From: Tistrella mobilis KA081020-065
GTDB lineage: Bacteria; Pseudomonadota; Alphaproteobacteria; Tistrellales; Tistrellaceae
Direction of reading: 5' to 3'
NCBI RefSeq assembly: GCF_000264455.2
Contig: NC_017956.1
Location: forward strand, 2,215,501 to 2,279,500
Length of the DNA stretch: 64,000 nt
In this document: positions 1 through 64,000 of the stretch, piece after piece
How the letters are laid out: every line of letters starts with the position of its first letter
Position numbering within the stretch: position 1 is the stretch's first letter
Notes under the pieces: generated by a model
Seen by the model: the letters and a program-made list of their open reading frames with translations, nothing else
Database searches by the model: none
Told to the model about the DNA's origin: nothing
Made by a program: the position numbers and the translations under genes

Positions 1-1304
<1,304 letters not shown>

Positions 1305-1364
1305 TCATCAAGGGGCGATGCTGGCGTTTCACACGACGTCCGCGTCAAACCAAGAGCATCCTGC

Positions 1365-2003
1365 ATGGCCCCCCAACGCCTGCCTCATCCCACCCCGATG
1401 CGCCGCCTTGGCCCGATGCGCCGCTTTCGCCCGATGCGCGGGCTGGTCGCCGTCGTATCACTTCTCGCAGTCGCGGGCTGTGATGCCGAGAACGTGGTGG
1501 TGGTTGAAAGCGTACGCCATGCAAGCTGGGTGTCCGACACCGACATCCGGATGATGCTCGCCTATGAGCCGCTGATGGTGGTGGTGCGCGGCGACCTGCC
1601 CGGCCTTTCTCGCATTGCGACCGAAGCCGCGGTCATCGACGGGATCGCGAAAGCGGTGTCCCGCAGCCGCAACTCGCTCGAAATCCTGGCGGATGCCGGC
1701 ACCAGGCCGCATATCCTCGTGCGGTTCGATCCGCCCGTCGCCAATACCGACGAAGTCTGTACCGCCGATCTCAGGGGCGGCGATCATGATCCGGGCGGAG
1801 AAAATGATGGCGATGCCGATGACGCGGTGACACCCGTCATCAGCTGGCGGATCAGCCTGTGCAATTCTCGATCCATGGTGGCAACGGTGACGGCGCGCGG
1901 CCCATTCGACCTTCAGGCAACCTCCCCGCTTGAAGACATCGCCGCCCAGAGCCTGGTTCTCCTGCGCGACCCGCGCGAGAACATCCAACGCAGAGGCAGC
2001 TGA
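1365..2003 (+). CDS. Putative lipoprotein, first of three tandem paralogues
   Basis: This 212-residue product begins with a basic region, a hydrophobic segment and a lipobox ending VAGC at residues 36-39, so it is probably a lipidated envelope protein. The body resembles the next two genes: a W..D..MML motif, a MVVV strand, a HILVRFDP strand, a central Cys, an ISLC strand and a C-terminal SLVLLRDP. I do not recognise a named family. The start is uncertain: in-frame ATGs occur at 1365, 1398, 1416 and 1434, three of them inside an 18-base tandem repeat. 1365 has only a weak AAGAG upstream, while 1434 would give a compact signal peptide. The gene lies 60 bases after parE and may be read through from it. 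Confidence 0.7.
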   Translation: MAPQRLPHPTPMRRLGPMRRFRPMRGLVAVVSLLAVAGCDAENVVVVESVRHASWVSDTDIRMMLAYEPLMVVVRGDLPGLSRIATEAAVIDGIAKAVSRSRNSLEILADAGTRPHILVRFDPPVANTDEVCTADLRGGDHDPGGENDGDADDAVTPVISWRISLCNSRSMVATVTARGPFDLQATSPLEDIAAQSLVLLRDPRENIQRRGS

Positions 2004-2050
2004 CCGGGCCGCGGCCGGCTTCCCTGCCGGTCATGGGAGCCTGGATCAAG

Positions 2051-2581
2051 ATGGATCGGATCGGGACCGCACGCCCCGTAAGTGCACGCCGCCTTCCCCT
2101 GGTCGCGGGAACGATCGCCCTCATCGCGGCGCTCGCCGGCTGTGCCGGCGCCGGTACGACGGTCGAAAACGCCCGCCGCGTCGGCTGGGCAACCAGCCAG
2201 GACGTCACCATGTTCCTGTCGGGCAGCCCGCCGGTGGTGGTCGCTGCCGGAACCCCTGATCAGGCCCGGCCGCTGGCCGATGCCGTCGGGCGCGCGGTCG
2301 GTCATCCCCTGCCGGTCGCGACCACGCCGCCGGACGGGCCGCATATCCTGCTGCGGGCCGATACGCAGCCGATCGTCCTCAATGCCTGCGACCCGGTAGC
2401 CGTGGGCCGGCCGGCCGGTACCGAGCGTCTGCAGCTTGCCCTCTGCGCCGATACGGGCGACCCTCTCGGCGCTGCAACGGTCCGTGCCAACGATCCGGCT
2501 GCCCTTGATCAGGCGCTGGGTCAGGCCGTCATCCTTCTGAAGCAGCCCGGCGATTCCGGCACGCGCCGCGGCGGCAACTGA
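2051..2581 (+). CDS. Putative lipoprotein, second of three tandem paralogues
   Basis: The 176-residue product has a basic N-terminus, a hydrophobic core and a lipobox ending LAGC, predicting a lipid-anchored envelope protein. I chose ATG 2051 because GGGAG at 2035-2039 sits 11 bases upstream; the in-frame ATG at 2033 has no ribosome site. Its layout copies the preceding gene: GWATSQDVTMFL, then PPVVVAAG, then HILLRAD, a Cys, LQLALC and a C-terminal AVILLKQPG. Function is unknown. The repeated order of strands and cysteines suggests one small fold, probably stabilised by a disulfide in the periplasm. It lies 47 bases after gene one and 23 bases before gene three. Confidence 0.72.
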   Translation: MDRIGTARPVSARRLPLVAGTIALIAALAGCAGAGTTVENARRVGWATSQDVTMFLSGSPPVVVAAGTPDQARPLADAVGRAVGHPLPVATTPPDGPHILLRADTQPIVLNACDPVAVGRPAGTERLQLALCADTGDPLGAATVRANDPAALDQALGQAVILLKQPGDSGTRRGGN

Positions 2582-2604
2582 CGTCGTTCAAGGGTATCCC
2601 TCCC

Positions 2605-3252
2605 ATGTCCGCCTCACGCCTGCGCGCACTGTCTCTTGTCGCCCTGCTGGCTGCCCCGGCGCTCAGCGCCTGTGCCGGCATGGCTCTGACGCGGATCGAG
2701 CCGCCTTTCGTCGGCAGCTTCTACGACCGCGATGCCGTGGACCGTGCCTTCCGGGCGCAACCCATGCCGGTGGTGGTGCCGCGTCCGTTGGCGGGAATGG
2801 ATGCGGACGCGAGCGGTGCTGTGGTCGTCGATGCACTGACCCGTGGTTATCCGCGCCCCTCCGCCGGGTTCACTCTGGCCGATCCCGCCCCGGACAGCGT
2901 GCCCGCCGGCTATTATCTGGTCGTCCAGACCGGCGGCAACGTCACGCCGCGGCCTGAAGCCTGCACGGCGAAGGCGCTGCAGATGGCCGATCCGGCAATG
3001 GCCCCTGCCCCGGATACGGCCCCCACCGGGCCGCAGCAGCTGGGCCTCGCCATCTGCTATGGCGACACCACGGTCAGCGCCACCCAGGGCAACCTTTCGA
3101 TCCCGACGGCCGATGGGGCGGGCTATGCGCCGCTGTTCCGTGCCCTGCTGCTGGAAGTCACCCCACCGCGCAATCCGAACATGGACAATGACTGCCTCGG
3201 CTTCTGCAACGACGCCCGGGCGCCGATCGGTCCCTGGTGGATGGCCGGCTGA
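2605..3252 (+). CDS. Putative lipoprotein, third of three tandem paralogues
   Basis: The 215-residue product has a signal peptide with lipobox ALSAC (Cys at residue 22). AAGGG sits about 10 bases before the ATG. The body shares the two neighbours' outline in a more diverged form: MPVVVPRP, YYLVVQTGG, a Cys, LGLAICYGD and ALLLEVTPP. It adds a C-terminal extension with two cysteines (DNDCLGFCND) and ends in a Trp-rich PWWMAG. No family is recognised. A hairpin just after the stop (3276-3302) probably ends the three-gene unit. Confidence 0.72.
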   Translation: MSASRLRALSLVALLAAPALSACAGMALTRIEPPFVGSFYDRDAVDRAFRAQPMPVVVPRPLAGMDADASGAVVVDALTRGYPRPSAGFTLADPAPDSVPAGYYLVVQTGGNVTPRPEACTAKALQMADPAMAPAPDTAPTGPQQLGLAICYGDTTVSATQGNLSIPTADGAGYAPLFRALLLEVTPPRNPNMDNDCLGFCNDARAPIGPWWMAG

Positions 3253-3275
3253 ACGGCCTGAAAGACGGCACAAAA

Positions 3276-3302
3276 CAAGGGGGAAAGGCGATCTCCCCCT
3301 TG
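3276..3302. terminator. Bidirectional hairpin between convergent genes
   Basis: A perfect 9-bp stem (CAAGGGGGA / TCCCCCTTG) has a 9-base loop. On the minus strand it is followed by TTTTG, a short U-run, so it fits best as the terminator of the small minus-strand gene at 3329-3481. It can also stop the plus-strand lipoprotein transcript. Confidence 0.6.
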
Positions 3303-3328
3303 TCGCTTTCAACACTTGCGCCGGATGG

Positions 3329-3481
3329 TTACAGCAACCGGTTGCGGTTTGCCGTCTCCTGAAAGTTCCGGGCGGCGACCGACGGATGCTCACGGCTGGC
3401 TTTCATGCGGTGGGCCAATGAGCGCAGGGCGTCGGTGATGACGTCACATTCACGCGACAGCCTGGAGACATGATGCGCCAT
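3329..3481 (-). CDS. Small protein of 50 residues, unknown function
   Basis: This is an intact minus-strand frame of 50 codons ending in TAA, too short for most gene finders. Three things support it. A good ribosome site, GAGG, lies nine bases before the ATG. Most codons end in G or C as in neighbouring genes. The downstream hairpin at 3276-3302 has a U-run in this orientation. The product is soluble, basic and probably helical: it starts MAHHVSRLSRECDVITDALR and ends NRNRLL. It resembles nothing I can name. Its upstream side is the AT-rich region 3545-3720, which would supply a promoter. Confidence 0.45.
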   Translation of the reverse strand: MAHHVSRLSRECDVITDALRSLAHRMKASREHPSVAARNFQETANRNRLL

Positions 3482-3544
3482 GGCGAAGATCCTCAATGGG
3501 TATCGACGCCCGACATACGGGTCAGCCGATGGTCCGGGTCACTG

Positions 3545-3720
3545 CCTGCCAGATGACCTGATGTTGCATTTCAAGTCGCCATCAAATTTTCAATCATGTT
3601 GTCCGATCATAATAGGAATAATCTTGAGAAAATCAGATACACCTCTGATTTAGATTAACAAAAATTTACCCTAGAAATCGTGTACCGGCTTTACGCTTCG
3701 ATAACCTCTGACGGGATAAA
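3545..3720. promoter_or_regulatory. AT-rich control region between the small gene and the chemoreceptor gene
   Basis: This stretch is rich in A and T runs, in sharp contrast to the GC-rich flanks. It lies between two divergent starts (3481 minus and 3772 plus), so it probably holds the promoters of both. I could not identify an unambiguous -35/-10 pair. Confidence 0.4.
3630..3651. repeat. Perfect 8-bp inverted repeat in the AT-rich region
   Basis: AAATCAGA and TCTGATTT are exact inverse copies separated by six bases. The position between two divergent genes suits an operator. There is no GC clamp, so it is a poor terminator. Confidence 0.4.
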
Positions 3721-3771
3721 TTGGGACATCGGCTATAACAAGTGCCATGCACGAGACGTCGGGGAAGTAGA

Positions 3772-5130
3772 ATGGACATGACGGCCGCTCTGTCGCAGAC
3801 GGATGAAACGTCGGATCGGCTCGCGTTTCTGCGTCTGGATGACGCGGCGCGTGCCGATCTCAGGTCCCTGAAGCCCTTCCTGGAGAAGCATCTTCCGGAA
3901 GTACTTGCCGCCTTCTATGAGCATCTCCGAAACTATCCGGAACTGGGCCGGATGTTTGGCGGCTCGACTGGCCAGGACCGCGCCCGCACGGCGCAGCTCA
4001 ACCACTGGCTGGTGATCGCCGACGGCCGGTTCGACAAAACCTATGTCGACAGCGTCCGTCGGATCGGCCAGACCCACGCTCGTCTGGGCCTCGAGCCCCG
4101 CTGGTATATCGGCGGCTATGCCTTCATCCTCTCGGGCATCATGGAGCGCCTGACCCGCGAGATGGAAAGCGGCCTGTTCGGACGCCGCTCGGAAAAGCTC
4201 TCGCGCTACGGTACCGTTCTGATCCGCGCCGCCATGCTCGACATGGATTTTGCGATCTCGGTCTATCTGGAGCGCGGGCGCGCCGAAAAGGCCGAGGCCC
4301 TGCGCCATCTGGTCGATGCCTTCCGCTCCACCGTGGGCACGATCGTTGAAAGCGTCGGCGACGCCGCCGGTGCGATGCGTGACAGCGCCAGCCGGATGGC
4401 AAGCAATGCCGAGGCCACCAGCACCAGCGCCGAAACGGTCGACATGGCGGCCGCCGATGCCAGCCGTGCGGTCGGCTCCGCCGCCGCGGCCACCGAGGAA
4501 ATGAGCCGGGCCGCCAGCGAGATTGCCCATCAGCTGGAGCGGATGAAGCAGCTGTCGTCGGATGCCGTCGGCCATGTCGATGCCGGGCGGACCGCGATCA
4601 ACGAACTGGTCGGCGCGGCCGAAAGCATCGGCAAGATCGTCACCCTGATCCGCACGATCGCCGAGCAGACCAATCTCCTGGCCCTCAACGCGACCATCGA
4701 GGCCGCCCGTGCCGGAGAGGCCGGCCGCGGCTTTGCCGTGGTGGCGAACGAGGTCAAGACCCTGGCCGGCCAGACGCAGAAGGCGACGGAAGAGATCGGC
4801 GGCCAGATCGATCAGGTCCGGTCGATCATCTCCCGCGTGGCCAGCACGTCGGATGCCGTCGCCTCGGCGATCGCAGCACTCGACGGCACAACCACCACCA
4901 TCGCTGCCGCCACCGAGGAACAGACCGCCGCCACCCGCGAAGTGGCAAGCTCGACCGCCGATGCCGCGACCGCCACCCACAAGGTGTCGGACATCATCAC
5001 CGGTGTCGGCAATGCCGCACGCGAGACGGGCGTCGCCGCCCGCCGGGTGGTGGATGCGGCCTCGGAACTCGACCAGGAATCGCACCACCTGCGTACCGAA
5101 GTCGACCGCTTCATCTCCAGCGTCGGCTGA
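3772..5130 (+). CDS. Globin-coupled methyl-accepting chemotaxis transducer (HemAT-type)
   Basis: The protein is a soluble aerotaxis-type transducer: a heme sensor globin joined to a chemoreceptor signalling domain. With ATG 3772 it has 452 residues; GGGGAAG at 3761-3767 precedes it, and ATG 3778 is an equally good start. Residues 15-165 match globin-coupled sensors, with the heme-ligand His likely H102 in [19 protein letters not shown]. The C-terminal half has the conserved signalling hairpin ([20 protein letters not shown], then [15 protein letters not shown]). No membrane segment is visible, so it acts in the cytoplasm. In known homologues O2 binding alters CheA activity. It stands alone, without che genes nearby. 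Confidence 0.9.
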
Positions 5131-5230
5131 CGACGAAACACAGACTGTCACGAGAGTTTCATCCCCTCTCCCCCCGCCGCCGTCCTATCGTCCGCGTCCC
5201 CTCCCCCGATCCTGCACGCGGAACGGTATC

Positions 5231-6425
5231 ATGACGGCGGCCCCCTTTTTCTCCCCCACCTCTCCGCTCACCCTGTGCGGCCGGCGCATGCTGTTGGCCG
5301 ATGGCGAAATCGCGCCGGGCAGGCTGACCCTCGCCGAGGGGCGCATCGTCGACACCTCGCGGCAGATCGGCGGTGATGCGATCGATCTCGGCGATCTGCT
5401 GGTGGCGCCCGGTCTGATCGACCTGCACGGGGACGCCTTCGAGCGTCAGGTCATCGCCCCGCCCCGGCGTGCATTTTCCGGTCGATCTGGGCCTCGTCGA
5501 TACCGACCGCCAGATGGCGGCGCTGGGCATCACCACGGCCGCGCACGGCATCACGGCGTCATGGGAGCCGGGGTTGCGCAGCCTGGACGCGGCGGAAGCC
5601 CTGATCCTGGCGATCCACGCCCTGAAGCCCCGGCTGATGGTCGATACCCGCATTCATCTGCGCCACGAAGTCGCCAATGCCGCAGGTGCCGCACGGGTCG
5701 AGGCCTGGCTTGCGGGCGGGCTGATCGATCTTCTGGCGCTCAACGATCATCTGCCCGATTTCGTCGCCATGCGCACCCGGCCTGCGAAGCTCGCGGTCGT
5801 CGCCGGTCGGTCCGGCCTGTCGACCGACGAGCTTCTGGCCAGGATCGATGCGCTGGCGGCCGATCGGACGGAACAATGGGCCGCAGCACGCCGGCTTGCA
5901 GCCCTCGCCCGTGATGCCGGCATCCCCCTGCTGTCCCATGACGACGAGACGCCCGAGGCACGCAGCGCTGCCCGCTCGCTCGGTGCCCGCATCGCCGAAT
6001 TCCCGGTCGACATGGCGACGGCCAGAGCGGCCGTCTCGGCCGGTGACGAGGTGATGGTCGGTGCCCCTAACCTGCTGCGCGGCACCAGCCACGCCGGACG
6101 GCTGGATGCGCGCGACGCCGTCGCCGCCGGTGCCGCCACCCTGGTCGCCAGCGATTACAGCCATGCGGCACTGCTCTCGGCCCCCTTCGTGACCGCCGCC
6201 ACGACCGGGCTCGGTCTTGCGCGGGCCTGGTCGCTGGTCGCGGCAGGGCCGGCGCGTGCCGCAGGGCTCAGCGACCGCGGCCGCCTCGCGCCGGATCTGC
6301 GCGCCGATCTGGTCGTGGTCGACGATACCGATCCGCTGGTGCCGCGGGTGGCGCTCACCATCGTCAATGGCCGGGTGATGTATGCCGATGCGACAGGCGT
6401 GCGCCTGCTCACTCGTCAGATCTGA
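5231..6425 (+). pseudogene. PhnM-like amidohydrolase, interrupted by a frameshift
   Basis: Two frames together make one amidohydrolase of the PhnM type (alpha-D-ribose 1-methylphosphonate 5-triphosphate diphosphatase family). The first frame, from ATG 5231, carries VAPGLIDLHGDAFERQ with the HxD metal ligands. The second, from about 5469, carries HFPVDLGLVDTDRQ, SHDDETPE, GAPNLLRGTSH and SDYSHAALL. They join at the C-rich run 5457-5465, where one extra base, or loss of a CG pair, breaks the frame. As written, the first frame ends at 5914 with 227 residues. No other phn genes are near, so the substrate is uncertain. The stop abuts the stop of the convergent hydrolase exactly. A sequencing error in the C-run is possible. 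Confidence 0.75.
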
Positions 6426-7139
6426 TCAGGCCGTCAGGCGGTCAAGCCAGCCGGCCATCGCAGCCACCGCTTCGGCCGGACGTTCCATCGGCGGCAGATG
6501 TCCGCAATCTTCGATGACACGAAGCTCGGCCCCAGGGATTGCGGCCGCCATCTCCTCGGCCAGCGGCAGCGGGGTCAGCGCGTCTTCGCGCCCGCAGACC
6601 ACCAGCGTTGGACAGGCAATCCGGGCGAGATCCGCCCGCCCGTCCGGTCGGGCCATGATCGCCTCCTGCTGGCGCAGAAAGGCGGGATGGCCGACCCTCT
6701 CCGCCATGGCCATGATCCGCCCGGTCAACGCGTCGTCGGTCAACCGGTCTTCGTGGATCAGCACCGGCAGCAGGCGCGGCGTCACACCCTTGAAACGGCC
6801 GCGGCTCGCCACGTCGATCAGCGCCCGACGCCGCGCCTTCTGCTCTTCGGTATCGGCCCGGGCGGAGGTATCGAGCAGGGCCAGGCCGATCACCCGGTCG
6901 GGCGCCTGGCGCATGATCTCCTGCGCCACATAGCCGCCCATCGACAGCCCGGCGAGGGCGAAGCGCGGGGCCATCACCTCGTCGAGCACCCGGGCGGCCA
7001 TGGCACCCACGCTGTCATCCCGGGTGAGGTCGGCCACCGTCATGTCGGCGCGCTCCGAAAGCCCATCGAGAACCGATGCCCAGAGGTCATGGTCACAGAG
7101 CAGGCCCGGCAGCAGGACCAGGGGCAGGCGGTCGGACAT
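6426..7139 (-). CDS. Alpha/beta-fold hydrolase
   Basis: The 237-residue product has a full alpha/beta-hydrolase triad: the nucleophile Ser in GLSMGG, an Asp in GREDALT and a His in DCGHLPPME. A LPGLLCDHDLW oxyanion-loop segment lies near the N-terminus. I start it at ATG 7139, nine bases after AAAGG, and not at the TTG at 7148. It is cytoplasmic (no signal peptide). The substrate is unknown; relatives include small carboxylesterases and enol-lactone hydrolases. It precedes, on the opposite strand, the PhnM-like gene, and it follows the isochorismatase-family gene by 31 bases in the same direction, so the two probably share a transcript. Confidence 0.82.
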   Translation of the reverse strand: MSDRLPLVLLPGLLCDHDLWASVLDGLSERADMTVADLTRDDSVGAMAARVLDEVMAPRFALAGLSMGGYVAQEIMRQAPDRVIGLALLDTSARADTEEQKARRRALIDVASRGRFKGVTPRLLPVLIHEDRLTDDALTGRIMAMAERVGHPAFLRQQEAIMARPDGRADLARIACPTLVVCGREDALTPLPLAEEMAAAIPGAELRVIEDCGHLPPMERPAEAVAAMAGWLDRLTA

Positions 7140-7170
7140 CCGTAACAACCTTTCGGAATGTGTAACACGC

Positions 7171-7764
7171 TCAGCGGATCAGCGGCAGCACCGCCTTGAA
7201 GCGGTCATCGCCGGCGCGGCCCAGCCATTCGAACAACACCATCTCGGTCGAGACGATCTCGACGCCATGCCGGGCCATTCGGTCGAGGGCGAGCGCCTTG
7301 TTGGCGGGCGCGCGGCTTGCCACCGCATCGGCGACCACCGCAAGCCGGAAGCCGGCGCGGGCGGCGTCAAGCACGGTCTGCAGCACACAGACATGGGCTT
7401 CGGTGCCACAGACCACCAGGCGCCGACGCCCAGACGCGATCACCCGGTCGCGGAACGCATTCTCGTTCCAGGACGAGAAGGTGATCTTGGACACGATCTC
7501 CGACGGGTGGAGCCGGTTGCGGATCATGTCGACCGTCGGGCCCAGCCCCTGGGGATACTGTTCGGTCGCCAGCACCGGAATGCCCAACGCCCGGGCGCCG
7601 TCGATCAGGCGGCCGGCATCGGCAACCGCGGCCTCGCCGCCAGAAATCGCCGGCATCAGCCGGGCCTGAAGGTCGATCACCACCAGCAGGTCGGCATCTG
7701 CATCCATCAGCGCACCGGCCGGACGGGTGCGGTTTTCGGGGCGGCGGGGGGAGAAATCAGTCAA
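7171..7764 (-). CDS. Isochorismatase-family cysteine hydrolase
   Basis: The 197-residue protein shows the family triad: Asp in VVIDLQ, Lys in VSKITFSSW and the nucleophile Cys in CGTEAHVCVLQT. Members hydrolyse nicotinamide, N-carbamoyl compounds or isochorismate; the bacterial subgroup that resembles this one (YcaC-like) lacks a firm substrate. The start codon is TTG: a perfect AGGAGG lies seven bases upstream, which outweighs the next ATG about 20 codons in. It probably leads a two-gene unit with the alpha/beta hydrolase downstream. Confidence 0.83.
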   Translation of the reverse strand: MTDFSPRRPENRTRPAGALMDADADLLVVIDLQARLMPAISGGEAAVADAGRLIDGARALGIPVLATEQYPQGLGPTVDMIRNRLHPSEIVSKITFSSWNENAFRDRVIASGRRRLVVCGTEAHVCVLQTVLDAARAGFRLAVVADAVASRAPANKALALDRMARHGVEIVSTEMVLFEWLGRAGDDRFKAVLPLIR

Positions 7765-7771
7765 GTCCTTG

Positions 7772-7777
7772 CCTCCT
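7772..7777 (-). promoter_or_regulatory. Ribosome binding site fixing a TTG start
   Basis: On the minus strand this is an exact AGGAGG, seven bases before TTG 7764. It decides the start of the isochorismatase-family gene in favour of a rare codon. Confidence 0.75.
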
Positions 7778-7879
7778 GGGGGTTACGGCCGGTCGCCGTG
7801 ATTGACTTGCACGCCGCGGCGGTTATATATGGCCCACACATCCGGATATCGACAAGCAGATCGGGCGTACCGTCTCGCA

Positions 7880-9445
7880 ATGACATTCGAAGATCTGGGC
7901 CTGAGTGCCGAAGTCCTGCGGGCGGTCACTGACGCCGGCTACAATCAGCCGACCCCCATCCAGGAGAAGGCCATCCCCTGGGTGCTCCAGGGGCGGGACG
8001 TGCTCGGCTGCGCGCAGACCGGCACCGGCAAGACGGCATCCTTCACCCTGCCGATGATCGACATCCTGGCTCAGGGCCGGGTGCGTGCGCGCATGCCGCG
8101 TTCGCTGATCATGACGCCGACCCGCGAGCTGGCGCAGCAGATCGCCGAGAATTTCAACACCTACGGCAAGTACACGCCGCTGTCGATGGCCCTGCTCATC
8201 GGCGGCGTGTCGTTCTCCGACCAGGAGAAGGCGCTCGACAAGGGCGTCGACGTGCTGATCGCGACGCCCGGACGCCTGCTCGATCATTTCGAGCGCGGCC
8301 GCGTGCTGCTGACCGACGTCCGCATTCTGGTGGTCGACGAAGCCGACCGTATGCTCGACATGGGTTTCATCCCGGATCTTGAGCGGATCGCCAGCCTTCT
8401 GCCGCAGATCCGCCAGACCCTGCTGTTCTCGGCGACCATGCCGCCCGAGATTCGGCGTCTGGCCGACAAGTTCTTGATGAACCCCAAAGAAGTGTCGGTG
8501 GCGCCGCAGTCCACCGCCGCCTCCACCGTCCGTCAGCTGGTCGTCCAGGTGCCGAACGAGCGCGCCAAGCGCCGCCCGCTCGAGACCCTGATGCGCAACG
8601 AGCCGGTCGGCAACGGCATCATTTTCTGCAATCGCAAGCGCACGGTCGCGACTCTCTACGAGGCGCTGAAGCGGGCCGGCCACGATGTCGGCGCGCTCCA
8701 TGGCGACATGACCCAGGATGCGCGCAACGAGACGCTGGCCGCCTTCCGCGACAACCGGATCAAGTTCCTGATCGCGACCGACGTTGCCGGCCGCGGGCTC
8801 GACATCGAACATGTCAGCCACGTGTTCAATTACGATGTGCCGCTGGCCGCGGAAGACTATATCCACCGCATCGGCCGGACCGGCCGTGCCGGTCGCAGCG
8901 GCACCGCGATCATGCTGGTCACGCCCGAGGACAAGAAGCTCTACGACCGCGTGGTCGCCCTGCTGGGAGGCAAGCCGTTGGAAGAGCTGAGCGATCTGTC
9001 GGTCAAGGCGCCGGCCGAAGCCCCGGCTGACGCCGAAACCGAAGCCGCAGCCGGCGGCCGCACCCCCCGTGGTGCCCGCACCCGTCCGCGGCGGCGCCGC
9101 GAGGCCGAAGGCGCAGACCTGCCGGCCGAAGACGTCCAGGCCGAAGAGGCTGCACCTGCGGTCGACGACGCCCCTGCCCCGGCTGCAAAGCCCGAGCGGC
9201 GCAAGCGTCGCGCGCCCCGCTCCGTCGAGAGCCGGCCTGTCGAGGTCGTGGAGGCTGAGGCTGCCGTTGATGAGGTCGAGGCCGTCGAGGAAGTCCCTGC
9301 ACCGGCTCCTGAGCCCCGCCGTGCAGCCGAGCGCAAGCCCGAGCGGGCCCGTTCGTCCGAGCGCCGCCAGCGTGAAGACGACACGCCGCTGGGCTTCGGC
9401 AAGGACATTCCGGCCTTCATGCTGAAATCTGCCCGCACGGGCTGA
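7880..9445 (+). CDS. rhlE: DEAD-box ATP-dependent RNA helicase, RhlE type
   Basis: This 521-residue RNA helicase remodels RNA in ribosome assembly and decay. All core motifs are present: the Q motif (PTPIQ), AQTGTGKT at 45-52, PTRELAQQ, TPGRL, DEAD at 153-156, SAT, ATDVAGRGLDIEHV and HRIGRTGRAG. I start at ATG 7880, where MTFEDLGLS matches the usual RhlE beginning; ATG 7829 upstream is possible. After the core (about residue 375) a long low-complexity tail alternates acidic Ala/Glu/Val stretches with Arg-rich patches (for example TRPRRRRE and PERRKRRAPR). It ends DIPAFMLKSART, a motif common at the end of alphaproteobacterial RhlE proteins. A strong terminator follows. Confidence 0.92.
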   Translation: MTFEDLGLSAEVLRAVTDAGYNQPTPIQEKAIPWVLQGRDVLGCAQTGTGKTASFTLPMIDILAQGRVRARMPRSLIMTPTRELAQQIAENFNTYGKYTPLSMALLIGGVSFSDQEKALDKGVDVLIATPGRLLDHFERGRVLLTDVRILVVDEADRMLDMGFIPDLERIASLLPQIRQTLLFSATMPPEIRRLADKFLMNPKEVSVAPQSTAASTVRQLVVQVPNERAKRRPLETLMRNEPVGNGIIFCNRKRTVATLYEALKRAGHDVGALHGDMTQDARNETLAAFRDNRIKFLIATDVAGRGLDIEHVSHVFNYDVPLAAEDYIHRIGRTGRAGRSGTAIMLVTPEDKKLYDRVVALLGGKPLEELSDLSVKAPAEAPADAETEAAAGGRTPRGARTRPRRRREAEGADLPAEDVQAEEAAPAVDDAPAPAAKPERRKRRAPRSVESRPVEVVEAEAAVDEVEAVEEVPAPAPEPRRAAERKPERARSSERRQREDDTPLGFGKDIPAFMLKSARTG

Positions 9446-9470
9446 CCGGCTGCACCACCGGACGACATCG

Positions 9471-9501
9471 CCCCCGGAGAGAGTCTCCGGGGGTTTTTTT
9501 T
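9471..9501 (+). terminator. Intrinsic terminator of rhlE
   Basis: A 10-bp perfect stem (CCCCCGGAGA / TCTCCGGGGG) with a three-base loop is followed at once by eight Ts. This is a textbook rho-independent terminator 26 bases after the rhlE stop. Confidence 0.92.
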
Positions 9502-9532
9502 GTGGCACGGCATTCCGGCGCACGGCTCGACG

Positions 9533-9568
9533 AAAAAACCGCCCTGGAAGCACAGCTTCCAGGGCGGT
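9533..9568 (-). terminator. Intrinsic terminator of the liv-hydrolase operon
   Basis: A 13-bp stem (ACCGCCCTGGAAG / CTTCCAGGGCGGT) has a five-base loop. Read on the minus strand it ends in six Ts (the A run 9533-9538). It faces the rhlE terminator and ends transcription from the minus-strand operon whose last gene stops at 9667. Confidence 0.9.
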
Positions 9569-9666
9569 CCAGTTTCGACCGGCGGGCTGTCTCCCGGCCC
9601 CGCCGATCGAGGCCCCCGCCATGACCGGTTCCCGGAACCGGCCGCAGCGAGGAAGGGCGTCAAAAA

Positions 9667-10533
9667 TCAGCTGGCGAGGAAGTCCTCGATCAGCTGCAAC
9701 TGGTCGGGAACGTTCAGAGCCGGAGCATGCCCGCAGCCGGGAATGACCGCAAGTCTCGCCTTGGGCCCGCGGCGGGTCATTTCTTCGGCCGTATCCTGAG
9801 TCAGCAGGTCACTGGTCTCACCGCGCATGACCAAGGTCTTGGCACGAATGGCATCCCAGGCATCCCACATCTCGAAATCGTCTGTCGTCTCTGCAAAAAC
9901 GCGCATGACGGCAGGGTCATAATGCACGGTCACCTTGCCGTCATCGCGGCGGCGGGTGGAGGTTTCGGCCATCTGCCGCCATTGGGCATCGGTGATCGCG
10001 CCATAGGGGGCGTAGATGGTGCGCAGATAGGCCTCCAGCTCCAGCACCGTGTCGAAAACCGGTGGCTGGGTGACGTAAGACCGGATCCGGCCGACCGCCA
10101 CCGGCGACAGTGCCGGGCCGATATCGTTCAGGACCAGATGGGTGATCCGGTCCCGCAGCGGGCCTGCGGCCAGCACCATGCCGATGGCACCGCCCATCGA
10201 GGTGCCCACCCAGCGCATCCGCTCGATGCCCAGCCGGTCGAGCAGCTCCACCGCGATATCGGCGTAATGCTCCAGCCGGTACTCGGCATCGGGGGTCTTT
10301 GACCACGACGACAGGCCGCGGCCGATGGTGTCGGGGGCCACGATGCGGTAGCGATCGGCGAAATACGCCGCGCAGGGGTCGAAATCACGGCCGGTCCGGG
10401 CAAGGCCGTGCCACATCACCACCGGGTCCGACCGGTCCTTCGACCAGTGCATCAGATGGATTTCATGACCGCAGGCGGTCAGGAATTCTGAGGTGGGATT
10501 CGGGGGCGAGGTGGGATCGGGGGTGAAGGTCAT
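9667..10533 (-). CDS. Alpha/beta hydrolase at the end of a HAAT transporter operon
   Basis: This 288-residue cytoplasmic hydrolase has the nucleophile Ser in VGTSMGG, a likely Asp in GETSDLL and a His in PGCGHAPAL, with the oxyanion segment MWHGLARTG. It starts only three bases after the livM-like gene, so it is the last gene of the transporter operon. That suggests it attacks the imported compound or a product of it, for example an ester, amide or lactone. This role is inferred from position only. A strong terminator follows. Confidence 0.83.
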   Translation of the reverse strand: MTFTPDPTSPPNPTSEFLTACGHEIHLMHWSKDRSDPVVMWHGLARTGRDFDPCAAYFADRYRIVAPDTIGRGLSSWSKTPDAEYRLEHYADIAVELLDRLGIERMRWVGTSMGGAIGMVLAAGPLRDRITHLVLNDIGPALSPVAVGRIRSYVTQPPVFDTVLELEAYLRTIYAPYGAITDAQWRQMAETSTRRRDDGKVTVHYDPAVMRVFAETTDDFEMWDAWDAIRAKTLVMRGETSDLLTQDTAEEMTRRGPKARLAVIPGCGHAPALNVPDQLQLIEDFLAS

Positions 10534-10536
10534 GGA

Positions 10537-11592
10537 TCAGCGTTCCCTGAGTTTGCCGACGATGCCGGTTGGGAAGAAGTAGACCGAGAGCACGAACAGG
10601 ATGCCCAGCCACAGCATCCAGCGATCGGCGGCGATCAGCTCGGGCAGGATCGGGATGCCGGCCAGCGCCTCGGAGGCCGTGCCCATCAGGTCCTGAAGAT
10701 AGAACTGCGCCAGGCTGAGGATCACCACGCCGATCACCGCACCATAAAGCGTCCCCATGCCGCCGATCACGACCATCAGCAGCACGTCGAGCATGATCGC
10801 GAAAGAGAGCGTCGCATCGGGGCCGGTATAGCGCAGCCAGAGCGCGTTCAGCACACCGGCCAGCGCCGCCAGCGCCGCCACCAGGCACGAGGCGGCGGTG
10901 CGATAGATCACCACCCTGTTGCCCAGCGCCTCGGCCCGGAAGTCGTTCTCGCGGATGGCCTGAAGCACCCGGCCGAAGGGCGAGTTGACCACGCGCAGCA
11001 TGAACAGGAACAGCAGCAGAGAGACGAGGAAGACCAGGTAATAGGCGATGATGCGGCCGTTGATCTTCTGGCCCAGCACCTCGCCGTCGACCAGCTTGAA
11101 GGCCGGGCTCAGCAGCCGCGGGATGCTGAACGACATGCCGTCCTCGCCGCCGGTCAGCCACGAGAGCTGCGACGCCAGGATCAGGAAGAAGCTCGCCACC
11201 GCAAGCGTGATCATGCTGAAGAAGATCGCCCTCACCCTGAGCGACAGCAGGCCGATCACCGCCGCCACCACGATCGAGAGCAGCACGCCCGCAACCGTGC
11301 CGAGGCCCACCGCCCCCCAGCTCGGGCCCAGCGCATTCAGTGAGATCGCGACCCCATAGGCGCCGATGCCGAAGAACATGGTGTGGGCGAAGGAAACGAT
11401 GCCGGTATAGCCGAGCAGGATATCGTACGAGGCGACCAGCACGATCAGCACGCAGATGCGCGCCGCAACCGCAAGCGAGCGGGTGCCGGGGAAGACGAAG
11501 GGGGCGAAGGCGAGACCCAGCAGCACGACCAGCAGAACGATGGTCAGGATGCGGCTGCGCGGATGATCGCCGGAGATGATCCAGTTGAGCAT
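10537..11592 (-). CDS. HAAT-family ABC transporter permease, LivM type
   Basis: This 351-residue integral membrane protein is the second permease of a branched-chain-amino-acid-type uptake system. Many hydrophobic helices are visible. The LivM signature region GYTGIVSFAHTMFFGIGAYG lies near residue 60, and GGMGTLYGAVIG appears in the C-terminal half. GGAGG lies seven bases before the ATG. It follows the LivH-type gene by 15 bases. Substrates of this family include amino acids, urea, short amides and aromatic acids, so the liv label does not fix the ligand. Confidence 0.88.
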   Translation of the reverse strand: MLNWIISGDHPRSRILTIVLLVVLLGLAFAPFVFPGTRSLAVAARICVLIVLVASYDILLGYTGIVSFAHTMFFGIGAYGVAISLNALGPSWGAVGLGTVAGVLLSIVVAAVIGLLSLRVRAIFFSMITLAVASFFLILASQLSWLTGGEDGMSFSIPRLLSPAFKLVDGEVLGQKINGRIIAYYLVFLVSLLLFLFMLRVVNSPFGRVLQAIRENDFRAEALGNRVVIYRTAASCLVAALAALAGVLNALWLRYTGPDATLSFAIMLDVLLMVVIGGMGTLYGAVIGVVILSLAQFYLQDLMGTASEALAGIPILPELIAADRWMLWLGILFVLSVYFFPTGIVGKLRER

Positions 11593-11607
11593 GGGCTTGC
11601 CTCCGGC

Positions 11608-12615
11608 TCAGTTCTTCGTCGCGGGATAAAGCCCGCGGGGTCGCCAGAGCAGCACCGCCACCATCAGCAGGATGTTGGAGCCGAGCGCAAGCGTCGGGGC
11701 CAGATAGCCCATGAAATTGGCGGTCAGCCCCACCAGCAGGGCGCCGAGGAAGCAGCCGCCCACCGAGCCCAGCCCGCCGATGATCACCACGATGAACACC
11801 AGGATCATGACATCCGCGCCGATATGGACGGTCACCAGCTCCTGATAGAGCGCCCACATCACGCCACCCGAGGCCGCAAGTGCCGTGCCGGCCACGAAGA
11901 CTCCGACGAACAGCCGGCGGACCTTGTAGCCCAGCGCCTCGACCATCTCGCGGTTCTCGACGCCTGCGCGGACCAGCAGGCCGATGCGGGTGCGGTTGAG
12001 CGCGAAATGCATGCCGATATGGGCGACGAGGCCCAGCACGCAGGCGACCAGCCGATAGCGCTCGACCGCGATGTCACCAAAGAAGATCGAGCCGCGCAGG
12101 GTTTCAGGCTTGGGCAGCGGGATCGGATCCGGGCCCCAGATCACCGTGATCAGCTGTTCGGCGACGATCAGCCCGCCGACCGTGATCAGGATCTGGCGCA
12201 GATGCGCGCCATAGACCCGGCGCACGATGATCCGCTCGAAGGCGAGGCCCAGAATGCCGGCCACCACGCAGGCGACCAGGATCGAGAGCAGCATCGCCCC
12301 CACATCCCCCAGCAGAGAGATGCCGAGCATGTCATGGAAGGGGCCGCCCGGCGCCAGCAGCCCGGTCGCCAGATAGGCGCCGACGGCCACAAAAGCCCCA
12401 TGGGCGAAATTCAGCACATCCATCAGGCCGAAAACCAGGGTGAGCCCCGATGCCATCAGGAAGATCATCATGCCCATGGCGAGGCCGGCGACCGCCAGCA
12501 CCATCCAGGTGCCGGGATCGATGGCGATGAGCGGCAGGAACAGGATCAGGCCGGCGAGCGCGAGCGGGGCATGCCGCTCGACCAGTCCGGCGGTCTTGAG
12601 GGCGCGCGCGGTCAT
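11608..12615 (-). CDS. HAAT-family ABC transporter permease, LivH type
   Basis: The 335-residue membrane protein is the first permease of the system. It shows the LivH motif LMDVLNFAHGAFVAVGAYLA and the later GGLGSVGGCFLGALLVG. It is longer than many LivH proteins because of an N-terminal extension with extra hydrophobic stretches (LALAGLILFLPLIAI). Its ATG overlaps the stop of the livF-type gene by four bases (ATGA), showing translational coupling. Confidence 0.88.
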   Translation of the reverse strand: MTARALKTAGLVERHAPLALAGLILFLPLIAIDPGTWMVLAVAGLAMGMMIFLMASGLTLVFGLMDVLNFAHGAFVAVGAYLATGLLAPGGPFHDMLGISLLGDVGAMLLSILVACVVAGILGLAFERIIVRRVYGAHLRQILITVGGLIVAEQLITVIWGPDPIPLPKPETLRGSIFFGDIAVERYRLVACVLGLVAHIGMHFALNRTRIGLLVRAGVENREMVEALGYKVRRLFVGVFVAGTALAASGGVMWALYQELVTVHIGADVMILVFIVVIIGGLGSVGGCFLGALLVGLTANFMGYLAPTLALGSNILLMVAVLLWRPRGLYPATKN

Positions 12616-13337
12616 TGATGAGCGTCCAGGCTGAGGCCGAGCAGGCGGCGCTGAAGATCTCCGTCATGGGCGAGTTCGTGCATCGAACCCGCATGGACGA
12701 CGCGGCCGTCATCCATCACCGCCACCGTGTCACCGAGTGCGGTCGCCATGCTGAAATTCTGTTCGACCATCAGAATGGTCGTGTGGGTCGATTTGAGCTC
12801 GCGGAAGGCCTGGATCAGATGGCCGATGATCGCCGGTGCCAGCCCCTTGGACGGTTCGTCCACGATCAGCAGCTCCCGCGGCTCCACGATCGCCCGGGCG
12901 ATGGCCAGCATCTGCTTCTGCCCGCCCGACAGATTGCCGGCCGGCCAGTTCCAGAACTTCTCAAGGGCCGGAAACAGCTCGTAGATCCAGGCGAGGCGCT
13001 TCTGGTCCATGGGCCCCGACCGGGCGGCGAGCACCATGTTCTCGCGTACCGTCAACCCGGCGAAGATGCCCATATCTTCGGGCACATAGGCGATGCCGGA
13101 AGCGGCGAGATCGGCGGTATGAGCCCTGGTGATGTCGCGCCCGTCGAAGGTGATCTGCCCCTGCGAGGCCTGCCAGAGGCCCATGATCGTGCGCAGCGTG
13201 GTGGTCTTGCCGGCACCGTTGCGGCCCAGCAGCATGGTCAGTCCGCCGCGCGGCACCACCAGATCCACCCCCTGAAGGATGTGATACTGGCCGATATGGG
13301 TGTGCACGCCGGCAAGGGTGAGCAGGGCGTCAGACAT
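12612..13337 (-). CDS. HAAT-family ABC transporter ATPase, LivF type
   Basis: This 241-residue ATPase powers the importer. It shows Walker A GRNGAGKTT, Q-loop region IAYVPED, signature NLSGGQKQMLAIARA, Walker B LLIVDEPSKGL and H-loop MVEQN. I start at ATG 13337 (MSDALLTLAG), which overlaps the end of the LivG-type gene by eight bases; the longer open frame upstream is the other gene's shadow. Confidence 0.9.
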   Translation of the reverse strand: MSDALLTLAGVHTHIGQYHILQGVDLVVPRGGLTMLLGRNGAGKTTTLRTIMGLWQASQGQITFDGRDITRAHTADLAASGIAYVPEDMGIFAGLTVRENMVLAARSGPMDQKRLAWIYELFPALEKFWNWPAGNLSGGQKQMLAIARAIVEPRELLIVDEPSKGLAPAIIGHLIQAFRELKSTHTTILMVEQNFSMATALGDTVAVMDDGRVVHAGSMHELAHDGDLQRRLLGLSLDAHQ

Positions 13338-14127
13338 GTGTGGCGGCCCCCATGCCCAGATAGGCTTCCTGCACGATCGGCGAGGCGACCACCTCTCGCG
13401 GGTCGCCATCAGCGACCAGATAGCCGTTGTGCAGCACGATGATCCGGTCGGCCAGCGAATGGACCACATCCATCTTGTGCTCCACCAGCAGCACGGTCTT
13501 GGCGGGATCGGCCTTGATCTCGTGGATCAGGTCCAGGATCACCGGCACCTCGTCGACGCTCATGCCCGCGGTCGGCTCGTCGAACATGAAGATCGAGGGC
13601 TCGAGCGCGATCAGGATCGCCACCTCCAGCTTGCGCTGGTCGCCATGCGGCAGGGTTGCGACCACATCCTCGCCGCGCGCGGCCAGGCGCACCCGCTCCA
13701 GGATCTCGTCGGCCCGCTCGATCAGATGCCGCCCATGGGCGGCCATCGAGAAGATGTCGAAGCCGCGGCCGCGGCGGGCCTGCACCGCCAGGCGCACATT
13801 CTCGCGCACCGTGAGGTTGGGAAACAGGTTGGTCAGCTGGAAGGCGCGGCCGATACCGCGCCGGGTGCGCCCGGCCGCGCCATGCGAGGACAGGTCGTGG
13901 CCGTCGAGCAGCACCTCGCCCGCGGTCGCCTTCAACTGGCCGGAAATCAAGTTGAAATAGGTGGTCTTGCCGGCGCCGTTGGGGCCGACGATCGCGGTCA
14001 GCGTGCCGCGGTCGAACCGGCAGCTGACGCCGTTCACGGCGACGTGGCCGCCGAAGCGCACGGTGAGGTCGCGGGTTTCGAGCGCCGGCCTGGCGCCGCC
14101 CTGGCCCGCGGCGGATGAAGCGGTCAT
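13330..14127 (-). CDS. HAAT-family ABC transporter ATPase, LivG type
   Basis: This 265-residue ATPase pairs with the LivF-type subunit. It has Walker A GPNGAGKTT, the LivG-specific RGIGRAFQLTNLFPNLTVREN, signature LPHGDQRKLEVA, Walker B IFMFDEPTAGM and H-loop LVEHKMD. The signature LPHGDQRKLE departs from the usual LSYGQQR-type LivG sequence, which suggests a subgroup carrying something other than leucine, isoleucine or valine. I prefer ATG 14127 (MTASSAAG) over the TTG at 14181, because homology starts just after it. Confidence 0.87.
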   Translation of the reverse strand: MTASSAAGQGGARPALETRDLTVRFGGHVAVNGVSCRFDRGTLTAIVGPNGAGKTTYFNLISGQLKATAGEVLLDGHDLSSHGAAGRTRRGIGRAFQLTNLFPNLTVRENVRLAVQARRGRGFDIFSMAAHGRHLIERADEILERVRLAARGEDVVATLPHGDQRKLEVAILIALEPSIFMFDEPTAGMSVDEVPVILDLIHEIKADPAKTVLLVEHKMDVVHSLADRIIVLHNGYLVADGDPREVVASPIVQEAYLGMGAATHV

Positions 14128-14263
14128 GCCGTGTCCGTGGATGCCTGCGCCGCAGATGGCGGCGTCTGGTATGGGAAACAACTGGTATGGGCAGCCGTGG
14201 GGGTTCTGCCGCCGCAGCCGGGCGACCGGGGTTCATGGACCACCCGGGCTGCGGCGGAAGACC

Positions 14264-14340
14264 CGTGTGTGACGGCGGCGGGGGAAGAGAGGCCCGCACC
14301 CGGGGGAGGCATGCAGAACCGCCCCGCCCCGTCACACACG
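14264..14340. repeat. Long inverted repeat between binding-protein and ATPase genes
   Basis: CGTGTGTGACGG at 14264-14275 is exactly inverted at 14329-14340 (CCGTCACACACG) with 53 bases between. It lies after the substrate-binding protein gene and before the rest of the transport operon. A hairpin here would stabilise the upstream message or partly stop transcription, giving more binding protein than transporter. There is no U-run. Confidence 0.5.
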
Positions 14341-14365
14341 ATCACGGGATCAGCACCCGCTCCGG

Positions 14366-15562
14366 TCAGCGCTTGTTGCGCACCGGCACATTCATTTCGT
14401 CGATACCGATGACACGCACCAGCTCGGGGATGCCCCAGGCGACGTTGTCGTCGACCTTGATCTTGAAGTGGTACATCTCCTGAAGCGCCTGATGGTCTTC
14501 CTTGCGGAAGATCATCTTGCCCTTGGGCGACATGAACTCCATGCCTTCCATGGCCTTGATCAGGTCTTCCGTCTCGGTGGAGCCGGCCTTGCGGATGGCC
14601 TCGACCGCAGCGATGCCGGCCGACATGCCGCCGGCGGTAAAGAAGTCCGGCGGCGTGCCGAAGCGCTTCTGATGCTCGGTCACCAGCCAGTCGTTCACCG
14701 GGTTCTTCGGAATGTCGTAATAGTAATACGTGGCGCCCTCCATGCCCGGCAACGCCTTATAGGCAGCCATGGCCGGCAGGATGTTGCCGCCGGTCGCGAT
14801 CTTGATGCCGCGCCGCTCGGGCTCCATCGCCGCCAGCTTGGCAAAGGGCGTGGAGGCGCCGGCCCAGATCACGAACAGCACCTTGTCGCCCTGCACGCCG
14901 TCGAGCGCGTCGAAGATGCGCTGCGCCGGGGCGGTGAAGTCGGTGGTGTCGCGCGGGACATATTCCTCGTGGACGATCTCGGCGCCGGTCGAGGCAAGCG
15001 CCTCGCGGAAGGCGGCGACGCCGTCGCGGCCGAAGGCGTAATCCTGGGCCAGCGTCGCGATCTTCACGCCCGGCTTGCCCAGCGCCACGGCGTTCGAGAT
15101 GGCATCCTGCGACGAGTTGCGACCGGTCCGGAAGATGTAGCGGTTCCACTTGTCGCCGGTGATCGAATCCGCCACCGCCGGCTCGACCAGCAGGATCTTC
15201 TCGTATTCCTGCGCCACCGGCAGCATCGCCAGCGCGTCGCCCGAAGAGGTCGGGCCGATGGCAAGGTCGACCTCGTCGTCGCCATAGGCTTCCGCCAGCA
15301 CCGCGCGGGCGATTTCCGGCTTCAGCTGGGTGTCCTTCTCGATGACCTCGATCTTGCGGCCGTCGAGTTCCATCGTGCCCTGGGTCGCATATTCCAGGCC
15401 CATCATCAGACCGGTATGGGTCTGCTTGGCATAGGCCTCCAGCGGCCCGGTCTTGCCCGAGATCAGCGCGATCTTGATCGGATCGGCCGCCATCGCGGGC
15501 GCCGTGCCGATCGCCGCCGCCGTCGCTGCCGCGACGGCCAGGCGCTTCCAGTTGAGCGACAT
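14366..15562 (-). CDS. HAAT-family periplasmic substrate-binding protein
   Basis: The 398-residue exported protein has a signal peptide cut after APAMA. It then starts DPIKIALISGKTGPLEAYAKQ, as in type I amide/branched-chain amino acid receptors. GGGAGG lies nine bases before the ATG. It is the first gene of the transporter operon, and a sigma-54 promoter and activator sites sit immediately upstream. The ligand cannot be read from the sequence; close relatives bind amino acids, amides, urea or aromatic acids. Confidence 0.88.
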   Translation of the reverse strand: MSLNWKRLAVAAATAAAIGTAPAMAADPIKIALISGKTGPLEAYAKQTHTGLMMGLEYATQGTMELDGRKIEVIEKDTQLKPEIARAVLAEAYGDDEVDLAIGPTSSGDALAMLPVAQEYEKILLVEPAVADSITGDKWNRYIFRTGRNSSQDAISNAVALGKPGVKIATLAQDYAFGRDGVAAFREALASTGAEIVHEEYVPRDTTDFTAPAQRIFDALDGVQGDKVLFVIWAGASTPFAKLAAMEPERRGIKIATGGNILPAMAAYKALPGMEGATYYYYDIPKNPVNDWLVTEHQKRFGTPPDFFTAGGMSAGIAAVEAIRKAGSTETEDLIKAMEGMEFMSPKGKMIFRKEDHQALQEMYHFKIKVDDNVAWGIPELVRVIGIDEMNVPVRNKR

Positions 15563-15642
15563 TGGGGTCAGCCTCCCTACCCTGTTCTTGGTGCCCTGAC
15601 GGCTGCGCTACGCTCCCGGCGCAACCGTTTCAGGATAGAAAC

Positions 15643-15658
15643 AGCAAGGGGCATGCCA
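15643..15658 (-). promoter_or_regulatory. Sigma-54 (RpoN) -24/-12 promoter
   Basis: On the minus strand the sequence is TGGCATGCCCCTTGCT. It matches the RpoN consensus TGGCAC-N5-TTGCW with the invariant GG and GC at the right spacing and one mismatch (T for C). It points at the binding-protein gene starting at 15562, leaving a leader of roughly 70 bases. The adjacent gene encodes a sigma-54-dependent activator, which strengthens the call. Confidence 0.85.
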
Positions 15659-15724
15659 CTCATGCGACATGTTCGGAAAGCAGGCACTTACCGCAACGCA
15701 ACAGAAGATGCCGCACCGCATCCT

Positions 15725-15792
15725 GTCCGGCTTTCCGGACGCCGGAGCGTCCGGTCTGCCGGACACCTCGCCCTCTGTCCGGAATTCCGGAC
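15725..15792. promoter_or_regulatory. Three copies of an activator palindrome (enhancer sites)
   Basis: GTCCGG-N4-CCGGAC occurs three times, at 15725-15740, 15749-15764 and 15777-15792, each a perfect 6+6 palindrome with a different four-base centre. They lie about 70-150 bases upstream of the -24/-12 promoter. That is the usual place for binding of an enhancer protein such as the activator encoded next door. Confidence 0.85.
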
Positions 15793-15795
15793 GGG

Positions 15796-17328
15796 TCAGC
15801 CGCGAGGTCCCGGCAGCCCGGCCTCGATGCCGTGGGTTGCGAGTTTTTCGTAGAATTGTGCCCGGGAAATCCCCAGCAGTTTCGCCGCCTGGGTCTTCAC
15901 CCCGCCCGCCGCGGCCAGAGCCCGGCGGATGGCATCGCGTTCAGCCGCCGCCAGCGCCTCACGCAGCGGTTCCACGGTCTCGGCGGCACTGGCCGGCCCG
16001 TCCGTCGCCACCGGATCGGCCCCCATCACCGGATCGGCCCCCACCACCGGATCGGCTACCGTCGTGCCGGGCTGCCCGGCGGCGATCAGCCCGTCCAGAT
16101 GGCCGGCATCGATTTCAGCCTCGTCGGTCAGCAGCGCCGCCCGTTCCAGCAGATTGGCAAGCTCGCGCACATTGCCCGGCCAGTCATGGCGCTGCAGCCG
16201 GGCGACCGCCCGATCGGTCAGCCGACGGGGCCGGCCGCCCTGTTCGATCGCCAGCCGTTCCAGCAGGGCATCGGCCAGCGGCTCGATATCGTCCAGCCGC
16301 TCGCGCAGCGGCGGCAGGCGCAGCGGCAATACGTTCAGGCGGTAATAAAGATCGGCGCGGAACCGGCCGTCCTCGACCATCCGGCCCAGATCGCGGCTGG
16401 TGGCCGCAATCACCCGCACATCCACCGGGATCACGCGATTGGAGCCCAAGGGCTCGACCTCGCGTTCCTGCAACACCCTGAGCAGCTTGGATTGCAGGCT
16501 GAGCGGCATGTCGCCGATCTCGTCCAGGAACAGCGTGCCGCCATGGGCCAGCCGGATCTTGCCGTCGCGCGGCTTGTTACCGGCACCGGTATAGGCGCCG
16601 GGCGCCACGCCGAACAGCTCCGCCTCCAGCAGGTTTTCGGGGATGGCGGCGGTGTTCACCCGCACCATCGGCCCGGCCTGCCGCTCGCTCGCCGCATGCA
16701 GCGCATGAGCCAGCATCTCCTTGCCGGTGCCGGTCTCGCCCAGCAGCAGCACGGTGATGTCACGCTCGGCCGCCCGGCGGGCCTGGCGCTTCAGCAGCCG
16801 CACCGCCTCGGAATTGCCGATGAACTGCGAGAAGCCGTATTTGGCCCGGCGGGCATCGGCCAGCTGGCGGCGGGCGGTTTCCAGATCGCGCTGCATCCCC
16901 TGAAACTTGTCGACCAGCGGCTTCAGCGACTGCACCCGGTCGTAGAGGATCATGCCCACCGCGCCCGAGACCCGGCCATCCTCGTCCTTCAGCGGGATGC
17001 GGCTGACCACCAGCTGGCGGCCTTCGACTTCGAAAATATCGATCAGATCCGCGCGGCCGCTGGCCACCACTTCGCGCAACCGGCTGTTGGGAATGATGTC
17101 CTCGACCGGTCGCCCTTCCACGGGGTCCATGCCGTTCCAGCCCAGGATCGCGCGGTATTTGTCGTTCATCCAGAGCACGGTGCCGGCGGCATCGATCAGG
17201 ACGGCGCCTTCATAGAGCTGGTCGAACAGCTCCACTGCCGCGCGCGCGACCCGGTCCCTGAGGCCCGCCTCGCGCGCGGCCGCGGCCCGGCGCCGGCGCG
17301 CCGCCACGCTGTCGATCAGCCGCTCCAT
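15796..17328 (-). CDS. Sigma-54-dependent transcriptional activator with PAS sensor
   Basis: The protein (510 residues from ATG 17328) is an NtrC-class activator that opens RpoN promoters by ATP hydrolysis. An N-terminal coiled region and PAS domain (GAVLIDAAGTVLWMNDKY) are followed by the AAA+ domain. This has Walker A GETGTGKE, the sigma-54 contact loop in the form GAYTGA in place of GAFTGA, Walker B TLFLDEIGDM and the Arg-finger region YYRLNVLPLRLPPLRER. A Fis-type helix-turn-helix (TQAAKLLGISRAQFYEKL) ends it. The linker before it contains an ADPV tandem repeat. GGGGGGAG precedes 17328; ATG 17364 is an alternative. It probably controls the adjacent transporter operon through the palindromes at 15725-15792. 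Confidence 0.9.
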   Translation of the reverse strand: MERLIDSVAARRRRAAAAREAGLRDRVARAAVELFDQLYEGAVLIDAAGTVLWMNDKYRAILGWNGMDPVEGRPVEDIIPNSRLREVVASGRADLIDIFEVEGRQLVVSRIPLKDEDGRVSGAVGMILYDRVQSLKPLVDKFQGMQRDLETARRQLADARRAKYGFSQFIGNSEAVRLLKRQARRAAERDITVLLLGETGTGKEMLAHALHAASERQAGPMVRVNTAAIPENLLEAELFGVAPGAYTGAGNKPRDGKIRLAHGGTLFLDEIGDMPLSLQSKLLRVLQEREVEPLGSNRVIPVDVRVIAATSRDLGRMVEDGRFRADLYYRLNVLPLRLPPLRERLDDIEPLADALLERLAIEQGGRPRRLTDRAVARLQRHDWPGNVRELANLLERAALLTDEAEIDAGHLDGLIAAGQPGTTVADPVVGADPVMGADPVATDGPASAAETVEPLREALAAAERDAIRRALAAAGGVKTQAAKLLGISRAQFYEKLATHGIEAGLPGPRG

Positions 17329-17454
17329 CCAGCCTGCATCTCCCCCCTGCCGGCACCTGGCCATTATGGACGGCCATCGCCCGCCGGAACCCTGGTGCCA
17401 AGCCTAGGCGCGCGTTACGGGCGATGCAAGCCGAAGGCCTCCGCTGTGCGGCGA

Positions 17455-18447
17455 CTACTCGCCTGCACGACGCACGGCACGGGCAAGGGCTGCGGGAACC
17501 ATGCTGATATGGCCTTCGCCAGGCACCACCAGCAGCTCCAGATGACCGGCATCGCCCTGCAGCTCGACCAGGCGTACATACATGTCCCGGACGCCGTCGA
17601 TCATTCGCGCCATGTTGCGGAAAGCGACACGTTCCGGCGTATCGTCCGCCTCCGGATCCTGCTCGGCACCACCGACGGCAAGCGTCAGATTCAATGCAGG
17701 CCGATCGGCCCGTGCCGCGAAATTCGCCTCCTCGGTCAGTAGTTCCCGATCGTTCCACCAGATCGACGGGCTGGAGGCCATCCAGCGCCGGAAGGTATGC
17801 GGCCGGGTGAACGCGGCGTGCAGCACGAAACGTCCGCCGAGCGAATGGCCGAACAGGCTCGCCCGGTCGTCGTTCACCGGGAAACGACGGACCACCTCGG
17901 GACGGATCTCGTTCAGAATGACGTCCAGAAACGCCTCGTCGCCACCGGTCGGCACTTTCGGTGCGCGCGTGCCCATGATCGACCGTCCCCGGGGTGTCAC
18001 CGCCGAGGTGAAATCCAGATAGCGCCGGGTAAGATCGAAGCCGATCACACCGGGATAGCCGATCGCCACCACCGCAATCGGCCGTTCCCACCCTAACAGC
18101 CTGGCCGTGGTACCGGCCACACCGAAGAAGGCATTGCCGTCGAGCACATAGAGCACCGGGAACCCGCCCGGCGGCGGGGTGACCGGCGGCACCGACACAT
18201 CCACCCGATAGGTCAGGCCGTTGCGCGCCGCCGTCAGGTCGAAAGCGTGCAGGCCCGGCGCCACCGGCACGGCATCCGCAACCCCGGGTGCCCCCGCAGC
18301 CCTGGCGGGCAGCGGCGTCCCCGAGAGCGCGAAGGCCAGAACGAAAGCGGCGGCAAAGGGCATCAGCGGGCGCAGCACGACGGGCATCTCCAGCAGGTCG
18401 ATCCGGGCGCCCATGGGACCGCAACTTGGATTGCGACGCAATCTCAT
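17455..18447 (-). CDS. Secreted alpha/beta-hydrolase of the Fes/IroE esterase type
   Basis: This is a 330-residue hydrolase with an export signal (hydrophobic stretch PFAAAFVLAFAL, likely cut after ARA). Catalytic motifs are Ser in FGHSLGG and His in GEGHISM. RYLDFTSAV and the segment around DVSVPP resemble periplasmic esterases of the enterobactin-esterase (IroE/Fes) family. It may act on siderophore esters or other acyl esters; no siderophore genes are nearby to support that. The start is uncertain: the frame opens at ATG 18447, but ATG 18387 would give a more normal signal peptide. It follows the ThDP-enzyme gene by 15 bases. Confidence 0.75.
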   Translation of the reverse strand: MRLRRNPSCGPMGARIDLLEMPVVLRPLMPFAAAFVLAFALSGTPLPARAAGAPGVADAVPVAPGLHAFDLTAARNGLTYRVDVSVPPVTPPPGGFPVLYVLDGNAFFGVAGTTARLLGWERPIAVVAIGYPGVIGFDLTRRYLDFTSAVTPRGRSIMGTRAPKVPTGGDEAFLDVILNEIRPEVVRRFPVNDDRASLFGHSLGGRFVLHAAFTRPHTFRRWMASSPSIWWNDRELLTEEANFAARADRPALNLTLAVGGAEQDPEADDTPERVAFRNMARMIDGVRDMYVRLVELQGDAGHLELLVVPGEGHISMVPAALARAVRRAGE

Positions 18448-18462
18448 TGAACGACATGCCGG

Positions 18463-20112
18463 TCAATACGGATCGGCACCGCCGATGGTGATCTCCAGAA
18501 CAGCCGGCCGCCCTGCCCCGAGCAACCCTGGCAGGCCGTCCCGGATTGCGGCCACGGTGTCGGCACGGAGATGCTCCACCCCCATCGACGCCGCCAGCTG
18601 ATCGAAGGCGATGGCGGGATCGTCCAGAACCATGCCGACGGCATGCCCTGCCGCAGCACTCTCCAGCCCCATCGCCGTCGCCGTCCGCATCAGAATGTCG
18701 TAGCGCCGGTTGTTCAGGATCACGAAGATGACCGGCAGCCGCAGCCGGGCGGCCGTCCACAGCGCCTGCGGCGCATACATGGCACCGCCATCACCCGTCA
18801 TGCACAGTACCGGCCGGCCGGTTGCGAGTGCGACGCCCGCAGCCGCCGGCATGCCCCAGCCCAGCCCGGCGCTGGCGACGAAATCATGCCGGTCGCCGAT
18901 GCCGCCCTGCCAGAGCCGGCGCAGCCCCCCGATCAGGGCCGAGGCCTCGTTGACCACGGTCACGCCCCGCGGGGCCGCCTTCAGCACCGCATCGGCGGCG
19001 ATCATCGGATGCAGCGGCAGCCGGTCGCGAAGCCTGTCGAGCCGCGCCGTGAAGCCGGCATCGGCGACCGCCTTCTCCGCCCGCCGCCGCATGGTGACGG
19101 CGGCGACGCCCGGCCGCGCCACGACCGCAGAGAGTGCGGCAAGGCCTGCCGCCGGATCGCCGCCGACCACCAGATCGGCCGCGACGTCGAGCCCGGGCGC
19201 CGCCGGATCGCGGGCCAGCTGGATGACCCGCATCCCCTGCGGCAGGGTGGGTCCGGGCCGGTAGTGATAGGGCCTGATCGCCCCCTCTCCCGCCAGCACC
19301 GCCAGCCGTGCGTCGCCGAGGATCGAGCGGATCTCCGCCAGATCGGGCGGCAGCACACCACGCCAGCCCGGGTGATCGGTCGGGAAAAGATGGGCGCGCG
19401 GCACCGGGGTCGCAAAGACCCGGCAGCCCGTGGCATCGGCAAAGGCGATCGCCGCCCTCATCCCCTGCGGCCCGGCCAGCGTGTCCGACACCAGAAGCAC
19501 CAGATCATCGGCCTCCGCACCTGCGATCATCGACGCCGCGGCATCGATGTCACCCGCAGCCGGGGCCGGCGCGGGAATGCGCGGCGGTGGCGGGTCGGCG
19601 GCGGCAAGCGTCAGATCGACCGGCAGCGACAGAAAGACCGGCCCCGGCGGCCAGGCCCGGGCCAGCGCAAAGGCCCGGCGCAGCACCTGGCCGGCATCCT
19701 CGGGCCGGGTCAGTTCATGGGCATGCTTCACCACCGGCCGGGCAATGCCCACCAGATCATCGGCCAGCCAGGGGGCGCGGATCAGATGCCGGCTGTCCTG
19801 CTGGCCGGCGATGACCACCAGCGGCGTGCGCATGCGCGCCGCCCCGATCATCGCCCCCATGGCATGGCCAAGCCCGGAAGCGGTGTGGAGATGGGCGACC
19901 CCCACCCTGCCGGCGGCATGGGCATAGCCGTCGGCCATGGCGACGGCGACTGCCTCCTGAAGCGCCGGCACATAGCTGAGCCCGGGTGCGCGGGCGACGG
20001 CATCGAGCAGAGGCAGTTCGGTGGAACCCGGATTGCCGAAGACGTGGGTAACGCCCTCATCCTCCAGCACCGCCGCGATCATCCGCGCGACCGACCTCTG
20101 CCCGTCCCCCAT
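18463..20112 (-). CDS. Thiamine-diphosphate-dependent decarboxylase, benzoylformate decarboxylase-like
   Basis: With ATG 20112 the protein has 549 residues, normal for this superfamily, and GGGGCGAG lies just upstream. VFGNPGSTELP, the activating Glu in ALQEA and a His in LHTASGLGHAMG match benzoylformate decarboxylase and its relatives. The ThDP-Mg site is MTGDGGAMY followed by ILNN. The reaction is probably non-oxidative decarboxylation or carboligation of a 2-oxo acid. Acetolactate-synthase-like annotation is possible but the N-terminus fits MdlC better. It shares a transcript with the esterase downstream. Confidence 0.82.
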   Translation of the reverse strand: MGDGQRSVARMIAAVLEDEGVTHVFGNPGSTELPLLDAVARAPGLSYVPALQEAVAVAMADGYAHAAGRVGVAHLHTASGLGHAMGAMIGAARMRTPLVVIAGQQDSRHLIRAPWLADDLVGIARPVVKHAHELTRPEDAGQVLRRAFALARAWPPGPVFLSLPVDLTLAAADPPPPRIPAPAPAAGDIDAAASMIAGAEADDLVLLVSDTLAGPQGMRAAIAFADATGCRVFATPVPRAHLFPTDHPGWRGVLPPDLAEIRSILGDARLAVLAGEGAIRPYHYRPGPTLPQGMRVIQLARDPAAPGLDVAADLVVGGDPAAGLAALSAVVARPGVAAVTMRRRAEKAVADAGFTARLDRLRDRLPLHPMIAADAVLKAAPRGVTVVNEASALIGGLRRLWQGGIGDRHDFVASAGLGWGMPAAAGVALATGRPVLCMTGDGGAMYAPQALWTAARLRLPVIFVILNNRRYDILMRTATAMGLESAAAGHAVGMVLDDPAIAFDQLAASMGVEHLRADTVAAIRDGLPGLLGAGRPAVLEITIGGADPY

Positions 20113-20243
20113 GTCGTCTCGCCCCTGCCGCTTCGTATCCGCATGATGATCGCGCATGGCGCACATCATTCTGCCGACAGTCGCGGCATCGCTTCAAGAC
20201 GGCAGACAGCAGGGGCGATTGACGATGTCTCGGGGTCCCCCCG

Positions 20244-21449
20244 TCAGGCGGCGCCGAGGATGGCCTCGTCGGTCACGCCGAACAGTTCGTAGCGGATGTT
20301 CGCGGGCGCGACCCCGGCCGCGATCAGGTGCCGGGCCTGCGCCTTCTGGAACGCCCGGGGCCCGCACATATAGACATCGACCTCGCGATCGGGCAGCAGC
20401 CCGGCGATGCGTTCCGCGTCGAAACGGCCGACCGAATGATGGGTCACGCCGACGCGGTCCGATGCGCCCGGGCGCTCATAGGCGATGTGCAGATCCAGGC
20501 CGGGCGTCGCCTCGGCCAGCGCGCGCAGATGGGCCCCGAAGGCATGGGTTTCGCCGTCAATCGCCGCATGGGCCCAGATCACCGGATGGTCTGGCCGCGT
20601 CGCCGCCAGGGTTTCCACCATGGCGAGCAGCGGCGTCTGGCCGACACCGGCACCCAGCAGCAGGATCGGCCGCGGCGTCTCCGCATCCAGGAAGAAGTCG
20701 CCCGCCGGCGGCGCCACCTCCAGCACCGCGCCGGGGCGGATCGTGTCGTGCAGCAGGCCCGAGCCACGGCCTTCGGGTTCACGCTTCACCGCGATCCGCC
20801 AGCGGCCGTTGGCGGCACGTCCGGCCAGGCTGTAATGGCGCAGCAGCTGGGTGCCGTCAGGCCGGGTCAGGCGCAGGGTCAGATACTGGCCGGGGGCGAA
20901 ATCCGGCAGTGCCCCCCCATCCTCGGGCGCCAGCAGGAAGCTCTTGATCACGCGGCTTTCCTCGGCGACCGCCTCGACCACGAAGTGGCGGAAACCGCGC
21001 CAGCCGCCCGGCCGTGCCGCGACCTCGCCGGCAAGCGCCGCCTCGCGATCGATGAACACCTTTGCGAGCAGACCATAGGCCTCGCCCCAGGCCGCCAGGA
21101 TCGGCGGTGTCGCCGCATCGCCCAGCACGTCCGAAATCGCGGCCAGCAGATTGGCCCCCACCACGTCGTACTGCTCGGGCCGAACCTGGACGGCGACATG
21201 CTTGTGGGCGATGCGTTCCACCGCACCCGCCAGCGCAGCCAGGTTGTCGATATGCTCGGCATAGGCCAGCACGGCCGCCGCCAGCGCCCGCGGCTGCGAC
21301 CCGTCGCGCTGATGCGCCGGATCGAACATCGCCGCGATCTCGGGGGCGGCCAGCAGGCGCTCGTAGAACCGGGTGGTGATGGCCTCGCCATGGGTGCGCA
21401 GCACGGGCACCGTTGCCTTGACGAGGGTAATGGTCGCGTCGCTCAACAT
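20244..21449 (-). CDS. hmp: Flavohemoglobin, nitric oxide dioxygenase
   Basis: The 401-residue enzyme turns NO and O2 into nitrate using NAD(P)H. The globin domain has Tyr29 (FYERLL) and proximal His84 (IAHKHVAVQVRPEQYDVVG). The FAD domain has LLRHYSLAG, and the NAD domain has GAGVGQTPLLAM and VYMCGPRAF. The C-terminus YELFGV is typical. GGAGAG six bases before ATG 21449 sets the start. It is a single gene with its own upstream region, where a perfect palindrome (21566-21592) could bind an NO-sensing regulator. Confidence 0.95.
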   Translation of the reverse strand: MLSDATITLVKATVPVLRTHGEAITTRFYERLLAAPEIAAMFDPAHQRDGSQPRALAAAVLAYAEHIDNLAALAGAVERIAHKHVAVQVRPEQYDVVGANLLAAISDVLGDAATPPILAAWGEAYGLLAKVFIDREAALAGEVAARPGGWRGFRHFVVEAVAEESRVIKSFLLAPEDGGALPDFAPGQYLTLRLTRPDGTQLLRHYSLAGRAANGRWRIAVKREPEGRGSGLLHDTIRPGAVLEVAPPAGDFFLDAETPRPILLLGAGVGQTPLLAMVETLAATRPDHPVIWAHAAIDGETHAFGAHLRALAEATPGLDLHIAYERPGASDRVGVTHHSVGRFDAERIAGLLPDREVDVYMCGPRAFQKAQARHLIAAGVAPANIRYELFGVTDEAILGAA

Positions 21450-21565
21450 GCGGAACTCTCCGGAACCTTCAACTCTGGCTTGGGTCCGGTGCATGGGCCG
21501 GATCCCGCAGGGCCGCCCTCCCGGACAAAAAGCTGTATATCAGACGTTTCTTATAATCGCCAAGG

Positions 21566-21592
21566 ATAACATTCATTTCATGCGAATGTTAT
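21566..21592. promoter_or_regulatory. Perfect 9+9 palindrome upstream of hmp
   Basis: ATAACATTC and GAATGTTAT are exact inverse repeats separated by nine bases, in an AT-rich patch between hmp (minus) and the glycosyltransferase operon (plus). The half-site AACATTCATTT resembles the NsrR half-site (AAGATGCATTT), so an NO-responsive operator for hmp is likely. The repeat overlaps the -35 area of one possible hmp promoter. Confidence 0.6.
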
Positions 21593-21711
21593 TGCATGGA
21601 TGTCGCGCCCTGCAGGCGCCCTTACCGCGTCGCGACATCCGTGCTTCCCGTCCGCTGCCGGCCTGTGCCATAGTCCGGCCGATATGCCGCAAGCTGGAGG
21701 TTCCGGAAGGC

Positions 21712-23034
21712 ATGAACGGCGCGCGTGTGCTGATCTACAGCCACGACAGCTTCGGGCTCGGCCATCTGCGCAGATGCCGCGAGATTGCACACGGCCTGGT
21801 CGGGACATTCCCCGACATGTCGGTGCTGATCCTCTCGGGTTCGCCGATCATCGGCAGCTTCGATTTCAGAACCCGCACCGACTTCGTCCGGGTGCCGGGT
21901 GTCATCAAGCTGCGCAATGGCGATTACACCTCGCTGAAGCTCAAGATGGACGTCGACCACATCCTGAAGCTCAGGGGGGCGATCATCGAGCGCACGGCCG
22001 AGGTGTTCGAGCCCGACGTGTTCATCGTGGACAAGGAACCGCTGGGCCTGCGCGGCGAGGTCGCCCGCACGCTGAAGCGGCTGAAGCGCCGCGGCACCCG
22101 GCTGGTGCTGGGGCTGCGCGATGTGATGGACGAGCCCGCCCAGCTGGCGCCCGAATGGAAGCGCAAGCGGGTGCTGCCGGCGTTGCGCGACCTTTACGAC
22201 GACATCTGGGTCTACGGCCTGCCGGAAATCCATGATCCGCTGGAAGGCATCGACCTGCCGGCGGATGTCCGCGCCAAGATGACCTTTACCGGCTATCTGC
22301 GCCGCGAAGCGGTACGTGGTGCTGCATCGGAACGCATCCAGTCGCTGATCGCCGGCGACCCGTACATCCTGGTCACCACCGGCGGCGGCGGTGATGGCGA
22401 AGAGCTGATCGACTGGGTGCTGAAGGCCTATGAACAGCACGGGTCCAGCCTGCCGCACCGCGCCGTGCTGGTGCTGGGGCCGTTCATGAACCGCGAGGCG
22501 CGCGACCGGCTGCGCGCCCGGGCCCAGAAGCTGGACAAGATCGAAGCGCTGACCTTCGATGCGAATATCGAGACCCTGATGGCCGGTGCGCTGGGTGTGG
22601 TCGCCATGGGCGGCTACAACACCTTCTGCGAGATCCTGTCGCTCGACAAGCCCGCGGTCATCGTGCCGCGCACCGAGCCCCGGCTGGAACAGTTCATCCG
22701 CGCCGACCGGGCCGAGAAGCTGGGGCTGACCCGGATGCTGCTCGATCCGGGCCCCGATCGCAGCGCCGCCGCCATGGCCGAGGCGCTGCAGGGCCTCGAG
22801 CGCCAGCCCCACCCGTCTTCGGTGATGCCGGCCGGCATGCTCGACGGGCTAGATGCGGTCGCCGATCTGGTGGGTGCCGAGTTGGACCGGCGCGGCCGGC
22901 CCCAGGCCCGGATCCGCCAGGTATCGGGCGGCGGTGCCGGCCTGCTTCAGGCCCCGCAGGCCGAGGCCGCGCCCGACGAGGAAACCTGGTCCGACGAGGC
23001 CGATTTCGGGGCACGACGCCGTGCGGCACCCTGA
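21712..23034 (+). CDS. Predicted glycosyltransferase (COG4671-like), first gene of a glycan operon
   Basis: The 440-residue cytoplasmic protein begins RVLIYSHDSFGLGHLRRCREI, the nucleotide-sugar glycosyltransferase B-fold pattern of the predicted glycosyltransferase group COG4671 (MurG-like). A second Rossmann half carries the TTGGGGDGEELID loop and VVAMGGYNTFCEILS, where donor sugar is bound. GGAGG lies 11 bases before the ATG. The last 45 residues are a poorly conserved acidic tail. A distant paralogue is encoded at 26141-27349 in the same operon. Donor and acceptor are unknown. Confidence 0.83.
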   Translation: MNGARVLIYSHDSFGLGHLRRCREIAHGLVGTFPDMSVLILSGSPIIGSFDFRTRTDFVRVPGVIKLRNGDYTSLKLKMDVDHILKLRGAIIERTAEVFEPDVFIVDKEPLGLRGEVARTLKRLKRRGTRLVLGLRDVMDEPAQLAPEWKRKRVLPALRDLYDDIWVYGLPEIHDPLEGIDLPADVRAKMTFTGYLRREAVRGAASERIQSLIAGDPYILVTTGGGGDGEELIDWVLKAYEQHGSSLPHRAVLVLGPFMNREARDRLRARAQKLDKIEALTFDANIETLMAGALGVVAMGGYNTFCEILSLDKPAVIVPRTEPRLEQFIRADRAEKLGLTRMLLDPGPDRSAAAMAEALQGLERQPHPSSVMPAGMLDGLDAVADLVGAELDRRGRPQARIRQVSGGGAGLLQAPQAEAAPDEETWSDEADFGARRRAAP

Positions 23035-24322
23035 CGGCTGGCGACCCGGCCCCGGCGTGACCTCTGCCAGCCATGGCCAACAACCGACCATCGCCGTGGT
23101 CCTGAAGGGCTATCCCCGCCTGTCCGAGACCTTCATAGCCCAGGAAATCCGGGCGCTGGAAGTGGCCGGGCTGCCGCTTCGGCTGGTATCGCTGCGCCAT
23201 CCCACCGATACCCGCGTCCATCCGGTCCATCGCGAAATCACCGCCGGGGTCCGCTATCTGCCGGAATATCTCCATCAGGAGCCGTTCCGCGTGCTGCGCG
23301 GCCTGCGGCGTGCCGCCCGCCTGCCGGGCTTCGCCCGGGCCCGGGACGTCTGGCTGCGCGATCTTGCCCGCGACCGGACCCGCAACCGCATCCGCCGCTT
23401 CGGCCAGGCGGCCGTGCTCGCTGCCGAGCTGGAAGACGATGTGGCGATGATCTACGCCCATTTCCTTCACACCCCGGCCTCGGTCGCCCGCTATGCCGCG
23501 ATCATGCGCGGCCTGCCCTGGTCGGTGTCGGCCCATGCCAAGGACATCTGGACCAGCCCGGATTGGGAAAAGGCCGAAAAGCTGGCGGATTGCGCCTGGG
23601 CCGTCACCTGCACCGCCACCAATCGCGACCATCTGGCGTCGCTCGCCCCCGACGGCCGGGTGCAGCTGCTTTATCACGGCCTCGACCTCTCGCGCTTTCC
23701 CGATCCTGGGCCACAGCCGGCGGGACCGGACGGCACCGACCCGGCCCGCCCGGTCATCCTGGTGGGCGTCGGCCGGCTGGTCGAGAAAAAGGGCTGGGAC
23801 ACCGTGCTCGACGCCCTGGCCCTGCTGCCGGCGGATCTCGCCTGGCGCTTCGTCCATATCGGCGGCGGGCCGCTCAAGGACCGGCTGAAGGATCAGGCCG
23901 CCCGTCTCGGTCTCGCCGACCGGATCGACTGGCTGGGTGCCCGCGCCCAGGCCGAGGTGATCGAGGCCTATGGCCGGGCCGATCTCTTCGTGCTCGCCAG
24001 CCGCATCGCGGGCGACGGCGACCGCGACGGCCTGCCCAATGTTCTGATGGAAGCCCAGTCCCAGCGCCTGGCGGTGGTGGCGACGCGGGTTTCGGCCATT
24101 CCCGAATTCATCGACGACGGCGAAAACGGCCGGCTGGTGGCGCCCGATGATGCCGCCGGCCTGTCGGCGGCGCTCGCGTCCCTGATCGGCGATCCGGCCC
24201 GCCGGGCGGCGATGGGCGCGGCCGGGCGGCGCAGGCTTGAAGGCGCCTTCTCGCTGACCGGCTCGGTCGGGCCGCTGATCGACCGGCTGCGGGCGGCGGT
24301 GGCGGCGCGCGGAGGCCGCTGA
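23021..24322 (+). CDS. GT4-type glycosyltransferase
   Basis: This is a family 1/GT4 glycosyltransferase of about 433 residues. IAVVLKGYPRLSETFIAQEI near the N-terminus is typical of exopolysaccharide-type enzymes. The C-terminal half has GVGRLVEKKGWDTVLDAL, the donor site DGLPNVLMEAQ and the usual EFIDDGENGRLV. I chose GTG 23021, overlapping the preceding gene by 14 bases, because GGGG lies nine bases upstream; GTG 23057 is the alternative. It is coupled to the next gene through a TGATG overlap. Confidence 0.84.
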   Translation: MRHPDGWRPGPGVTSASHGQQPTIAVVLKGYPRLSETFIAQEIRALEVAGLPLRLVSLRHPTDTRVHPVHREITAGVRYLPEYLHQEPFRVLRGLRRAARLPGFARARDVWLRDLARDRTRNRIRRFGQAAVLAAELEDDVAMIYAHFLHTPASVARYAAIMRGLPWSVSAHAKDIWTSPDWEKAEKLADCAWAVTCTATNRDHLASLAPDGRVQLLYHGLDLSRFPDPGPQPAGPDGTDPARPVILVGVGRLVEKKGWDTVLDALALLPADLAWRFVHIGGGPLKDRLKDQAARLGLADRIDWLGARAQAEVIEAYGRADLFVLASRIAGDGDRDGLPNVLMEAQSQRLAVVATRVSAIPEFIDDGENGRLVAPDDAAGLSAALASLIGDPARRAAMGAAGRRRLEGAFSLTGSVGPLIDRLRAAVAARGGR

Positions 24323-25512
24323 TGCGGATCGCCCTCTACTGCCCCCTGAAACACCCCGATCATCCGGTGCCGAGCGGCGACCGGCGGATGGCCCGCCAGA
24401 TCCTGGCCGCCCTTCGCCATGCCGGCCATGACACCGTGCTCGCCTGCCGCTTCGGCAGCCGCGACGGCCGCGGCGATCCTGATCGGCAGGCGCGGATCGC
24501 GCGCATCGGCACCGCCCTCGGCCGGATGCTGGCCCGTCGCTACATGCGCCCCGCCGCCGCCGCCGCGCGCCCCGAGGCCTGGATCACCTATCACCTTTAT
24601 CACAAGGCGCCGGATCACCTGGGGCCGGTGGTCGCGGCCGCCCTCGACATCCCCTATCTGGTGATCGAGGCGTCGGATGCGCCCAAACGCGCGACCGGGC
24701 CCTGGCAGGCCGGTTTTCACGCCGCCCGCCATGCGCTCGCCGCCGCCGATCTGGTGATGCCGATGACCAGGCTCGACGCCGTCTGCCTGGGGCGCCTGCT
24801 GCCGGCGGACCGGCTTCGCCTGCTGCCGCCCTTTCTGGACGATATCGGCCTGTTCCAGGCCGCCCGTGCCGATCGTGCCCGGGCCCGTGCCCGGCTTGCC
24901 GTCGCCGCCGGGCTGGATCCGGCGCGGCCCTGGCTGCTGGCGGTCGGCATGATGCGGACCGGCGACAAGCTCGACAGCTACCGCGTGATCGGCCGCATGC
25001 TCGCCGATCCGGCGCTCGCCGCGACACCGCTTCATCTGCTGGTCGCAGGCGACGGCCCCGCCCGGGCCGAGGTGACGGCGGCACTCGAACCCACAGCCGC
25101 CGGCCGGGTGCATTTCCTGGGGGCACTTGCCCCCGCCCCCCTGGCCGCGGCGATGGCGGCATCCGATATCCTGGTCTGGCCGGCGGTGCGCGAAGCCTAT
25201 GGCATGGCGCTGCTCGAAGCCCAGGCGGCGGGGCTGCCGGTGGTTGCCGGCCGCACCGGCGGCGTACCCGATGTGGTGGATGACGGGGTGACCGGCCTTC
25301 TGGCCCCGCCGGAAGACACCGCCGCCCTCGCCGTCCTCACCCGACGGCTGATCGATGACCGGGAGACCCGCGCCCGGCTGGCCGCCGCGGCGGGCCGGCG
25401 TGCGGCCAGCCGCGATCTGGCCGCCGCAGCAGCCGCACTCGACGACGCGCTGGCCGCCGCCGCTCTCAATCATGCCGCACGGCGGCCGCGGCCGATGGAG
25501 GAGACGAGATGA
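24322..25512 (+). CDS. GT4-type glycosyltransferase
   Basis: This 396-residue retaining glycosyltransferase shows SGDRRMARQILAALRHAGH at the N-terminus (acceptor half). At the C-terminus it has VWPAVREAYGMALLEAQAAG (the E-x7-E donor motif) and VVDDGVTGLLAPPED. It begins on the last base of the previous gene's stop and overlaps the next gene by four bases. It is rich in Ala and Arg, in line with the GC content. The sugar is unknown. Confidence 0.85.
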   Translation: MRIALYCPLKHPDHPVPSGDRRMARQILAALRHAGHDTVLACRFGSRDGRGDPDRQARIARIGTALGRMLARRYMRPAAAAARPEAWITYHLYHKAPDHLGPVVAAALDIPYLVIEASDAPKRATGPWQAGFHAARHALAAADLVMPMTRLDAVCLGRLLPADRLRLLPPFLDDIGLFQAARADRARARARLAVAAGLDPARPWLLAVGMMRTGDKLDSYRVIGRMLADPALAATPLHLLVAGDGPARAEVTAALEPTAAGRVHFLGALAPAPLAAAMAASDILVWPAVREAYGMALLEAQAAGLPVVAGRTGGVPDVVDDGVTGLLAPPEDTAALAVLTRRLIDDRETRARLAAAAGRRAASRDLAAAAAALDDALAAAALNHAARRPRPMEETR

Positions 25513-26126
25513 CCGGACCTGCCCGCCCGACCACCGGCGGTATCATCCTGGCCCTGATCCGCCATGGCCGCACCGACTGGAACGACCAGGGCCGCATGCA
25601 GGGCCGGCACGACCTGCCGCTCAACGACCGGGGCCGCGCCGAGGTGACCGGCTGGCAGGTGCCCGCCGCCATCGCCACCGCCTATGACTGGTACACCTCG
25701 CCCCTCCTCCGGGCGCGCGAGACGGCGGCCCGGCTGGGGGCGCCCGGCGCCCGGGTGGCGCCCGAACTGGTCGAAATGGCCTGGGGCATCTGGGAGGGCC
25801 GGCGGCTGGAAGATCTGCGCCGAGAGCAGCCCGACCGCATGGCCCTGATGGAAGCCCAGGGCCTGGATTTCCGCCCGCCCGAGGGCGAAAGCCCGCGCGA
25901 TGTCCAGCGCCGGCTGAAGCCCTGGCTGGCGGCCATCGGCACCCATGGCCGCAATGTCGTGGCCGTCACCCACAAGGGCGTGATCCGCGCGATCTATGCC
26001 GCGGCCACCGGCTGGCCGATGCTGGGCAAGCCGCCGGAAAAGCTCGCCTGGGATGCCACCCATCTGTTCCGGGTCGACGAGACCGGCGCCGTCGCCGTGC
26101 GTCACCTGAACCTGAAGCTCGTCTGA
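25509..26126 (+). CDS. Histidine phosphatase family protein (phosphoglycerate mutase-like)
   Basis: The 205-residue enzyme has the RHG catalytic motif (LIRHGRTDWND), a second-site SPLLRARETA, WGIWEGRRLEDL and the later His in VTHKGVIRAIY. It therefore acts through a phosphohistidine on a small phosphate ester. GGAGG lies seven bases before its ATG, which overlaps the preceding stop. Inside a glycosyltransferase operon it may dephosphorylate a sugar phosphate, as CobC-like relatives do for other substrates; this is inference from position. Confidence 0.84.
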   Translation: MTGPARPTTGGIILALIRHGRTDWNDQGRMQGRHDLPLNDRGRAEVTGWQVPAAIATAYDWYTSPLLRARETAARLGAPGARVAPELVEMAWGIWEGRRLEDLRREQPDRMALMEAQGLDFRPPEGESPRDVQRRLKPWLAAIGTHGRNVVAVTHKGVIRAIYAAATGWPMLGKPPEKLAWDATHLFRVDETGAVAVRHLNLKLV

Positions 26127-26140
26127 GGACGCCAGACCAC

Positions 26141-27349
26141 ATGACCGACGCCACCACCAGCCGCACCGATCGTCCGCGCATCCTGCTCTATGTCCAGCAT
26201 CTGCTCGGCATCGGCCATCAGAAGCGGGCGGCGACCCTGACCCGGGCGCTGGAAGCGGCCGGCTTCGCCGTCACCTATGTCAGCGGCGGCTTTCCGGTGC
26301 GCGGGCTGGATACCGGCCCGGCCGATGTCGTCCAGTTGCCGCCGGCCCGGGCGGTCGACAAGTTCTTCAAGGTGCTGGTCGGCCCCGACGGCCAGGTGAT
26401 CGACGATGCCTGGCGCGCCCGGCGCCGCGATCATCTGGTGGCGATCGTCGAACGTCTGCAACCGGTGGCGGTGATCACCGAACTCTTCCCCTTCGGCCGA
26501 CGCCAGCTCGCCTCGGAAATCGTGCCGATGGTGGAAGCCGCGCGTGCGCTTCCCCGCCCGGCGCTGATCGTCTCCTCGGTGCGCGACATCCTGGTCGAGC
26601 CGCCGAAGGAAGAGCGCCGCCGCGAGATGCTGTCCCGGGCGCGGCACTATTACGATCTGGTCATGGTCCATGGCGATCCGGCGCTGGTGCCGTTCGAGCG
26701 CACCTTCCCGCTGATGGCCGAGGTCTCGGATCTCGTCCGCTATACCGGTTATGTCGTCGACCGGGCCCGCGAGACGGCGCCCCCGCCCGGTGGCAGCGCG
26801 CAGGACGGCCGGGACGAGGTGCTGGTCTCCGCCGGCGGCGGCGCCGTCAGCGAGGCGCTGTTCCGCGCCGCCATCGCCGCCCGCGCCCTTACCTCGCCCG
26901 CCCTCGCCCGCCGGCGCTGGCGGCTTCTGGTCGGCTGGAACCTGGCCGATCCGGTGCTGGACGATCTCAGCCGGGTGGCGGCAGAGGCCGACGCCACCGG
27001 TTTCGTGGTGGAGCGTGCCCGTCCCGATTTCGTCGCCATGCTGGGCCGCGCCGCCCTTTCGATCTCACAGGCCGGCTACAACACCCTTCTGGAGGTGATC
27101 GAGAACCGGGTGCCGGCCGTGGTGGTCCCCTATGCGGGCGGACTTGAAACCGAACAGGGGCTGCGCGCCGGCCTGGTCGCCGAGCGCGGCCTGGTCGAAG
27201 TGGTCGATGAAGAGACCCTGACCGCCGAAGGCCTGGCCGCCGCTGCCGATCGCGCCCTCGCAGCCGAACGGGACTGGCCGCGGCTCGACATGGACGGGGC
27301 CGCCGCCTCGGCACGGCTGCTGCACGACCGGCTGGCGGCCAGGGGATAG
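26141..27349 (+). CDS. Predicted glycosyltransferase (COG4671-like), second copy in the operon
   Basis: The 402-residue protein begins RILLYVQHLLGIGHQKRAATL, a MurG-like B-fold glycosyltransferase with the GHxxR acceptor-loop motif. The C-terminal half has VSAGGGAVSEALF and SISQAGYNTLLEVIENRVPAVVVPY, the nucleotide-sugar pocket. It is a distant relative of the first gene in the operon (GGYNTFCEI in that protein). It follows the phosphatase by 14 bases. Substrates are not known. Confidence 0.83.
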   Translation: MTDATTSRTDRPRILLYVQHLLGIGHQKRAATLTRALEAAGFAVTYVSGGFPVRGLDTGPADVVQLPPARAVDKFFKVLVGPDGQVIDDAWRARRRDHLVAIVERLQPVAVITELFPFGRRQLASEIVPMVEAARALPRPALIVSSVRDILVEPPKEERRREMLSRARHYYDLVMVHGDPALVPFERTFPLMAEVSDLVRYTGYVVDRARETAPPPGGSAQDGRDEVLVSAGGGAVSEALFRAAIAARALTSPALARRRWRLLVGWNLADPVLDDLSRVAAEADATGFVVERARPDFVAMLGRAALSISQAGYNTLLEVIENRVPAVVVPYAGGLETEQGLRAGLVAERGLVEVVDEETLTAEGLAAAADRALAAERDWPRLDMDGAAASARLLHDRLAARG

Positions 27350-27355
27350 CATCGG

Positions 27356-28126
27356 ATGGCTGCCGATCCCTGGGTCGATCTCACCGCCGAACTGGATGCC
27401 TGGGCAGCGGCCGGCCGGGCGGCGAGCTTCTGGTGGCGCGACGACGACGCCACCGCGCCGTCGCCCGCGCTCGACCGGCTGCTTGGCCGCGCCGAGGCCT
27501 GCGGCGTGCCGCTGGCCCTGGCGGTGATCCCGGCCACGGCCGGGCCTGCCCTCGGCGATCGCCTGGCGGCGGCGCCCGCCGGGATCCGGGTGCTGGTCCA
27601 TGGCTGGTCGCACGGTAACCATGCCCGGCCCGACAAGAAGAAATCCGAACTCGCCTGCGGCCGGCCGATGGCAGAGATGACCGCCGACCTTACCCGTGGC
27701 CGCGCCCGCCTGGACGAGTTGTTCGGTCCCCGCCTGCTGCCGGTCCTGACCCCGCCCTGGAACCGGCTCCCGGCCCCCCTGATCCGGGAGCTGCCGGCGA
27801 TCGGCATCAACGGTCTCAGCCGGTTCAAACCGCGCAAGACCCGCACTCCGGCGCCGGGGGTGGTGGAGGTCAACACCCATATCGACCCGATCGACTGGCA
27901 TGGCGGCCGTGGCTTCACGGGCGAGGTCGCAGCCCTGGGCGCCATTGCCGCACATCTGGCCGCCCGTCGCACCGGTCGGGCCGATCCGACGGAGCCGACC
28001 GGCCTGCTGACCCATCATCTTGTGCACGACCAGGCACTGGATGGGTTTCTCGACCGCCTGATGGCCCATTTTGCGGCCCATCCGGCCGTGATCTGGCCGG
28101 ATCTGCAGACCGTTTTCGCCGCCTGA
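27356..28126 (+). CDS. Polysaccharide deacetylase-like protein
   Basis: The 256-residue protein carries a NodB-type set: Asp-Asp in WWRDDDAT, metal-binding His pair in HGWSHGNHA, PPWNR and a late His in HHLVHD. Such enzymes remove acetyl groups from N-acetylated sugars or act as related deformylases. No signal peptide is seen, so it probably works in the cytoplasm on a lipid-linked or nucleotide-linked sugar, or on an intermediate. It is the last gene of the six-gene operon, six bases after the preceding stop. The C-terminal half is diverged from typical NodB domains. Confidence 0.78.
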   Translation: MAADPWVDLTAELDAWAAAGRAASFWWRDDDATAPSPALDRLLGRAEACGVPLALAVIPATAGPALGDRLAAAPAGIRVLVHGWSHGNHARPDKKKSELACGRPMAEMTADLTRGRARLDELFGPRLLPVLTPPWNRLPAPLIRELPAIGINGLSRFKPRKTRTPAPGVVEVNTHIDPIDWHGGRGFTGEVAALGAIAAHLAARRTGRADPTEPTGLLTHHLVHDQALDGFLDRLMAHFAAHPAVIWPDLQTVFAA

Positions 28127-28306
28127 TCCCGGCTGGTGCGACGCAACATGTCGATGGTGGTCCACCTCGGCGCAGAACGGCTTGCAAGGCGCGGGGGGCA
28201 ACGGGCATCCTATCGACGGCGCGACATGGGGATCGCGCAACGCCGAGGATGATCCGGACCGGTGACCTTTTCCACGACGTCGCTTCCGACCACGCCGGAG
28301 ACTGCC

Positions 28307-28843
28307 ATGGACCTGACCGGCAGGCCCGCGCCGGCATGCGCGGTGGCCGCTGCCCTGCCGCGGTTGCGTCACCGGCCGGGCCCCCTGATCGCCGATCTTG
28401 CCCGCGCGGCCGCCGGCGGTGCGGTGATCGCCCTGCCCCTGCTGGTGGTCGATGGCATGAACGGCGTGCTGCAGCTGGCCCTGATCGCGCTGGTGCTGCT
28501 GTTCGCCGCCTTCGCGGTTCAGCGCGGGCTCAAGCTCACCGAAAGCTGGACGGCGGAGGGCCATCACATCGTCCGTCGCGGCGCCATCGGCCAGAGCCGG
28601 CTGGATCTCTCCCGCCTCAGAACCTTCCGGCTGGAACATTTCGCCCCCCGCAAGGGTGCGGGCTGGTTCCGCCTGCGCCTGGTCGACGACGGCGGGGTGC
28701 GGCTCGCGGCCGAAGACACGCTTGAAGACTTCCACCGCCTCGTCGCCCTGGCCCTGGCTGCGGCCGAAGCCCGCGCCCTGCCGCTCGACGACGTCACCAC
28801 CCATAATCTGGCGGCGCTCGGCCTCGCCCGGGGGATCGCATGA
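28307..28843 (+). CDS. Small membrane protein preceding an oligopeptide ABC transporter
   Basis: The 178-residue product has two adjacent hydrophobic segments (AAGGAVIALPLLVV and LQLALIALVLLFAAFAV). These are followed by a soluble part that may be PH-like: ITHHIVRRGAIGQ-type strands (HHIVRRGAIGQSRLDLSRL) and an amphipathic C-terminal helix. ATG 28307 has GGAGA five bases upstream. Its stop overlaps the ATP-binding gene start by four bases, so it belongs to the transporter operon. The role is unknown; it might assist assembly or regulate the importer. Confidence 0.65.
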   Translation: MDLTGRPAPACAVAAALPRLRHRPGPLIADLARAAAGGAVIALPLLVVDGMNGVLQLALIALVLLFAAFAVQRGLKLTESWTAEGHHIVRRGAIGQSRLDLSRLRTFRLEHFAPRKGAGWFRLRLVDDGGVRLAAEDTLEDFHRLVALALAAAEARALPLDDVTTHNLAALGLARGIA

Positions 28844-30759
28844 GCGGGCGGCGCCATGCCTGGCCGCAGCCGCGGCCGCTGCTGTCGGTGCGCGATCTGG
28901 TCGTGCGCTTTCATCTGCCCGAAGGCCCGCTGACCGCTGTCGACGGCGTGTCCTTCACCATCAATCCGGGCCGGATCACCGCGCTGGTCGGCGAAAGCGG
29001 CTCGGGCAAGAGCGTGCTGACCCAGGCGGTGATGGGCCTGCTGCCCTCCATCGCCCGGATCGAGGGCGGCGCCGCAGTCTTCACCGACCCGCTCGACGGA
29101 CAGGCCACCGATCTTGCGACGCTTGCCCCCACCGGCCGGACGATGCGCCGGATCCGGGGCGGGCGTATCGGCATGATCTTTCAGGAGCCGATGAGCGCAT
29201 TGTCGCCGCTGCACACGCTCGGCGATCAGATCACCGAGGCGGTGCGGCTGCATCTCAACGAAGATGCCGCAGCGGCGCGCGAGATCGCCGCCGACATGCT
29301 GCACAAGGTGGGCTTCCCGAACCCCAAAGCCGCCCTCGACCGCTACCCGTTCGAACTGTCGGGCGGCCTGCGTCAGCGCGGCGTGATCGCCATGGCGCTT
29401 GCCGCCCGGCCGGCCCTGGTCATCGCCGACGAGCCGACCACGGCGCTCGACGTCACGCTTCAGGCCCAGATCCTGAAACTGCTCCGCGACCTGCAGGACG
29501 AGCTGGGTATGGGCGTGCTGCTGATCACCCATGATCTGGGGGTGGTCTCAAGCCTGGCCGACGACATGGTGGTGCTCTATCGCGGCAAGGTGATGGAGGC
29601 GGGCCCTGCGGCCGAGCTGATCCGCAAGCCGGAACATCCCTATCTGAAGGCCCTGCTCGGCGCCGTGCCGCGGATCGGCATGGACCGCACGGAACGGCTG
29701 GTGCCGCTGCGCGAAATCGCCCTCGATCCCCGCCTCGCGGCGGATGTGGTGGGGCGTCAGGGCACCGGCCCGAAAGCGGCCGCCGACACGCCGCTGCTCG
29801 CGGTCGAGGGGTTGACCAAGCGCTTCACCAGCCGCGGCACCGGGCTCTTCGCCCGCGGCGGCGGCAGCAGCGTGACCGCGGTCGACCATGTCTCCTTTAC
29901 CGTCGGCCGGGGCGAAAGCGTCGGCCTGGTCGGCGAAAGCGGCTGCGGCAAGACCACCACCTCGCGCATGCTGCTGGGCGCGATCCGTGCCGATGAAGGC
30001 CGGATCCTGTTCCAGGGTGATCATGATGCCGCGCCCACCGACCTCGCCGCCCTCGACGACGGCGGCTGGATCCCGTTCCGCAAGCGCCTGCAATACGTCT
30101 TCCAGGATCCGTTCCATTCGCTGAACCCGCGGATGACCGTGTTCGACATCATCGCCGAACCGCTGGAGATCCACGGGGTCGGCACCGCGAAAGAGCGCGC
30201 CGAGCGGGTAAAGGCGCTGATGAAGATGGTGGGCCTGGATATCCGCCATCTCCGCCGCTATCCGCACAGCTTCTCGGGCGGCCAGCGTCAGCGCATCGGC
30301 ATCGCCCGCTCGCTGGCACTCGGCCCGGAACTGCTCATCCTGGACGAGCCGGTCTCGGCCCTCGACGTGTCGGTCCAGGCCCAGGTGCTGAACCTGCTCA
30401 AGGATCTGCAGGATGCGCTGGGCCTCGGCTATCTGTTCATCTCCCACAATCTGGCGGTGGTCGACTATATGTGCGACCGCATCCTGGTGATGTGTGCAGG
30501 CCGGATCGTCGAAAGCGCGCCCCGCGAACGCCTGTTCGAAGATGCCCGCCATCCCTATACCAAGGCGCTGATCGCCGCGGTGCCCGAAGCCGATCCCGAC
30601 CGGCCGCTCGACTTCGCGGCCCTGATGGATGGCCGCGCCTCGGATCCGGCGGCCTGGCCCGAGCCCTGGCGGCTGGCGCCGGGCATGCCGTCGGTGATGG
30701 ACGAGGTGACGCCCGGCCATTTCGTCCGCGTGGCCACAAGCGCGGAGGCCGCGGCATGA
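28840..30759 (+). CDS. Oligopeptide-type ABC transporter, two fused ATPase domains
   Basis: The 639-residue protein joins two ATPase units (OppD-like and OppF-like), as in GsiA or YejF. The first has Walker A GESGSGKS, signature LSGGLRQR and Walker [13 protein letters not shown]. The second has [24 protein letters not shown] and [12 protein letters not shown]. The LSGGLRQR signature in the first half is a slight departure from LSGGxxQR. It powers import through the two permeases encoded downstream. Start and stop overlap both neighbours by four bases (ATGA), indicating tight coupling. Confidence 0.92.
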
Positions 30760-32738
30760 TCCGCCTCACGCGTCTTGCCGGCGTCCTGGCCGCTGCGGCC
30801 CTGCTCGCCTTCGGCGCACCCGCACGCGCTGCGGACGGCGACGATGCCGGGCCCGCGATGGGCAGCATCATCGAGATGATGATCTCGCCCAGCGCGCCCA
30901 TGCCGGCACAGCTGATCGAGCCGCCGGTGCTTGAACAGCAGGTGGCGGAGGGCAAGCTGCCGCCGATGGCCGAGCGACTGCCCAAGGTGCCGGCGGTCGA
31001 CGATGTCGTCGGCCCCGATCTCCGTCCCGGCCGCTACGGCGGCAGCTGGACGATGCTGGTCGGCCGGCCCAAGGATGTGCGCATGGCGCTGGTCTACGGC
31101 TATGCCCGGCTGGTGCGCTACACCCGCGATTTCTCGTTCGAGGCCGATATCCTGCGGGAGATAGATGTCCAGGACGGGCGGATCTTCACCCTGCATCTGC
31201 GCCCCGGCCATCGCTGGTCCGACGGCGAGCCCTTCACGGCCGAAGATTTCCGCTATTACTGGGAGGATGTGGTCAACAACAAGAAGCTCTATCCGGCGGG
31301 CCCGCCGCGCGAGCTTCTGGTCGATGGAGAGCCGCCGCGCTTTACCGTGATCGACCAGACCACCATCCGCTATGAATGGTCGAAGCCCAATCCGCGCCTG
31401 CTGCCGGCCATCGCCGGGCCGCTGCCGCTGACGCTCTACCGGCCGGCGCACTATCTGCGCCAGTTCCACGAACGCTATGCCGATCCCGACAAGCTTGCGG
31501 CGATGATCGAAAAGCGCAAGCAGTCGAGCTGGGCGGCGCTGCACAACCGCATGGACACGGCGACCGATTTCAGCAATCCGGACTTCCCGACCCTGCAGCC
31601 CTGGCGGCTGCTGACCGCGCCGCCGGCGGTGCGGTTCCTGGTCGAGCGCAACCCCTATTACCACCGCATCGACCTGAACGGCCGCCAGCTGCCCTATCTG
31701 GACCAGATGGCGATCGACATCGTCGACGGAAAGCTGATCGCGGCACGGGCCGGCACCGGTGACGCCCTGCTCCAGGCGCGCGGGCTGGATTTCACCGACT
31801 ACACCTTCCTGAAGGCGGGCGAAAAGCGCGCGGACTATAAGGTATCGCTGTGGCGGACGGGGCGCGGGGCCCATCTGGCGCTCTACCCCAATCTCAATGC
31901 CCGGGATCCGGGCTGGCGGGCCCTGTTCCGCGATGCGCGCTTCCGCCGGGCCCTGTCCATGGGCGTCGACCGGCACGAGATCGATGCGGTGCTCTATTAC
32001 GGCCTGACCATCGGCGGCGGCAACAGCGTGCTCGACGAAAGCCCGCTGTCGCGCCCGGGCTATCGGAAGGTCTGGGCCAACCACGATGTCGACCGGGCCA
32101 ACAAGCTGCTCGACGATATGGGTCTCGACAAGCGCAACGAGCGTGGCATCCGGTTGATGCCCGATGGCCGGCCGCTGGAGCTGGTGATCGAGACCGCGGG
32201 TGAGAGCACCGAGCAGATGGACGTGCTGGAACTGCTCCACGATCAGTGGTTGCAGCTCGGCATCAAGACCTATGCGCGGCCGATGCAGCGCGACCTGTTC
32301 CGCAACCGGATCTTCGCCGGCGATACCCTGATGAGCGTCTGGTTCGGCATGGAAGCCGGTCTCGCTACCGCCGAGACCGACCCGTGGGAGCTGGCGCCGG
32401 TCAGCCAGCAATCACTGCAATGGCCGAAATGGGGCCAGTACTTTGAGACCGGCGGCCGGTCGGGCGAAGCGCCCGACATGGACAAGCCCGATCAGCTGCT
32501 GGCGCTCTACAAGGACTGGACGGTGGCGCCGTCCTCGGCCGACCGTGCGCGGATCTGGCGGGAGATGCTCGCGATCAACGCCGATCAGGTCTACACCATT
32601 TCTCTGGTCGCGGGCGTGTTGCAGCCGGTGGTCGCCAATCGGCGCCTGCGCAACCTGCCCGATCGGGGGCTCTACAACTGGGATCCGGGATCGCATTTCG
32701 GCCTCTACCGGCCGGAGCGTTTCTGGCTCGACAACTGA
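30756..32738 (+). CDS. Oligopeptide-type periplasmic substrate-binding protein
   Basis: The 660-residue protein has a signal peptide cut after ARA (ALLAFGAPARAADG). It is long for a class C (family 5) solute-binding protein, closer in size to YejA-like binding proteins. The N-terminal lobe has GGSWTMLVGRP and TLHLRPGHRWSDGEPFTAEDFRYYW, the family-5 signature. RRALSMGVDRHEID lies in the second half. The likely ligand is a peptide or peptide-like compound. It overlaps the ATPase gene by ATGA. Confidence 0.87.
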   Translation: MIRLTRLAGVLAAAALLAFGAPARAADGDDAGPAMGSIIEMMISPSAPMPAQLIEPPVLEQQVAEGKLPPMAERLPKVPAVDDVVGPDLRPGRYGGSWTMLVGRPKDVRMALVYGYARLVRYTRDFSFEADILREIDVQDGRIFTLHLRPGHRWSDGEPFTAEDFRYYWEDVVNNKKLYPAGPPRELLVDGEPPRFTVIDQTTIRYEWSKPNPRLLPAIAGPLPLTLYRPAHYLRQFHERYADPDKLAAMIEKRKQSSWAALHNRMDTATDFSNPDFPTLQPWRLLTAPPAVRFLVERNPYYHRIDLNGRQLPYLDQMAIDIVDGKLIAARAGTGDALLQARGLDFTDYTFLKAGEKRADYKVSLWRTGRGAHLALYPNLNARDPGWRALFRDARFRRALSMGVDRHEIDAVLYYGLTIGGGNSVLDESPLSRPGYRKVWANHDVDRANKLLDDMGLDKRNERGIRLMPDGRPLELVIETAGESTEQMDVLELLHDQWLQLGIKTYARPMQRDLFRNRIFAGDTLMSVWFGMEAGLATAETDPWELAPVSQQSLQWPKWGQYFETGGRSGEAPDMDKPDQLLALYKDWTVAPSSADRARIWREMLAINADQVYTISLVAGVLQPVVANRRLRNLPDRGLYNWDPGSHFGLYRPERFWLDN

Positions 32739-32836
32739 CGGGCGCCCGACGACCGATCGGGCTCAAGATCCGCCGCGACAGCTGAGGGGCACCACAGAAC
32801 CCCACGGCGGATCCAGGAGGGGGAGCAAGGCAAGCG

Positions 32837-33835
32837 ATGTTCGCCTACATCGCGCGGCGGTTGCTGATGATGATACCGACGCTGATCCTGATCAGCATCC
32901 TGGTCTTCGTCATCATCCAGTTGCCGCCCGGCGACTATCTGACGACGCAGCTTGCCGAGCTGGCAGCCCAGGGTGAGGCCGCCAGCCAGGCCAAGATCGA
33001 GTTTCTGCGTGCGGAATACGGGCTCGACCTGCCGCTCTGGGAACAGTACATCCGCTGGGCCTCGGGCCTGCTGGTCGGTGATCTCGGCTACTCCTTCGAA
33101 TATCAGCTGCCGGTGGCCGAGGTGGTCGGTGATCGCCTGTGGCTGACCATGCTGGTATCGTTCGCCACCATCATCTTCTCCTATGCCGTCGCCTTCCCGA
33201 TCGGCATCTATGGCGCCATCCGCCAGTACAGCGCGCTCGACCACGGCCTGACCCTCGTCGGCTTTCTGGGCCTCGCCACCCCCAATTTCCTGCTGGCCCT
33301 GGTGCTGCTCTATCTGTCGAACATCTGGTTCGGCACCTCGATCGGCGGGCTGATGGACCCGGAATATCTCGACCAGCCGCTCAGCTGGGCCAAGTTCCTG
33401 TCGGTCATGGAGCATCTCTGGGTGCCGGTTGTGGTGATCGGCACCTCCAACACCGCCGGCATGATCCGCCGGCTGCGGGCCAATCTGCTGGACGAGCTGC
33501 GCAAGCAATACGTCACCACCGCGCGTGCGAAGGGCCTGCATCCGGCGAAGATCCTGGTCAAATATCCGCTGCGCATGGCGCTGAACCCGTTCATCGCGGA
33601 TCTCGGCAATGTGCTGCCGCAGGTGGTCTCGGGTGCCGCGATCGTGTCGGTGGTGCTGTCGCTGCCGACCACAGGGCCGATGCTGCTGCGCGCGCTGCAG
33701 ACCCAGGACATGTATCTGGCCGGATCGTTCCTGATGTTCATGGCGCTGCTGACGGTGATCGGCGTGCTGGTGTCGGATCTGCTGCTCGCCCTGCTCGATC
33801 CGCGCATCCGCCTCGACGGAGGACGTTCGCGATGA
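32837..33835 (+). CDS. Oligopeptide-type ABC transporter permease (DppB/YejB type)
   Basis: This 332-residue membrane protein has an N-terminal FAYIARRLLMMIPTL helix and the DppB-family coupling segment YVTTARAKGLHPAKILVKYPL. An unusually rich ribosome site (AGGAGGGGGAGC) precedes its ATG. It forms the importer channel with the next gene's product. A 98-base gap separates it from the binding-protein gene. Confidence 0.9.
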   Translation: MFAYIARRLLMMIPTLILISILVFVIIQLPPGDYLTTQLAELAAQGEAASQAKIEFLRAEYGLDLPLWEQYIRWASGLLVGDLGYSFEYQLPVAEVVGDRLWLTMLVSFATIIFSYAVAFPIGIYGAIRQYSALDHGLTLVGFLGLATPNFLLALVLLYLSNIWFGTSIGGLMDPEYLDQPLSWAKFLSVMEHLWVPVVVIGTSNTAGMIRRLRANLLDELRKQYVTTARAKGLHPAKILVKYPLRMALNPFIADLGNVLPQVVSGAAIVSVVLSLPTTGPMLLRALQTQDMYLAGSFLMFMALLTVIGVLVSDLLLALLDPRIRLDGGRSR

Positions 33836-34986
33836 GCGGCCCTGATCGCTACATCTCCCACGCCCCCTTCGACCCCGTTCATGACGAGGTCCTGACCCCG
33901 GCGCAGGAGAAATACTATCTCGCCTCGCAATGGCGGCTGATGTTCTGGCGGCTGCGCCGGCACAAACTCGCCATGGCCTCGCTCTGGTTCCTGGGCTTCA
34001 TCTATCTGGTGATGATCTTCGCTGAACCCTTGAGCCCCTATAATCCCAACACCCGCCATATCGACAACATCCATGCCCCGCCGCAGACGGTGCATCTGTT
34101 CCACAATGGCGAGTTCGTCGGCCCCTTCGTCTATGGCACCCGCTATGCGCTGAACATGGACACCCTCACCCGCACCTATTCCGAAGACCGGGTGCGGCCG
34201 CTGCCGATCGGCTTCTTCTGTTCGGGAGAGCCCTACCGGCTCTGGGGGCTGATCCCGATGGATATCCGGCTGGTCTGCCCCCCCAAGAGCGGCACGCTGT
34301 TCCTGCTGGGCACCGACCGGCTGGGGCGTGACATGCTCTCGCGGGTGATCGAAGGCGCGCGGATCTCGCTGACCGTCGGTCTGATCGGCATCACCATCAG
34401 CTTCGCCCTGGGCATCCTGTTCGGCGGGCTCTCGGGCTATTACGGCGGCTGGGTCGATGCCGGCATCCAGCGGCTGATCGAGGTGATCCGCTCCTTCCCG
34501 GAACTGCCCTTGTGGATGGCGCTGTCGGCCGCCATGCCGGTCACCTGGCATCCGCTCTGGATCTTCATCGGCATCACCGTGATCCTGGGCCTGCTCGACT
34601 GGACGGGTCTTGCCCGGGCGGTGCGCTCGAAACTTCTGGCGCTGCGCGAGGAAGACTATGCCACCGCCGCGGTGGTCATGGGCGCCCGGCCCAAGCGGGT
34701 CATCCTCCGCCATCTTCTGCCCAATTTCATGAGCCATCTGATCGTCTCGGCCACGCTCACCATCCCGGCCATGATCCTGGGCGAGACCGCACTCTCCTTC
34801 CTGGGTCTCGGCGTGCGCGCGCCGCTGATCTCCTGGGGCGTGCTGCTCAACGATGCTCAGGACATCAACGTGGTGACCCAGTATCCCTGGCTGCTGCTGC
34901 CGGTGGTACCGGTGGTGCTGACGGTGCTCGCCTTCAACTTCCTGGGCGACGGGCTGCGCGACGCGGCCGATCCGTACCAGACCTGA
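33832..34986 (+). CDS. Oligopeptide-type ABC transporter permease (DppC/YejE type)
   Basis: The 384-residue protein carries the coupling motif YATAAVVMGARPKRVILRHLLPN and SFLGLGVRAPLISWG, as in DppC. An extended periplasmic segment of about 130 residues follows the first helix (HAPPQTVHLFHNGEFVGP). Such a segment also occurs in YejE-like proteins and fits a large binding protein. It overlaps the DppB-type gene by four bases (ATGA) and ends the operon; a strong hairpin lies 16 bases downstream. Confidence 0.9.
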   Translation: MSGPDRYISHAPFDPVHDEVLTPAQEKYYLASQWRLMFWRLRRHKLAMASLWFLGFIYLVMIFAEPLSPYNPNTRHIDNIHAPPQTVHLFHNGEFVGPFVYGTRYALNMDTLTRTYSEDRVRPLPIGFFCSGEPYRLWGLIPMDIRLVCPPKSGTLFLLGTDRLGRDMLSRVIEGARISLTVGLIGITISFALGILFGGLSGYYGGWVDAGIQRLIEVIRSFPELPLWMALSAAMPVTWHPLWIFIGITVILGLLDWTGLARAVRSKLLALREEDYATAAVVMGARPKRVILRHLLPNFMSHLIVSATLTIPAMILGETALSFLGLGVRAPLISWGVLLNDAQDINVVTQYPWLLLPVVPVVLTVLAFNFLGDGLRDAADPYQT

Positions 34987-35001
34987 ACAGCCTGGAGCCC
35001 C

Positions 35002-35037
35002 AAAAAAGAACGCCGGCCACAGGATGGCCGGCGTTCT
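35002..35037. terminator. Strong hairpin between convergent genes
   Basis: A 13-bp stem (AGAACGCCGGCCA / TGGCCGGCGTTCT) with a five-base loop is preceded by six As. On the minus strand these become a U-run, so it is an intrinsic terminator for the FNR-type regulator gene. It probably also stops the plus-strand transporter message. Confidence 0.85.
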
Positions 35038-35064
35038 TCATGTCGAAGGCGGGTTCAGCCTGGA

Positions 35065-35829
35065 TCAGCAGGCCGCCATACGGTCGGCTTCGTCGCCGGT
35101 CGCCAGCGACCGCATCCGCTCGGGGTCGAGCAGGCGGACGGCATGGACGCCGTCCAGCGAGATGATGCCGTCGCGCTTGAAGGCGGCGAGGGTCCGGCTG
35201 ACGGTCTCGATCGTCAGGCCCAGATAGTCGCCGATATCGGTCCGGGTCATCGGCAGCGGCAGCGGGTCGTTCGCCTCACCGCGTGCCTCCAGCCGGTCAT
35301 AGAGGCCCAGCAGGAACGAGGCCAGACGCTCTCGGGCGCTCTTGCGGCCCAGCAGCAGCATCTGCTCGCGCGAGCGGGCGATTTCGTCCTGCGCAAGGCT
35401 CAGCAGACGGCGGCCCAGAACCGGGATCCGCTCCTGCAGGTTTTCGAAATCACGGCGCCGAAAGCGGCAGACCGACACCCGGGTCAGGCTCTCGGCAGCC
35501 AGGCCGCCCAGGCGGTCGTCGCCCAGGCCAAGAAAATCTCCGGGCAGCAGGAAGCCCAGAACCTGGGTCCGCCCGTCCGGCAGGCTCTTATAGAGCTTCG
35601 CCGTACCCGCGGTGACGTTGTACACATAGGGCGACTGCTCGCCTTCCTCGGCAAGCAGCGCATGGGCCGGAACCTCGATCCGCGACACGATCGACGCCAC
35701 CGCCGACATCGCATCATGGCCGAGATCGCCGCAGAAAGTCAGGGCACGCACGTCGCAGGCATCACAATCGACACGCGCGCAGCTCGTGGGCGGCTGTCCG
35801 GAACTGGGCAGAAGGCGGCTGTTGTTCAT
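35065..35829 (-). CDS. FNR-type oxygen-responsive Crp/Fnr regulator
   Basis: The 254-residue protein has four N-terminal cysteines in the pattern CARVDCDACDVRALTFC, resembling the [4Fe-4S]-binding cluster of FNR. A fifth Cys in RVSVCRFR matches FNR's central ligand. The cNMP-like beta-roll and dimer helix follow. The helix-turn-helix reads MTRTDIGDYLGLTIETVSRTLAAF, with the Glu, Ser and Arg that recognise TTGAT-N4-ATCAA sites. It therefore senses oxygen and probably switches anaerobic genes. A near-consensus FNR box 79 bases upstream (35908-35921) suggests self-control. Confidence 0.88.
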   Translation of the reverse strand: MNNSRLLPSSGQPPTSCARVDCDACDVRALTFCGDLGHDAMSAVASIVSRIEVPAHALLAEEGEQSPYVYNVTAGTAKLYKSLPDGRTQVLGFLLPGDFLGLGDDRLGGLAAESLTRVSVCRFRRRDFENLQERIPVLGRRLLSLAQDEIARSREQMLLLGRKSARERLASFLLGLYDRLEARGEANDPLPLPMTRTDIGDYLGLTIETVSRTLAAFKRDGIISLDGVHAVRLLDPERMRSLATGDEADRMAAC

Positions 35830-35907
35830 GGCTCTCGGACCTTATCGTCTGGGGGCGCATCCGTTATATGCCGGGCGCCTTTGCGGGACCGTTAATGGAC
35901 CGCGTGT

Positions 35908-35921
35908 TTGTTGCAGATCAA
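35908..35921. promoter_or_regulatory. FNR/FixK box between the regulator and uppP
   Basis: TTGTT-GCAG-ATCAA matches TTGAT-N4-ATCAA with one mismatch. It lies 79 bases before the regulator's ATG and 172 bases before the uppP start. Autoregulation of the FNR-type gene is the simplest reading. Confidence 0.6.
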
Positions 35922-36092
35922 ATCTATCATGGCTGCGGACGGTTTCAGAGTGACGTTTCGTCACGCTCCGGTCCCAGGGCATTGCATGCAACGCCGGGCT
36001 GACACCCCAATCGGATCATGATCTGGCACCGGATGATGTGCTAAACAGGGTCGCCGCACCCGCCGCATCCATCCTTTCCGGAGCGCCACCCC

Positions 36093-36926
36093 GTGACCCT
36101 TGGAGATGCCGTCGACGCCCTGGTTCTGGGCATTGTCGAAGGTCTGACCGAATTCGTGCCGGTCTCCAGCACCGGCCATCAGATCGTCGTCGCCGATCTG
36201 CTGAATTTCCGCGGCGACTTCGCCATCGCCTTCAACGTGATCATCCAGCTGGGTGCCATCCTGGCAGTCGTCTGGGAATATCGCGGAAAGATCGTCCATG
36301 TCGTCGCGGGCCTGCCCAGCGATCGCGAGGCGCAGCGTTTCACCCGTAACCTGCTGATCGCCTTCTTCCCGGCGGTCATTCTGGGGCTGCTCTTCGCCGA
36401 CATCATCCAGGAATATCTGTTCAACCCGATCACGGTTGCAACGGCGCTGGTGATCGGCGGCCTGATCATCCTCTGGGCGGAGAAGCGGGATCACCGCGTC
36501 CGGGCAAACTCCACCGAAGAAATGCGCTGGTCGGATGCGCTGAAGATCGGGCTATGTCAGTGCCTTGCGCTGATCCCCGGTACCTCGCGCTCCGGCTCCA
36601 CCATCATGGGCGGGCTGATTTTCGGCATGTCGCGCAAGGCGGCCACCGAATTCTCGTTCTTCCTCGCCATCCCGACCATGATCGGCGCCACCGTCTACAT
36701 GTTCCTCAAGCACGGCTCCACCCTGCTTGCGGGTGATCTGGGCGTGCTGGCGATCGGCTTCGTCACCTCCTTCATCTTCGCGATGATCGCGGTGCGGGGC
36801 CTGCTGAAATTCATCGGTCAGCACAGCTATGCCGTGTTCGCCTGGTATCGCATCGCCTTCGGCCTGTTCATCCTGGCGACCTGGGTGTTCGGCTGGATCG
36901 ACTGGACCAGCGTCACCGACCTCTGA
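36093..36926 (+). CDS. uppP: Undecaprenyl-diphosphatase
   Basis: This 277-residue integral membrane enzyme (BacA/UppP) recycles undecaprenyl pyrophosphate to the monophosphate that carries peptidoglycan and polysaccharide units, and can confer bacitracin resistance. It has the two family signatures: [15 protein letters not shown] near the N-terminus and [14 protein letters not shown] in the second half. The start is GTG 36093, with GGAG nine bases upstream. It probably has its own promoter in the gap shared with the FNR-type gene. Confidence 0.95.
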
Positions 36927-36973
36927 CACCTCCCGAACCGCCCCTGGCGGCCTCTCCGTTTTCGAACGGCTTT

Positions 36974-37018
36974 AGCGGAACCTGCGCTTGGGATCGTGCA
37001 GGTTCCGCTTTTCTTTTG
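36974..37018 (+). terminator. Intrinsic terminator after uppP
   Basis: A 12-bp stem (AGCGGAACCTGC / GCAGGTTCCGCT) has a 12-base loop followed by TTTCTTTT. It ends the uppP transcript. The rest of the gap to 37235 holds no gene I can support, and presumably the promoter of the catabolic cluster. Confidence 0.85.
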
Positions 37019-37235
37019 CGAGCATCACCCAAGGTGCATTCGGCATGGACCACCGCCGGACCGCGCCGTCACGCCACGATGTTCTTTCAGGCCGGCGCGC
37101 ATGACGCGTCTTCGGCAGAACCCCTTCAGGCGCCCGCGCTAACGTCGCGTCAGCAGGCAGGCCCCGCATGCCGATGGTGAACAACCGCCGGGATGACGAG
37201 GCCGGGTTGAACATGCTGACGTGAAAGGATGCGAC

Positions 37236-38000
37236 ATGCTGAGGATCGATCGTGTATCCCCGGCGCTGGTCCGGATGACCATCGACAGGCCGCCCGCCAA
37301 TGCGCTCACCCTGGATCTGATCCAGGCCCTGGCCGACACCCTCGTGCGCTTCGGGGAAGCGGCCGAGGCACCGGCCGTGATACTGACCGGGGCCGGTCAG
37401 CGCTTCTTCAGTGCCGGCGGCGACATACGCGAAATCGAGACGCAGGCAGACATCGCGCTGCCCAGAATGCGCGTCTTCCACCATCTGCTGACCGTGCTCG
37501 AGAACTATCGCTGCCCGCTGCTCTGCGCCGTAAACGGCTATGCGGTGGGCGGCGCGCTGGAACTGGTGCTGTACGCCGACTACGTCGTGGCGAGCGAAGA
37601 CGCCCGGTTCGGCTTCCCCGAAATCAATCATGGCCTGCTTCCGGCGGCGAAGGGCATGCGTCAGGCGATGAACCGCCTGGGGCGCCGGGTTGCCGAGCGG
37701 CTCCTCTATTCCGGCGAACTGGTTTCGGCACCCGAGGCGCAGGCGATGGGCCTGGTCGACGAGGTCGTTCCGTCGCAGGATGTGCAGGACCGGGCCCGCG
37801 TCGTGGCCGAGGCCCTTCGTCTCAAGGACATGCATCTGTTCGCCGCGATCAAGCGGACCTTCAATGACGCGCCCCTCATGACCGACGCGCAGCTCGAAGC
37901 GCGCACCCTCAGCGACATGCAGGATTATCTGAGCCGCGCAGAGACCGCCGCGGCGCGCGAACGGTTCCTCCAGCGCAAGGCGAGGCAGACCCATGATTGA
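37236..38000 (+). CDS. Enoyl-CoA hydratase/isomerase family protein (crotonase)
   Basis: The protein has 254 residues from ATG 37236, which follows AAAGGA by six bases; GTG 37221 is a less likely start. The crotonase oxyanion-hole segment FFSAGGDIRE is present. Both usual acid/base glutamates are kept: GGALELVLYADYV and FGFPEINHGLLP. It should hydrate or isomerise an acyl-CoA double bond. As first gene of a cluster with a flavin monooxygenase and a CoA ligase, it likely works on a ring-cleavage or side-chain intermediate. The stop overlaps the next gene's start by eight bases. Confidence 0.87.
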   Translation: MLRIDRVSPALVRMTIDRPPANALTLDLIQALADTLVRFGEAAEAPAVILTGAGQRFFSAGGDIREIETQADIALPRMRVFHHLLTVLENYRCPLLCAVNGYAVGGALELVLYADYVVASEDARFGFPEINHGLLPAAKGMRQAMNRLGRRVAERLLYSGELVSAPEAQAMGLVDEVVPSQDVQDRARVVAEALRLKDMHLFAAIKRTFNDAPLMTDAQLEARTLSDMQDYLSRAETAAARERFLQRKARQTHD

Positions 38001-38763
38001 CGGCGATCATCTCCGGCTTGAATTCATGACCTCGCCCGAGGTCGCCCGTGCCATCGAAAACGGCATGCGGACCATCGTCATCCCTTGCGGTGCGGTGGAG
38101 CAGCACGGGCCGCATCTGACCCTCAGCGTCGATGCCGACCATGCGGAACACCTGGCCGTCCTGGTGGCCAAAGCTATCGGAGATGCACTGGTTGCACCGA
38201 CCATAAGGGTCGGCTGCTCCTCCCATCATCTCGCCTTTCCCGGCACGATCTCGCTGCAGGACAGCACTTTCGAAATGATCTGCCGGGATTATTGCACCAG
38301 CCTGGCGCGGCACGGCTTCGACCGCATTCTCATTTTCTCGGCACATGTCGGCAACTTCCCGCCATTGGCCGGCATGCTGCCGCGCTTGAGATCGGCCGTG
38401 CCCGCCTCCTGCCGCGTCTCGGCATTCACCGATTCCAGGGCCTGGCTTGAACGGTGGCGTGATGCCGTCGAAGAAGCTGGGGGTGAGCCGATCAGGGTGG
38501 GCGGTCATGCGGATATCGCCGAAACCTCGCTGATGCTCGATATCCACCCCGAGCGGGTGCGTACCGCTAAGTACGAAGCCGGAAAACCGGGTCTTCTGTC
38601 GCAGAGCGACCTGGAACTGATGTGGCGCGACGGGCTTGCGGCCGTCAGCGCCAACGGCATCCTGGGCGACCCCAACGGATCCTCGGTAGCGATCGGCAGG
38701 CACTGCATCGAGCGGATCGCCGCCCTCCTCGTCGCGGGTTTTGCCGAAGACGATCCGGCGTAA
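37993..38763 (+). CDS. Creatininase-family amidohydrolase
   Basis: The 256-residue metalloenzyme has PCGAVEQHGPHLTLSVDADH (metal ligands Glu, His and Asp) and SAHVGNF where creatininase has GHGGN. GGHADIAETSLML carries the later His/Glu. Family members open cyclic amides or hydrolyse small amides: creatinine, or formamides such as the archaeal FAPy deformylase. Within this cluster it may open a lactam or hydrolyse an amide made upstream; substrate unknown. The VGN variation of the GHGGN loop hints at a changed pocket. Confidence 0.8.
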   Translation: MIDGDHLRLEFMTSPEVARAIENGMRTIVIPCGAVEQHGPHLTLSVDADHAEHLAVLVAKAIGDALVAPTIRVGCSSHHLAFPGTISLQDSTFEMICRDYCTSLARHGFDRILIFSAHVGNFPPLAGMLPRLRSAVPASCRVSAFTDSRAWLERWRDAVEEAGGEPIRVGGHADIAETSLMLDIHPERVRTAKYEAGKPGLLSQSDLELMWRDGLAAVSANGILGDPNGSSVAIGRHCIERIAALLVAGFAEDDPA

Positions 38764-38906
38764 CCGGGCGGATCCTCCGCCCGCCAAACAATATTCCGAA
38801 CACCCGGCAAACCTCGCGGATCTTCGGCAGCTTCTGCTGCGGGCTTCGTGACAAGCTTCCAGTCATTAGAGGGGTATTCCAAACAAACCCGAGAAGGCAT
38901 CCCAAA

Positions 38907-40046
38907 ATGGCAGTCAAGTTCGGCTTCTGGTCCGAGCAGGAAACTCTGGTCGGCCAGAGTTATGCGCGCCGGCTTCATGAGCTTGTCGAGGAAGCGGTCT
39001 TCGCCGAGAAGATGGGTTTCGACATCGTCAGCCTGTCCGAACAGCATGTCGCACTGGGCGGGATTTCCAGCTCCGCGCCCGAGGTCGTCTATGGCTACCT
39101 CGCGGCGGTCACGTCCCGGATCCGGCTGCGGCCGGCGGTCTCGCTGATGCCGAAGAAGATCAATCATGCGCTCCGGACGGCAGAGCGTGCCGCTGTCACC
39201 GACATCCTGTCCAACGGGCGCATGGAGCTCTATTGCGGCCGAGCCAACACCACGATCGCGATGCGGGCCTTCAACGTTGAGCCTGCCGAAACCCTGTCGC
39301 AGATGGAGGAAGGCATCGCGCTCATCCGCGAAGCCTTCAGCAAGGACATCTTCACCTTCAACGGCGAGCACTACCAGGTTCCACCCCGCATGCTGGTCCC
39401 GAAGCCGCTTCAGAAGCCCTATCCGCTGATGGGCATCGCCGCGACCAGCGAGCGCAGCCACGTCTGGGCGGCCCACCAGGGGCTCGCCGTCCTCAGCCAC
39501 ACGCTCTATCAGGGCTGGGAGGCGCAGGCGAAGATGGTCGAAGCCTATCGGTCGGCCTGGCGCCGGGATCCGAACGGCCCCCTCGACCGTCCGCGCCTCG
39601 GCATGCCAGTGTTCCTCGGGATCGCTGAAACCGATCAGGCGGCGAAAGACATCTATGCCGAGCCGCTGATGCACTACGCCCGCATCTCGACCGATGCCTA
39701 TCCCCGGCTCGCGAAGATCGCGGACGATTACGCCTATATGGGCGAAGGGCTGGAAGCCCTGCAGCGCGCGGCCACCGACTGGGATTACCTCCTCAACGAC
39801 TCGGCCAGCCTGGTCTGCGGCAGCCCGGATACGGTCATCCGTCAGCTGGAACGGTTCATCGACGCCGGCGCCGAAGAAATTCTGTTCCACATCGACTCGG
39901 TTTCGCATGCGGAGATCATGAAAGCGATCGAGCTGGTCGGCCGCTATGTCATTCCGCACTTCAATGACCGGAACAATGTCGTGCGCCCGACGGACGAGAT
40001 CCTCGAACAGATCCGCATGATGCGCAAGACCGGCCCTTCGGCCTGA
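38907..40046 (+). CDS. LLM-class flavin-dependent monooxygenase (bacterial luciferase-like)
   Basis: This 379-residue TIM-barrel enzyme resembles the oxygenase part of two-component FMNH2-dependent monooxygenases. It begins VKFGFWSEQETL, and EKMGFDIVSLSEQHVALGG is the usual luciferase-family helix-strand. GAGAAGG lies nine bases before the ATG. Reduced FMN would come from the flavin reductase encoded at 44023-44562. Relatives insert oxygen next to ketones (type II Baeyer-Villiger) or cleave C-S, C-N or aromatic bonds. The substrate is undetermined; neighbours suggest a CoA-linked degradation pathway. Confidence 0.85.
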   Translation: MAVKFGFWSEQETLVGQSYARRLHELVEEAVFAEKMGFDIVSLSEQHVALGGISSSAPEVVYGYLAAVTSRIRLRPAVSLMPKKINHALRTAERAAVTDILSNGRMELYCGRANTTIAMRAFNVEPAETLSQMEEGIALIREAFSKDIFTFNGEHYQVPPRMLVPKPLQKPYPLMGIAATSERSHVWAAHQGLAVLSHTLYQGWEAQAKMVEAYRSAWRRDPNGPLDRPRLGMPVFLGIAETDQAAKDIYAEPLMHYARISTDAYPRLAKIADDYAYMGEGLEALQRAATDWDYLLNDSASLVCGSPDTVIRQLERFIDAGAEEILFHIDSVSHAEIMKAIELVGRYVIPHFNDRNNVVRPTDEILEQIRMMRKTGPSA

Positions 40047-40074
40047 CAGCCTGCCGACCGATCTGGAGAGTCTC

Positions 40075-40863
40075 ATGACCGACAAGACCTATGCAGGCCT
40101 GCTCGTCGAGAAGCGTGCGAGCGGCGTGGCCGTTATCACCCTGAACCGGCCCAACATTCTGAATGCCATCGACTGGCCGATGCACGCCGCGCTGGAAGAG
40201 CTGTTCGTCGACCTCGACAATGACCCGGCCGTCAAGGCCGTCGTGCTCACCGGCGCGGGCCGCGGCTTCTGTTCAGGCGGCGATCAGAACGCGCTCGACG
40301 ACGACGTGGGAACGATTTCCGCCACCCGCTCCGGGCGTCATCTCATCCGCAACATGCTCGAACTGGAGGCGCCGCTGATCGCCGCCGTGAACGGGGTTGC
40401 CGTCGGTCTTGGTGCCACGCTCGCACTGTTCTGCGATGTCGTCTTCGCAGAACCCGGCGCGCGCTTCGCCGACACCCATGTGACGGCCGGGGTGGTTGCC
40501 GGAGATGGCGGCGCGGTGATCTGGCCGCTCCTTCTGGGGCCGGTCCGGGCGAAACACTATCTGATGACCGGCGACTTCATTTCGGCGGAGGACGCGGCAG
40601 CGGCCGGCATGATCAACAAGGTGGTACCGGAAGGCACCGTCGTCGAGCATGCGATCCGCTATGCAGAGATGCTGGCATCCGGCCCACGCGACGCCATCGT
40701 CTGGACCAAATACGCCGTCAACAAGCTGATCAAGGATCAGGTTCATCTGAACCTCGACACGGCGGCGGCGCTGGAAATGCTCACCTTCAACAGCCCTGAG
40801 CGCAAGGAGGCCGTGGCCACCTTCCGGGAGAAGCGCAAGCGCTTTGCAGAAGGTGGCTACTGA
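40075..40863 (+). CDS. Crotonase-family protein lacking the hydratase glutamates
   Basis: This 262-residue crotonase has a clear family fold (GFCSGGDQNALDD oxyanion loop, AVNGVAVGLGATLALFCDVV). Both positions that hold catalytic Glu in enoyl-CoA hydratase differ: GLGATLAL in place of GGGxELA, and FADTHVTAGVVAGDGG in place of xxxPEIxxGxxPGxGG. It is therefore unlikely to be a normal hydratase; an isomerase, decarboxylase or hydrolase activity in this superfamily is more likely. It is distinct from the first crotonase of the cluster. Confidence 0.85.
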   Translation: MTDKTYAGLLVEKRASGVAVITLNRPNILNAIDWPMHAALEELFVDLDNDPAVKAVVLTGAGRGFCSGGDQNALDDDVGTISATRSGRHLIRNMLELEAPLIAAVNGVAVGLGATLALFCDVVFAEPGARFADTHVTAGVVAGDGGAVIWPLLLGPVRAKHYLMTGDFISAEDAAAAGMINKVVPEGTVVEHAIRYAEMLASGPRDAIVWTKYAVNKLIKDQVHLNLDTAAALEMLTFNSPERKEAVATFREKRKRFAEGGY

Positions 40864-40864
40864 C

Positions 40865-42772
40865 ATGGGCGGATCGCACTCGTTTTCCCCGGCCTCGCCG
40901 ACTGCCATTGCCCCCTCTGCCATCCTCCCGTCACCAATGCCGCCCGACGACGCAACATTGCCGTCGCTGCTTCGTGACCGCCGGGACAGCATGGGCCAGG
41001 AGATCGCCTTCTTTCAGAAGCGTGCCGGCTCGTGGCACGCCTCGACCTGGGATGACTATGCACGGCAGGTCGCCTGCCTGTCGCGCGCCCTCCTCGATCA
41101 TGGCCTGCAGAAAGGGGATCACGTCGCCATTATCGGCGACGTCTCGCAGGAATGGGTCATCGCCTTCATGGCGACGGCCTGTTCCGGCGGCGTGGCGGTC
41201 GGGATCTATTTCACCTCGTCGACAGAGGAGGTGGAATATTTCCTGGAAGACTCCGGCAGCACATTCGTCTTTGTTGCTGGTGAAAAGGAACTCGGCATCC
41301 TTCTGCGCAGCCGGCAGGCGGCAGCGCTCAAAAAGATCGTGGTGTTCGATCCCACGGTTCCGTCCCTCGGCAACATCGTGACGCTGTCGCAGTTCTCCGC
41401 GCCGGCTTCGGCCTGTGCCGCGCTGCTCGACGATCAGGCCGGCCTGGCACGTCCCGGCGACAATGCCTGCATCGTCTACACCTCGGGGACGACCGGCAAT
41501 CCCAAGGGCGCGATCCTTACCCACCGGTCGCTGATCCAGGGGGCGGCGACCACCCGAAGCTATTGCCCGGCCCTTTACCGCGACCCCCAGCGGGTGGTCG
41601 TCCATCTCCCGCTCTCTCATGTCGTGGGGCTCGGACAGGGGATCGTCTTTCCCCTCATCAGCAAGGTAACGCCCTATTTCGGCGAGACCGGTGCCGACTT
41701 CGCGACGACCATTCTGGACGTGAAACCGACCTATTGGATGGCGCCGCCACGCTTCTATCAACGCTATGCCGCCGAACTGGTCAGCAGGATCAATGCATCC
41801 TCGTCGGCACGGAAGACGTCCTATCACTTTGCGATGTCAATCGCACAGAAGGCCCTTGCGGATCGCCAGGCGGATGGCCCCGATGATCCGCTTCTTCAGG
41901 CGCTTTTCGCCACCTGTCGCGATCAGATCTTTCTGCCACTTCTGGCGGAGATCGGGCTCGACCAGCTGACGTCTCCCTATACCGCGTCCGCACCGATGCC
42001 GCCGGACGTCATGAAGCTCTGGCAGACATGGGGTGTGAATCTCAAGGAAGCCTATGGGCAGACCGAACTGGTCGGGGCAAACGTCGCCCAGATGCGCGAC
42101 TGGTCGACGCCCGGCACGATCGGCGTACCGATCGCGGATCCCCGCTGGAAGACGCGGGTCGCCGGCGACGGCGAAATGCTGGTCGCGGGGCCCGGCCTGT
42201 TCATCGGCTATCTGAACAAGCCCGAGGAGACGCTTGAGGCGCTCCGCGACGGATGGCTTCACACGGGTGATGTCGTTCAACTTCGCCCGGATGGCTTGCT
42301 GGCGATCATCGATCGAAAAAAGGAGATCATCAACACCTCCGGCGGCAAGTCGATCAGCCCGGCGCAGATCGAGAATGAATTGCGGCAAAGTCCGTACATC
42401 TCGGAAGCGGCGGTATGCGGTGACGGGCGCAAATACCTCGTGGCCTTGATCGAGGTCGACCACATCGCGACCGCCGACTGGGCCCAAAGCCGCAACGAAA
42501 TCATCAACACATATGCGGATTTCTGTTCGTCGGAAGCCGTCATCCGCCTGATCGAGGGCGAAGTCGCCAAGGCAAACCAGAGGCTGGCGCCTGTCGAACA
42601 GATCAAGTCATTCCGGATCCTCCCCGAGGAACTGACGGCCGAGAATGGCGTGATGACGGCCACCAGAAAGAAGAAACGGAAGGTCCTGAACGAACGCTAC
42701 AAGGACCTTATCGATTCGCTCTATGACCATTCCGAGGACTCACTGATCCGCGGCGCCCTCTCGAACATATGA
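40865..42772 (+). CDS. AMP-forming acyl-CoA synthetase (long-chain/FadD15-like)
   Basis: The 635-residue ANL enzyme activates a carboxylic acid to its CoA thioester. It shows the phosphate loop YTSGTTGNPKGAILTH, YGQTE, the DGWLHTGD motif and DRKKEIINTSGGKSISP. Overall length and C-terminal RKKKRKVL resemble the bacterial long-chain group. It begins two bases after the stop of the crotonase. Within the cluster it likely primes a carboxylic acid substrate or cleavage product for the two crotonases. Confidence 0.87.
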   Translation: MGGSHSFSPASPTAIAPSAILPSPMPPDDATLPSLLRDRRDSMGQEIAFFQKRAGSWHASTWDDYARQVACLSRALLDHGLQKGDHVAIIGDVSQEWVIAFMATACSGGVAVGIYFTSSTEEVEYFLEDSGSTFVFVAGEKELGILLRSRQAAALKKIVVFDPTVPSLGNIVTLSQFSAPASACAALLDDQAGLARPGDNACIVYTSGTTGNPKGAILTHRSLIQGAATTRSYCPALYRDPQRVVVHLPLSHVVGLGQGIVFPLISKVTPYFGETGADFATTILDVKPTYWMAPPRFYQRYAAELVSRINASSSARKTSYHFAMSIAQKALADRQADGPDDPLLQALFATCRDQIFLPLLAEIGLDQLTSPYTASAPMPPDVMKLWQTWGVNLKEAYGQTELVGANVAQMRDWSTPGTIGVPIADPRWKTRVAGDGEMLVAGPGLFIGYLNKPEETLEALRDGWLHTGDVVQLRPDGLLAIIDRKKEIINTSGGKSISPAQIENELRQSPYISEAAVCGDGRKYLVALIEVDHIATADWAQSRNEIINTYADFCSSEAVIRLIEGEVAKANQRLAPVEQIKSFRILPEELTAENGVMTATRKKKRKVLNERYKDLIDSLYDHSEDSLIRGALSNI

Positions 42773-42790
42773 CGTGATCGAAGGATTGTC

Positions 42791-43921
42791 ATGACGATGC
42801 TCTCTCGCACCTCACGCCATCCGTTTCTGTCCTCGACGGCAGAGATCATCGACGAGGCGCGCAATGGTCGGATGTTCATCCTTGTCGACGACGAGGATCG
42901 GGAGAACGAGGGCGATCTCGTCATCCCGGCCCAGATGGCCACGCCTGACGCCATCAACTTCATGGCGACACATGGCAAGGGCCTCATCTGCCTGGCGCTC
43001 AGCAAGCAACGGGTCGATCAGCTCGGCCTCAAACTGATGAGCGCCGAGAACGGCACGCGGCACGCGACGGCCTTCACGGTCTCGATCGAGGCGCGCGAGG
43101 GTGTTTCCACCGGCATTTCCGCAGCCGACCGGGCGCGGACCGTGGCGGTGGCGATCGACGCGGCCCGCGGCCCCGAACATCTCGTCTCCCCGGGCCACAT
43201 ATTTCCTCTGGTGTCCCGACCGGGCGGCGTGCTGGTCCGCGCCGGGCATACCGAGGCGGCGGTCGACGTCGCGCGGTTGGCCGGCCTCAACCATTCCGGT
43301 GTGATCTGCGAGATCATGAAGGAAGACGGCACGATGGCTCGTCTCGACGATCTCATCGCCTTTGCCCGCCGTCACGGGCTCAAGATCGGCACGATCCGCG
43401 ACCTGATCGCCTATCGCCGCCGCCATGATCATGATGTCGAACGTGTCGTCACGGCGAAATTCGACAGCCGATGGGGTGGCACGTGGAGCGCCATCACCTT
43501 CCGCAGCACGGCGACCGGGACGGAAGCGATCGCGCTGGTGAAGGGCGCGATCGACGCGCGGCCGACCCTGGTGCGCATGCACCCGCTGGACATCCTGTCG
43601 GACGTGCTGGGCCAGACCGGTGATCGCAGCGATATCGTCGCCCGGTCCATGGCCGACATCGCCGCGGAAGGTCGCGGCGTCATCGTGCTGTTCAGCCGCG
43701 ATCTGCCGATGTCGCAGCTTCTTCGGGTGAAGTCGGGTGAGCCGATCGTGGATAAGACCGAGCTGCGCAATTATGGCATCGGCGCCCAGGTTCTGGCCGA
43801 GCTGGGCATTCACGACATGATCCTTCTCTCCAATTCGGAGCACACCCCGGTCGCCCTCAGGGGTTATGGCCTGAACATCGTGGAGCGCCGGACACTGCCG
43901 GTCGCCACCGCTGCCCCGTGA
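42791..43921 (+). CDS. 3,4-dihydroxy-2-butanone 4-phosphate synthase with a degenerate GTP cyclohydrolase II domain (RibBX-like)
   Basis: This 376-residue protein makes the four-carbon riboflavin precursor from ribulose 5-phosphate. The N-terminal domain is complete: DDEDRENEGDL, HGKGLICLAL, GVSTGISAADRARTV and GHTEAAVDVARLAG. The C-terminal half aligns with GTP cyclohydrolase II but lacks the zinc-binding cysteines: at HSECLTGD...RCDCG it reads MHPLDILSDVLGQTGDRSD. It is therefore probably inactive, as in the RibBX variant known from Proteobacteria. Its place between an acyl-CoA ligase and a flavin reductase suggests a dedicated boost to FMN supply. AAGGA precedes the ATG. Confidence 0.87.
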   Translation: MTMLSRTSRHPFLSSTAEIIDEARNGRMFILVDDEDRENEGDLVIPAQMATPDAINFMATHGKGLICLALSKQRVDQLGLKLMSAENGTRHATAFTVSIEAREGVSTGISAADRARTVAVAIDAARGPEHLVSPGHIFPLVSRPGGVLVRAGHTEAAVDVARLAGLNHSGVICEIMKEDGTMARLDDLIAFARRHGLKIGTIRDLIAYRRRHDHDVERVVTAKFDSRWGGTWSAITFRSTATGTEAIALVKGAIDARPTLVRMHPLDILSDVLGQTGDRSDIVARSMADIAAEGRGVIVLFSRDLPMSQLLRVKSGEPIVDKTELRNYGIGAQVLAELGIHDMILLSNSEHTPVALRGYGLNIVERRTLPVATAAP

Positions 43922-44022
43922 AGCCGGTTCACCCGACATCCGGCCCCCATGCTGAACGGCCGTGTCCGCAGTCACGATCGGGTCGACAGCATGTCATTCC
44001 ATCGCCTTGTGGGAGGCTCAGC

Positions 44023-44562
44023 ATGTCCGCGCACGATCATGCCGTTCTGAAACATGTGGAGACGGCGGCCTTCAGAACGCTCCTCAGATCCGTTGCCGGG
44101 TCGGTCTCCATCGTGGCCTCGGGCCAGGGGCCCGACAGACGTGGTCTGACCGTTACCGCCGCCACCTCGCTATGCGTCGAGCCGCCGATGGTTCTCGCCT
44201 GCATCAACCGCAATGCCGAGGCGCATGACGTCATCCTCCGCACCGGCGCCTTTTCCTGGAACGTGCTCGCCGCCGATCAGGTCCGGCTGGCGGAACGCTT
44301 CGCCGCGATGGACGGCAGCAAGGGCGCATCGCGTTTCACCCCCGTCGACTGGCACGATCTGGCCACCGGCGCGCCGGTTCTTCTGCATTCGGTCTGCAGT
44401 TTCGATTGCAGGATAGAAGACACTCTCCAGGTCTCCACACATACCATCATCATGGGTGCGGTTGTCGCGCAGAGCCACAACCATGACAAACGCCCCCTGA
44501 TCTATGCCGCGGGCAGATTCGGAACCCTGGAATATTTCGACCTCGCGGTCCCGGGGAAATAA
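44023..44562 (+). CDS. Flavin reductase family protein (FMN-binding split barrel)
   Basis: The 179-residue enzyme is a short-chain NAD(P)H:flavin reductase. It begins with FRTLLRSVAGSVSIVAS, then RRGLTVTAATSLCVEPPMVLACINRNAEAHD, the family signature, and FSWNVLAADQ. ATG 44023 has GGGAGG six bases upstream; the longer frame beginning at 43918 overlaps the preceding stop and has no ribosome site. It supplies FMNH2 to the luciferase-like monooxygenase of the cluster, as in two-component systems; this pairing is inferred from proximity. Confidence 0.88.
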   Translation: MSAHDHAVLKHVETAAFRTLLRSVAGSVSIVASGQGPDRRGLTVTAATSLCVEPPMVLACINRNAEAHDVILRTGAFSWNVLAADQVRLAERFAAMDGSKGASRFTPVDWHDLATGAPVLLHSVCSFDCRIEDTLQVSTHTIIMGAVVAQSHNHDKRPLIYAAGRFGTLEYFDLAVPGK

Positions 44563-44894
44563 TCCCTCTCCCGACCCTGCACCATAACCGTCCCGCAGAC
44601 AGGCTTTCCGGACATCTCGGATCCGGAGAGAGGGTGGCGTGCGCGGTGCTGATCCCCGCCGCACCGTCTCGCCCACCCCCTCCATCGCCCCCTCCTCCCC
44701 CACTATCGCCCCTCCCCCCTTCCGATGCTGCTTGTCCGACACTCCCCGCCGATATGGACAAGCCCCATGCCCTGCTCGCCCACGTCACCTCCTCCGGGAG
44801 CGGAACGTGAGCACTGCGTGCTGCCCGATACCGGGTTCCGACCGAAACCGACCCGGCACAACCGCGTATGCCCGGTCCTTTTGGAGACTGCAGG
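44563..44894. other. Non-coding gap before the MFS gene
   Basis: No convincing gene is seen. TCCGGA occurs twice (44607-44612 and 44622-44627) nine bases apart, in a palindromic arrangement that may be an operator. A C-rich stretch lies around 44670-44720. The MFS gene may have its own promoter here. Confidence 0.4.
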
Positions 44895-46244
44895 ATGATC
44901 GAAGACGCAACCACAAAGGTGTCGGCGCCGCCGCTGACAGCCACGCCGACCCGCCATCGGCGGTATGCCCTGACGATGCTGTTCCTCATCTACATGCTGA
45001 ATTTTGTCGATCGTCAGATCGTCAATATTCTGGCGGAACCGATCAAACGGGAACTGGGCCTTGCGGACTGGCAGCTGGGGTCGTTGACCGGGCTGTCTTT
45101 TGCCCTTTTCTATGCGGCTTTGGCCCTTCCGATCGCGCGATGGGCAGAGCGTGCGAACCGAGCCAGGATCGTGGCGCTCTCAGCGATCATCTGGAGCCTT
45201 TTCACAGCCCTCTGCGGCATCGCCCAGAACTTCGCCCAGCTGTTCCTCGCCCGGGTCGGCGTCGGCGTCGGCGAGGCCGGCTGCACCCCCGCCTCCCAGT
45301 CTCTGATCACCGACTACACGAGCAGAGAGAAGCGGGCCTCGGCGCTGGCCTTCTTTTCCATGGGCATTCCGGCGGGTTCGCTGGTCGGCATGATGGTCGG
45401 CGGCCTGATCGCGGACCAGCTCGGCTGGCGCGCCTCCTTCGCCCTGGTCGGCGTGCCCGGCATCATTCTGGGGCTTCTCGCGTTTTTTACCCTGCCTGAG
45501 CCACGCAAATCCGCCTTTGCCGCGAAAGAGGTGCAGACGACGCCCCCCCTCAGGGACGCGCTGCGCGAACTCGGCAGGAACCGCACCTATATCTGCCTGA
45601 CGATCGCCATGGTCGCGATGAGTTTCGGGACCTACAGCAATCTCGGATTTCTGGGCTCCCATTACCTGCGCAACCATGCCGAGGGATTGGTCACCCTGGC
45701 CGCTGCGGTCAACGACCTCACCGGTCTTCAGCTGGGCGCCACCGGCTTTCTCGGCACGGCGCTGGGGCTCATCATCGGCATCTTCGGCGCGGCAGGCACC
45801 TGGCTGGGTGGCTGGGTCACCGACCGCGCCGTACGCCGCAACCTGAATGCCTATGCCACCATTCCCGCCGTGGCGGCGCTCTGCATGCCCTTTGCGCTGC
45901 TCGCAACCTATCTCACGTCGAATACATTGGCGGCGCTCTGCCTTCTGAGCCTGCCCATGATGCTGCAATCCATCTATTACGGCCCCATCTTCGCGACGGT
46001 CCAAAGCCTGGTCCGCCCGCGCAGCCGGGCAACGGCCACCGCCATCTTCCTGTTCTTCGCCAATCTGATCGGGCTTGGTCTCGGGCCGCTGTCGGTGGGC
46101 CTGCTCAGCGATTTTCTCGCCCCCTCGCTCGGCTCCGGTGATGCCATCCGCTGGGCCCTGATCAGCACTGCGGTGGTCTTCATCGTTGCCGCCACGGCCT
46201 TTCTGGCGGCGCGAAAGAGCATCCATCAGGACATCGTCAGTTGA
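44895..46244 (+). CDS. MFS transporter (spinster-like group)
   Basis: The 449-residue membrane carrier has 12 predicted helices. MLFLIYMLNFVDRQIVNILAEPIKREL at the N-terminus and ARVGVGVGEAGCTPASQSLI are typical of the spinster-like MFS group that carries organic acids and lipids. GGAG eight bases before ATG 44895 fixes the start. At the end of the flavin-dependent catabolic cluster it likely imports the pathway substrate. An inverted repeat after it marks the end of the transcript. Confidence 0.87.
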   Translation: MIEDATTKVSAPPLTATPTRHRRYALTMLFLIYMLNFVDRQIVNILAEPIKRELGLADWQLGSLTGLSFALFYAALALPIARWAERANRARIVALSAIIWSLFTALCGIAQNFAQLFLARVGVGVGEAGCTPASQSLITDYTSREKRASALAFFSMGIPAGSLVGMMVGGLIADQLGWRASFALVGVPGIILGLLAFFTLPEPRKSAFAAKEVQTTPPLRDALRELGRNRTYICLTIAMVAMSFGTYSNLGFLGSHYLRNHAEGLVTLAAAVNDLTGLQLGATGFLGTALGLIIGIFGAAGTWLGGWVTDRAVRRNLNAYATIPAVAALCMPFALLATYLTSNTLAALCLLSLPMMLQSIYYGPIFATVQSLVRPRSRATATAIFLFFANLIGLGLGPLSVGLLSDFLAPSLGSGDAIRWALISTAVVFIVAATAFLAARKSIHQDIVS

Positions 46245-46283
46245 CGGGATGATCGTCCCGCAGGCCTCATACCCGAAGCAGAT

Positions 46284-46311
46284 CCCGATCAGGCGGCCTC
46301 GCCTGATCGGG
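46284..46311. terminator. Inverted repeat between convergent MFS and AraC-type genes
   Basis: CCCGATCAGGCG and CGCCTGATCGGG form a 12-bp perfect stem with a four-base loop. It lies 39 bases after the MFS stop and 35 bases after the AraC-type stop in the other direction. No U-run follows on either strand, so termination is probable but not certain. Confidence 0.6.
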
Positions 46312-46346
46312 CCCCTTCCGTGCCGGATACCCGCGCCGACCCCGCG

Positions 46347-47225
46347 TCAGTCCCCCACGACCTCCGTCCGGTCCCGCAGATATCGACGCGGAGGTTGTCC
46401 CATGTGCTTTCTGAACATGGCGGTGAAAGCACTTGGGGAATCATATCCCAGCTCCTGCGAGATCGCCTGGACGGTCGCCCCCATCGACAGCCGCTGAACG
46501 GCCATCACGATATGGAGCTGCTGGCGCCACCGGCCGAAGGGCATCCCGGTATGTTTCAGGACCAGCCGGGCAAAGCTGCGCTCGCTCATCGCGACCGCTG
46601 CCGCCCATTCCTTCAGGGTCCTGCGATCGTCCGGCGTCTCCAGCAATTGTGCTGCAATACGCTGTATTCGTGGATGGCTGGACACCGGGAAATGCAGCGG
46701 TTCCGCCTTCATCTGCGCAAGCTCGTCCAGAATGACCTGCGCCAGACGGCTCGTGGGGCCTTCCAGAGGATAGAGCGGCGGCTGGTTGGCCAGATGAAAG
46801 ATCATCTCGCGCAGCATCGGGTTGATCGAAAACGTCGCGCAGGCATTCGGAAGCGGTGAAACGCCTGTGGTGATGAACAGGCAATATGCCCGGCCGTTGT
46901 CCGACATGGAGACGCTGTGGGGGATCTCTCCCGGAATCCAGACCGCACCATTGGACGGAACGATACGAAGCCCGTCGAGCGTCCGGCACATGACCGAACC
47001 TTCTGCCGCCACCACCAGCTGCCCCTTCCGGTGCTGATGGATCGGCAATTCGTCGTCGTCCACTTCGCGGCGGATCAGGAACGAGGTGACCGGCCGGGCA
47101 AGCTCGTCAGGATCAAGCGCGGCAAAGCTGACACGCAGGCCAGTGACATCCCATGGCCGCGCCACCGCCTCGGCGATCGTCGAGGCGTCCGGCCGTATGG
47201 CACCCTTCCGCACAATCTTCGGCAA
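46347..47225 (-). CDS. AraC-family regulator with cupin sensor domain
   Basis: The 292-residue protein has a cupin-like N-terminal half (HQHRKGQLVVAAEGSVMC; PSNGAVWIPGEIPHSV). Two C-terminal helix-turn-helix units follow (TLKEWAAAVAMSERSFARLV and VQAISQELGYDSPSAFTAMF, ending RRYLRDR). The start is TTG 47225 with GAGGGGG about seven bases upstream; GTG 47213 is the alternative. It sits beside the catabolic cluster and probably controls it in response to a substrate or intermediate. Confidence 0.84.
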   Translation of the reverse strand: MPKIVRKGAIRPDASTIAEAVARPWDVTGLRVSFAALDPDELARPVTSFLIRREVDDDELPIHQHRKGQLVVAAEGSVMCRTLDGLRIVPSNGAVWIPGEIPHSVSMSDNGRAYCLFITTGVSPLPNACATFSINPMLREMIFHLANQPPLYPLEGPTSRLAQVILDELAQMKAEPLHFPVSSHPRIQRIAAQLLETPDDRRTLKEWAAAVAMSERSFARLVLKHTGMPFGRWRQQLHIVMAVQRLSMGATVQAISQELGYDSPSAFTAMFRKHMGQPPRRYLRDRTEVVGD

Positions 47226-47448
47226 TATTGCGCCCCCTCACGCATTCCACCGCGAAACATACGCCCAATTTGACAGTTTCGCGACATAAAATGGCAATCC
47301 CATAGATCCTGCCAAGGGTTGGTGTCGGATACACTCTCCGATGTGCACAGCCGGAAGGCAGATGGAAGGCGTATCGACCCGAAGAGGTCTGTCCGGCGGT
47401 GTTTTCCGCCGTCGCGCCGGTTCTGAGCCAGGCCATCCGCTGTGCAAA

Positions 47449-47481
47449 GGGGAGTCGCCATGATGAACGGGAGTCACCATC
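47449..47481 (+). repeat. Tandem duplication of a ribosome-site/start segment before the Lrp-type gene
   Basis: GGGGAGTCGCCATGATGAAC is followed immediately by GGGAGTCACCATCATGAAC, a near copy. Each has a Shine-Dalgarno-like GGGAG and an ATG. The first ATG (47460 or 47463) opens a short out-of-frame reading frame of about 28 codons that overlaps the start of the real gene at 47482. Confidence 0.55.
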
Positions 47482-47979
47482 ATGAACACGCTGACGCTCG
47501 ACAGGACGGACATCAAGATCCTCAACGAGTTGCAGAAGGACGCTAATCTGACGAATGTCGAGCTTGCCGGGCGCATCAACCTGTCTCCGTCGCCCTGCCT
47601 CACGCGCGTGAAGAAGCTGGAGCAGATGGGCATCATCGAGAGGCGGGTCACCCTTCTGAACCCGAAGGCGATGGGGCTTGAAATCAACGCCTATATCCAG
47701 GTCACGCTCGACAAACAGCCGCAGTCGGCGCTGGAGAATTTTCGGGAGTCGGTCGAGCGGATTCCGGAAGTGATGGAATGCAACTGGATGACCGGCGACT
47801 GCGACTTCCTCCTGCGCGTGATCCTGAGGAACGTCGAAGACCTTGAACATCTGATCACGAGCAAGCTGTCGAAAATCGAGGGTGTCGCCACCATCAGGTC
47901 CAACCTGGTTCTCAAACAGATCACCTACAAAACGGCGCTGCCCATCGGCACATCCCACACGATCATCGTCCGGCTCTGA
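47482..47979 (+). CDS. Lrp/AsnC-family transcriptional regulator
   Basis: The 165-residue protein has the AsnC-type winged helix (DRTDIKILNELQKDANLTN; ELAGRINLSPSPCLTRVKKL) and the ligand-binding RAM domain (AYIQVTLDKQ; VMECNWMTGDCDFLLRVIL). GGGAG lies eight bases before the ATG. These regulators respond to amino acids or aromatic acids. It may work with the AraC-type gene on the flavin-dependent catabolic cluster. Confidence 0.88.
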   Translation: MNTLTLDRTDIKILNELQKDANLTNVELAGRINLSPSPCLTRVKKLEQMGIIERRVTLLNPKAMGLEINAYIQVTLDKQPQSALENFRESVERIPEVMECNWMTGDCDFLLRVILRNVEDLEHLITSKLSKIEGVATIRSNLVLKQITYKTALPIGTSHTIIVRL

Positions 47980-48122
47980 CACCGACCCTGTGCGACCTCG
48001 CCACCCGGAAGCGAAGCGGGGCTTGCCGATCACGGCCGGCCCCTCAATATCAAGGCGTGGCGATTTTCGTAGGCGCGCCCTGCGCACTCAACCATCGAAA
48101 CCGGGCCGAAAACGTCGTAAAA

Positions 48123-48146
48123 GGGCGTGCCGTCATATGCACGCCC
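48123..48146. repeat. Hairpin just upstream of dusA
   Basis: GGGCGTGC and GCACGCCC form an 8-bp stem with an eight-base loop, 32 bases before the dusA start. It may end the Lrp-type transcript or lie in the dusA leader. No U-run follows. Confidence 0.35.
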
Positions 48147-48177
48147 CTTCTCAACAAGCCGAGGCCGCAGGAAACCC

Positions 48178-49170
48178 GTGAACGATCAATGGCGTAAGAT
48201 AGCCGTTGCCCCGATGATGGACTGGACCGACCGGCATGACCGCTATTTTCTGCGGCAGATCAGCCGGCGGGCGGTGCTGTTCACCGAGATGATCACCACC
48301 GGGGCCCTCATCTACGGGGATGCCGCCCGGCATCTGGCTTACGATCCGTCGGAACATCCGGTCGTGGTGCAGCTCGGCGGCTCGGACCCCAAAGATCTGG
48401 CGACGGCGGCCCGTATCGCCGCCGATGCCGGCTATGACGAGATCAATCTGAACTGCGGCTGCCCCAGTGATCGGGTCCAGTCCGGCCGCTTCGGTGCCTG
48501 CCTGATGGCCGAGCCGGAGCTGGTGGCGGAATGCATGGCCGCGATGAAGGCCGCGGTCGACGTGCCGGTGACGGTGAAATGCCGCATCGGCATCGACGAC
48601 CAGGACGAGACCGAAACCCTGTTCCGCTTTGTCGAAACGGTGGCATCGGCCGGTGTCGGCGTCTTCTACGTCCATGCGCGAAAGGCCTGGCTCAAGGGGT
48701 TGAGCCCCAAGGAAAACCGGGAAATTCCGCCGCTGAACTACCCGCTGGTGCATGCGCTGAAGCGCGCCCGCCCGGATCTTGAAATCCTGATCAATGGCGG
48801 GCTGAGCACGCTCGATCAGGCCGGGGTGGAGATCGGGGGCGGGCTCGATGGGGTGATGTTCGGCCGCGCCGCCTATCACGACCCCTATATCCTGGCCGAG
48901 GTCGATACCCGGTTTTACGGCGAGACCACCCGGATCCCGGATCGGTTCGAGATCGCCGAGCGCATGCTGCCCTATATCGAGGCCGAGTGCAGCCGCGGCA
49001 CCAATCTGATCGCGATCACGCGCCACATGCTGGGCCTGTTTCAGGGCCTGCCCGGTGCCCGCGCCTATCGCCGGTATCTGAGCGAGAACCATGCCCGCAA
49101 GGGGGCCGGACCCGAGGTTCTCGTCGCCGCTCTCGACGAGATGCGCCGTCGCGGCCGCCATGCCGCCTGA
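48178..49170 (+). CDS. dusA: tRNA-dihydrouridine synthase A
   Basis: This 330-residue FMN enzyme reduces uridine to dihydrouridine at the D-loop positions modified by DusA. It has the strong family segments IAVAPMMDWTDRHDRYFLRQ, YDEINLNCGCPSDRVQSGRFGACLM (catalytic Cys), VTVKCRIGIDDQDE, HARKAWLKGLSPKENREIPPL and GVMFGRAAY. I start at GTG 48178, seven bases after AGGAAA; GTG 48127 extends the frame by 17 less conserved codons. Confidence 0.94.
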   Translation: MNDQWRKIAVAPMMDWTDRHDRYFLRQISRRAVLFTEMITTGALIYGDAARHLAYDPSEHPVVVQLGGSDPKDLATAARIAADAGYDEINLNCGCPSDRVQSGRFGACLMAEPELVAECMAAMKAAVDVPVTVKCRIGIDDQDETETLFRFVETVASAGVGVFYVHARKAWLKGLSPKENREIPPLNYPLVHALKRARPDLEILINGGLSTLDQAGVEIGGGLDGVMFGRAAYHDPYILAEVDTRFYGETTRIPDRFEIAERMLPYIEAECSRGTNLIAITRHMLGLFQGLPGARAYRRYLSENHARKGAGPEVLVAALDEMRRRGRHAA

Positions 49171-49273
49171 TGCTTGCAGGCCACCCATGCAACCTTTGCG
49201 TTCTTTTCCGCATGGCGCACTGCAGCATCGACTGCCATGATGCCTCTGACGTGATCTGTCGAGGCCGGGTGGA

Positions 49274-50005
49274 ATGAGTACAGTATCGACATCCGAAACA
49301 GCGCCCACCCCCTTCATGCAGGGGCTGCGCGACGCCGTCCCGGTGGCGATCACCTTTCTGTTCATCTTCACCGCCTATGGCGCCGTTGCCCGGCAGGCCG
49401 GTCTGGATGCCGCGGAAACCGTGGCGGTCACCCTGGCGATCTTTGCGGCGCCTGCACAATTCGTGATCCTGGAGCCGCTGAAGCAGCACGCCTGGATCAC
49501 GGTTACCGGCATCGCCCTGGTGGTGAACTTCCGCTTCCTGCTGATGGGCGCGGCACTGGTTCCGCATTACGGGTCCCTGCCCCATCGCCGGGTGCTGCCG
49601 CCGCTGCTCTTCCTCTCGGCCAGCACCTTCGCGCTGGGCTATACCTGGGCCAATCAGCATGCCACCCGGTCGGCGACAGAAAAGCTGCGCTATTATGTGG
49701 GGGTGGTCACGCTGTCGGTGCCGCTCGCCGCGGGCGGTTCCGTCGCAGGCTTCCTGGCCGATGACGTTCTGCCCACCGAACTTTCGGCCCTGCTGCTGCT
49801 GGTGATGCCGGTCTACTTCACCACCCTGCTCGCCAAGGCGGCCCGGCGCCGGGCGCCGTTCGTCGCCGGCCTCATCGGCTTCGTGCTGGTCGACCCCGCG
49901 GATCAGCTGGTCCCCGGTTTCGGCCTGATGATCGTGGCGGTCACCACCGGGCTGGTCATCGTTCTGGTCGAAGAAATCGGCGCCCGCCGCGGGAGGGCTG
50001 CATGA
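49274..50005 (+). CDS. azlC: AzlC-type branched-chain amino acid exporter, large subunit
   Basis: This 243-residue membrane protein has the AzlC sequence features PVAITFLFIFTAYGAVARQAG, FAAPAQFVILEPLK and VVNFRFLLMGAALVPH. With the small AzlD partner it exports branched-chain amino acids or analogues. Its stop overlaps the azlD start by four bases (ATGA), so the pair is translated together. Confidence 0.9.
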   Translation: MSTVSTSETAPTPFMQGLRDAVPVAITFLFIFTAYGAVARQAGLDAAETVAVTLAIFAAPAQFVILEPLKQHAWITVTGIALVVNFRFLLMGAALVPHYGSLPHRRVLPPLLFLSASTFALGYTWANQHATRSATEKLRYYVGVVTLSVPLAAGGSVAGFLADDVLPTELSALLLLVMPVYFTTLLAKAARRRAPFVAGLIGFVLVDPADQLVPGFGLMIVAVTTGLVIVLVEEIGARRGRAA

Positions 50006-50376
50006 CCGCTCTGCTCGACTCGTTGATGACCGACTGGCGGGTCTGGCTCGCGATCCTGCTCGCCGGCGTGATCAGCCATGCCCTCCGGCTGCTGCCCTTC
50101 GTGGTGTTGAAAGCGCCCGACAACGCCGCCGCCAGCCCCCTCTTCCGCTTTTTCGACTATGCCGCCTTCGCCGTGCTGGGCGGGATCATCGGCAGCGCCC
50201 TGCTGGCGCCCCAGGCGGGGCGACCGCTGATGGGCTATGCCCATCCCGGCACGCTGGTCTCGGTGGTGGTGGTGGTCGAATGCTTCCTGATCGCCCTTCG
50301 CCTGGACCGCCCGCTGCTGATCGTGCCGATCGGACTTGCCAGCCACGCCCTGCTCACGGCCCTGCTGGTCGGCTGA
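50002..50376 (+). CDS. azlD: AzlD-type branched-chain amino acid exporter, small subunit
   Basis: The 124-residue membrane protein has four hydrophobic segments and the AzlD pattern LLAGVISHALRLLPFVVL near residues 20-37. It completes the AzlCD exporter with the overlapping azlC product. Confidence 0.88.
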   Translation: MTALLDSLMTDWRVWLAILLAGVISHALRLLPFVVLKAPDNAAASPLFRFFDYAAFAVLGGIIGSALLAPQAGRPLMGYAHPGTLVSVVVVVECFLIALRLDRPLLIVPIGLASHALLTALLVG

Positions 50377-50548
50377 CGCTTGTCTCACCCCCGCGACCTG
50401 ACCTATGCTTCGGGCATGGGGTCCGGTCGGCCCCGCCCGTCCGCGGAAAGGGCTGCGCCCGCGACCGACGAGAGATATGGCCGATCATTCCGTCGCCCTT
50501 TCCCTCGTCCGCCGGCGGACACGGACGGTACCGGAAAGGGTTTCCGTG

Positions 50549-51856
50549 ATGACCGACCGGCGTTCTGCGCCCGCAGCGCGGCCCGAACCATTCCTTCTCG
50601 ATCTCGATCAGCAGCGTCGCCAGGCACGCAACCTGCTCCGTGCCGCCCGGGCGGGCGATCCCGATGCGCTGGCCCGGCTGCACCGCCACTGGCGCCGTGC
50701 CGACCGGCCAGCCGTGCTGGCTGATGCGCTTCACGTCATCGCCCGCGAGCTGGGCCTCGCCTCCTGGCCGAAGCTCAAGGCCCATATCGCAGCGCTCGAC
50801 GCGGCCGGCGCGGCCATCGCCGACGCGCAACCCGTGGCGGATGAAGCCCCGGGCACCCTTCATCTGCGCTGCGGCAGCGACATTCGCGACGGCCTGCGCC
50901 TCGCCGGCTTTACCGGTGATTTCCTGGAGGTCTCGGACCCGATCTGCCACGGCCCCGTACCCGAGGGCGACGACATCATCGAGGTCCGCGCCCGCTTCAT
51001 CGCCGGCAGCTATCAGAGCCTCCCCGGGCTGACCGTGGCTGCCGTCACCGACAAGCTCACCCGCGAGGCGGAAGGGCTCGCCGCAGCCGCAGGCGGCACC
51101 AGGCCCGTGGTGCTCTGGATGGAGCATGACCCTTATGACCAGCTGATCCTGGCCCGATGCCTTGCCGCCTTCGCGGCAGCCGGCCGCGGCGAGGGGTTGC
51201 AGCTGATCCTGCGCGACGGCTTCCCCGGCCGGGCGCGCTTCATCGGCCTCGGCCAGTTGCCGCCGCCGGCGCTGCGCCTGCTTTGGGCCGAGCGTCGGCC
51301 GGTCACCCGCGACATGCTCGGGCTTGGCCAGGCGGTCTGGGCAGCCCTGCGCCGGCCCGATCCGCGCGATCTGGCGGCGATTGCCGCCGGCGGCACCCCT
51401 GTCTTGCCCCAGATGGCCCCGGCACTACACCGGTATCTGGCCGAACTGCCTGGGCTCGGCGACGGCCTGTCGCTGACCGAACGCCTGACGCTGGAGATGA
51501 TCGCCGAGGCCCCGGACGCGCCACCGACCGCCGGCCGGTTGTTCGGCCGGCTGATGCGCGAGACCGACCCTCTGCCCTGGCTGGGCGACGCCATGTATCT
51601 CGCGATCCTGCACCAGCTTGCACAGGCCCGCGATCCGGCGATCCGCCTTGTCGATGCCGCAGACGGCGACCCGTATCGGGCGGTGGTCGCACTCACCGGG
51701 GCCGGGCGCGCGGTGCTTGCCGGCCGGCGCGATGCCCTTGGCCTCGCCCCGCCGCCGCGCCAGCTGGGCGGCGTACAGATCGATCCCACCGCCCACCACT
51801 GGCGCTGGGACCGCGAGGCGGAGTGCGTCGTAGAAGCCGGCCCCGCCATCCGCTGA
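50549..51856 (+). CDS. DUF1835-domain protein
   Basis: The 435-residue cytoplasmic protein has a DUF1835-type region in its middle (GTLHLRCGSDIRDGLRLAGF; EVSDPICHGPVP; VLWMEHDPYDQLILARCLA), where the conserved HDPYDQL is visible. The N-terminal part is helical and Arg-rich (QRRQARNLLRAARAGDPDAL). ATG 50549 has GGAAAGGG eight bases upstream; the longer frame starting near 50405 is not supported. The molecular function of this family is unknown. Confidence 0.78.
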   Translation: MTDRRSAPAARPEPFLLDLDQQRRQARNLLRAARAGDPDALARLHRHWRRADRPAVLADALHVIARELGLASWPKLKAHIAALDAAGAAIADAQPVADEAPGTLHLRCGSDIRDGLRLAGFTGDFLEVSDPICHGPVPEGDDIIEVRARFIAGSYQSLPGLTVAAVTDKLTREAEGLAAAAGGTRPVVLWMEHDPYDQLILARCLAAFAAAGRGEGLQLILRDGFPGRARFIGLGQLPPPALRLLWAERRPVTRDMLGLGQAVWAALRRPDPRDLAAIAAGGTPVLPQMAPALHRYLAELPGLGDGLSLTERLTLEMIAEAPDAPPTAGRLFGRLMRETDPLPWLGDAMYLAILHQLAQARDPAIRLVDAADGDPYRAVVALTGAGRAVLAGRRDALGLAPPPRQLGGVQIDPTAHHWRWDREAECVVEAGPAIR

Positions 51857-51874
51857 CGGTCGGACGCCCGACAG

Positions 51875-51906
51875 AAAAACGGCCCCGCGCATCACGCGCG
51901 GGGCCG
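51875..51906 (-). terminator. Terminator of the second HAAT operon
   Basis: An 11-bp stem (CGGCCCCGCGC / GCGCGGGGCCG, 51880-51906) with a five-base loop is preceded by AAAAA at 51875-51879. On the minus strand this gives a U-run. It follows the last gene of the minus-strand operon (stop at 51943) and faces the DUF1835 gene. Confidence 0.85.
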
Positions 51907-51942
51907 CCAGACATTCCTGATCGTTGCGAATGAACGCGCAGA

Positions 51943-53058
51943 TCAATAATAGGCGTACTTGCCGTTGCTCCACTTATAGACCACGTAGCCGGGAGCAGCC
52001 ACGTCGCCCTTGGCGTCGAAGCTGATATTGCCCAGCACGGTGTCAAACTTCATGGAGTGGAGGTTCTTGTTCACCGGCTCGAAGTCGACCGACTTGGCGG
52101 CATTGGCAGCCTGGGCCCAGGCCTGAACCGCGCCATAGGTGTAGAGGGTATAGCCCTCGGGATCGAAACCCGATTCCTGGAACTTCGCCACCACAGGGGC
52201 CGCCGCCTCGTTCAGCTTCGGATCCGGGCTGAAGGTCATCAGCGCGCCCTCGCCGGCCGGGCCGGTGATCGACCACCATTCCTCGGTGACCATGGCATCG
52301 CCCGACATCAGCACCGCGTTCAGGCCGGCTTCCTTGGCCTGGCGCTGGATCAGCGCCGATTCGGTGTGATAGCCGCCGACATAGATCAGGTCGATGCCCT
52401 CGTTCTTCATCTTGGTGACGAGGGCCGAATAGTCCTTTTCGCCGGCGGTATAGGCCTCGTACATGGCCTCCTGCACGCCCAGCTTGTTCAGGTTCTTCTT
52501 GGTCTCATCCGCCAGACCCTGACCATAGGTGGTCTTGTCGTGCAGGATCGCGACCTTCTTGCCCTTGAAATGCTCGTTGATGAAGGCGGCAGCCACCTCG
52601 CCCTGCTGGTCGTCGCGACCGCAGGTGCGGAACACGCCCGAGAGGCCGCGTTCGGTCAGCTGCGGGTTGGTGGAGCCCGGCGAGATCTGGACGATGCCCT
52701 CGTCATTGTAGATGTCCGACGCCGGAATCGACGACGACGAGCACCAGTGGCCGGCGACGAAGACCACGCCGTCCGACACCAGCTTATTGGCCAGCGACAC
52801 GGCCTGCTTCGGATCGCAGGCGTCGTCGCCCACCACCAGACGCAGCTGTTCGCCGTTCACGCCGCCGGCGGCGTTGATGTCCTTCACCGCCATTTCGGCG
52901 CCGTTGCGCATCTGGGTGCCGATGACGGCGTACTGGCCGGTCATCGGGCCCGCAACCGAGATCACGATCTCGGCCTGCGCCGCACCGGCCAGCGCCAGCG
53001 TCGCCACGGCGCCGAGCAGCGCCCCCTTGAGACCGCGATTGATCGAAGTCCTGGTCAT
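51943..53058 (-). CDS. Branched-chain amino acid-type periplasmic binding protein
   Basis: The 371-residue protein has a signal peptide cut after GAAQA. It then begins EIVISVAGPMTGQYAVIGTQ, and VAGHWCSSSSIPASDIYNDEG matches LivJ/LivK receptors. GHWCSSSS is the usual ligand-binding serine region in the Leu/Ile/Val group. It is the last gene of the operon; binding-protein genes often come first, so it may have a separate promoter in the 133-base gap before it. The ligand is probably branched-chain amino acids. Confidence 0.88.
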   Translation of the reverse strand: MTRTSINRGLKGALLGAVATLALAGAAQAEIVISVAGPMTGQYAVIGTQMRNGAEMAVKDINAAGGVNGEQLRLVVGDDACDPKQAVSLANKLVSDGVVFVAGHWCSSSSIPASDIYNDEGIVQISPGSTNPQLTERGLSGVFRTCGRDDQQGEVAAAFINEHFKGKKVAILHDKTTYGQGLADETKKNLNKLGVQEAMYEAYTAGEKDYSALVTKMKNEGIDLIYVGGYHTESALIQRQAKEAGLNAVLMSGDAMVTEEWWSITGPAGEGALMTFSPDPKLNEAAAPVVAKFQESGFDPEGYTLYTYGAVQAWAQAANAAKSVDFEPVNKNLHSMKFDTVLGNISFDAKGDVAAPGYVVYKWSNGKYAYY

Positions 53059-53191
53059 GGTCTGGTCGTCTCCCTGTTGACCCGTGCCGACGGGCGATCA
53101 CGCCCGCTCCCCCGGCACGGAAACCCATCTCAATCGTCCTGGGCGCCAGCGCCCGGGCCTCAACCGCCCTGAGCCAGGGGCCGGGCCGGTT

Positions 53192-53545
53192 TCAGCCGGC
53201 AGCCCCGCCCTTCTCGCGCCAGCCGAAAATCCCGGCGCGCTCATAGGCCCATGGATACTGCTTCACCATCATCATCGCGTTATACGCACGATAGACGATC
53301 ATCGCGATCGCGACGAGCACCACCGCATCCACCACATAACCGGTGAAGGATATCAGCTCACCGTCATAGAGCGCGTATTTCAGGAACCGCGACGCCGCGG
53401 CCAGCAGCATGCCATAGGGCACGGCATGCCAGACCGGCCGCCAGGTCATGGCCAGCGCGCGGCCGGTCATGTAGGCGCAGAAGCCCATCAGCGCCAGCGT
53501 CACGCCGATGAAGACCGGCAGGCTGCTTCCGATCACGGCGTCCAT
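53192..53545 (-). CDS. Small membrane protein of the liv operon (DUF6867-like)
   Basis: The 117-residue protein has three hydrophobic segments (SSLPVFIGVTLALMGFCAYM; YGMLLAAASRFL; VVDAVVLVAIAMIVYRAY) and ends in a soluble tail with YPWAYERAGIFGWREK. A protein of this kind (DUF6867) is commonly found among liv genes in Rhodospirillales. Its job is unknown. GGGGGGAACGG precedes the ATG. It lies between the LivF-type ATPase and the binding-protein gene. Confidence 0.7.
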   Translation of the reverse strand: MDAVIGSSLPVFIGVTLALMGFCAYMTGRALAMTWRPVWHAVPYGMLLAAASRFLKYALYDGELISFTGYVVDAVVLVAIAMIVYRAYNAMMMVKQYPWAYERAGIFGWREKGGAAG

Positions 53546-53573
53546 GAACCGTTCCCCCCATCGATACCGCGCA

Positions 53574-54287
53574 TCAATGCCCGCCCTCCAGATAGGCCCG
53601 CCGCACTTCCGGATCGGCCAGCAGCGCCTGGCCGGTGCCCGAGGTGACGATCTGGCCGGTGGCCATCACATAGCCGCGATGGGCCAGTTTCAGCGCATGG
53701 AAGGCGTTCTGTTCCACCAGGAAGATGGTGATCTTCTCAGAGGTGTTGATCTCGCGGATGATCGAAAAGATCTGCTTCACCACCAGCGGTGCCAGCCCCA
53801 GCGACGGCTCGTCGAGCAGCAGCAGCCGTGGGCGGCTCATCAGCGCCCGGCCGATCGCCAGCATCTGCTGTTCACCGCCCGACAGCGTGCCGCCGCGCTG
53901 ATTGCGCCGCTCCTTCAGCCGCGGGAACAGGTCGAAGACCCGCTCCAGATCCTGCGCGAAATATTTGGGATCGGTGGTCACCGCCCCCAGCTGCAGGTTC
54001 TCGATCACCGACATGCGCGGGAAGACCCGCCGGCCCTCGGGCGACTGGGCAATCCCCATGCGCACGATCTGGTGGGTGTCGAGACCGGTGATGTCCTGGC
54101 CGTCGAAGACGATCCGGCCGGACCGCGCCCGCGGATTGCCGCAGATGCTCATCAGCAGGGTCGACTTGCCGGCGCCATTGGCGCCGATCAGCGACACGAT
54201 CTCGCCCTCGGCCACCGACATCGACACACCCTTCAGCGCCTGGATGTTGCCGTAGAAGGTTTCCAGCCCCGAAATCTCCAGCATCAC
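53574..54287 (-). CDS. livF: Branched-chain amino acid ABC transporter ATPase LivF
   Basis: The 237-residue ATPase has Walker A GANGAGKST, QSPEGRRVFPRMSVIENL, signature TLSGGEQQMLAIGRALM, Walker B LLLLDEPSLGLAPL and H-loop LVEQNA. It works with LivG. Its start overlaps the livG stop by four bases (ATGA). Confidence 0.93.
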   Translation of the reverse strand: MMLEISGLETFYGNIQALKGVSMSVAEGEIVSLIGANGAGKSTLLMSICGNPRARSGRIVFDGQDITGLDTHQIVRMGIAQSPEGRRVFPRMSVIENLQLGAVTTDPKYFAQDLERVFDLFPRLKERRNQRGGTLSGGEQQMLAIGRALMSRPRLLLLDEPSLGLAPLVVKQIFSIIREINTSEKITIFLVEQNAFHALKLAHRGYVMATGQIVTSGTGQALLADPEVRRAYLEGGH

Positions 54288-55171
54288 TGCGCCTCCGGGC
54301 TGATGCCGAGATCGGCTGCGACCTCGGGCGGCAGTTCGTCATCCTCTTCCTCGCCCAAATAGGCGCGGATGACGGCGGGGTCGTTGCGCACCGCTTCCGG
54401 CAGGCCGTCGGAAATCTTGCGGCCGTAATCCAGCACCACGACGTGGTCGGAAATGGTCATCACCACGCTCATGTCGTGTTCAATCAGCAGCAGCCCGACC
54501 CCGTCACGATCACGGATCGAGAGCAGCAGATCGTTCAGTTCCAGCGATTCCCGCGGGTTGAGACCCGCCGCCGGCTCGTCCAGACACAGCACCGCCGGGC
54601 GGGTGCACATGGCACGGGCAATCTCCAGTCGGCGCTGATGACCATAGGGCAGCTCGCTCGCCAGCCGGTCGGCATGGTCCATCAGCTCCACCCGCCGCAG
54701 CCAGTCCACAGCCAGTTCAAGGGCCTCGGTCTCGACCTTACGATAGGATGGCAGGCCGAACAGCCCGGCAATGGAGAAGGCGGAAGCGCGCATCAGAAGG
54801 TTGTGCTGGGCGACCAGCAGGTTTTCCAGCACCGACAGGCTCGGGAACAGCCGGATGTTCTGGAAGGTGCGCGCCACACCGGCGCGGGCGATGCGGAAGC
54901 CGTCCATCCGCTCCAGCTTGCGGGCGCCTGCCGCGGTGTGGAGGGTCAGCGCCCCCGCCGTCGGCCGGTAGAAACCGGTCAGGCAGTTGAACACCGTGGT
55001 CTTGCCGGCGCCGTTCGGGCCGATGATCGCGGTGATCTCGCCCTTGGCGGCGGTGAAGCTCAGATCGTTCACGGCGGTCAGCCCGCCGAAACGCATGGTC
55101 AGGTGCTCGACCTCGAGCAGCGGCGCCGGGGCGGTGGTCGCGCGGGGCGCCGCGGTTGCGGTCGTCGTCAT
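54284..55171 (-). CDS. livG: Branched-chain amino acid ABC transporter ATPase LivG
   Basis: The protein has 295 residues from ATG 55171, which lies nine bases after GGAGG. The motifs are Walker A GPNGAGKTT, VARTFQNIRLFPSLSVLENL, signature LPYGHQRRLEIARAM, Walker B LCLDEPAAGL and H-loop LIEHDMSVV. The ARTFQNIRLF motif is the LivG hallmark. ATG 55207, overlapping livM, is a less likely start. Confidence 0.92.
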   Translation of the reverse strand: MTTTATAAPRATTAPAPLLEVEHLTMRFGGLTAVNDLSFTAAKGEITAIIGPNGAGKTTVFNCLTGFYRPTAGALTLHTAAGARKLERMDGFRIARAGVARTFQNIRLFPSLSVLENLLVAQHNLLMRASAFSIAGLFGLPSYRKVETEALELAVDWLRRVELMDHADRLASELPYGHQRRLEIARAMCTRPAVLCLDEPAAGLNPRESLELNDLLLSIRDRDGVGLLLIEHDMSVVMTISDHVVVLDYGRKISDGLPEAVRNDPAVIRAYLGEEEDDELPPEVAADLGISPEAQ

Positions 55172-55190
55172 CCGATGGATCCTCCCCGCC

Positions 55191-56515
55191 TCATCCGTCG
55201 CGCCCATTGAGGCCCAGCCTGGACCTCAATCGCGAGAGCTGCATGGTCGGCTCGCGGAAGGCGAGCAGGCCGCGCGGCCGCCAGATCATGATCAGCACCA
55301 TGGCGAGGCCGAAGAACAGCATGCGGAACTGCTGCAGATCACGGGCGAGTTCCGGCAGCAGGATCAGCAGGATGGCGGCCAGAACCACGCCGACCTGGCT
55401 GCCCATGCCGCCCAGCACCACGATCGCCAGGATCACGGCGCTTTCGGTGAAGACGAAGCTCTCGGGGCTGATGAAGCCTTGGCGGGTGGCGAAGAAGGCG
55501 CCGGCGAAGCCGCCGAAAGTGGCCCCCAGCGCGAAGGCCGAGAGCTTCACATTGGTGGGATTGATGCCCAGCGACCGGCAGGCGATCTCGTCCTCGCGCA
55601 GGGCCTCCCAGGCGCGGCCGATCGGCAGCTTGCGCATACGCAGCACCACCAGATTGGTGATCAGCGCCAGCGCCAGGATCAGGTAGTAGAGGAACACCAC
55701 CCGGTGTTCCGAGGAATAGGAGAGCCCGAACAGCTCGTGGAAGGCGGTCTCGCCCTCGCCGGCATTGCGGGTGAACTCGAACCCGAAAAAGCTCGGCCGC
55801 GGAATGCTCGCGATGCCGTTGGGGCCGCCGGTGAACCAGCTCCAGTTCAGCAGCACCACGCGGATGATTTCGCCGAACCCCAGCGTCACGATCGCCAGAT
55901 AGTCGCCGCGCAGACGCAGCACCGGATAGCCGAGCGCGATGCCGAACGAGGCAGCGAACAGCCCGGCCAGCGGCAGGCAGGCCCAGAAGGACCAACCGAA
56001 ATAGGCGTTCAGCAGCGCATAGGAATAGGCGCCGACGGCATAGAAGGCGACATAGCCGAGGTCGAGCAGACCGGCCAGGCCGACCACGATGTTGAGGCCC
56101 CAGCCCAGCATCACATAGATCAGCACCAGGGTGGCGAGGTCGACCGAGGTGCGGTCCATGAACGGCATCAGCGGCAGGATGATCGCCACGACGATACCGC
56201 CCCAGCCGATGCCCTTCAGATATTTCGCCACACCCTGGCCGGCATGGGTGCCGGCGCGGGCGCCGCCATGGGCCGGGCCGCGGACCCGGGCCCAGGTGGT
56301 GATGGCCAGCCGGCCGAAGAACACCGCGACGACCGCGATGATCAGCCAGTCCCAACGCGGTTCCACCACCACGACCGGGCCTTCGGCGACGGTCTTGAGG
56401 CCCAGCATCGGCAGGGCCAGGATGAAGGCGACGAAGGCGGCGAGACCCGCATCCTTGATCGCCGCGCCGACGGGATTGGGCCGGCCGGCGGCAGGGGTTC
56501 CGGTGGTGGTCGCCA

Positions 56516-56516
<1 letters not shown>
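55191..56516 (-). CDS. livM: Branched-chain amino acid ABC transporter permease LivM
   Basis: This 441-residue membrane protein is the longer permease. It has an N-terminal extension of more than 100 residues with additional hydrophobic stretches, as in many LivM proteins. The signature LAGLLDLGYVAFYAVGAYSY and VVLGGMGSQVGVVLAA follow. EDEIACRSLGINPTNVKLSAF is the coupling helix. It overlaps livH by one base at 56516. Confidence 0.92.
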
Positions 56517-57430
<914 letters not shown>

Positions 57431-57945
57431 GACCCCCCGATACGGTCTTGGTCACGGCCGTCATGACGCGCAGCCCCTGACATCATCATCCCGTCTGCCC
57501 GGCTGATCGCCTCCGTCGGACACACACGCCCCGCAACCGGCATCCCCTCTCCCCCGAGAGAATGGCCCTGTGCTTCCGGCAGGTCTCTGACCTGACCCAC
57601 CGTCCCGGTCGTCTACGTGGTCCGGACGGATGACGCCTTCCCCCTGGTCATCCGTGATCGCCCGTCATGCCCTGCAATCGTCTTGCAGCCCCCGGTGTCG
57701 AGGCTTCTCTGCGACCCCCCGGTCGCGGCCTCGATCCCCTGTCATCGATCTGTCGAAAAGAGTAGCCACTGGCCACAGGGTGCGGCAAGCCCCGAATGCC
57801 GCTTTCCCGAAGATTTGCGCCCACGGCACTATCGCATCGCGTTCCTTCCGGGAAACTCGGGAGGCACATGCAACTTCGAACATATTCGCAGGTCCCGTCC
57901 ACCATCAGTGGACGGCGGATCCGGCCGGTCGGCGGCCCCGGACCG
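57431..57945. other. 515-base gap upstream of livH
   Basis: I find no supported gene here. The only clear element is an 8-bp perfect inverted repeat at 57895-57915 (CCGTCCAC / GTGGACGG). It lies just after the DUF6898-like gene on the minus strand and may end its transcript, though without a U-run. The livH promoter is probably nearer 57450-57650; I could not pick out boxes. Confidence 0.45.
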
Positions 57946-58200
57946 TCACGCGATGATCGAACGGCCGCCGGGGCGCGGAACCGTCGCGGGCGCCGCATCC
58001 CGTGCAGGTCGCGCCCCCGCATTCCGGCGGTTGCGGACATAGGCGAGCTTGTCGCGCGCCAGCCGCGCCAGCGCCGCCTCGGGCGTGCCGTGGGGCGCCA
58101 TGAACGCCACCTCCTCACCCGTGGCCGCATCCACGGCCGCCACCCTCAGGAAGCCTGCGGTCGCGGTAATCTCCAGCAGAATATCGGCATCGGCGGCCAT
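57946..58200 (-). CDS. Small DUF6898-like protein
   Basis: The 84-residue protein begins ILLEITATAGFLRVAAVDAATGEEVAFMAP, two beta strands as in the small DUF6898 group of Alphaproteobacteria. It then has an Ala/Arg-rich helix (AALARLARDKLAYVRNRR) and a basic tail. AAGGA lies seven bases before the ATG. Function unknown. It follows hemA, separated by a terminator. Confidence 0.62.
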   Translation of the reverse strand: MAADADILLEITATAGFLRVAAVDAATGEEVAFMAPHGTPEAALARLARDKLAYVRNRRNAGARPARDAAPATVPRPGGRSIIA

Positions 58201-58275
58201 GGGCGGATCCTTCGGCGGATGATCCGGATAATCTGGCCCCGCCCGGCCTGCGACACAAGTCGCACCGATACAAGA

Positions 58276-58305
58276 ACGGCGCCGGAGGAAGCTCTCCGGC
58301 GCCGT
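58276..58305 (-). terminator. Terminator of hemA
   Basis: A 12-bp perfect stem (ACGGCGCCGGAG / CTCCGGCGCCGT) with a six-base loop sits 28 bases after the hemA stop. The U-run is weak (CTTGTATC), so some read-through into the DUF6898-like gene is possible. Confidence 0.7.
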
Positions 58306-58333
58306 CGGTTCGAATGCCTGCGGAAAAGGCGGA

Positions 58334-59560
58334 TCAGGCGACCGCGACCCCCTGGCGGCGATCGAGGCCGAGTTCGCTCCAGACCGAGAGCAGCGCTTCG
58401 ACCAGCTGGTCCATCATCGCGTCGTCATGGAAGGGGCTGGGCGTGAAGCGCAGCCGTTCGGTACCGCGCGGCACGGTCGGGTAGTTGATCGGCTGGACAT
58501 AGATGCCGTGCTCGTCCAGCAGCAGGTCGCTGGCCTTCTTGCACGCCACCGGATCCCCCACCATCACCGGTACGATATGGCTGACCGACGGCATCACCGG
58601 CAGGCCCGCTTCGGCGAGCAGCCGCTTCAGCCGGGCCGCACGCTCCTGATGGCGGCTGCGTTCGACCGTGCTTTCCTTCAGATGCCGCACGCTCGCCAGC
58701 GCACCGCCCGCGATCGCCGGAGGCAGCGAGGTCGAGAAGATGAAGCCCGGCGCATTGCTGCGGATGAAATCGACCGTCGCGGCCGAGGCGGCGACATAGC
58801 CGCCGACCACGCCGAAGGCCTTGGCGAGGGTGCCCTGGATCAGGTCGATCCGTCCCATCAGCTCCCGCGCTTCGGCGACACCGCCGCCACGCGGGCCGTA
58901 GAGGCCCACGGCGTGAACCTCGTCGATATAGGAGAAGGCGCCATGGCGTTCGCAGACATCCAGGATCTCCGCGATCGGCGCGATGTCGCCATCCATCGAA
59001 TAGACCGATTCGAAGGCCACGATCTTGGGCGCCGCCGGGTCGACAGAGGCGAGCTTCGCCTCAAGATCGGCCGGGTCATTGTGCCGGAAGATGTGCCGCG
59101 CCGCGCCGGAATGCCGGATGCCGGCGATCATCGAGGCGTGGTTGAGCGCGTCGGAGAACAGATGGCATCCGGGCAGACCACGCGCGAGAGTCGAAAGCGC
59201 CGCCTCGTTGGCGTTGTAGCCCGAGGTGAACAGCAGGGCCGCTTCCTTGCCGTGCAGATCGGCAAGCTCGGCTTCCAGCAGCACATGCAGGTGGTTGGTG
59301 CCCGAAATGTTGCGTGTGCCGCCGGCACCGGCGCCCATGTTCCGCACCGCATCCTGCATGGCCGCAAGCACCTTGGGGTGCTGGCCCATGCCCAGATAAT
59401 CGTTGCTGCACCAGACGACGATGTCGCGGGTCCCCTGGGGACCGTGATGGGTGGCGCGCGGGAAAGCGCCGGCATGGCGTTCGAGATCGGCGAAGACGCG
59501 GTAGCGGCCTTCGCGCTTCAGATCAGAGAGCGCGGCCTCGAAAAACGCCTGATAGTCCAT
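58334..59560 (-). CDS. hemA: 5-aminolevulinate synthase
   Basis: The 408-residue PLP enzyme condenses glycine with succinyl-CoA, the first step of heme synthesis by the Shemin pathway. The internal aldimine Lys is K247 in [15 protein letters not shown]. The cofactor Asp/His lie in [17 protein letters not shown], and GYNANEAAL and [13 protein letters not shown] are further family marks. ATG 59560 has TGAGG six bases upstream; the longer frame to 59716 is not supported. The upstream gap holds no clear FNR box. Confidence 0.95.
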
Positions 59561-59853
59561 CACTAACCTCACAACACGTCGTGACGCGGTCCGCCCGGCG
59601 GTTCGTCCGTCGGGCTCGAGACCCACGTGCCGGGAAGGCTTCTCCCGCAGGACCGGTTCCGGTCGGGAGACCGGTCGGAACGAGGCGCTTCCTCTTGGCT
59701 CGGACACGTCACGCACCCGAACCGGCGTATCGGCCAGAGACCGGCAGTGCGGCCTGAAACCGGCGTCGCCCGAGGCGTGACATGTTCATGCCACAAAGAT
59801 AGGCCGACAGCCTACGCGACACAACGACGCGCCGCGGATGGGCGCCCGGAAAT

Positions 59854-60339
59854 TCAGGCGTCGACCGGCTCTGCCGCACCCGATCCGCCCTCGTCGCCCG
59901 CGACTGCGAGGCGGTAGCGCTCGGTGGTGCGATCAACCCGGCGGGCCAGCTCGCGCATGATCTCCACCGCCATCTGCGGCACCTGCGCGATCAACTGGAA
60001 GAACAGTTCCTTGGAAATCCGGAGCGCGATGACCGGGGTTGCCGCCACCACCGTCGCGGTCCGGGGCACGTCGCACAGAATGGCGATTTCGCCGACCACG
60101 TCGTTGCGGCCCAGATCGGCCACTTTCAACGGGCCGCGCGGGGTTGCCACCTGCACCTCGGCCGAGCCCTCGACGATGATGAACACCGCATCACCGACAT
60201 CGCCCTCGGCAAACACCCGGTCGCCCGGATCGAAGGTCAGCCGCTCGCTGGTGAAGGCGACGAGCTTGAGCTTGGCCGGCTCGATGTTGGCGAACATCGG
60301 CACATTGCGCAGCACTTCGACATCGCGAATCAGGCTCAC
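59854..60339 (-). CDS. Cyclic nucleotide-binding-domain protein
   Basis: The 161-residue protein is a single cNMP-binding-like beta-roll with no DNA-binding domain. Motifs include FDPGDRVFAEGDVGDAVFIIVEGSAEV and LGRNDVVGEIAILCDVPRTATVVA. The start is GTG 60339, five bases after a perfect AGGAGG, which outweighs the ATGs at 60384 and 60399. It follows the split ABC exporter gene by 91 bases in the same direction, so the two are probably co-transcribed. The protein may report cAMP or another ligand to its partner. Confidence 0.82.
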   Translation of the reverse strand: MSLIRDVEVLRNVPMFANIEPAKLKLVAFTSERLTFDPGDRVFAEGDVGDAVFIIVEGSAEVQVATPRGPLKVADLGRNDVVGEIAILCDVPRTATVVAATPVIALRISKELFFQLIAQVPQMAVEIMRELARRVDRTTERYRLAVAGDEGGSGAAEPVDA

Positions 60340-60430
60340 CGTCGCCTCCTGCCCCTTGGCAGCCGGGTCATCGCCGGCGCCCATTCCCCTTGCATGCATC
60401 CCACGGGACGCATTCCCCGATCGCGCACCG

Positions 60431-63076
60431 TCAGCCCTCGGACGTCAGGCGGCGGAAGGCGCTGCCTTCCTGATCGATCTCGTCCGGCGTGCCGGTTTGT
60501 GCAACCCGCCCGCCCTGCATCACGACCACACGGTCGAAACTCCGCGCCAGCGCCGGGCGCTGCAGCGACCACACGATGCAATGCCCGGCCATCGCCTCGC
60601 GCAGGCGCTCCACCAGATCCACCTGCTCCAGCGTGTCGACGGCGGAGGTCGCTTCCGACAGGACCAGCAGATCCGGCCGCTTGAGCAGCGCCCGCGCGAT
60701 CGCCGCCTTCTGGCGCTGTGCATTCGACAGCCTGGAACCGCCGGAGCCCACCTGGAAGGCCAGCCCCGCGGCCATCACCACGTCGCGCAGCTCCGCCTCG
60801 TCGATCACCTGGGCGAGCTTCTGCCCCACTTTGCCGCGCGCCTGGGCCTGGCCGTGGACGATGCGTCCGAACAGGATGTTGTCCTGGATGGAACTGCGGG
60901 CATGATAGCGCGTCCGGTCGAAGAACTCGATCCGTGCCTTGAGGTCGCCGGGTCCGTGTTCCATCAGGCGCTTGCGCGCGATCAGGATCCGCTCCCGCAC
61001 CCGATCGTCGAGCACGTCCAGCCGGTGACGGGCGGGGATCAGCTGCAGGGCCAGACCGACCAGGCGGCGACGTTCCTGGGCGTCGAGTGCGCCCACGCCC
61101 TCGCGCTCGATACGGTTCAGCAGCGTCTGATACCCCGGCAGGTCTTCCGACGAGATGAAGCTGTACTGCTCGAAGAATTCATGGTCGGGCGGCAGATCGG
61201 CGAAGAGTTCGATCATCGTGGCGGCGATGCGCCGGCCGGCCTCGACCAGATCTGCATCCAGCGCACCATCGGTCAGCACCTCTTCGACGAAGGGATGCTC
61301 GACCAGCGCCTCCAGCTCTTCACCATCGCCGCGCGGGGCGCCGAACAGCAGGTTTTCGGCGACACTGGCGTTGTCGTTCCAGCGCTCCACCTCGAAGGGT
61401 TCGACCAGCTTGCCCAAGCCTTCCGTGCCCAGGGCGTCGTGGAACTTCTCGCGGCCTTCCAGCACCCGGGCCGCGCGCTCGGGCTCCGCCTCGGGGTCGA
61501 TCCGGCCGCGCAGGCCCAGTGCGAAGACATCGTCGTCCAGCCGCACGATCTTCAGGGCTTCGATCATCCGGCGCTCGACCGCCTCGATCCCCTCGCCGCC
61601 GACCGCTTCGTAATCGATCCAGTCGGCGTTGATATCCCATTCGCAATTGCCCGAGCGCCGTGCCTCGTTCAGGTCCCGCTCCCACAGCCGCTTCGCCTCC
61701 CCGTCCAGCTCGCGCGCGATGACCGGGCGATGCTTCAGACCGTAGAGCAGGTTGTCGGCCAGGGCGCCGTTGAAGAACACGGTCGAGGCGCCGACGAAGG
61801 CGATGCGCCGCCCGACCACCGCATCGGGCAGGCTGGCCAGATCCTGGCCGCCGATCGTCACCCGTCCCGATTGCGGGTCGGCCAGACGCGCCAGGATCAA
61901 GGCCAGTTCGTGCTTGCCGCTGCCGGCGCCGCCGACCACGGCGGTATGGGCGTCGAGCGGCAGATGCAGGCTCACCCCTTCCAGCAGCTGGATTTCGCCC
62001 TCGTCGGCCAGGCTGACGCCCGAGAGGACGATCTCACCCGTGAAGGGCTCGATCTTCGGCGGATCCGACAGCAGACGGTCGGGATCGATCATGCCGGCGG
62101 GCTCGAACTGGGCCACGACCTGCTCATACTTGATCCGCGCGTCTTCCTTCATCTGATAGTAGGCAAGCAGTTCTTTCCAAGGCGAATACAGCTCCTTATA
62201 GGCGCTGATCACCGCCACCAGGGCACCGACCGACAGCTGTCCCTTGATCACCAGATAGCCGCCGATGGTGAAGAAAAAGAACGGCCCCAGCTGGGATATG
62301 AAATTGTTCAGGAACTTGATGAAGAATTTTCGGATATAGATCTCGTAGCGAACCCAGAACACGGCATTCATACGGTTCGCAAAGTCCGCCAGCTCATATG
62401 CTGCCGTATCGTTCGATCGGATCTCCTGAATGCCAGTGATCGTCTCGCCGATCCGGTCAGAGACCTTGCGCATCAGCCGCACCCGGGTCTTGCCCAGGTT
62501 GTTGACCTTCCGCTGCAGCTTCGGGATCAGATAGATCTGGATCGGATAGAGTGAGATCGCCGCCAGGCCCATCAACGGATCCTGGACGAACAAAAAGACC
62601 AGAATGGTCAGCAGTGTGCCGCCCTGATAGGCGGGGGTCGCGATCGCCTCGGCGATGTAGCCGCCAAGCGGCTCCACCTCGCTGGTGATCATCGGAATGG
62701 TCTCGCCGGCACTGGTCCGGCGGAAATGCGGCAGCGGGAAGCGCAGCACCCGCATGAACAGGTCATAGCGCAGCCGCCGGAGCATGCGCTCGCCCAAGAG
62801 GCCCTTGTAGACGTTGATGACGTATTTGAAGGCCTGGTTGACGATGACCAGCAACAGGAAGATGGCGCAGAGCGCGAACAGATATTCCAGCTGATCGAAT
62901 TCAAACCCGAAATAGGTCTTCGGGAAATCGCTACCCTGGATCGCCTTGTTCAGGATGACCTTGGGCAGGTCCAGAAAAATATAGAGGAAGGGGAAGGATG
63001 CGACGGTAAGGATCAGAAGGATGATCTGATGTCGCAGACTATGGCGAACGATATAGCGGAACAGCGAATGTTCCAT
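60431..63076 (-). CDS. ABC exporter-like protein with a degenerate, insertion-split ATPase domain
   Basis: With ATG 63076 (GGGG nine bases upstream) the protein has 881 residues. Residues 1-320 form a type I exporter membrane domain of six helices (GETIPMITSEVEPLGGY; IGETITGIQEIRSND). The ATPase part has an altered Walker A, GGAGSGKHE at 382-390 (His in place of Ser/Thr). About 290 residues are then inserted before the signature, which reads LSNAQ at 783-787 where LSGGQ is usual. Walker B is LLVLSEATSAVD, with Ser in place of Asp, and the usual H-loop His is not visible (WSLQRP). A helix motif ending ENLLFG or similar appears three times (437-446, 570-579, 729-738). Cargo unknown. Confidence 0.82.
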   Translation of the reverse strand: MEHSLFRYIVRHSLRHQIILLILTVASFPFLYIFLDLPKVILNKAIQGSDFPKTYFGFEFDQLEYLFALCAIFLLLVIVNQAFKYVINVYKGLLGERMLRRLRYDLFMRVLRFPLPHFRRTSAGETIPMITSEVEPLGGYIAEAIATPAYQGGTLLTILVFLFVQDPLMGLAAISLYPIQIYLIPKLQRKVNNLGKTRVRLMRKVSDRIGETITGIQEIRSNDTAAYELADFANRMNAVFWVRYEIYIRKFFIKFLNNFISQLGPFFFFTIGGYLVIKGQLSVGALVAVISAYKELYSPWKELLAYYQMKEDARIKYEQVVAQFEPAGMIDPDRLLSDPPKIEPFTGEIVLSGVSLADEGEIQLLEGVSLHLPLDAHTAVVGGAGSGKHELALILARLADPQSGRVTIGGQDLASLPDAVVGRRIAFVGASTVFFNGALADNLLYGLKHRPVIARELDGEAKRLWERDLNEARRSGNCEWDINADWIDYEAVGGEGIEAVERRMIEALKIVRLDDDVFALGLRGRIDPEAEPERAARVLEGREKFHDALGTEGLGKLVEPFEVERWNDNASVAENLLFGAPRGDGEELEALVEHPFVEEVLTDGALDADLVEAGRRIAATMIELFADLPPDHEFFEQYSFISSEDLPGYQTLLNRIEREGVGALDAQERRRLVGLALQLIPARHRLDVLDDRVRERILIARKRLMEHGPGDLKARIEFFDRTRYHARSSIQDNILFGRIVHGQAQARGKVGQKLAQVIDEAELRDVVMAAGLAFQVGSGGSRLSNAQRQKAAIARALLKRPDLLVLSEATSAVDTLEQVDLVERLREAMAGHCIVWSLQRPALARSFDRVVVMQGGRVAQTGTPDEIDQEGSAFRRLTSEG

Positions 63077-63436
63077 CGATACGCACCCCTTCTTGTTCTT
63101 CTTGTCCGCCCCCACGAAGGCCGGAATCGCCCCATCCCGGCAGCCGCCCCTCCGGCCGCCGATCAGCCTAAGCGCAGCGCAGGCCGGCCGCAAGTCCGAC
63201 GGTCGGAAGACGGCCGGGAGCAGTGCCCGGATATGTCGTCCGTTCCCCCCTTACCCCCGGTTCCTGCCCCCCTGTTCAGGCCGCCCTGTTCAGGCGCCCC
63301 CCGTTCCGATGGTTGTGGGGGCCGAGACCGCAATGCCATCGTCGCGTCAAGGACGGGTTAACCATAGTCCGTAAAGACGGCCCGGCATCGCCGGGGCCGG
63401 TGCATCACGACGCGATACGATCAGGGGCTAGAGGCC
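63077..63436. other. Gap between the split ABC gene and a secreted-protein gene
   Basis: No gene is supported here. CCTGTTCAGGC occurs twice in direct repeat (63271-63281 and 63285-63295). The two flanking genes are divergent, so both promoters should lie here. Confidence 0.45.
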
Positions 63437-64000
63437 ATGCAGATTTCTCTCCGGTTCCGGGGCACGGCCTCGGTCGCCGCGCTCGCGGTTGCGCTTTCAT
63501 CCACCGTGGCATCCACCGGGGCCTTCGCCCAGGCGATCATCGACAACGGCACGGTGCAGCTCGGTATCAATCCCGAAGGCAATCTGGTCGTCCCGGGCTC
63601 TGCATCCACGCCGATCGGCCTGACCTATCTTCCCGAAAAGAACACCGGCGGCAGCTTCGGCGAGGCGCTGGGGCCCGGCTGCGCCTGCGAAGGCTGGGGC
63701 ATCGCCGATATCGGCACCACCCTGTTCGGCAAGGCCGGTGAAAGCTTCGGCACCGCCAATATCGACCCTGCCAGCGTCGATCTGACCGTCAGCGGCACCG
63801 GCACCCATGCGAGCTCCACAGGCAGCGCCGCACGATCGGTGGTGAATGTGGTAGAGCCCGGCGCCGACGGCCGGGTGCTGCAGGTGACCCACGATTTCAA
63901 GCCGATCGACGGCGTGAAGAACCTGTACCAGGTCGACGTCACGGTGAAGAACATCTCGGCCTCGGCAGCGGGCGAGGTTGCGAAGCTGATCTATCGCCGG
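63437..64000 (+). CDS. Secreted protein of unknown function, N-terminal part (cut by window end)
   Basis: The frame opens at ATG 63437 and runs to the last base, giving 188 residues without a stop. A signal peptide (LRFRGTASVAALAVAL; cut near FAQ) is followed by a beta-rich body: TVQLGINPEGNLVVPG, TPIGLTYLPEKN, a CxC pair (GCACEGWGIAD) and NLYQVDVTVKNISASAAG. The strand pattern and CxC followed by EGWG recall extracellular proteins of bacteria from several phyla whose role is not known. The start has GGGG nine bases upstream (or GAGG close by). Confidence 0.7.
   Translation, partial: MQISLRFRGTASVAALAVALSSTVASTGAFAQAIIDNGTVQLGINPEGNLVVPGSASTPIGLTYLPEKNTGGSFGEALGPGCACEGWGIADIGTTLFGKAGESFGTANIDPASVDLTVSGTGTHASSTGSAARSVVNVVEPGADGRVLQVTHDFKPIDGVKNLYQVDVTVKNISASAAGEVAKLIYRR

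Follow-up and report, generated by a model that had tools for sequence, protein, structure and literature searches.

A palindrome upstream of hmp in Tistrella mobilis is probably the distal of two NsrR-type operators

The closest described systems are the operators of NsrR, an Rrf2-family Fe-S repressor. In E. coli these operators have a 23-bp 11-1-11 layout and their targets include hmp and ytfE (PMC5320621, PMC1274295), and in the accessible text on V. vulnificus, NsrR represses hmp through an 11-1-11 site (PMC8175989); the Tistrella locus shares the layout and the kind of predicted target. The S. coelicolor NsrR likewise has a 23-bp operator and, as predicted for Tistrella, targets hmp genes and nsrR itself; it does not read the central 7 of the 23 bp in its hmpA1 operator (PMC9338935), in keeping with a palindrome whose arms match around a free centre. 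In Neisseria, the norB-nirK intergenic region holds two candidate NsrR sites, as the hmp upstream region does here (PMC1274295), so paired NsrR sites as such are not new. According to the available part of the 2005 survey by Rodionov, NsrR was not found in Alphaproteobacteria except R. capsulatus E1F1 (PMC1274295); later work on the NsrR of Magnetospirillum, as far as its accessible text goes, also names Paracoccus denitrificans (PMC12774639).

We analysed a 64-kb stretch of the Tistrella mobilis KA081020-065 genome (the window), in which the original prediction had pointed to a perfect palindrome with 9-bp arms upstream of hmp. The palindrome is exactly as described: positions 21566-21592 read ATAACATTC-ATTTCATGC-GAATGTTAT, and further copies within three mismatches are found neither in the window nor in the whole 6,506,598-base genome. 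Perfect 9-bp arms with spacers of 3-12 bases yield 29 register entries at 12 distinct places in the window, and 20 Markov simulations of the window gave a mean of 7.2 such entries (range 2-12). Perfect arms by themselves are unremarkable in the window; among its perfect 9-bp palindromes, only 21566-21592 is AT-rich. A scan of the region for terminator hairpins found none. Directly beside the palindrome lies a second inverted repeat (21597-21639, GGATGTCGCG-N23-CGCGACATCC), one arm base of which is changed in the other Tistrella genome discussed below.

Homology places the likely hmp start codon at 21449 rather than 21494, which puts the palindrome's 23-bp core 119-141 bp upstream of it. A stricter promoter scan before hmp found none, and the promoter positions in Table 1 are inferred from a scan for hexamer pairs. 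Beyond hmp on the same strand, 15796-20169 encodes a benzoylformate-decarboxylase-like ThDP enzyme, an esterase-like protein, and a sigma-54 activator, none of which scores above the cut-off of its best family.

Table 1. Features at the hmp locus (window coordinates)
Feature	Position	Strand	Basis
hmp, NO-inducible flavohemoprotein	20244..21449	-	NF009805, 487.3 bits (cut-off 432); start by homology
Proximal NsrR-type operator, AAGAAACGTCTGATATACAGCTT on the hmp strand	21530..21552	.	Seedless matrix; overlaps candidate -10
Candidate hmp -10, TATACA	21534..21539	-	Best hexamer pair, spacer 18; kept in G001
Candidate hmp -35, TTGGCG	21558..21563	-	Between both operators; CTGGAG in G001
Palindrome, 9+9	21566..21592	.	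Exact; symmetry broken in G001
Distal NsrR-type operator, AACATTCATTTCATGCGAATGTT, 11-1-11	21568..21590	.	Within the palindrome; matrix scores, G001 ortholog
Divergent glycosyltransferase-like gene	21712..23034	+	Weak profile matches, all below cut-off; start by reading

For comparison we fetched 80 hmp loci from other genomes; most are named as Alphaproteobacteria, and the set includes a Pirellulales MAG, two Paenibacillus records, one MAG labelled Bordetella, and one labelled only Proteobacteria. One matrix was built from sites picked by an E. coli consensus, which 30 of the 80 loci matched at 16 or more of 23 positions (per-locus shuffle means 10.3-13.0, maxima 11-16). With this consensus-seeded matrix, 21568-21590 is the best place in the window (21.5 bits). 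Because a matrix from consensus-picked sites is circular, discovery was redone with a seedless symmetric Gibbs sampler trained on 72 non-redundant hmp upstreams from other genomes, with the Tistrella sequence left out. The best-scoring motif, AAGATGCATnnnnnATGCATCTT, is present in 32 of the 72 upstreams. This NsrR motif emerged in three of ten runs, which had the highest scores (880-881); the other seven led to lower-scoring motifs, twice to the symmetric nTGAAnnTGCnnnGCAnnTTCAn (44/72 and 47/72 upstreams, scores 772 and 804). The latter, in the hmp upstreams of L021-L100, may be coding sequence or the site of another regulator.

Scanned over the window, the seedless matrix ranks 21530-21552 first (17.4 bits) and 21568-21590 second (14.2 bits), and the third place reaches only 10.4 bits. 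The two top places are 38 bp apart and both precede hmp; the first was absent from the original prediction. A single random 6.5-Mb sequence with matching dinucleotide composition contained six places with at least 14.2 bits and one with at least 17.4, so the distal match alone is modest evidence. Chance does not account for two motif matches at hmp separated by 38 bp. A functionless palindrome would suit the dozen perfect 9-bp palindromes in the window and the modest score of this site taken by itself, but it is scarcely credible given where the two top places of 64 kb fall and the recurrence of the same spacing in many other hmp promoters. Taking an NsrR operator to be an 11-1-11 inverted repeat with half-sites near AAxATGCATTT, we found this layout at 21568-21590, whose left half matches 10 of 11 consensus positions and whose right half matches 7 of 11. 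Judged by these letters, the right half of the distal operator is weak. The orthologous site in the second Tistrella genome matches 10/11 and 9/11.

This second genome (G001), the sole other member of the genus among the 58 genomes compared, keeps the order of hmp and the divergent gene. Its palindrome site reads AAGATTCATTTCATAAGCATATT, in which the 9+9 symmetry is broken; the match to the E. coli-type NsrR consensus is 19/23, compared with 16/23 in our strain. By the seedless matrix, the distal site has 22.2 bits there versus 14.2 here (27.2 bits there with the consensus-seeded matrix), and the proximal site has 14.2 bits there versus 17.4 here. Between the two genomes, the distal site is 78% identical in its letters and the proximal site 83%; the gap reaches 67%, the hmp leader 72%, and the glycan side 88%. 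With site identities inside the 67-88% range of the flanks and a better fit in G001, the fit to the motif is conserved and the letters are not specially so. The original prediction treated the 9+9 arms as the unit, which the comparison does not uphold: the symmetry is lost while the 23-bp NsrR fit improves, so that the predicted element is 21568-21590 and the 9+9 arms are not the functional unit.

An influence on the divergent glycan gene had also been suggested, and it finds no support here. The best matches of that gene, to the MJ1255/VC2487 glycosyltransferase family (E 5.4e-7) and to MurG (E 6.5e-4), are both below cut-off, and the sole hint of a glycan-gene promoter touching the palindrome is a TATAAT at 21552-21557, read by eye on the glycan strand just beside it. 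Another regulator, for example one of the glycan gene, might read the exact 9+9 palindrome, which is unique in the genome, adjoins this TATAAT, and faces a glycan-side leader that is well conserved (88%); the loss of symmetry in G001 despite the kept gene order, together with the improved NsrR fit, makes this very unlikely.

The original prediction proposed a search for an nsrR gene, and the genome does contain an NsrR-like candidate. Six Rrf2 genes score above the Pfam cut-off, one of which lies on a separate replicon (C4:904325-904774, equal to L016:4326-4775, minus strand). The best NCBIfam family of its product is NsrR, at 139.9 bits (below the cut-off of 182), compared with 123.6 bits for RirA, and the PDB entry that it matches best, 5n07, is an NsrR. 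The protein has D8, C91, C98, and C104, which agree with the cluster ligands of S. coelicolor NsrR, three Cys and Asp8 (PMC5411485). The NsrR of G001 is 95% identical to it. An Rrf2 gene is present within the fetched DNA of 56 of the 80 hmp loci, and in 55 of these the nearest of the six Tistrella paralogs is the C4 protein. That a different Rrf2 protein (RirA-, SufR- or IscR-like) uses the site would be compatible with the six Rrf2 genes and with the RirA score; we regard it as very improbable, since the C4 protein scores higher for NsrR and the hmp-linked Rrf2 genes elsewhere resemble it most.

The motif occurs within 150 bp upstream of 44 of the 55 nsrR-like genes (0.6 expected from shuffles). 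Many of these sites are at the same time hmp sites, because a single intergenic region serves both genes. Of the 44, 16 belong to loci that have no site in the 300 bp before hmp and thus constitute new evidence. In five loci (L023, L058, L059, L063, and L079), the nsrR-like upstreams carry a variant 11-1-11 palindrome, AAnTGGtAT-N5-ATaCCAnTT, where other loci have AAGATGCAT-N5-ATGCATCTT. Four of the five are named Acetobacteraceae or relatives. The variant is reminiscent of the AATTGGTAG half in S. coelicolor hmpA1 and may reflect a shift in NsrR specificity.

A scan of both genomes with an IUPAC pattern allowing up to three mismatches gave 34 places here and 30 in G001, compared with 7 and 9 for the reversed pattern. 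We read the gene context at hmp, at nsrR, and at 12 further of the 34 places, of which only one (C2:133672) stands before a recognised NO-related gene. An operator precedes nsrR itself (C4:904823, 19.7 bits) and is letter-identical in G001; another precedes the ric/ytfE gene at C2:133672 (24.6 bits; 19.6 bits in the G001 counterpart). The same motif is found at other NsrR-type targets in both genomes, and the original prediction thereby passes its own check for similar sites at other NO genes. The C2 protein scores 218.3 with TIGR03652 (cut-off 204.7) and 250.9 with the YtfE model (cut-off 254). The ric gene of G001 (L135:1403-2000) lacks the N-terminal domain of the C2 copy, and its NsrR-type operator is still kept. 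The idea of a site for an NO regulator is well supported in silico by the 11-1-11 NsrR layout, an nsrR-like gene, and sites before ric/ytfE and nsrR, and gives way as to the unit; what began as an odd palindrome leads to a predicted three-gene NO regulon (hmp, ric, and nsrR) spread over three replicons.

Other NO-related genes gave negative results. The nnrS gene (C3:525297) has no site within its 1.5-kb flanks, and a search of the genome for an Hcp gene found none. As a denitrification source of NO, NirK was searched for, with three matches, none over cut-off. No match was found among plasmid records to the nsrR or ric stretch, in data from which such records may be left out. When both genomes were scanned with a covariance model of 30 operators, nothing came up at E<=10; this carries no weight, as scoring reached just 150 of 410 and 150 of 381 candidates. 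As for other classes of NO regulator, the palindrome contains, by reading, no GT-N7-AC as in a NorR activator site, and the NorR model, whose cut-off is 476 bits, gives the sigma-54 activator at 15799-17364 a score of 330. An NnrR/DNR (FNR-type) site, ctTTGcgnnnncgCAAag or CTTGATnnnnATCAAG in the accessible sources, is likewise absent from the palindrome by reading.

Paired sites were frequent in the hmp upstreams sampled. We counted places with at least 10 bits by the seedless matrix in 84 hmp upstreams (the 80 loci, the Tistrella genome, G001, L012, and L013). A site is present in 39, and 32 of these have two, spaced 36-40 bp apart in 30 cases and 49 and 51 bp apart in the remaining two. Over 20 rounds of local shuffles, a mean of 1.0 upstream had a site and none had two. 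Because the sampler used no more than one site from each upstream, the partner sites are largely independent of training; the two-site sample is uneven, 15 of the 32 being Methylobacterium records. A further 22 hmp loci were also scanned: all three from the same class have sites, two of them paired (40 and 41 bp; the 40-bp pair is letter-identical to L051) and one single. Among the 19 from other classes, six have sites, one of which has two sites 159 bp apart, and a pair spaced by 30-60 bp occurs in none of the six.

Of the 32 two-site loci, 26 have nsrR divergent to hmp, so there the pair may serve two genes, which is not the case in the Tistrella genome. This raises the alternative that the distal palindrome is a leftover from a past divergent nsrR, the arrangement of most relatives: the far operator once served nsrR, which is now on another replicon, and the proximal site alone matters for hmp today. 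The Tistrella nsrR has its own operator elsewhere, and by the seedless matrix the proximal site outscores the distal one, as such a history would have it. In G001, however, it is the distal site that has the better fit (22.2 vs 14.2 for the proximal one), and pairs without a divergent nsrR are also present in L013/L138, where the upstream gene is co-directional, and in L021, which has another divergent gene, besides Tistrella and G001 themselves; a further such pair, at 49 bp, is in L064, and L068 is too short to judge. We consider a leftover unlikely, both as regards the proximal site acting by itself and as regards the former service to nsrR. In 18 of the 32 two-site promoters, the -10 of the best hexamer pair falls at -4 to -2 relative to the proximal site, and in 17 its -35 falls at +13 or +14 of the distal site. 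Since TTGCAT and TAAAAG come from the operators themselves, this common geometry is suggestive only, and it is not the best one in Tistrella.

Taken together, the hmp promoter very probably carries two NsrR operators, of which the palindrome is the distal one, and the pair would repress hmp. Both sites, their presence in the second genome, the set of three genes with sites, and a regulator gene with the cluster ligands are established by the analysis, and from these we infer NsrR binding, repression, a response to NO, and the use of both sites. Without NO, one NsrR dimer would sit on 21530-21552, covering the candidate -10, and another on 21568-21590, just above the candidate -35, and RNA polymerase would be kept off. 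NO would attack the cluster, NsrR would let go, and the Hmp then made would remove the NO; NsrR would also control its own gene and ric/ytfE, for Fe-S cluster repair. Counting against NsrR are the modest 14.2-bit score of the palindrome, its 7/11 right half, its limited match to E. coli sites (12/23 with E. coli hmp), an NsrR protein below the family cut-off, site letters that are not specially conserved, an nnrS gene without a site, and the atypical geometry of pair and promoter.

More tentatively, it is possible that in Alphaproteobacteria two NsrR operators 36-40 bp apart commonly control hmp, their two dimers bracketing one core promoter and making the response steeper or the NO threshold higher than at the promoters of other classes with a single operator, and that the NO met by Tistrella comes partly from its own photoreactive siderophores. 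The paired operators raise the question of whether a second NsrR dimer sharpens the response of hmp to NO. According to the accessible text (PMC10391617), siderophores made by a strain of the species set NO free under UV light, and the regulon could shield the cell from its own product.

Our literature search, in which subscription literature was thinly covered, returned no title or abstract opening on paired NsrR operators at hmp. Letter by letter, the left half-site AACATTCATTT equals one half of the c0118 site (11/11), which is ChIP-positive in the E. coli CFT073 NsrR site list as far as accessible (PMC5320621). The full 23 bp match six E. coli sites at 11-17 of 23 positions (12/23 for the E. 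coli hmp site), and the Tistrella operator differs from those of E. coli in its weaker right half. CFT073 hmp is listed with one 11-1-11 site (PMC5320621), whereas Tistrella hmp has two. S. coelicolor differs in its half-site letters (AACACGAAT / AATTGGTAG) and in that ric is a predicted target in Tistrella, and the Neisseria norB-nirK pair serves other target genes (PMC1274295). In V. vulnificus, a single footprint (-2 to +18) lies between divergent nsrR and hmpA (PMC8175989), whereas Tistrella has two sites and its nsrR is elsewhere. The switch is of a known kind, and the paired layout alone is unusual.
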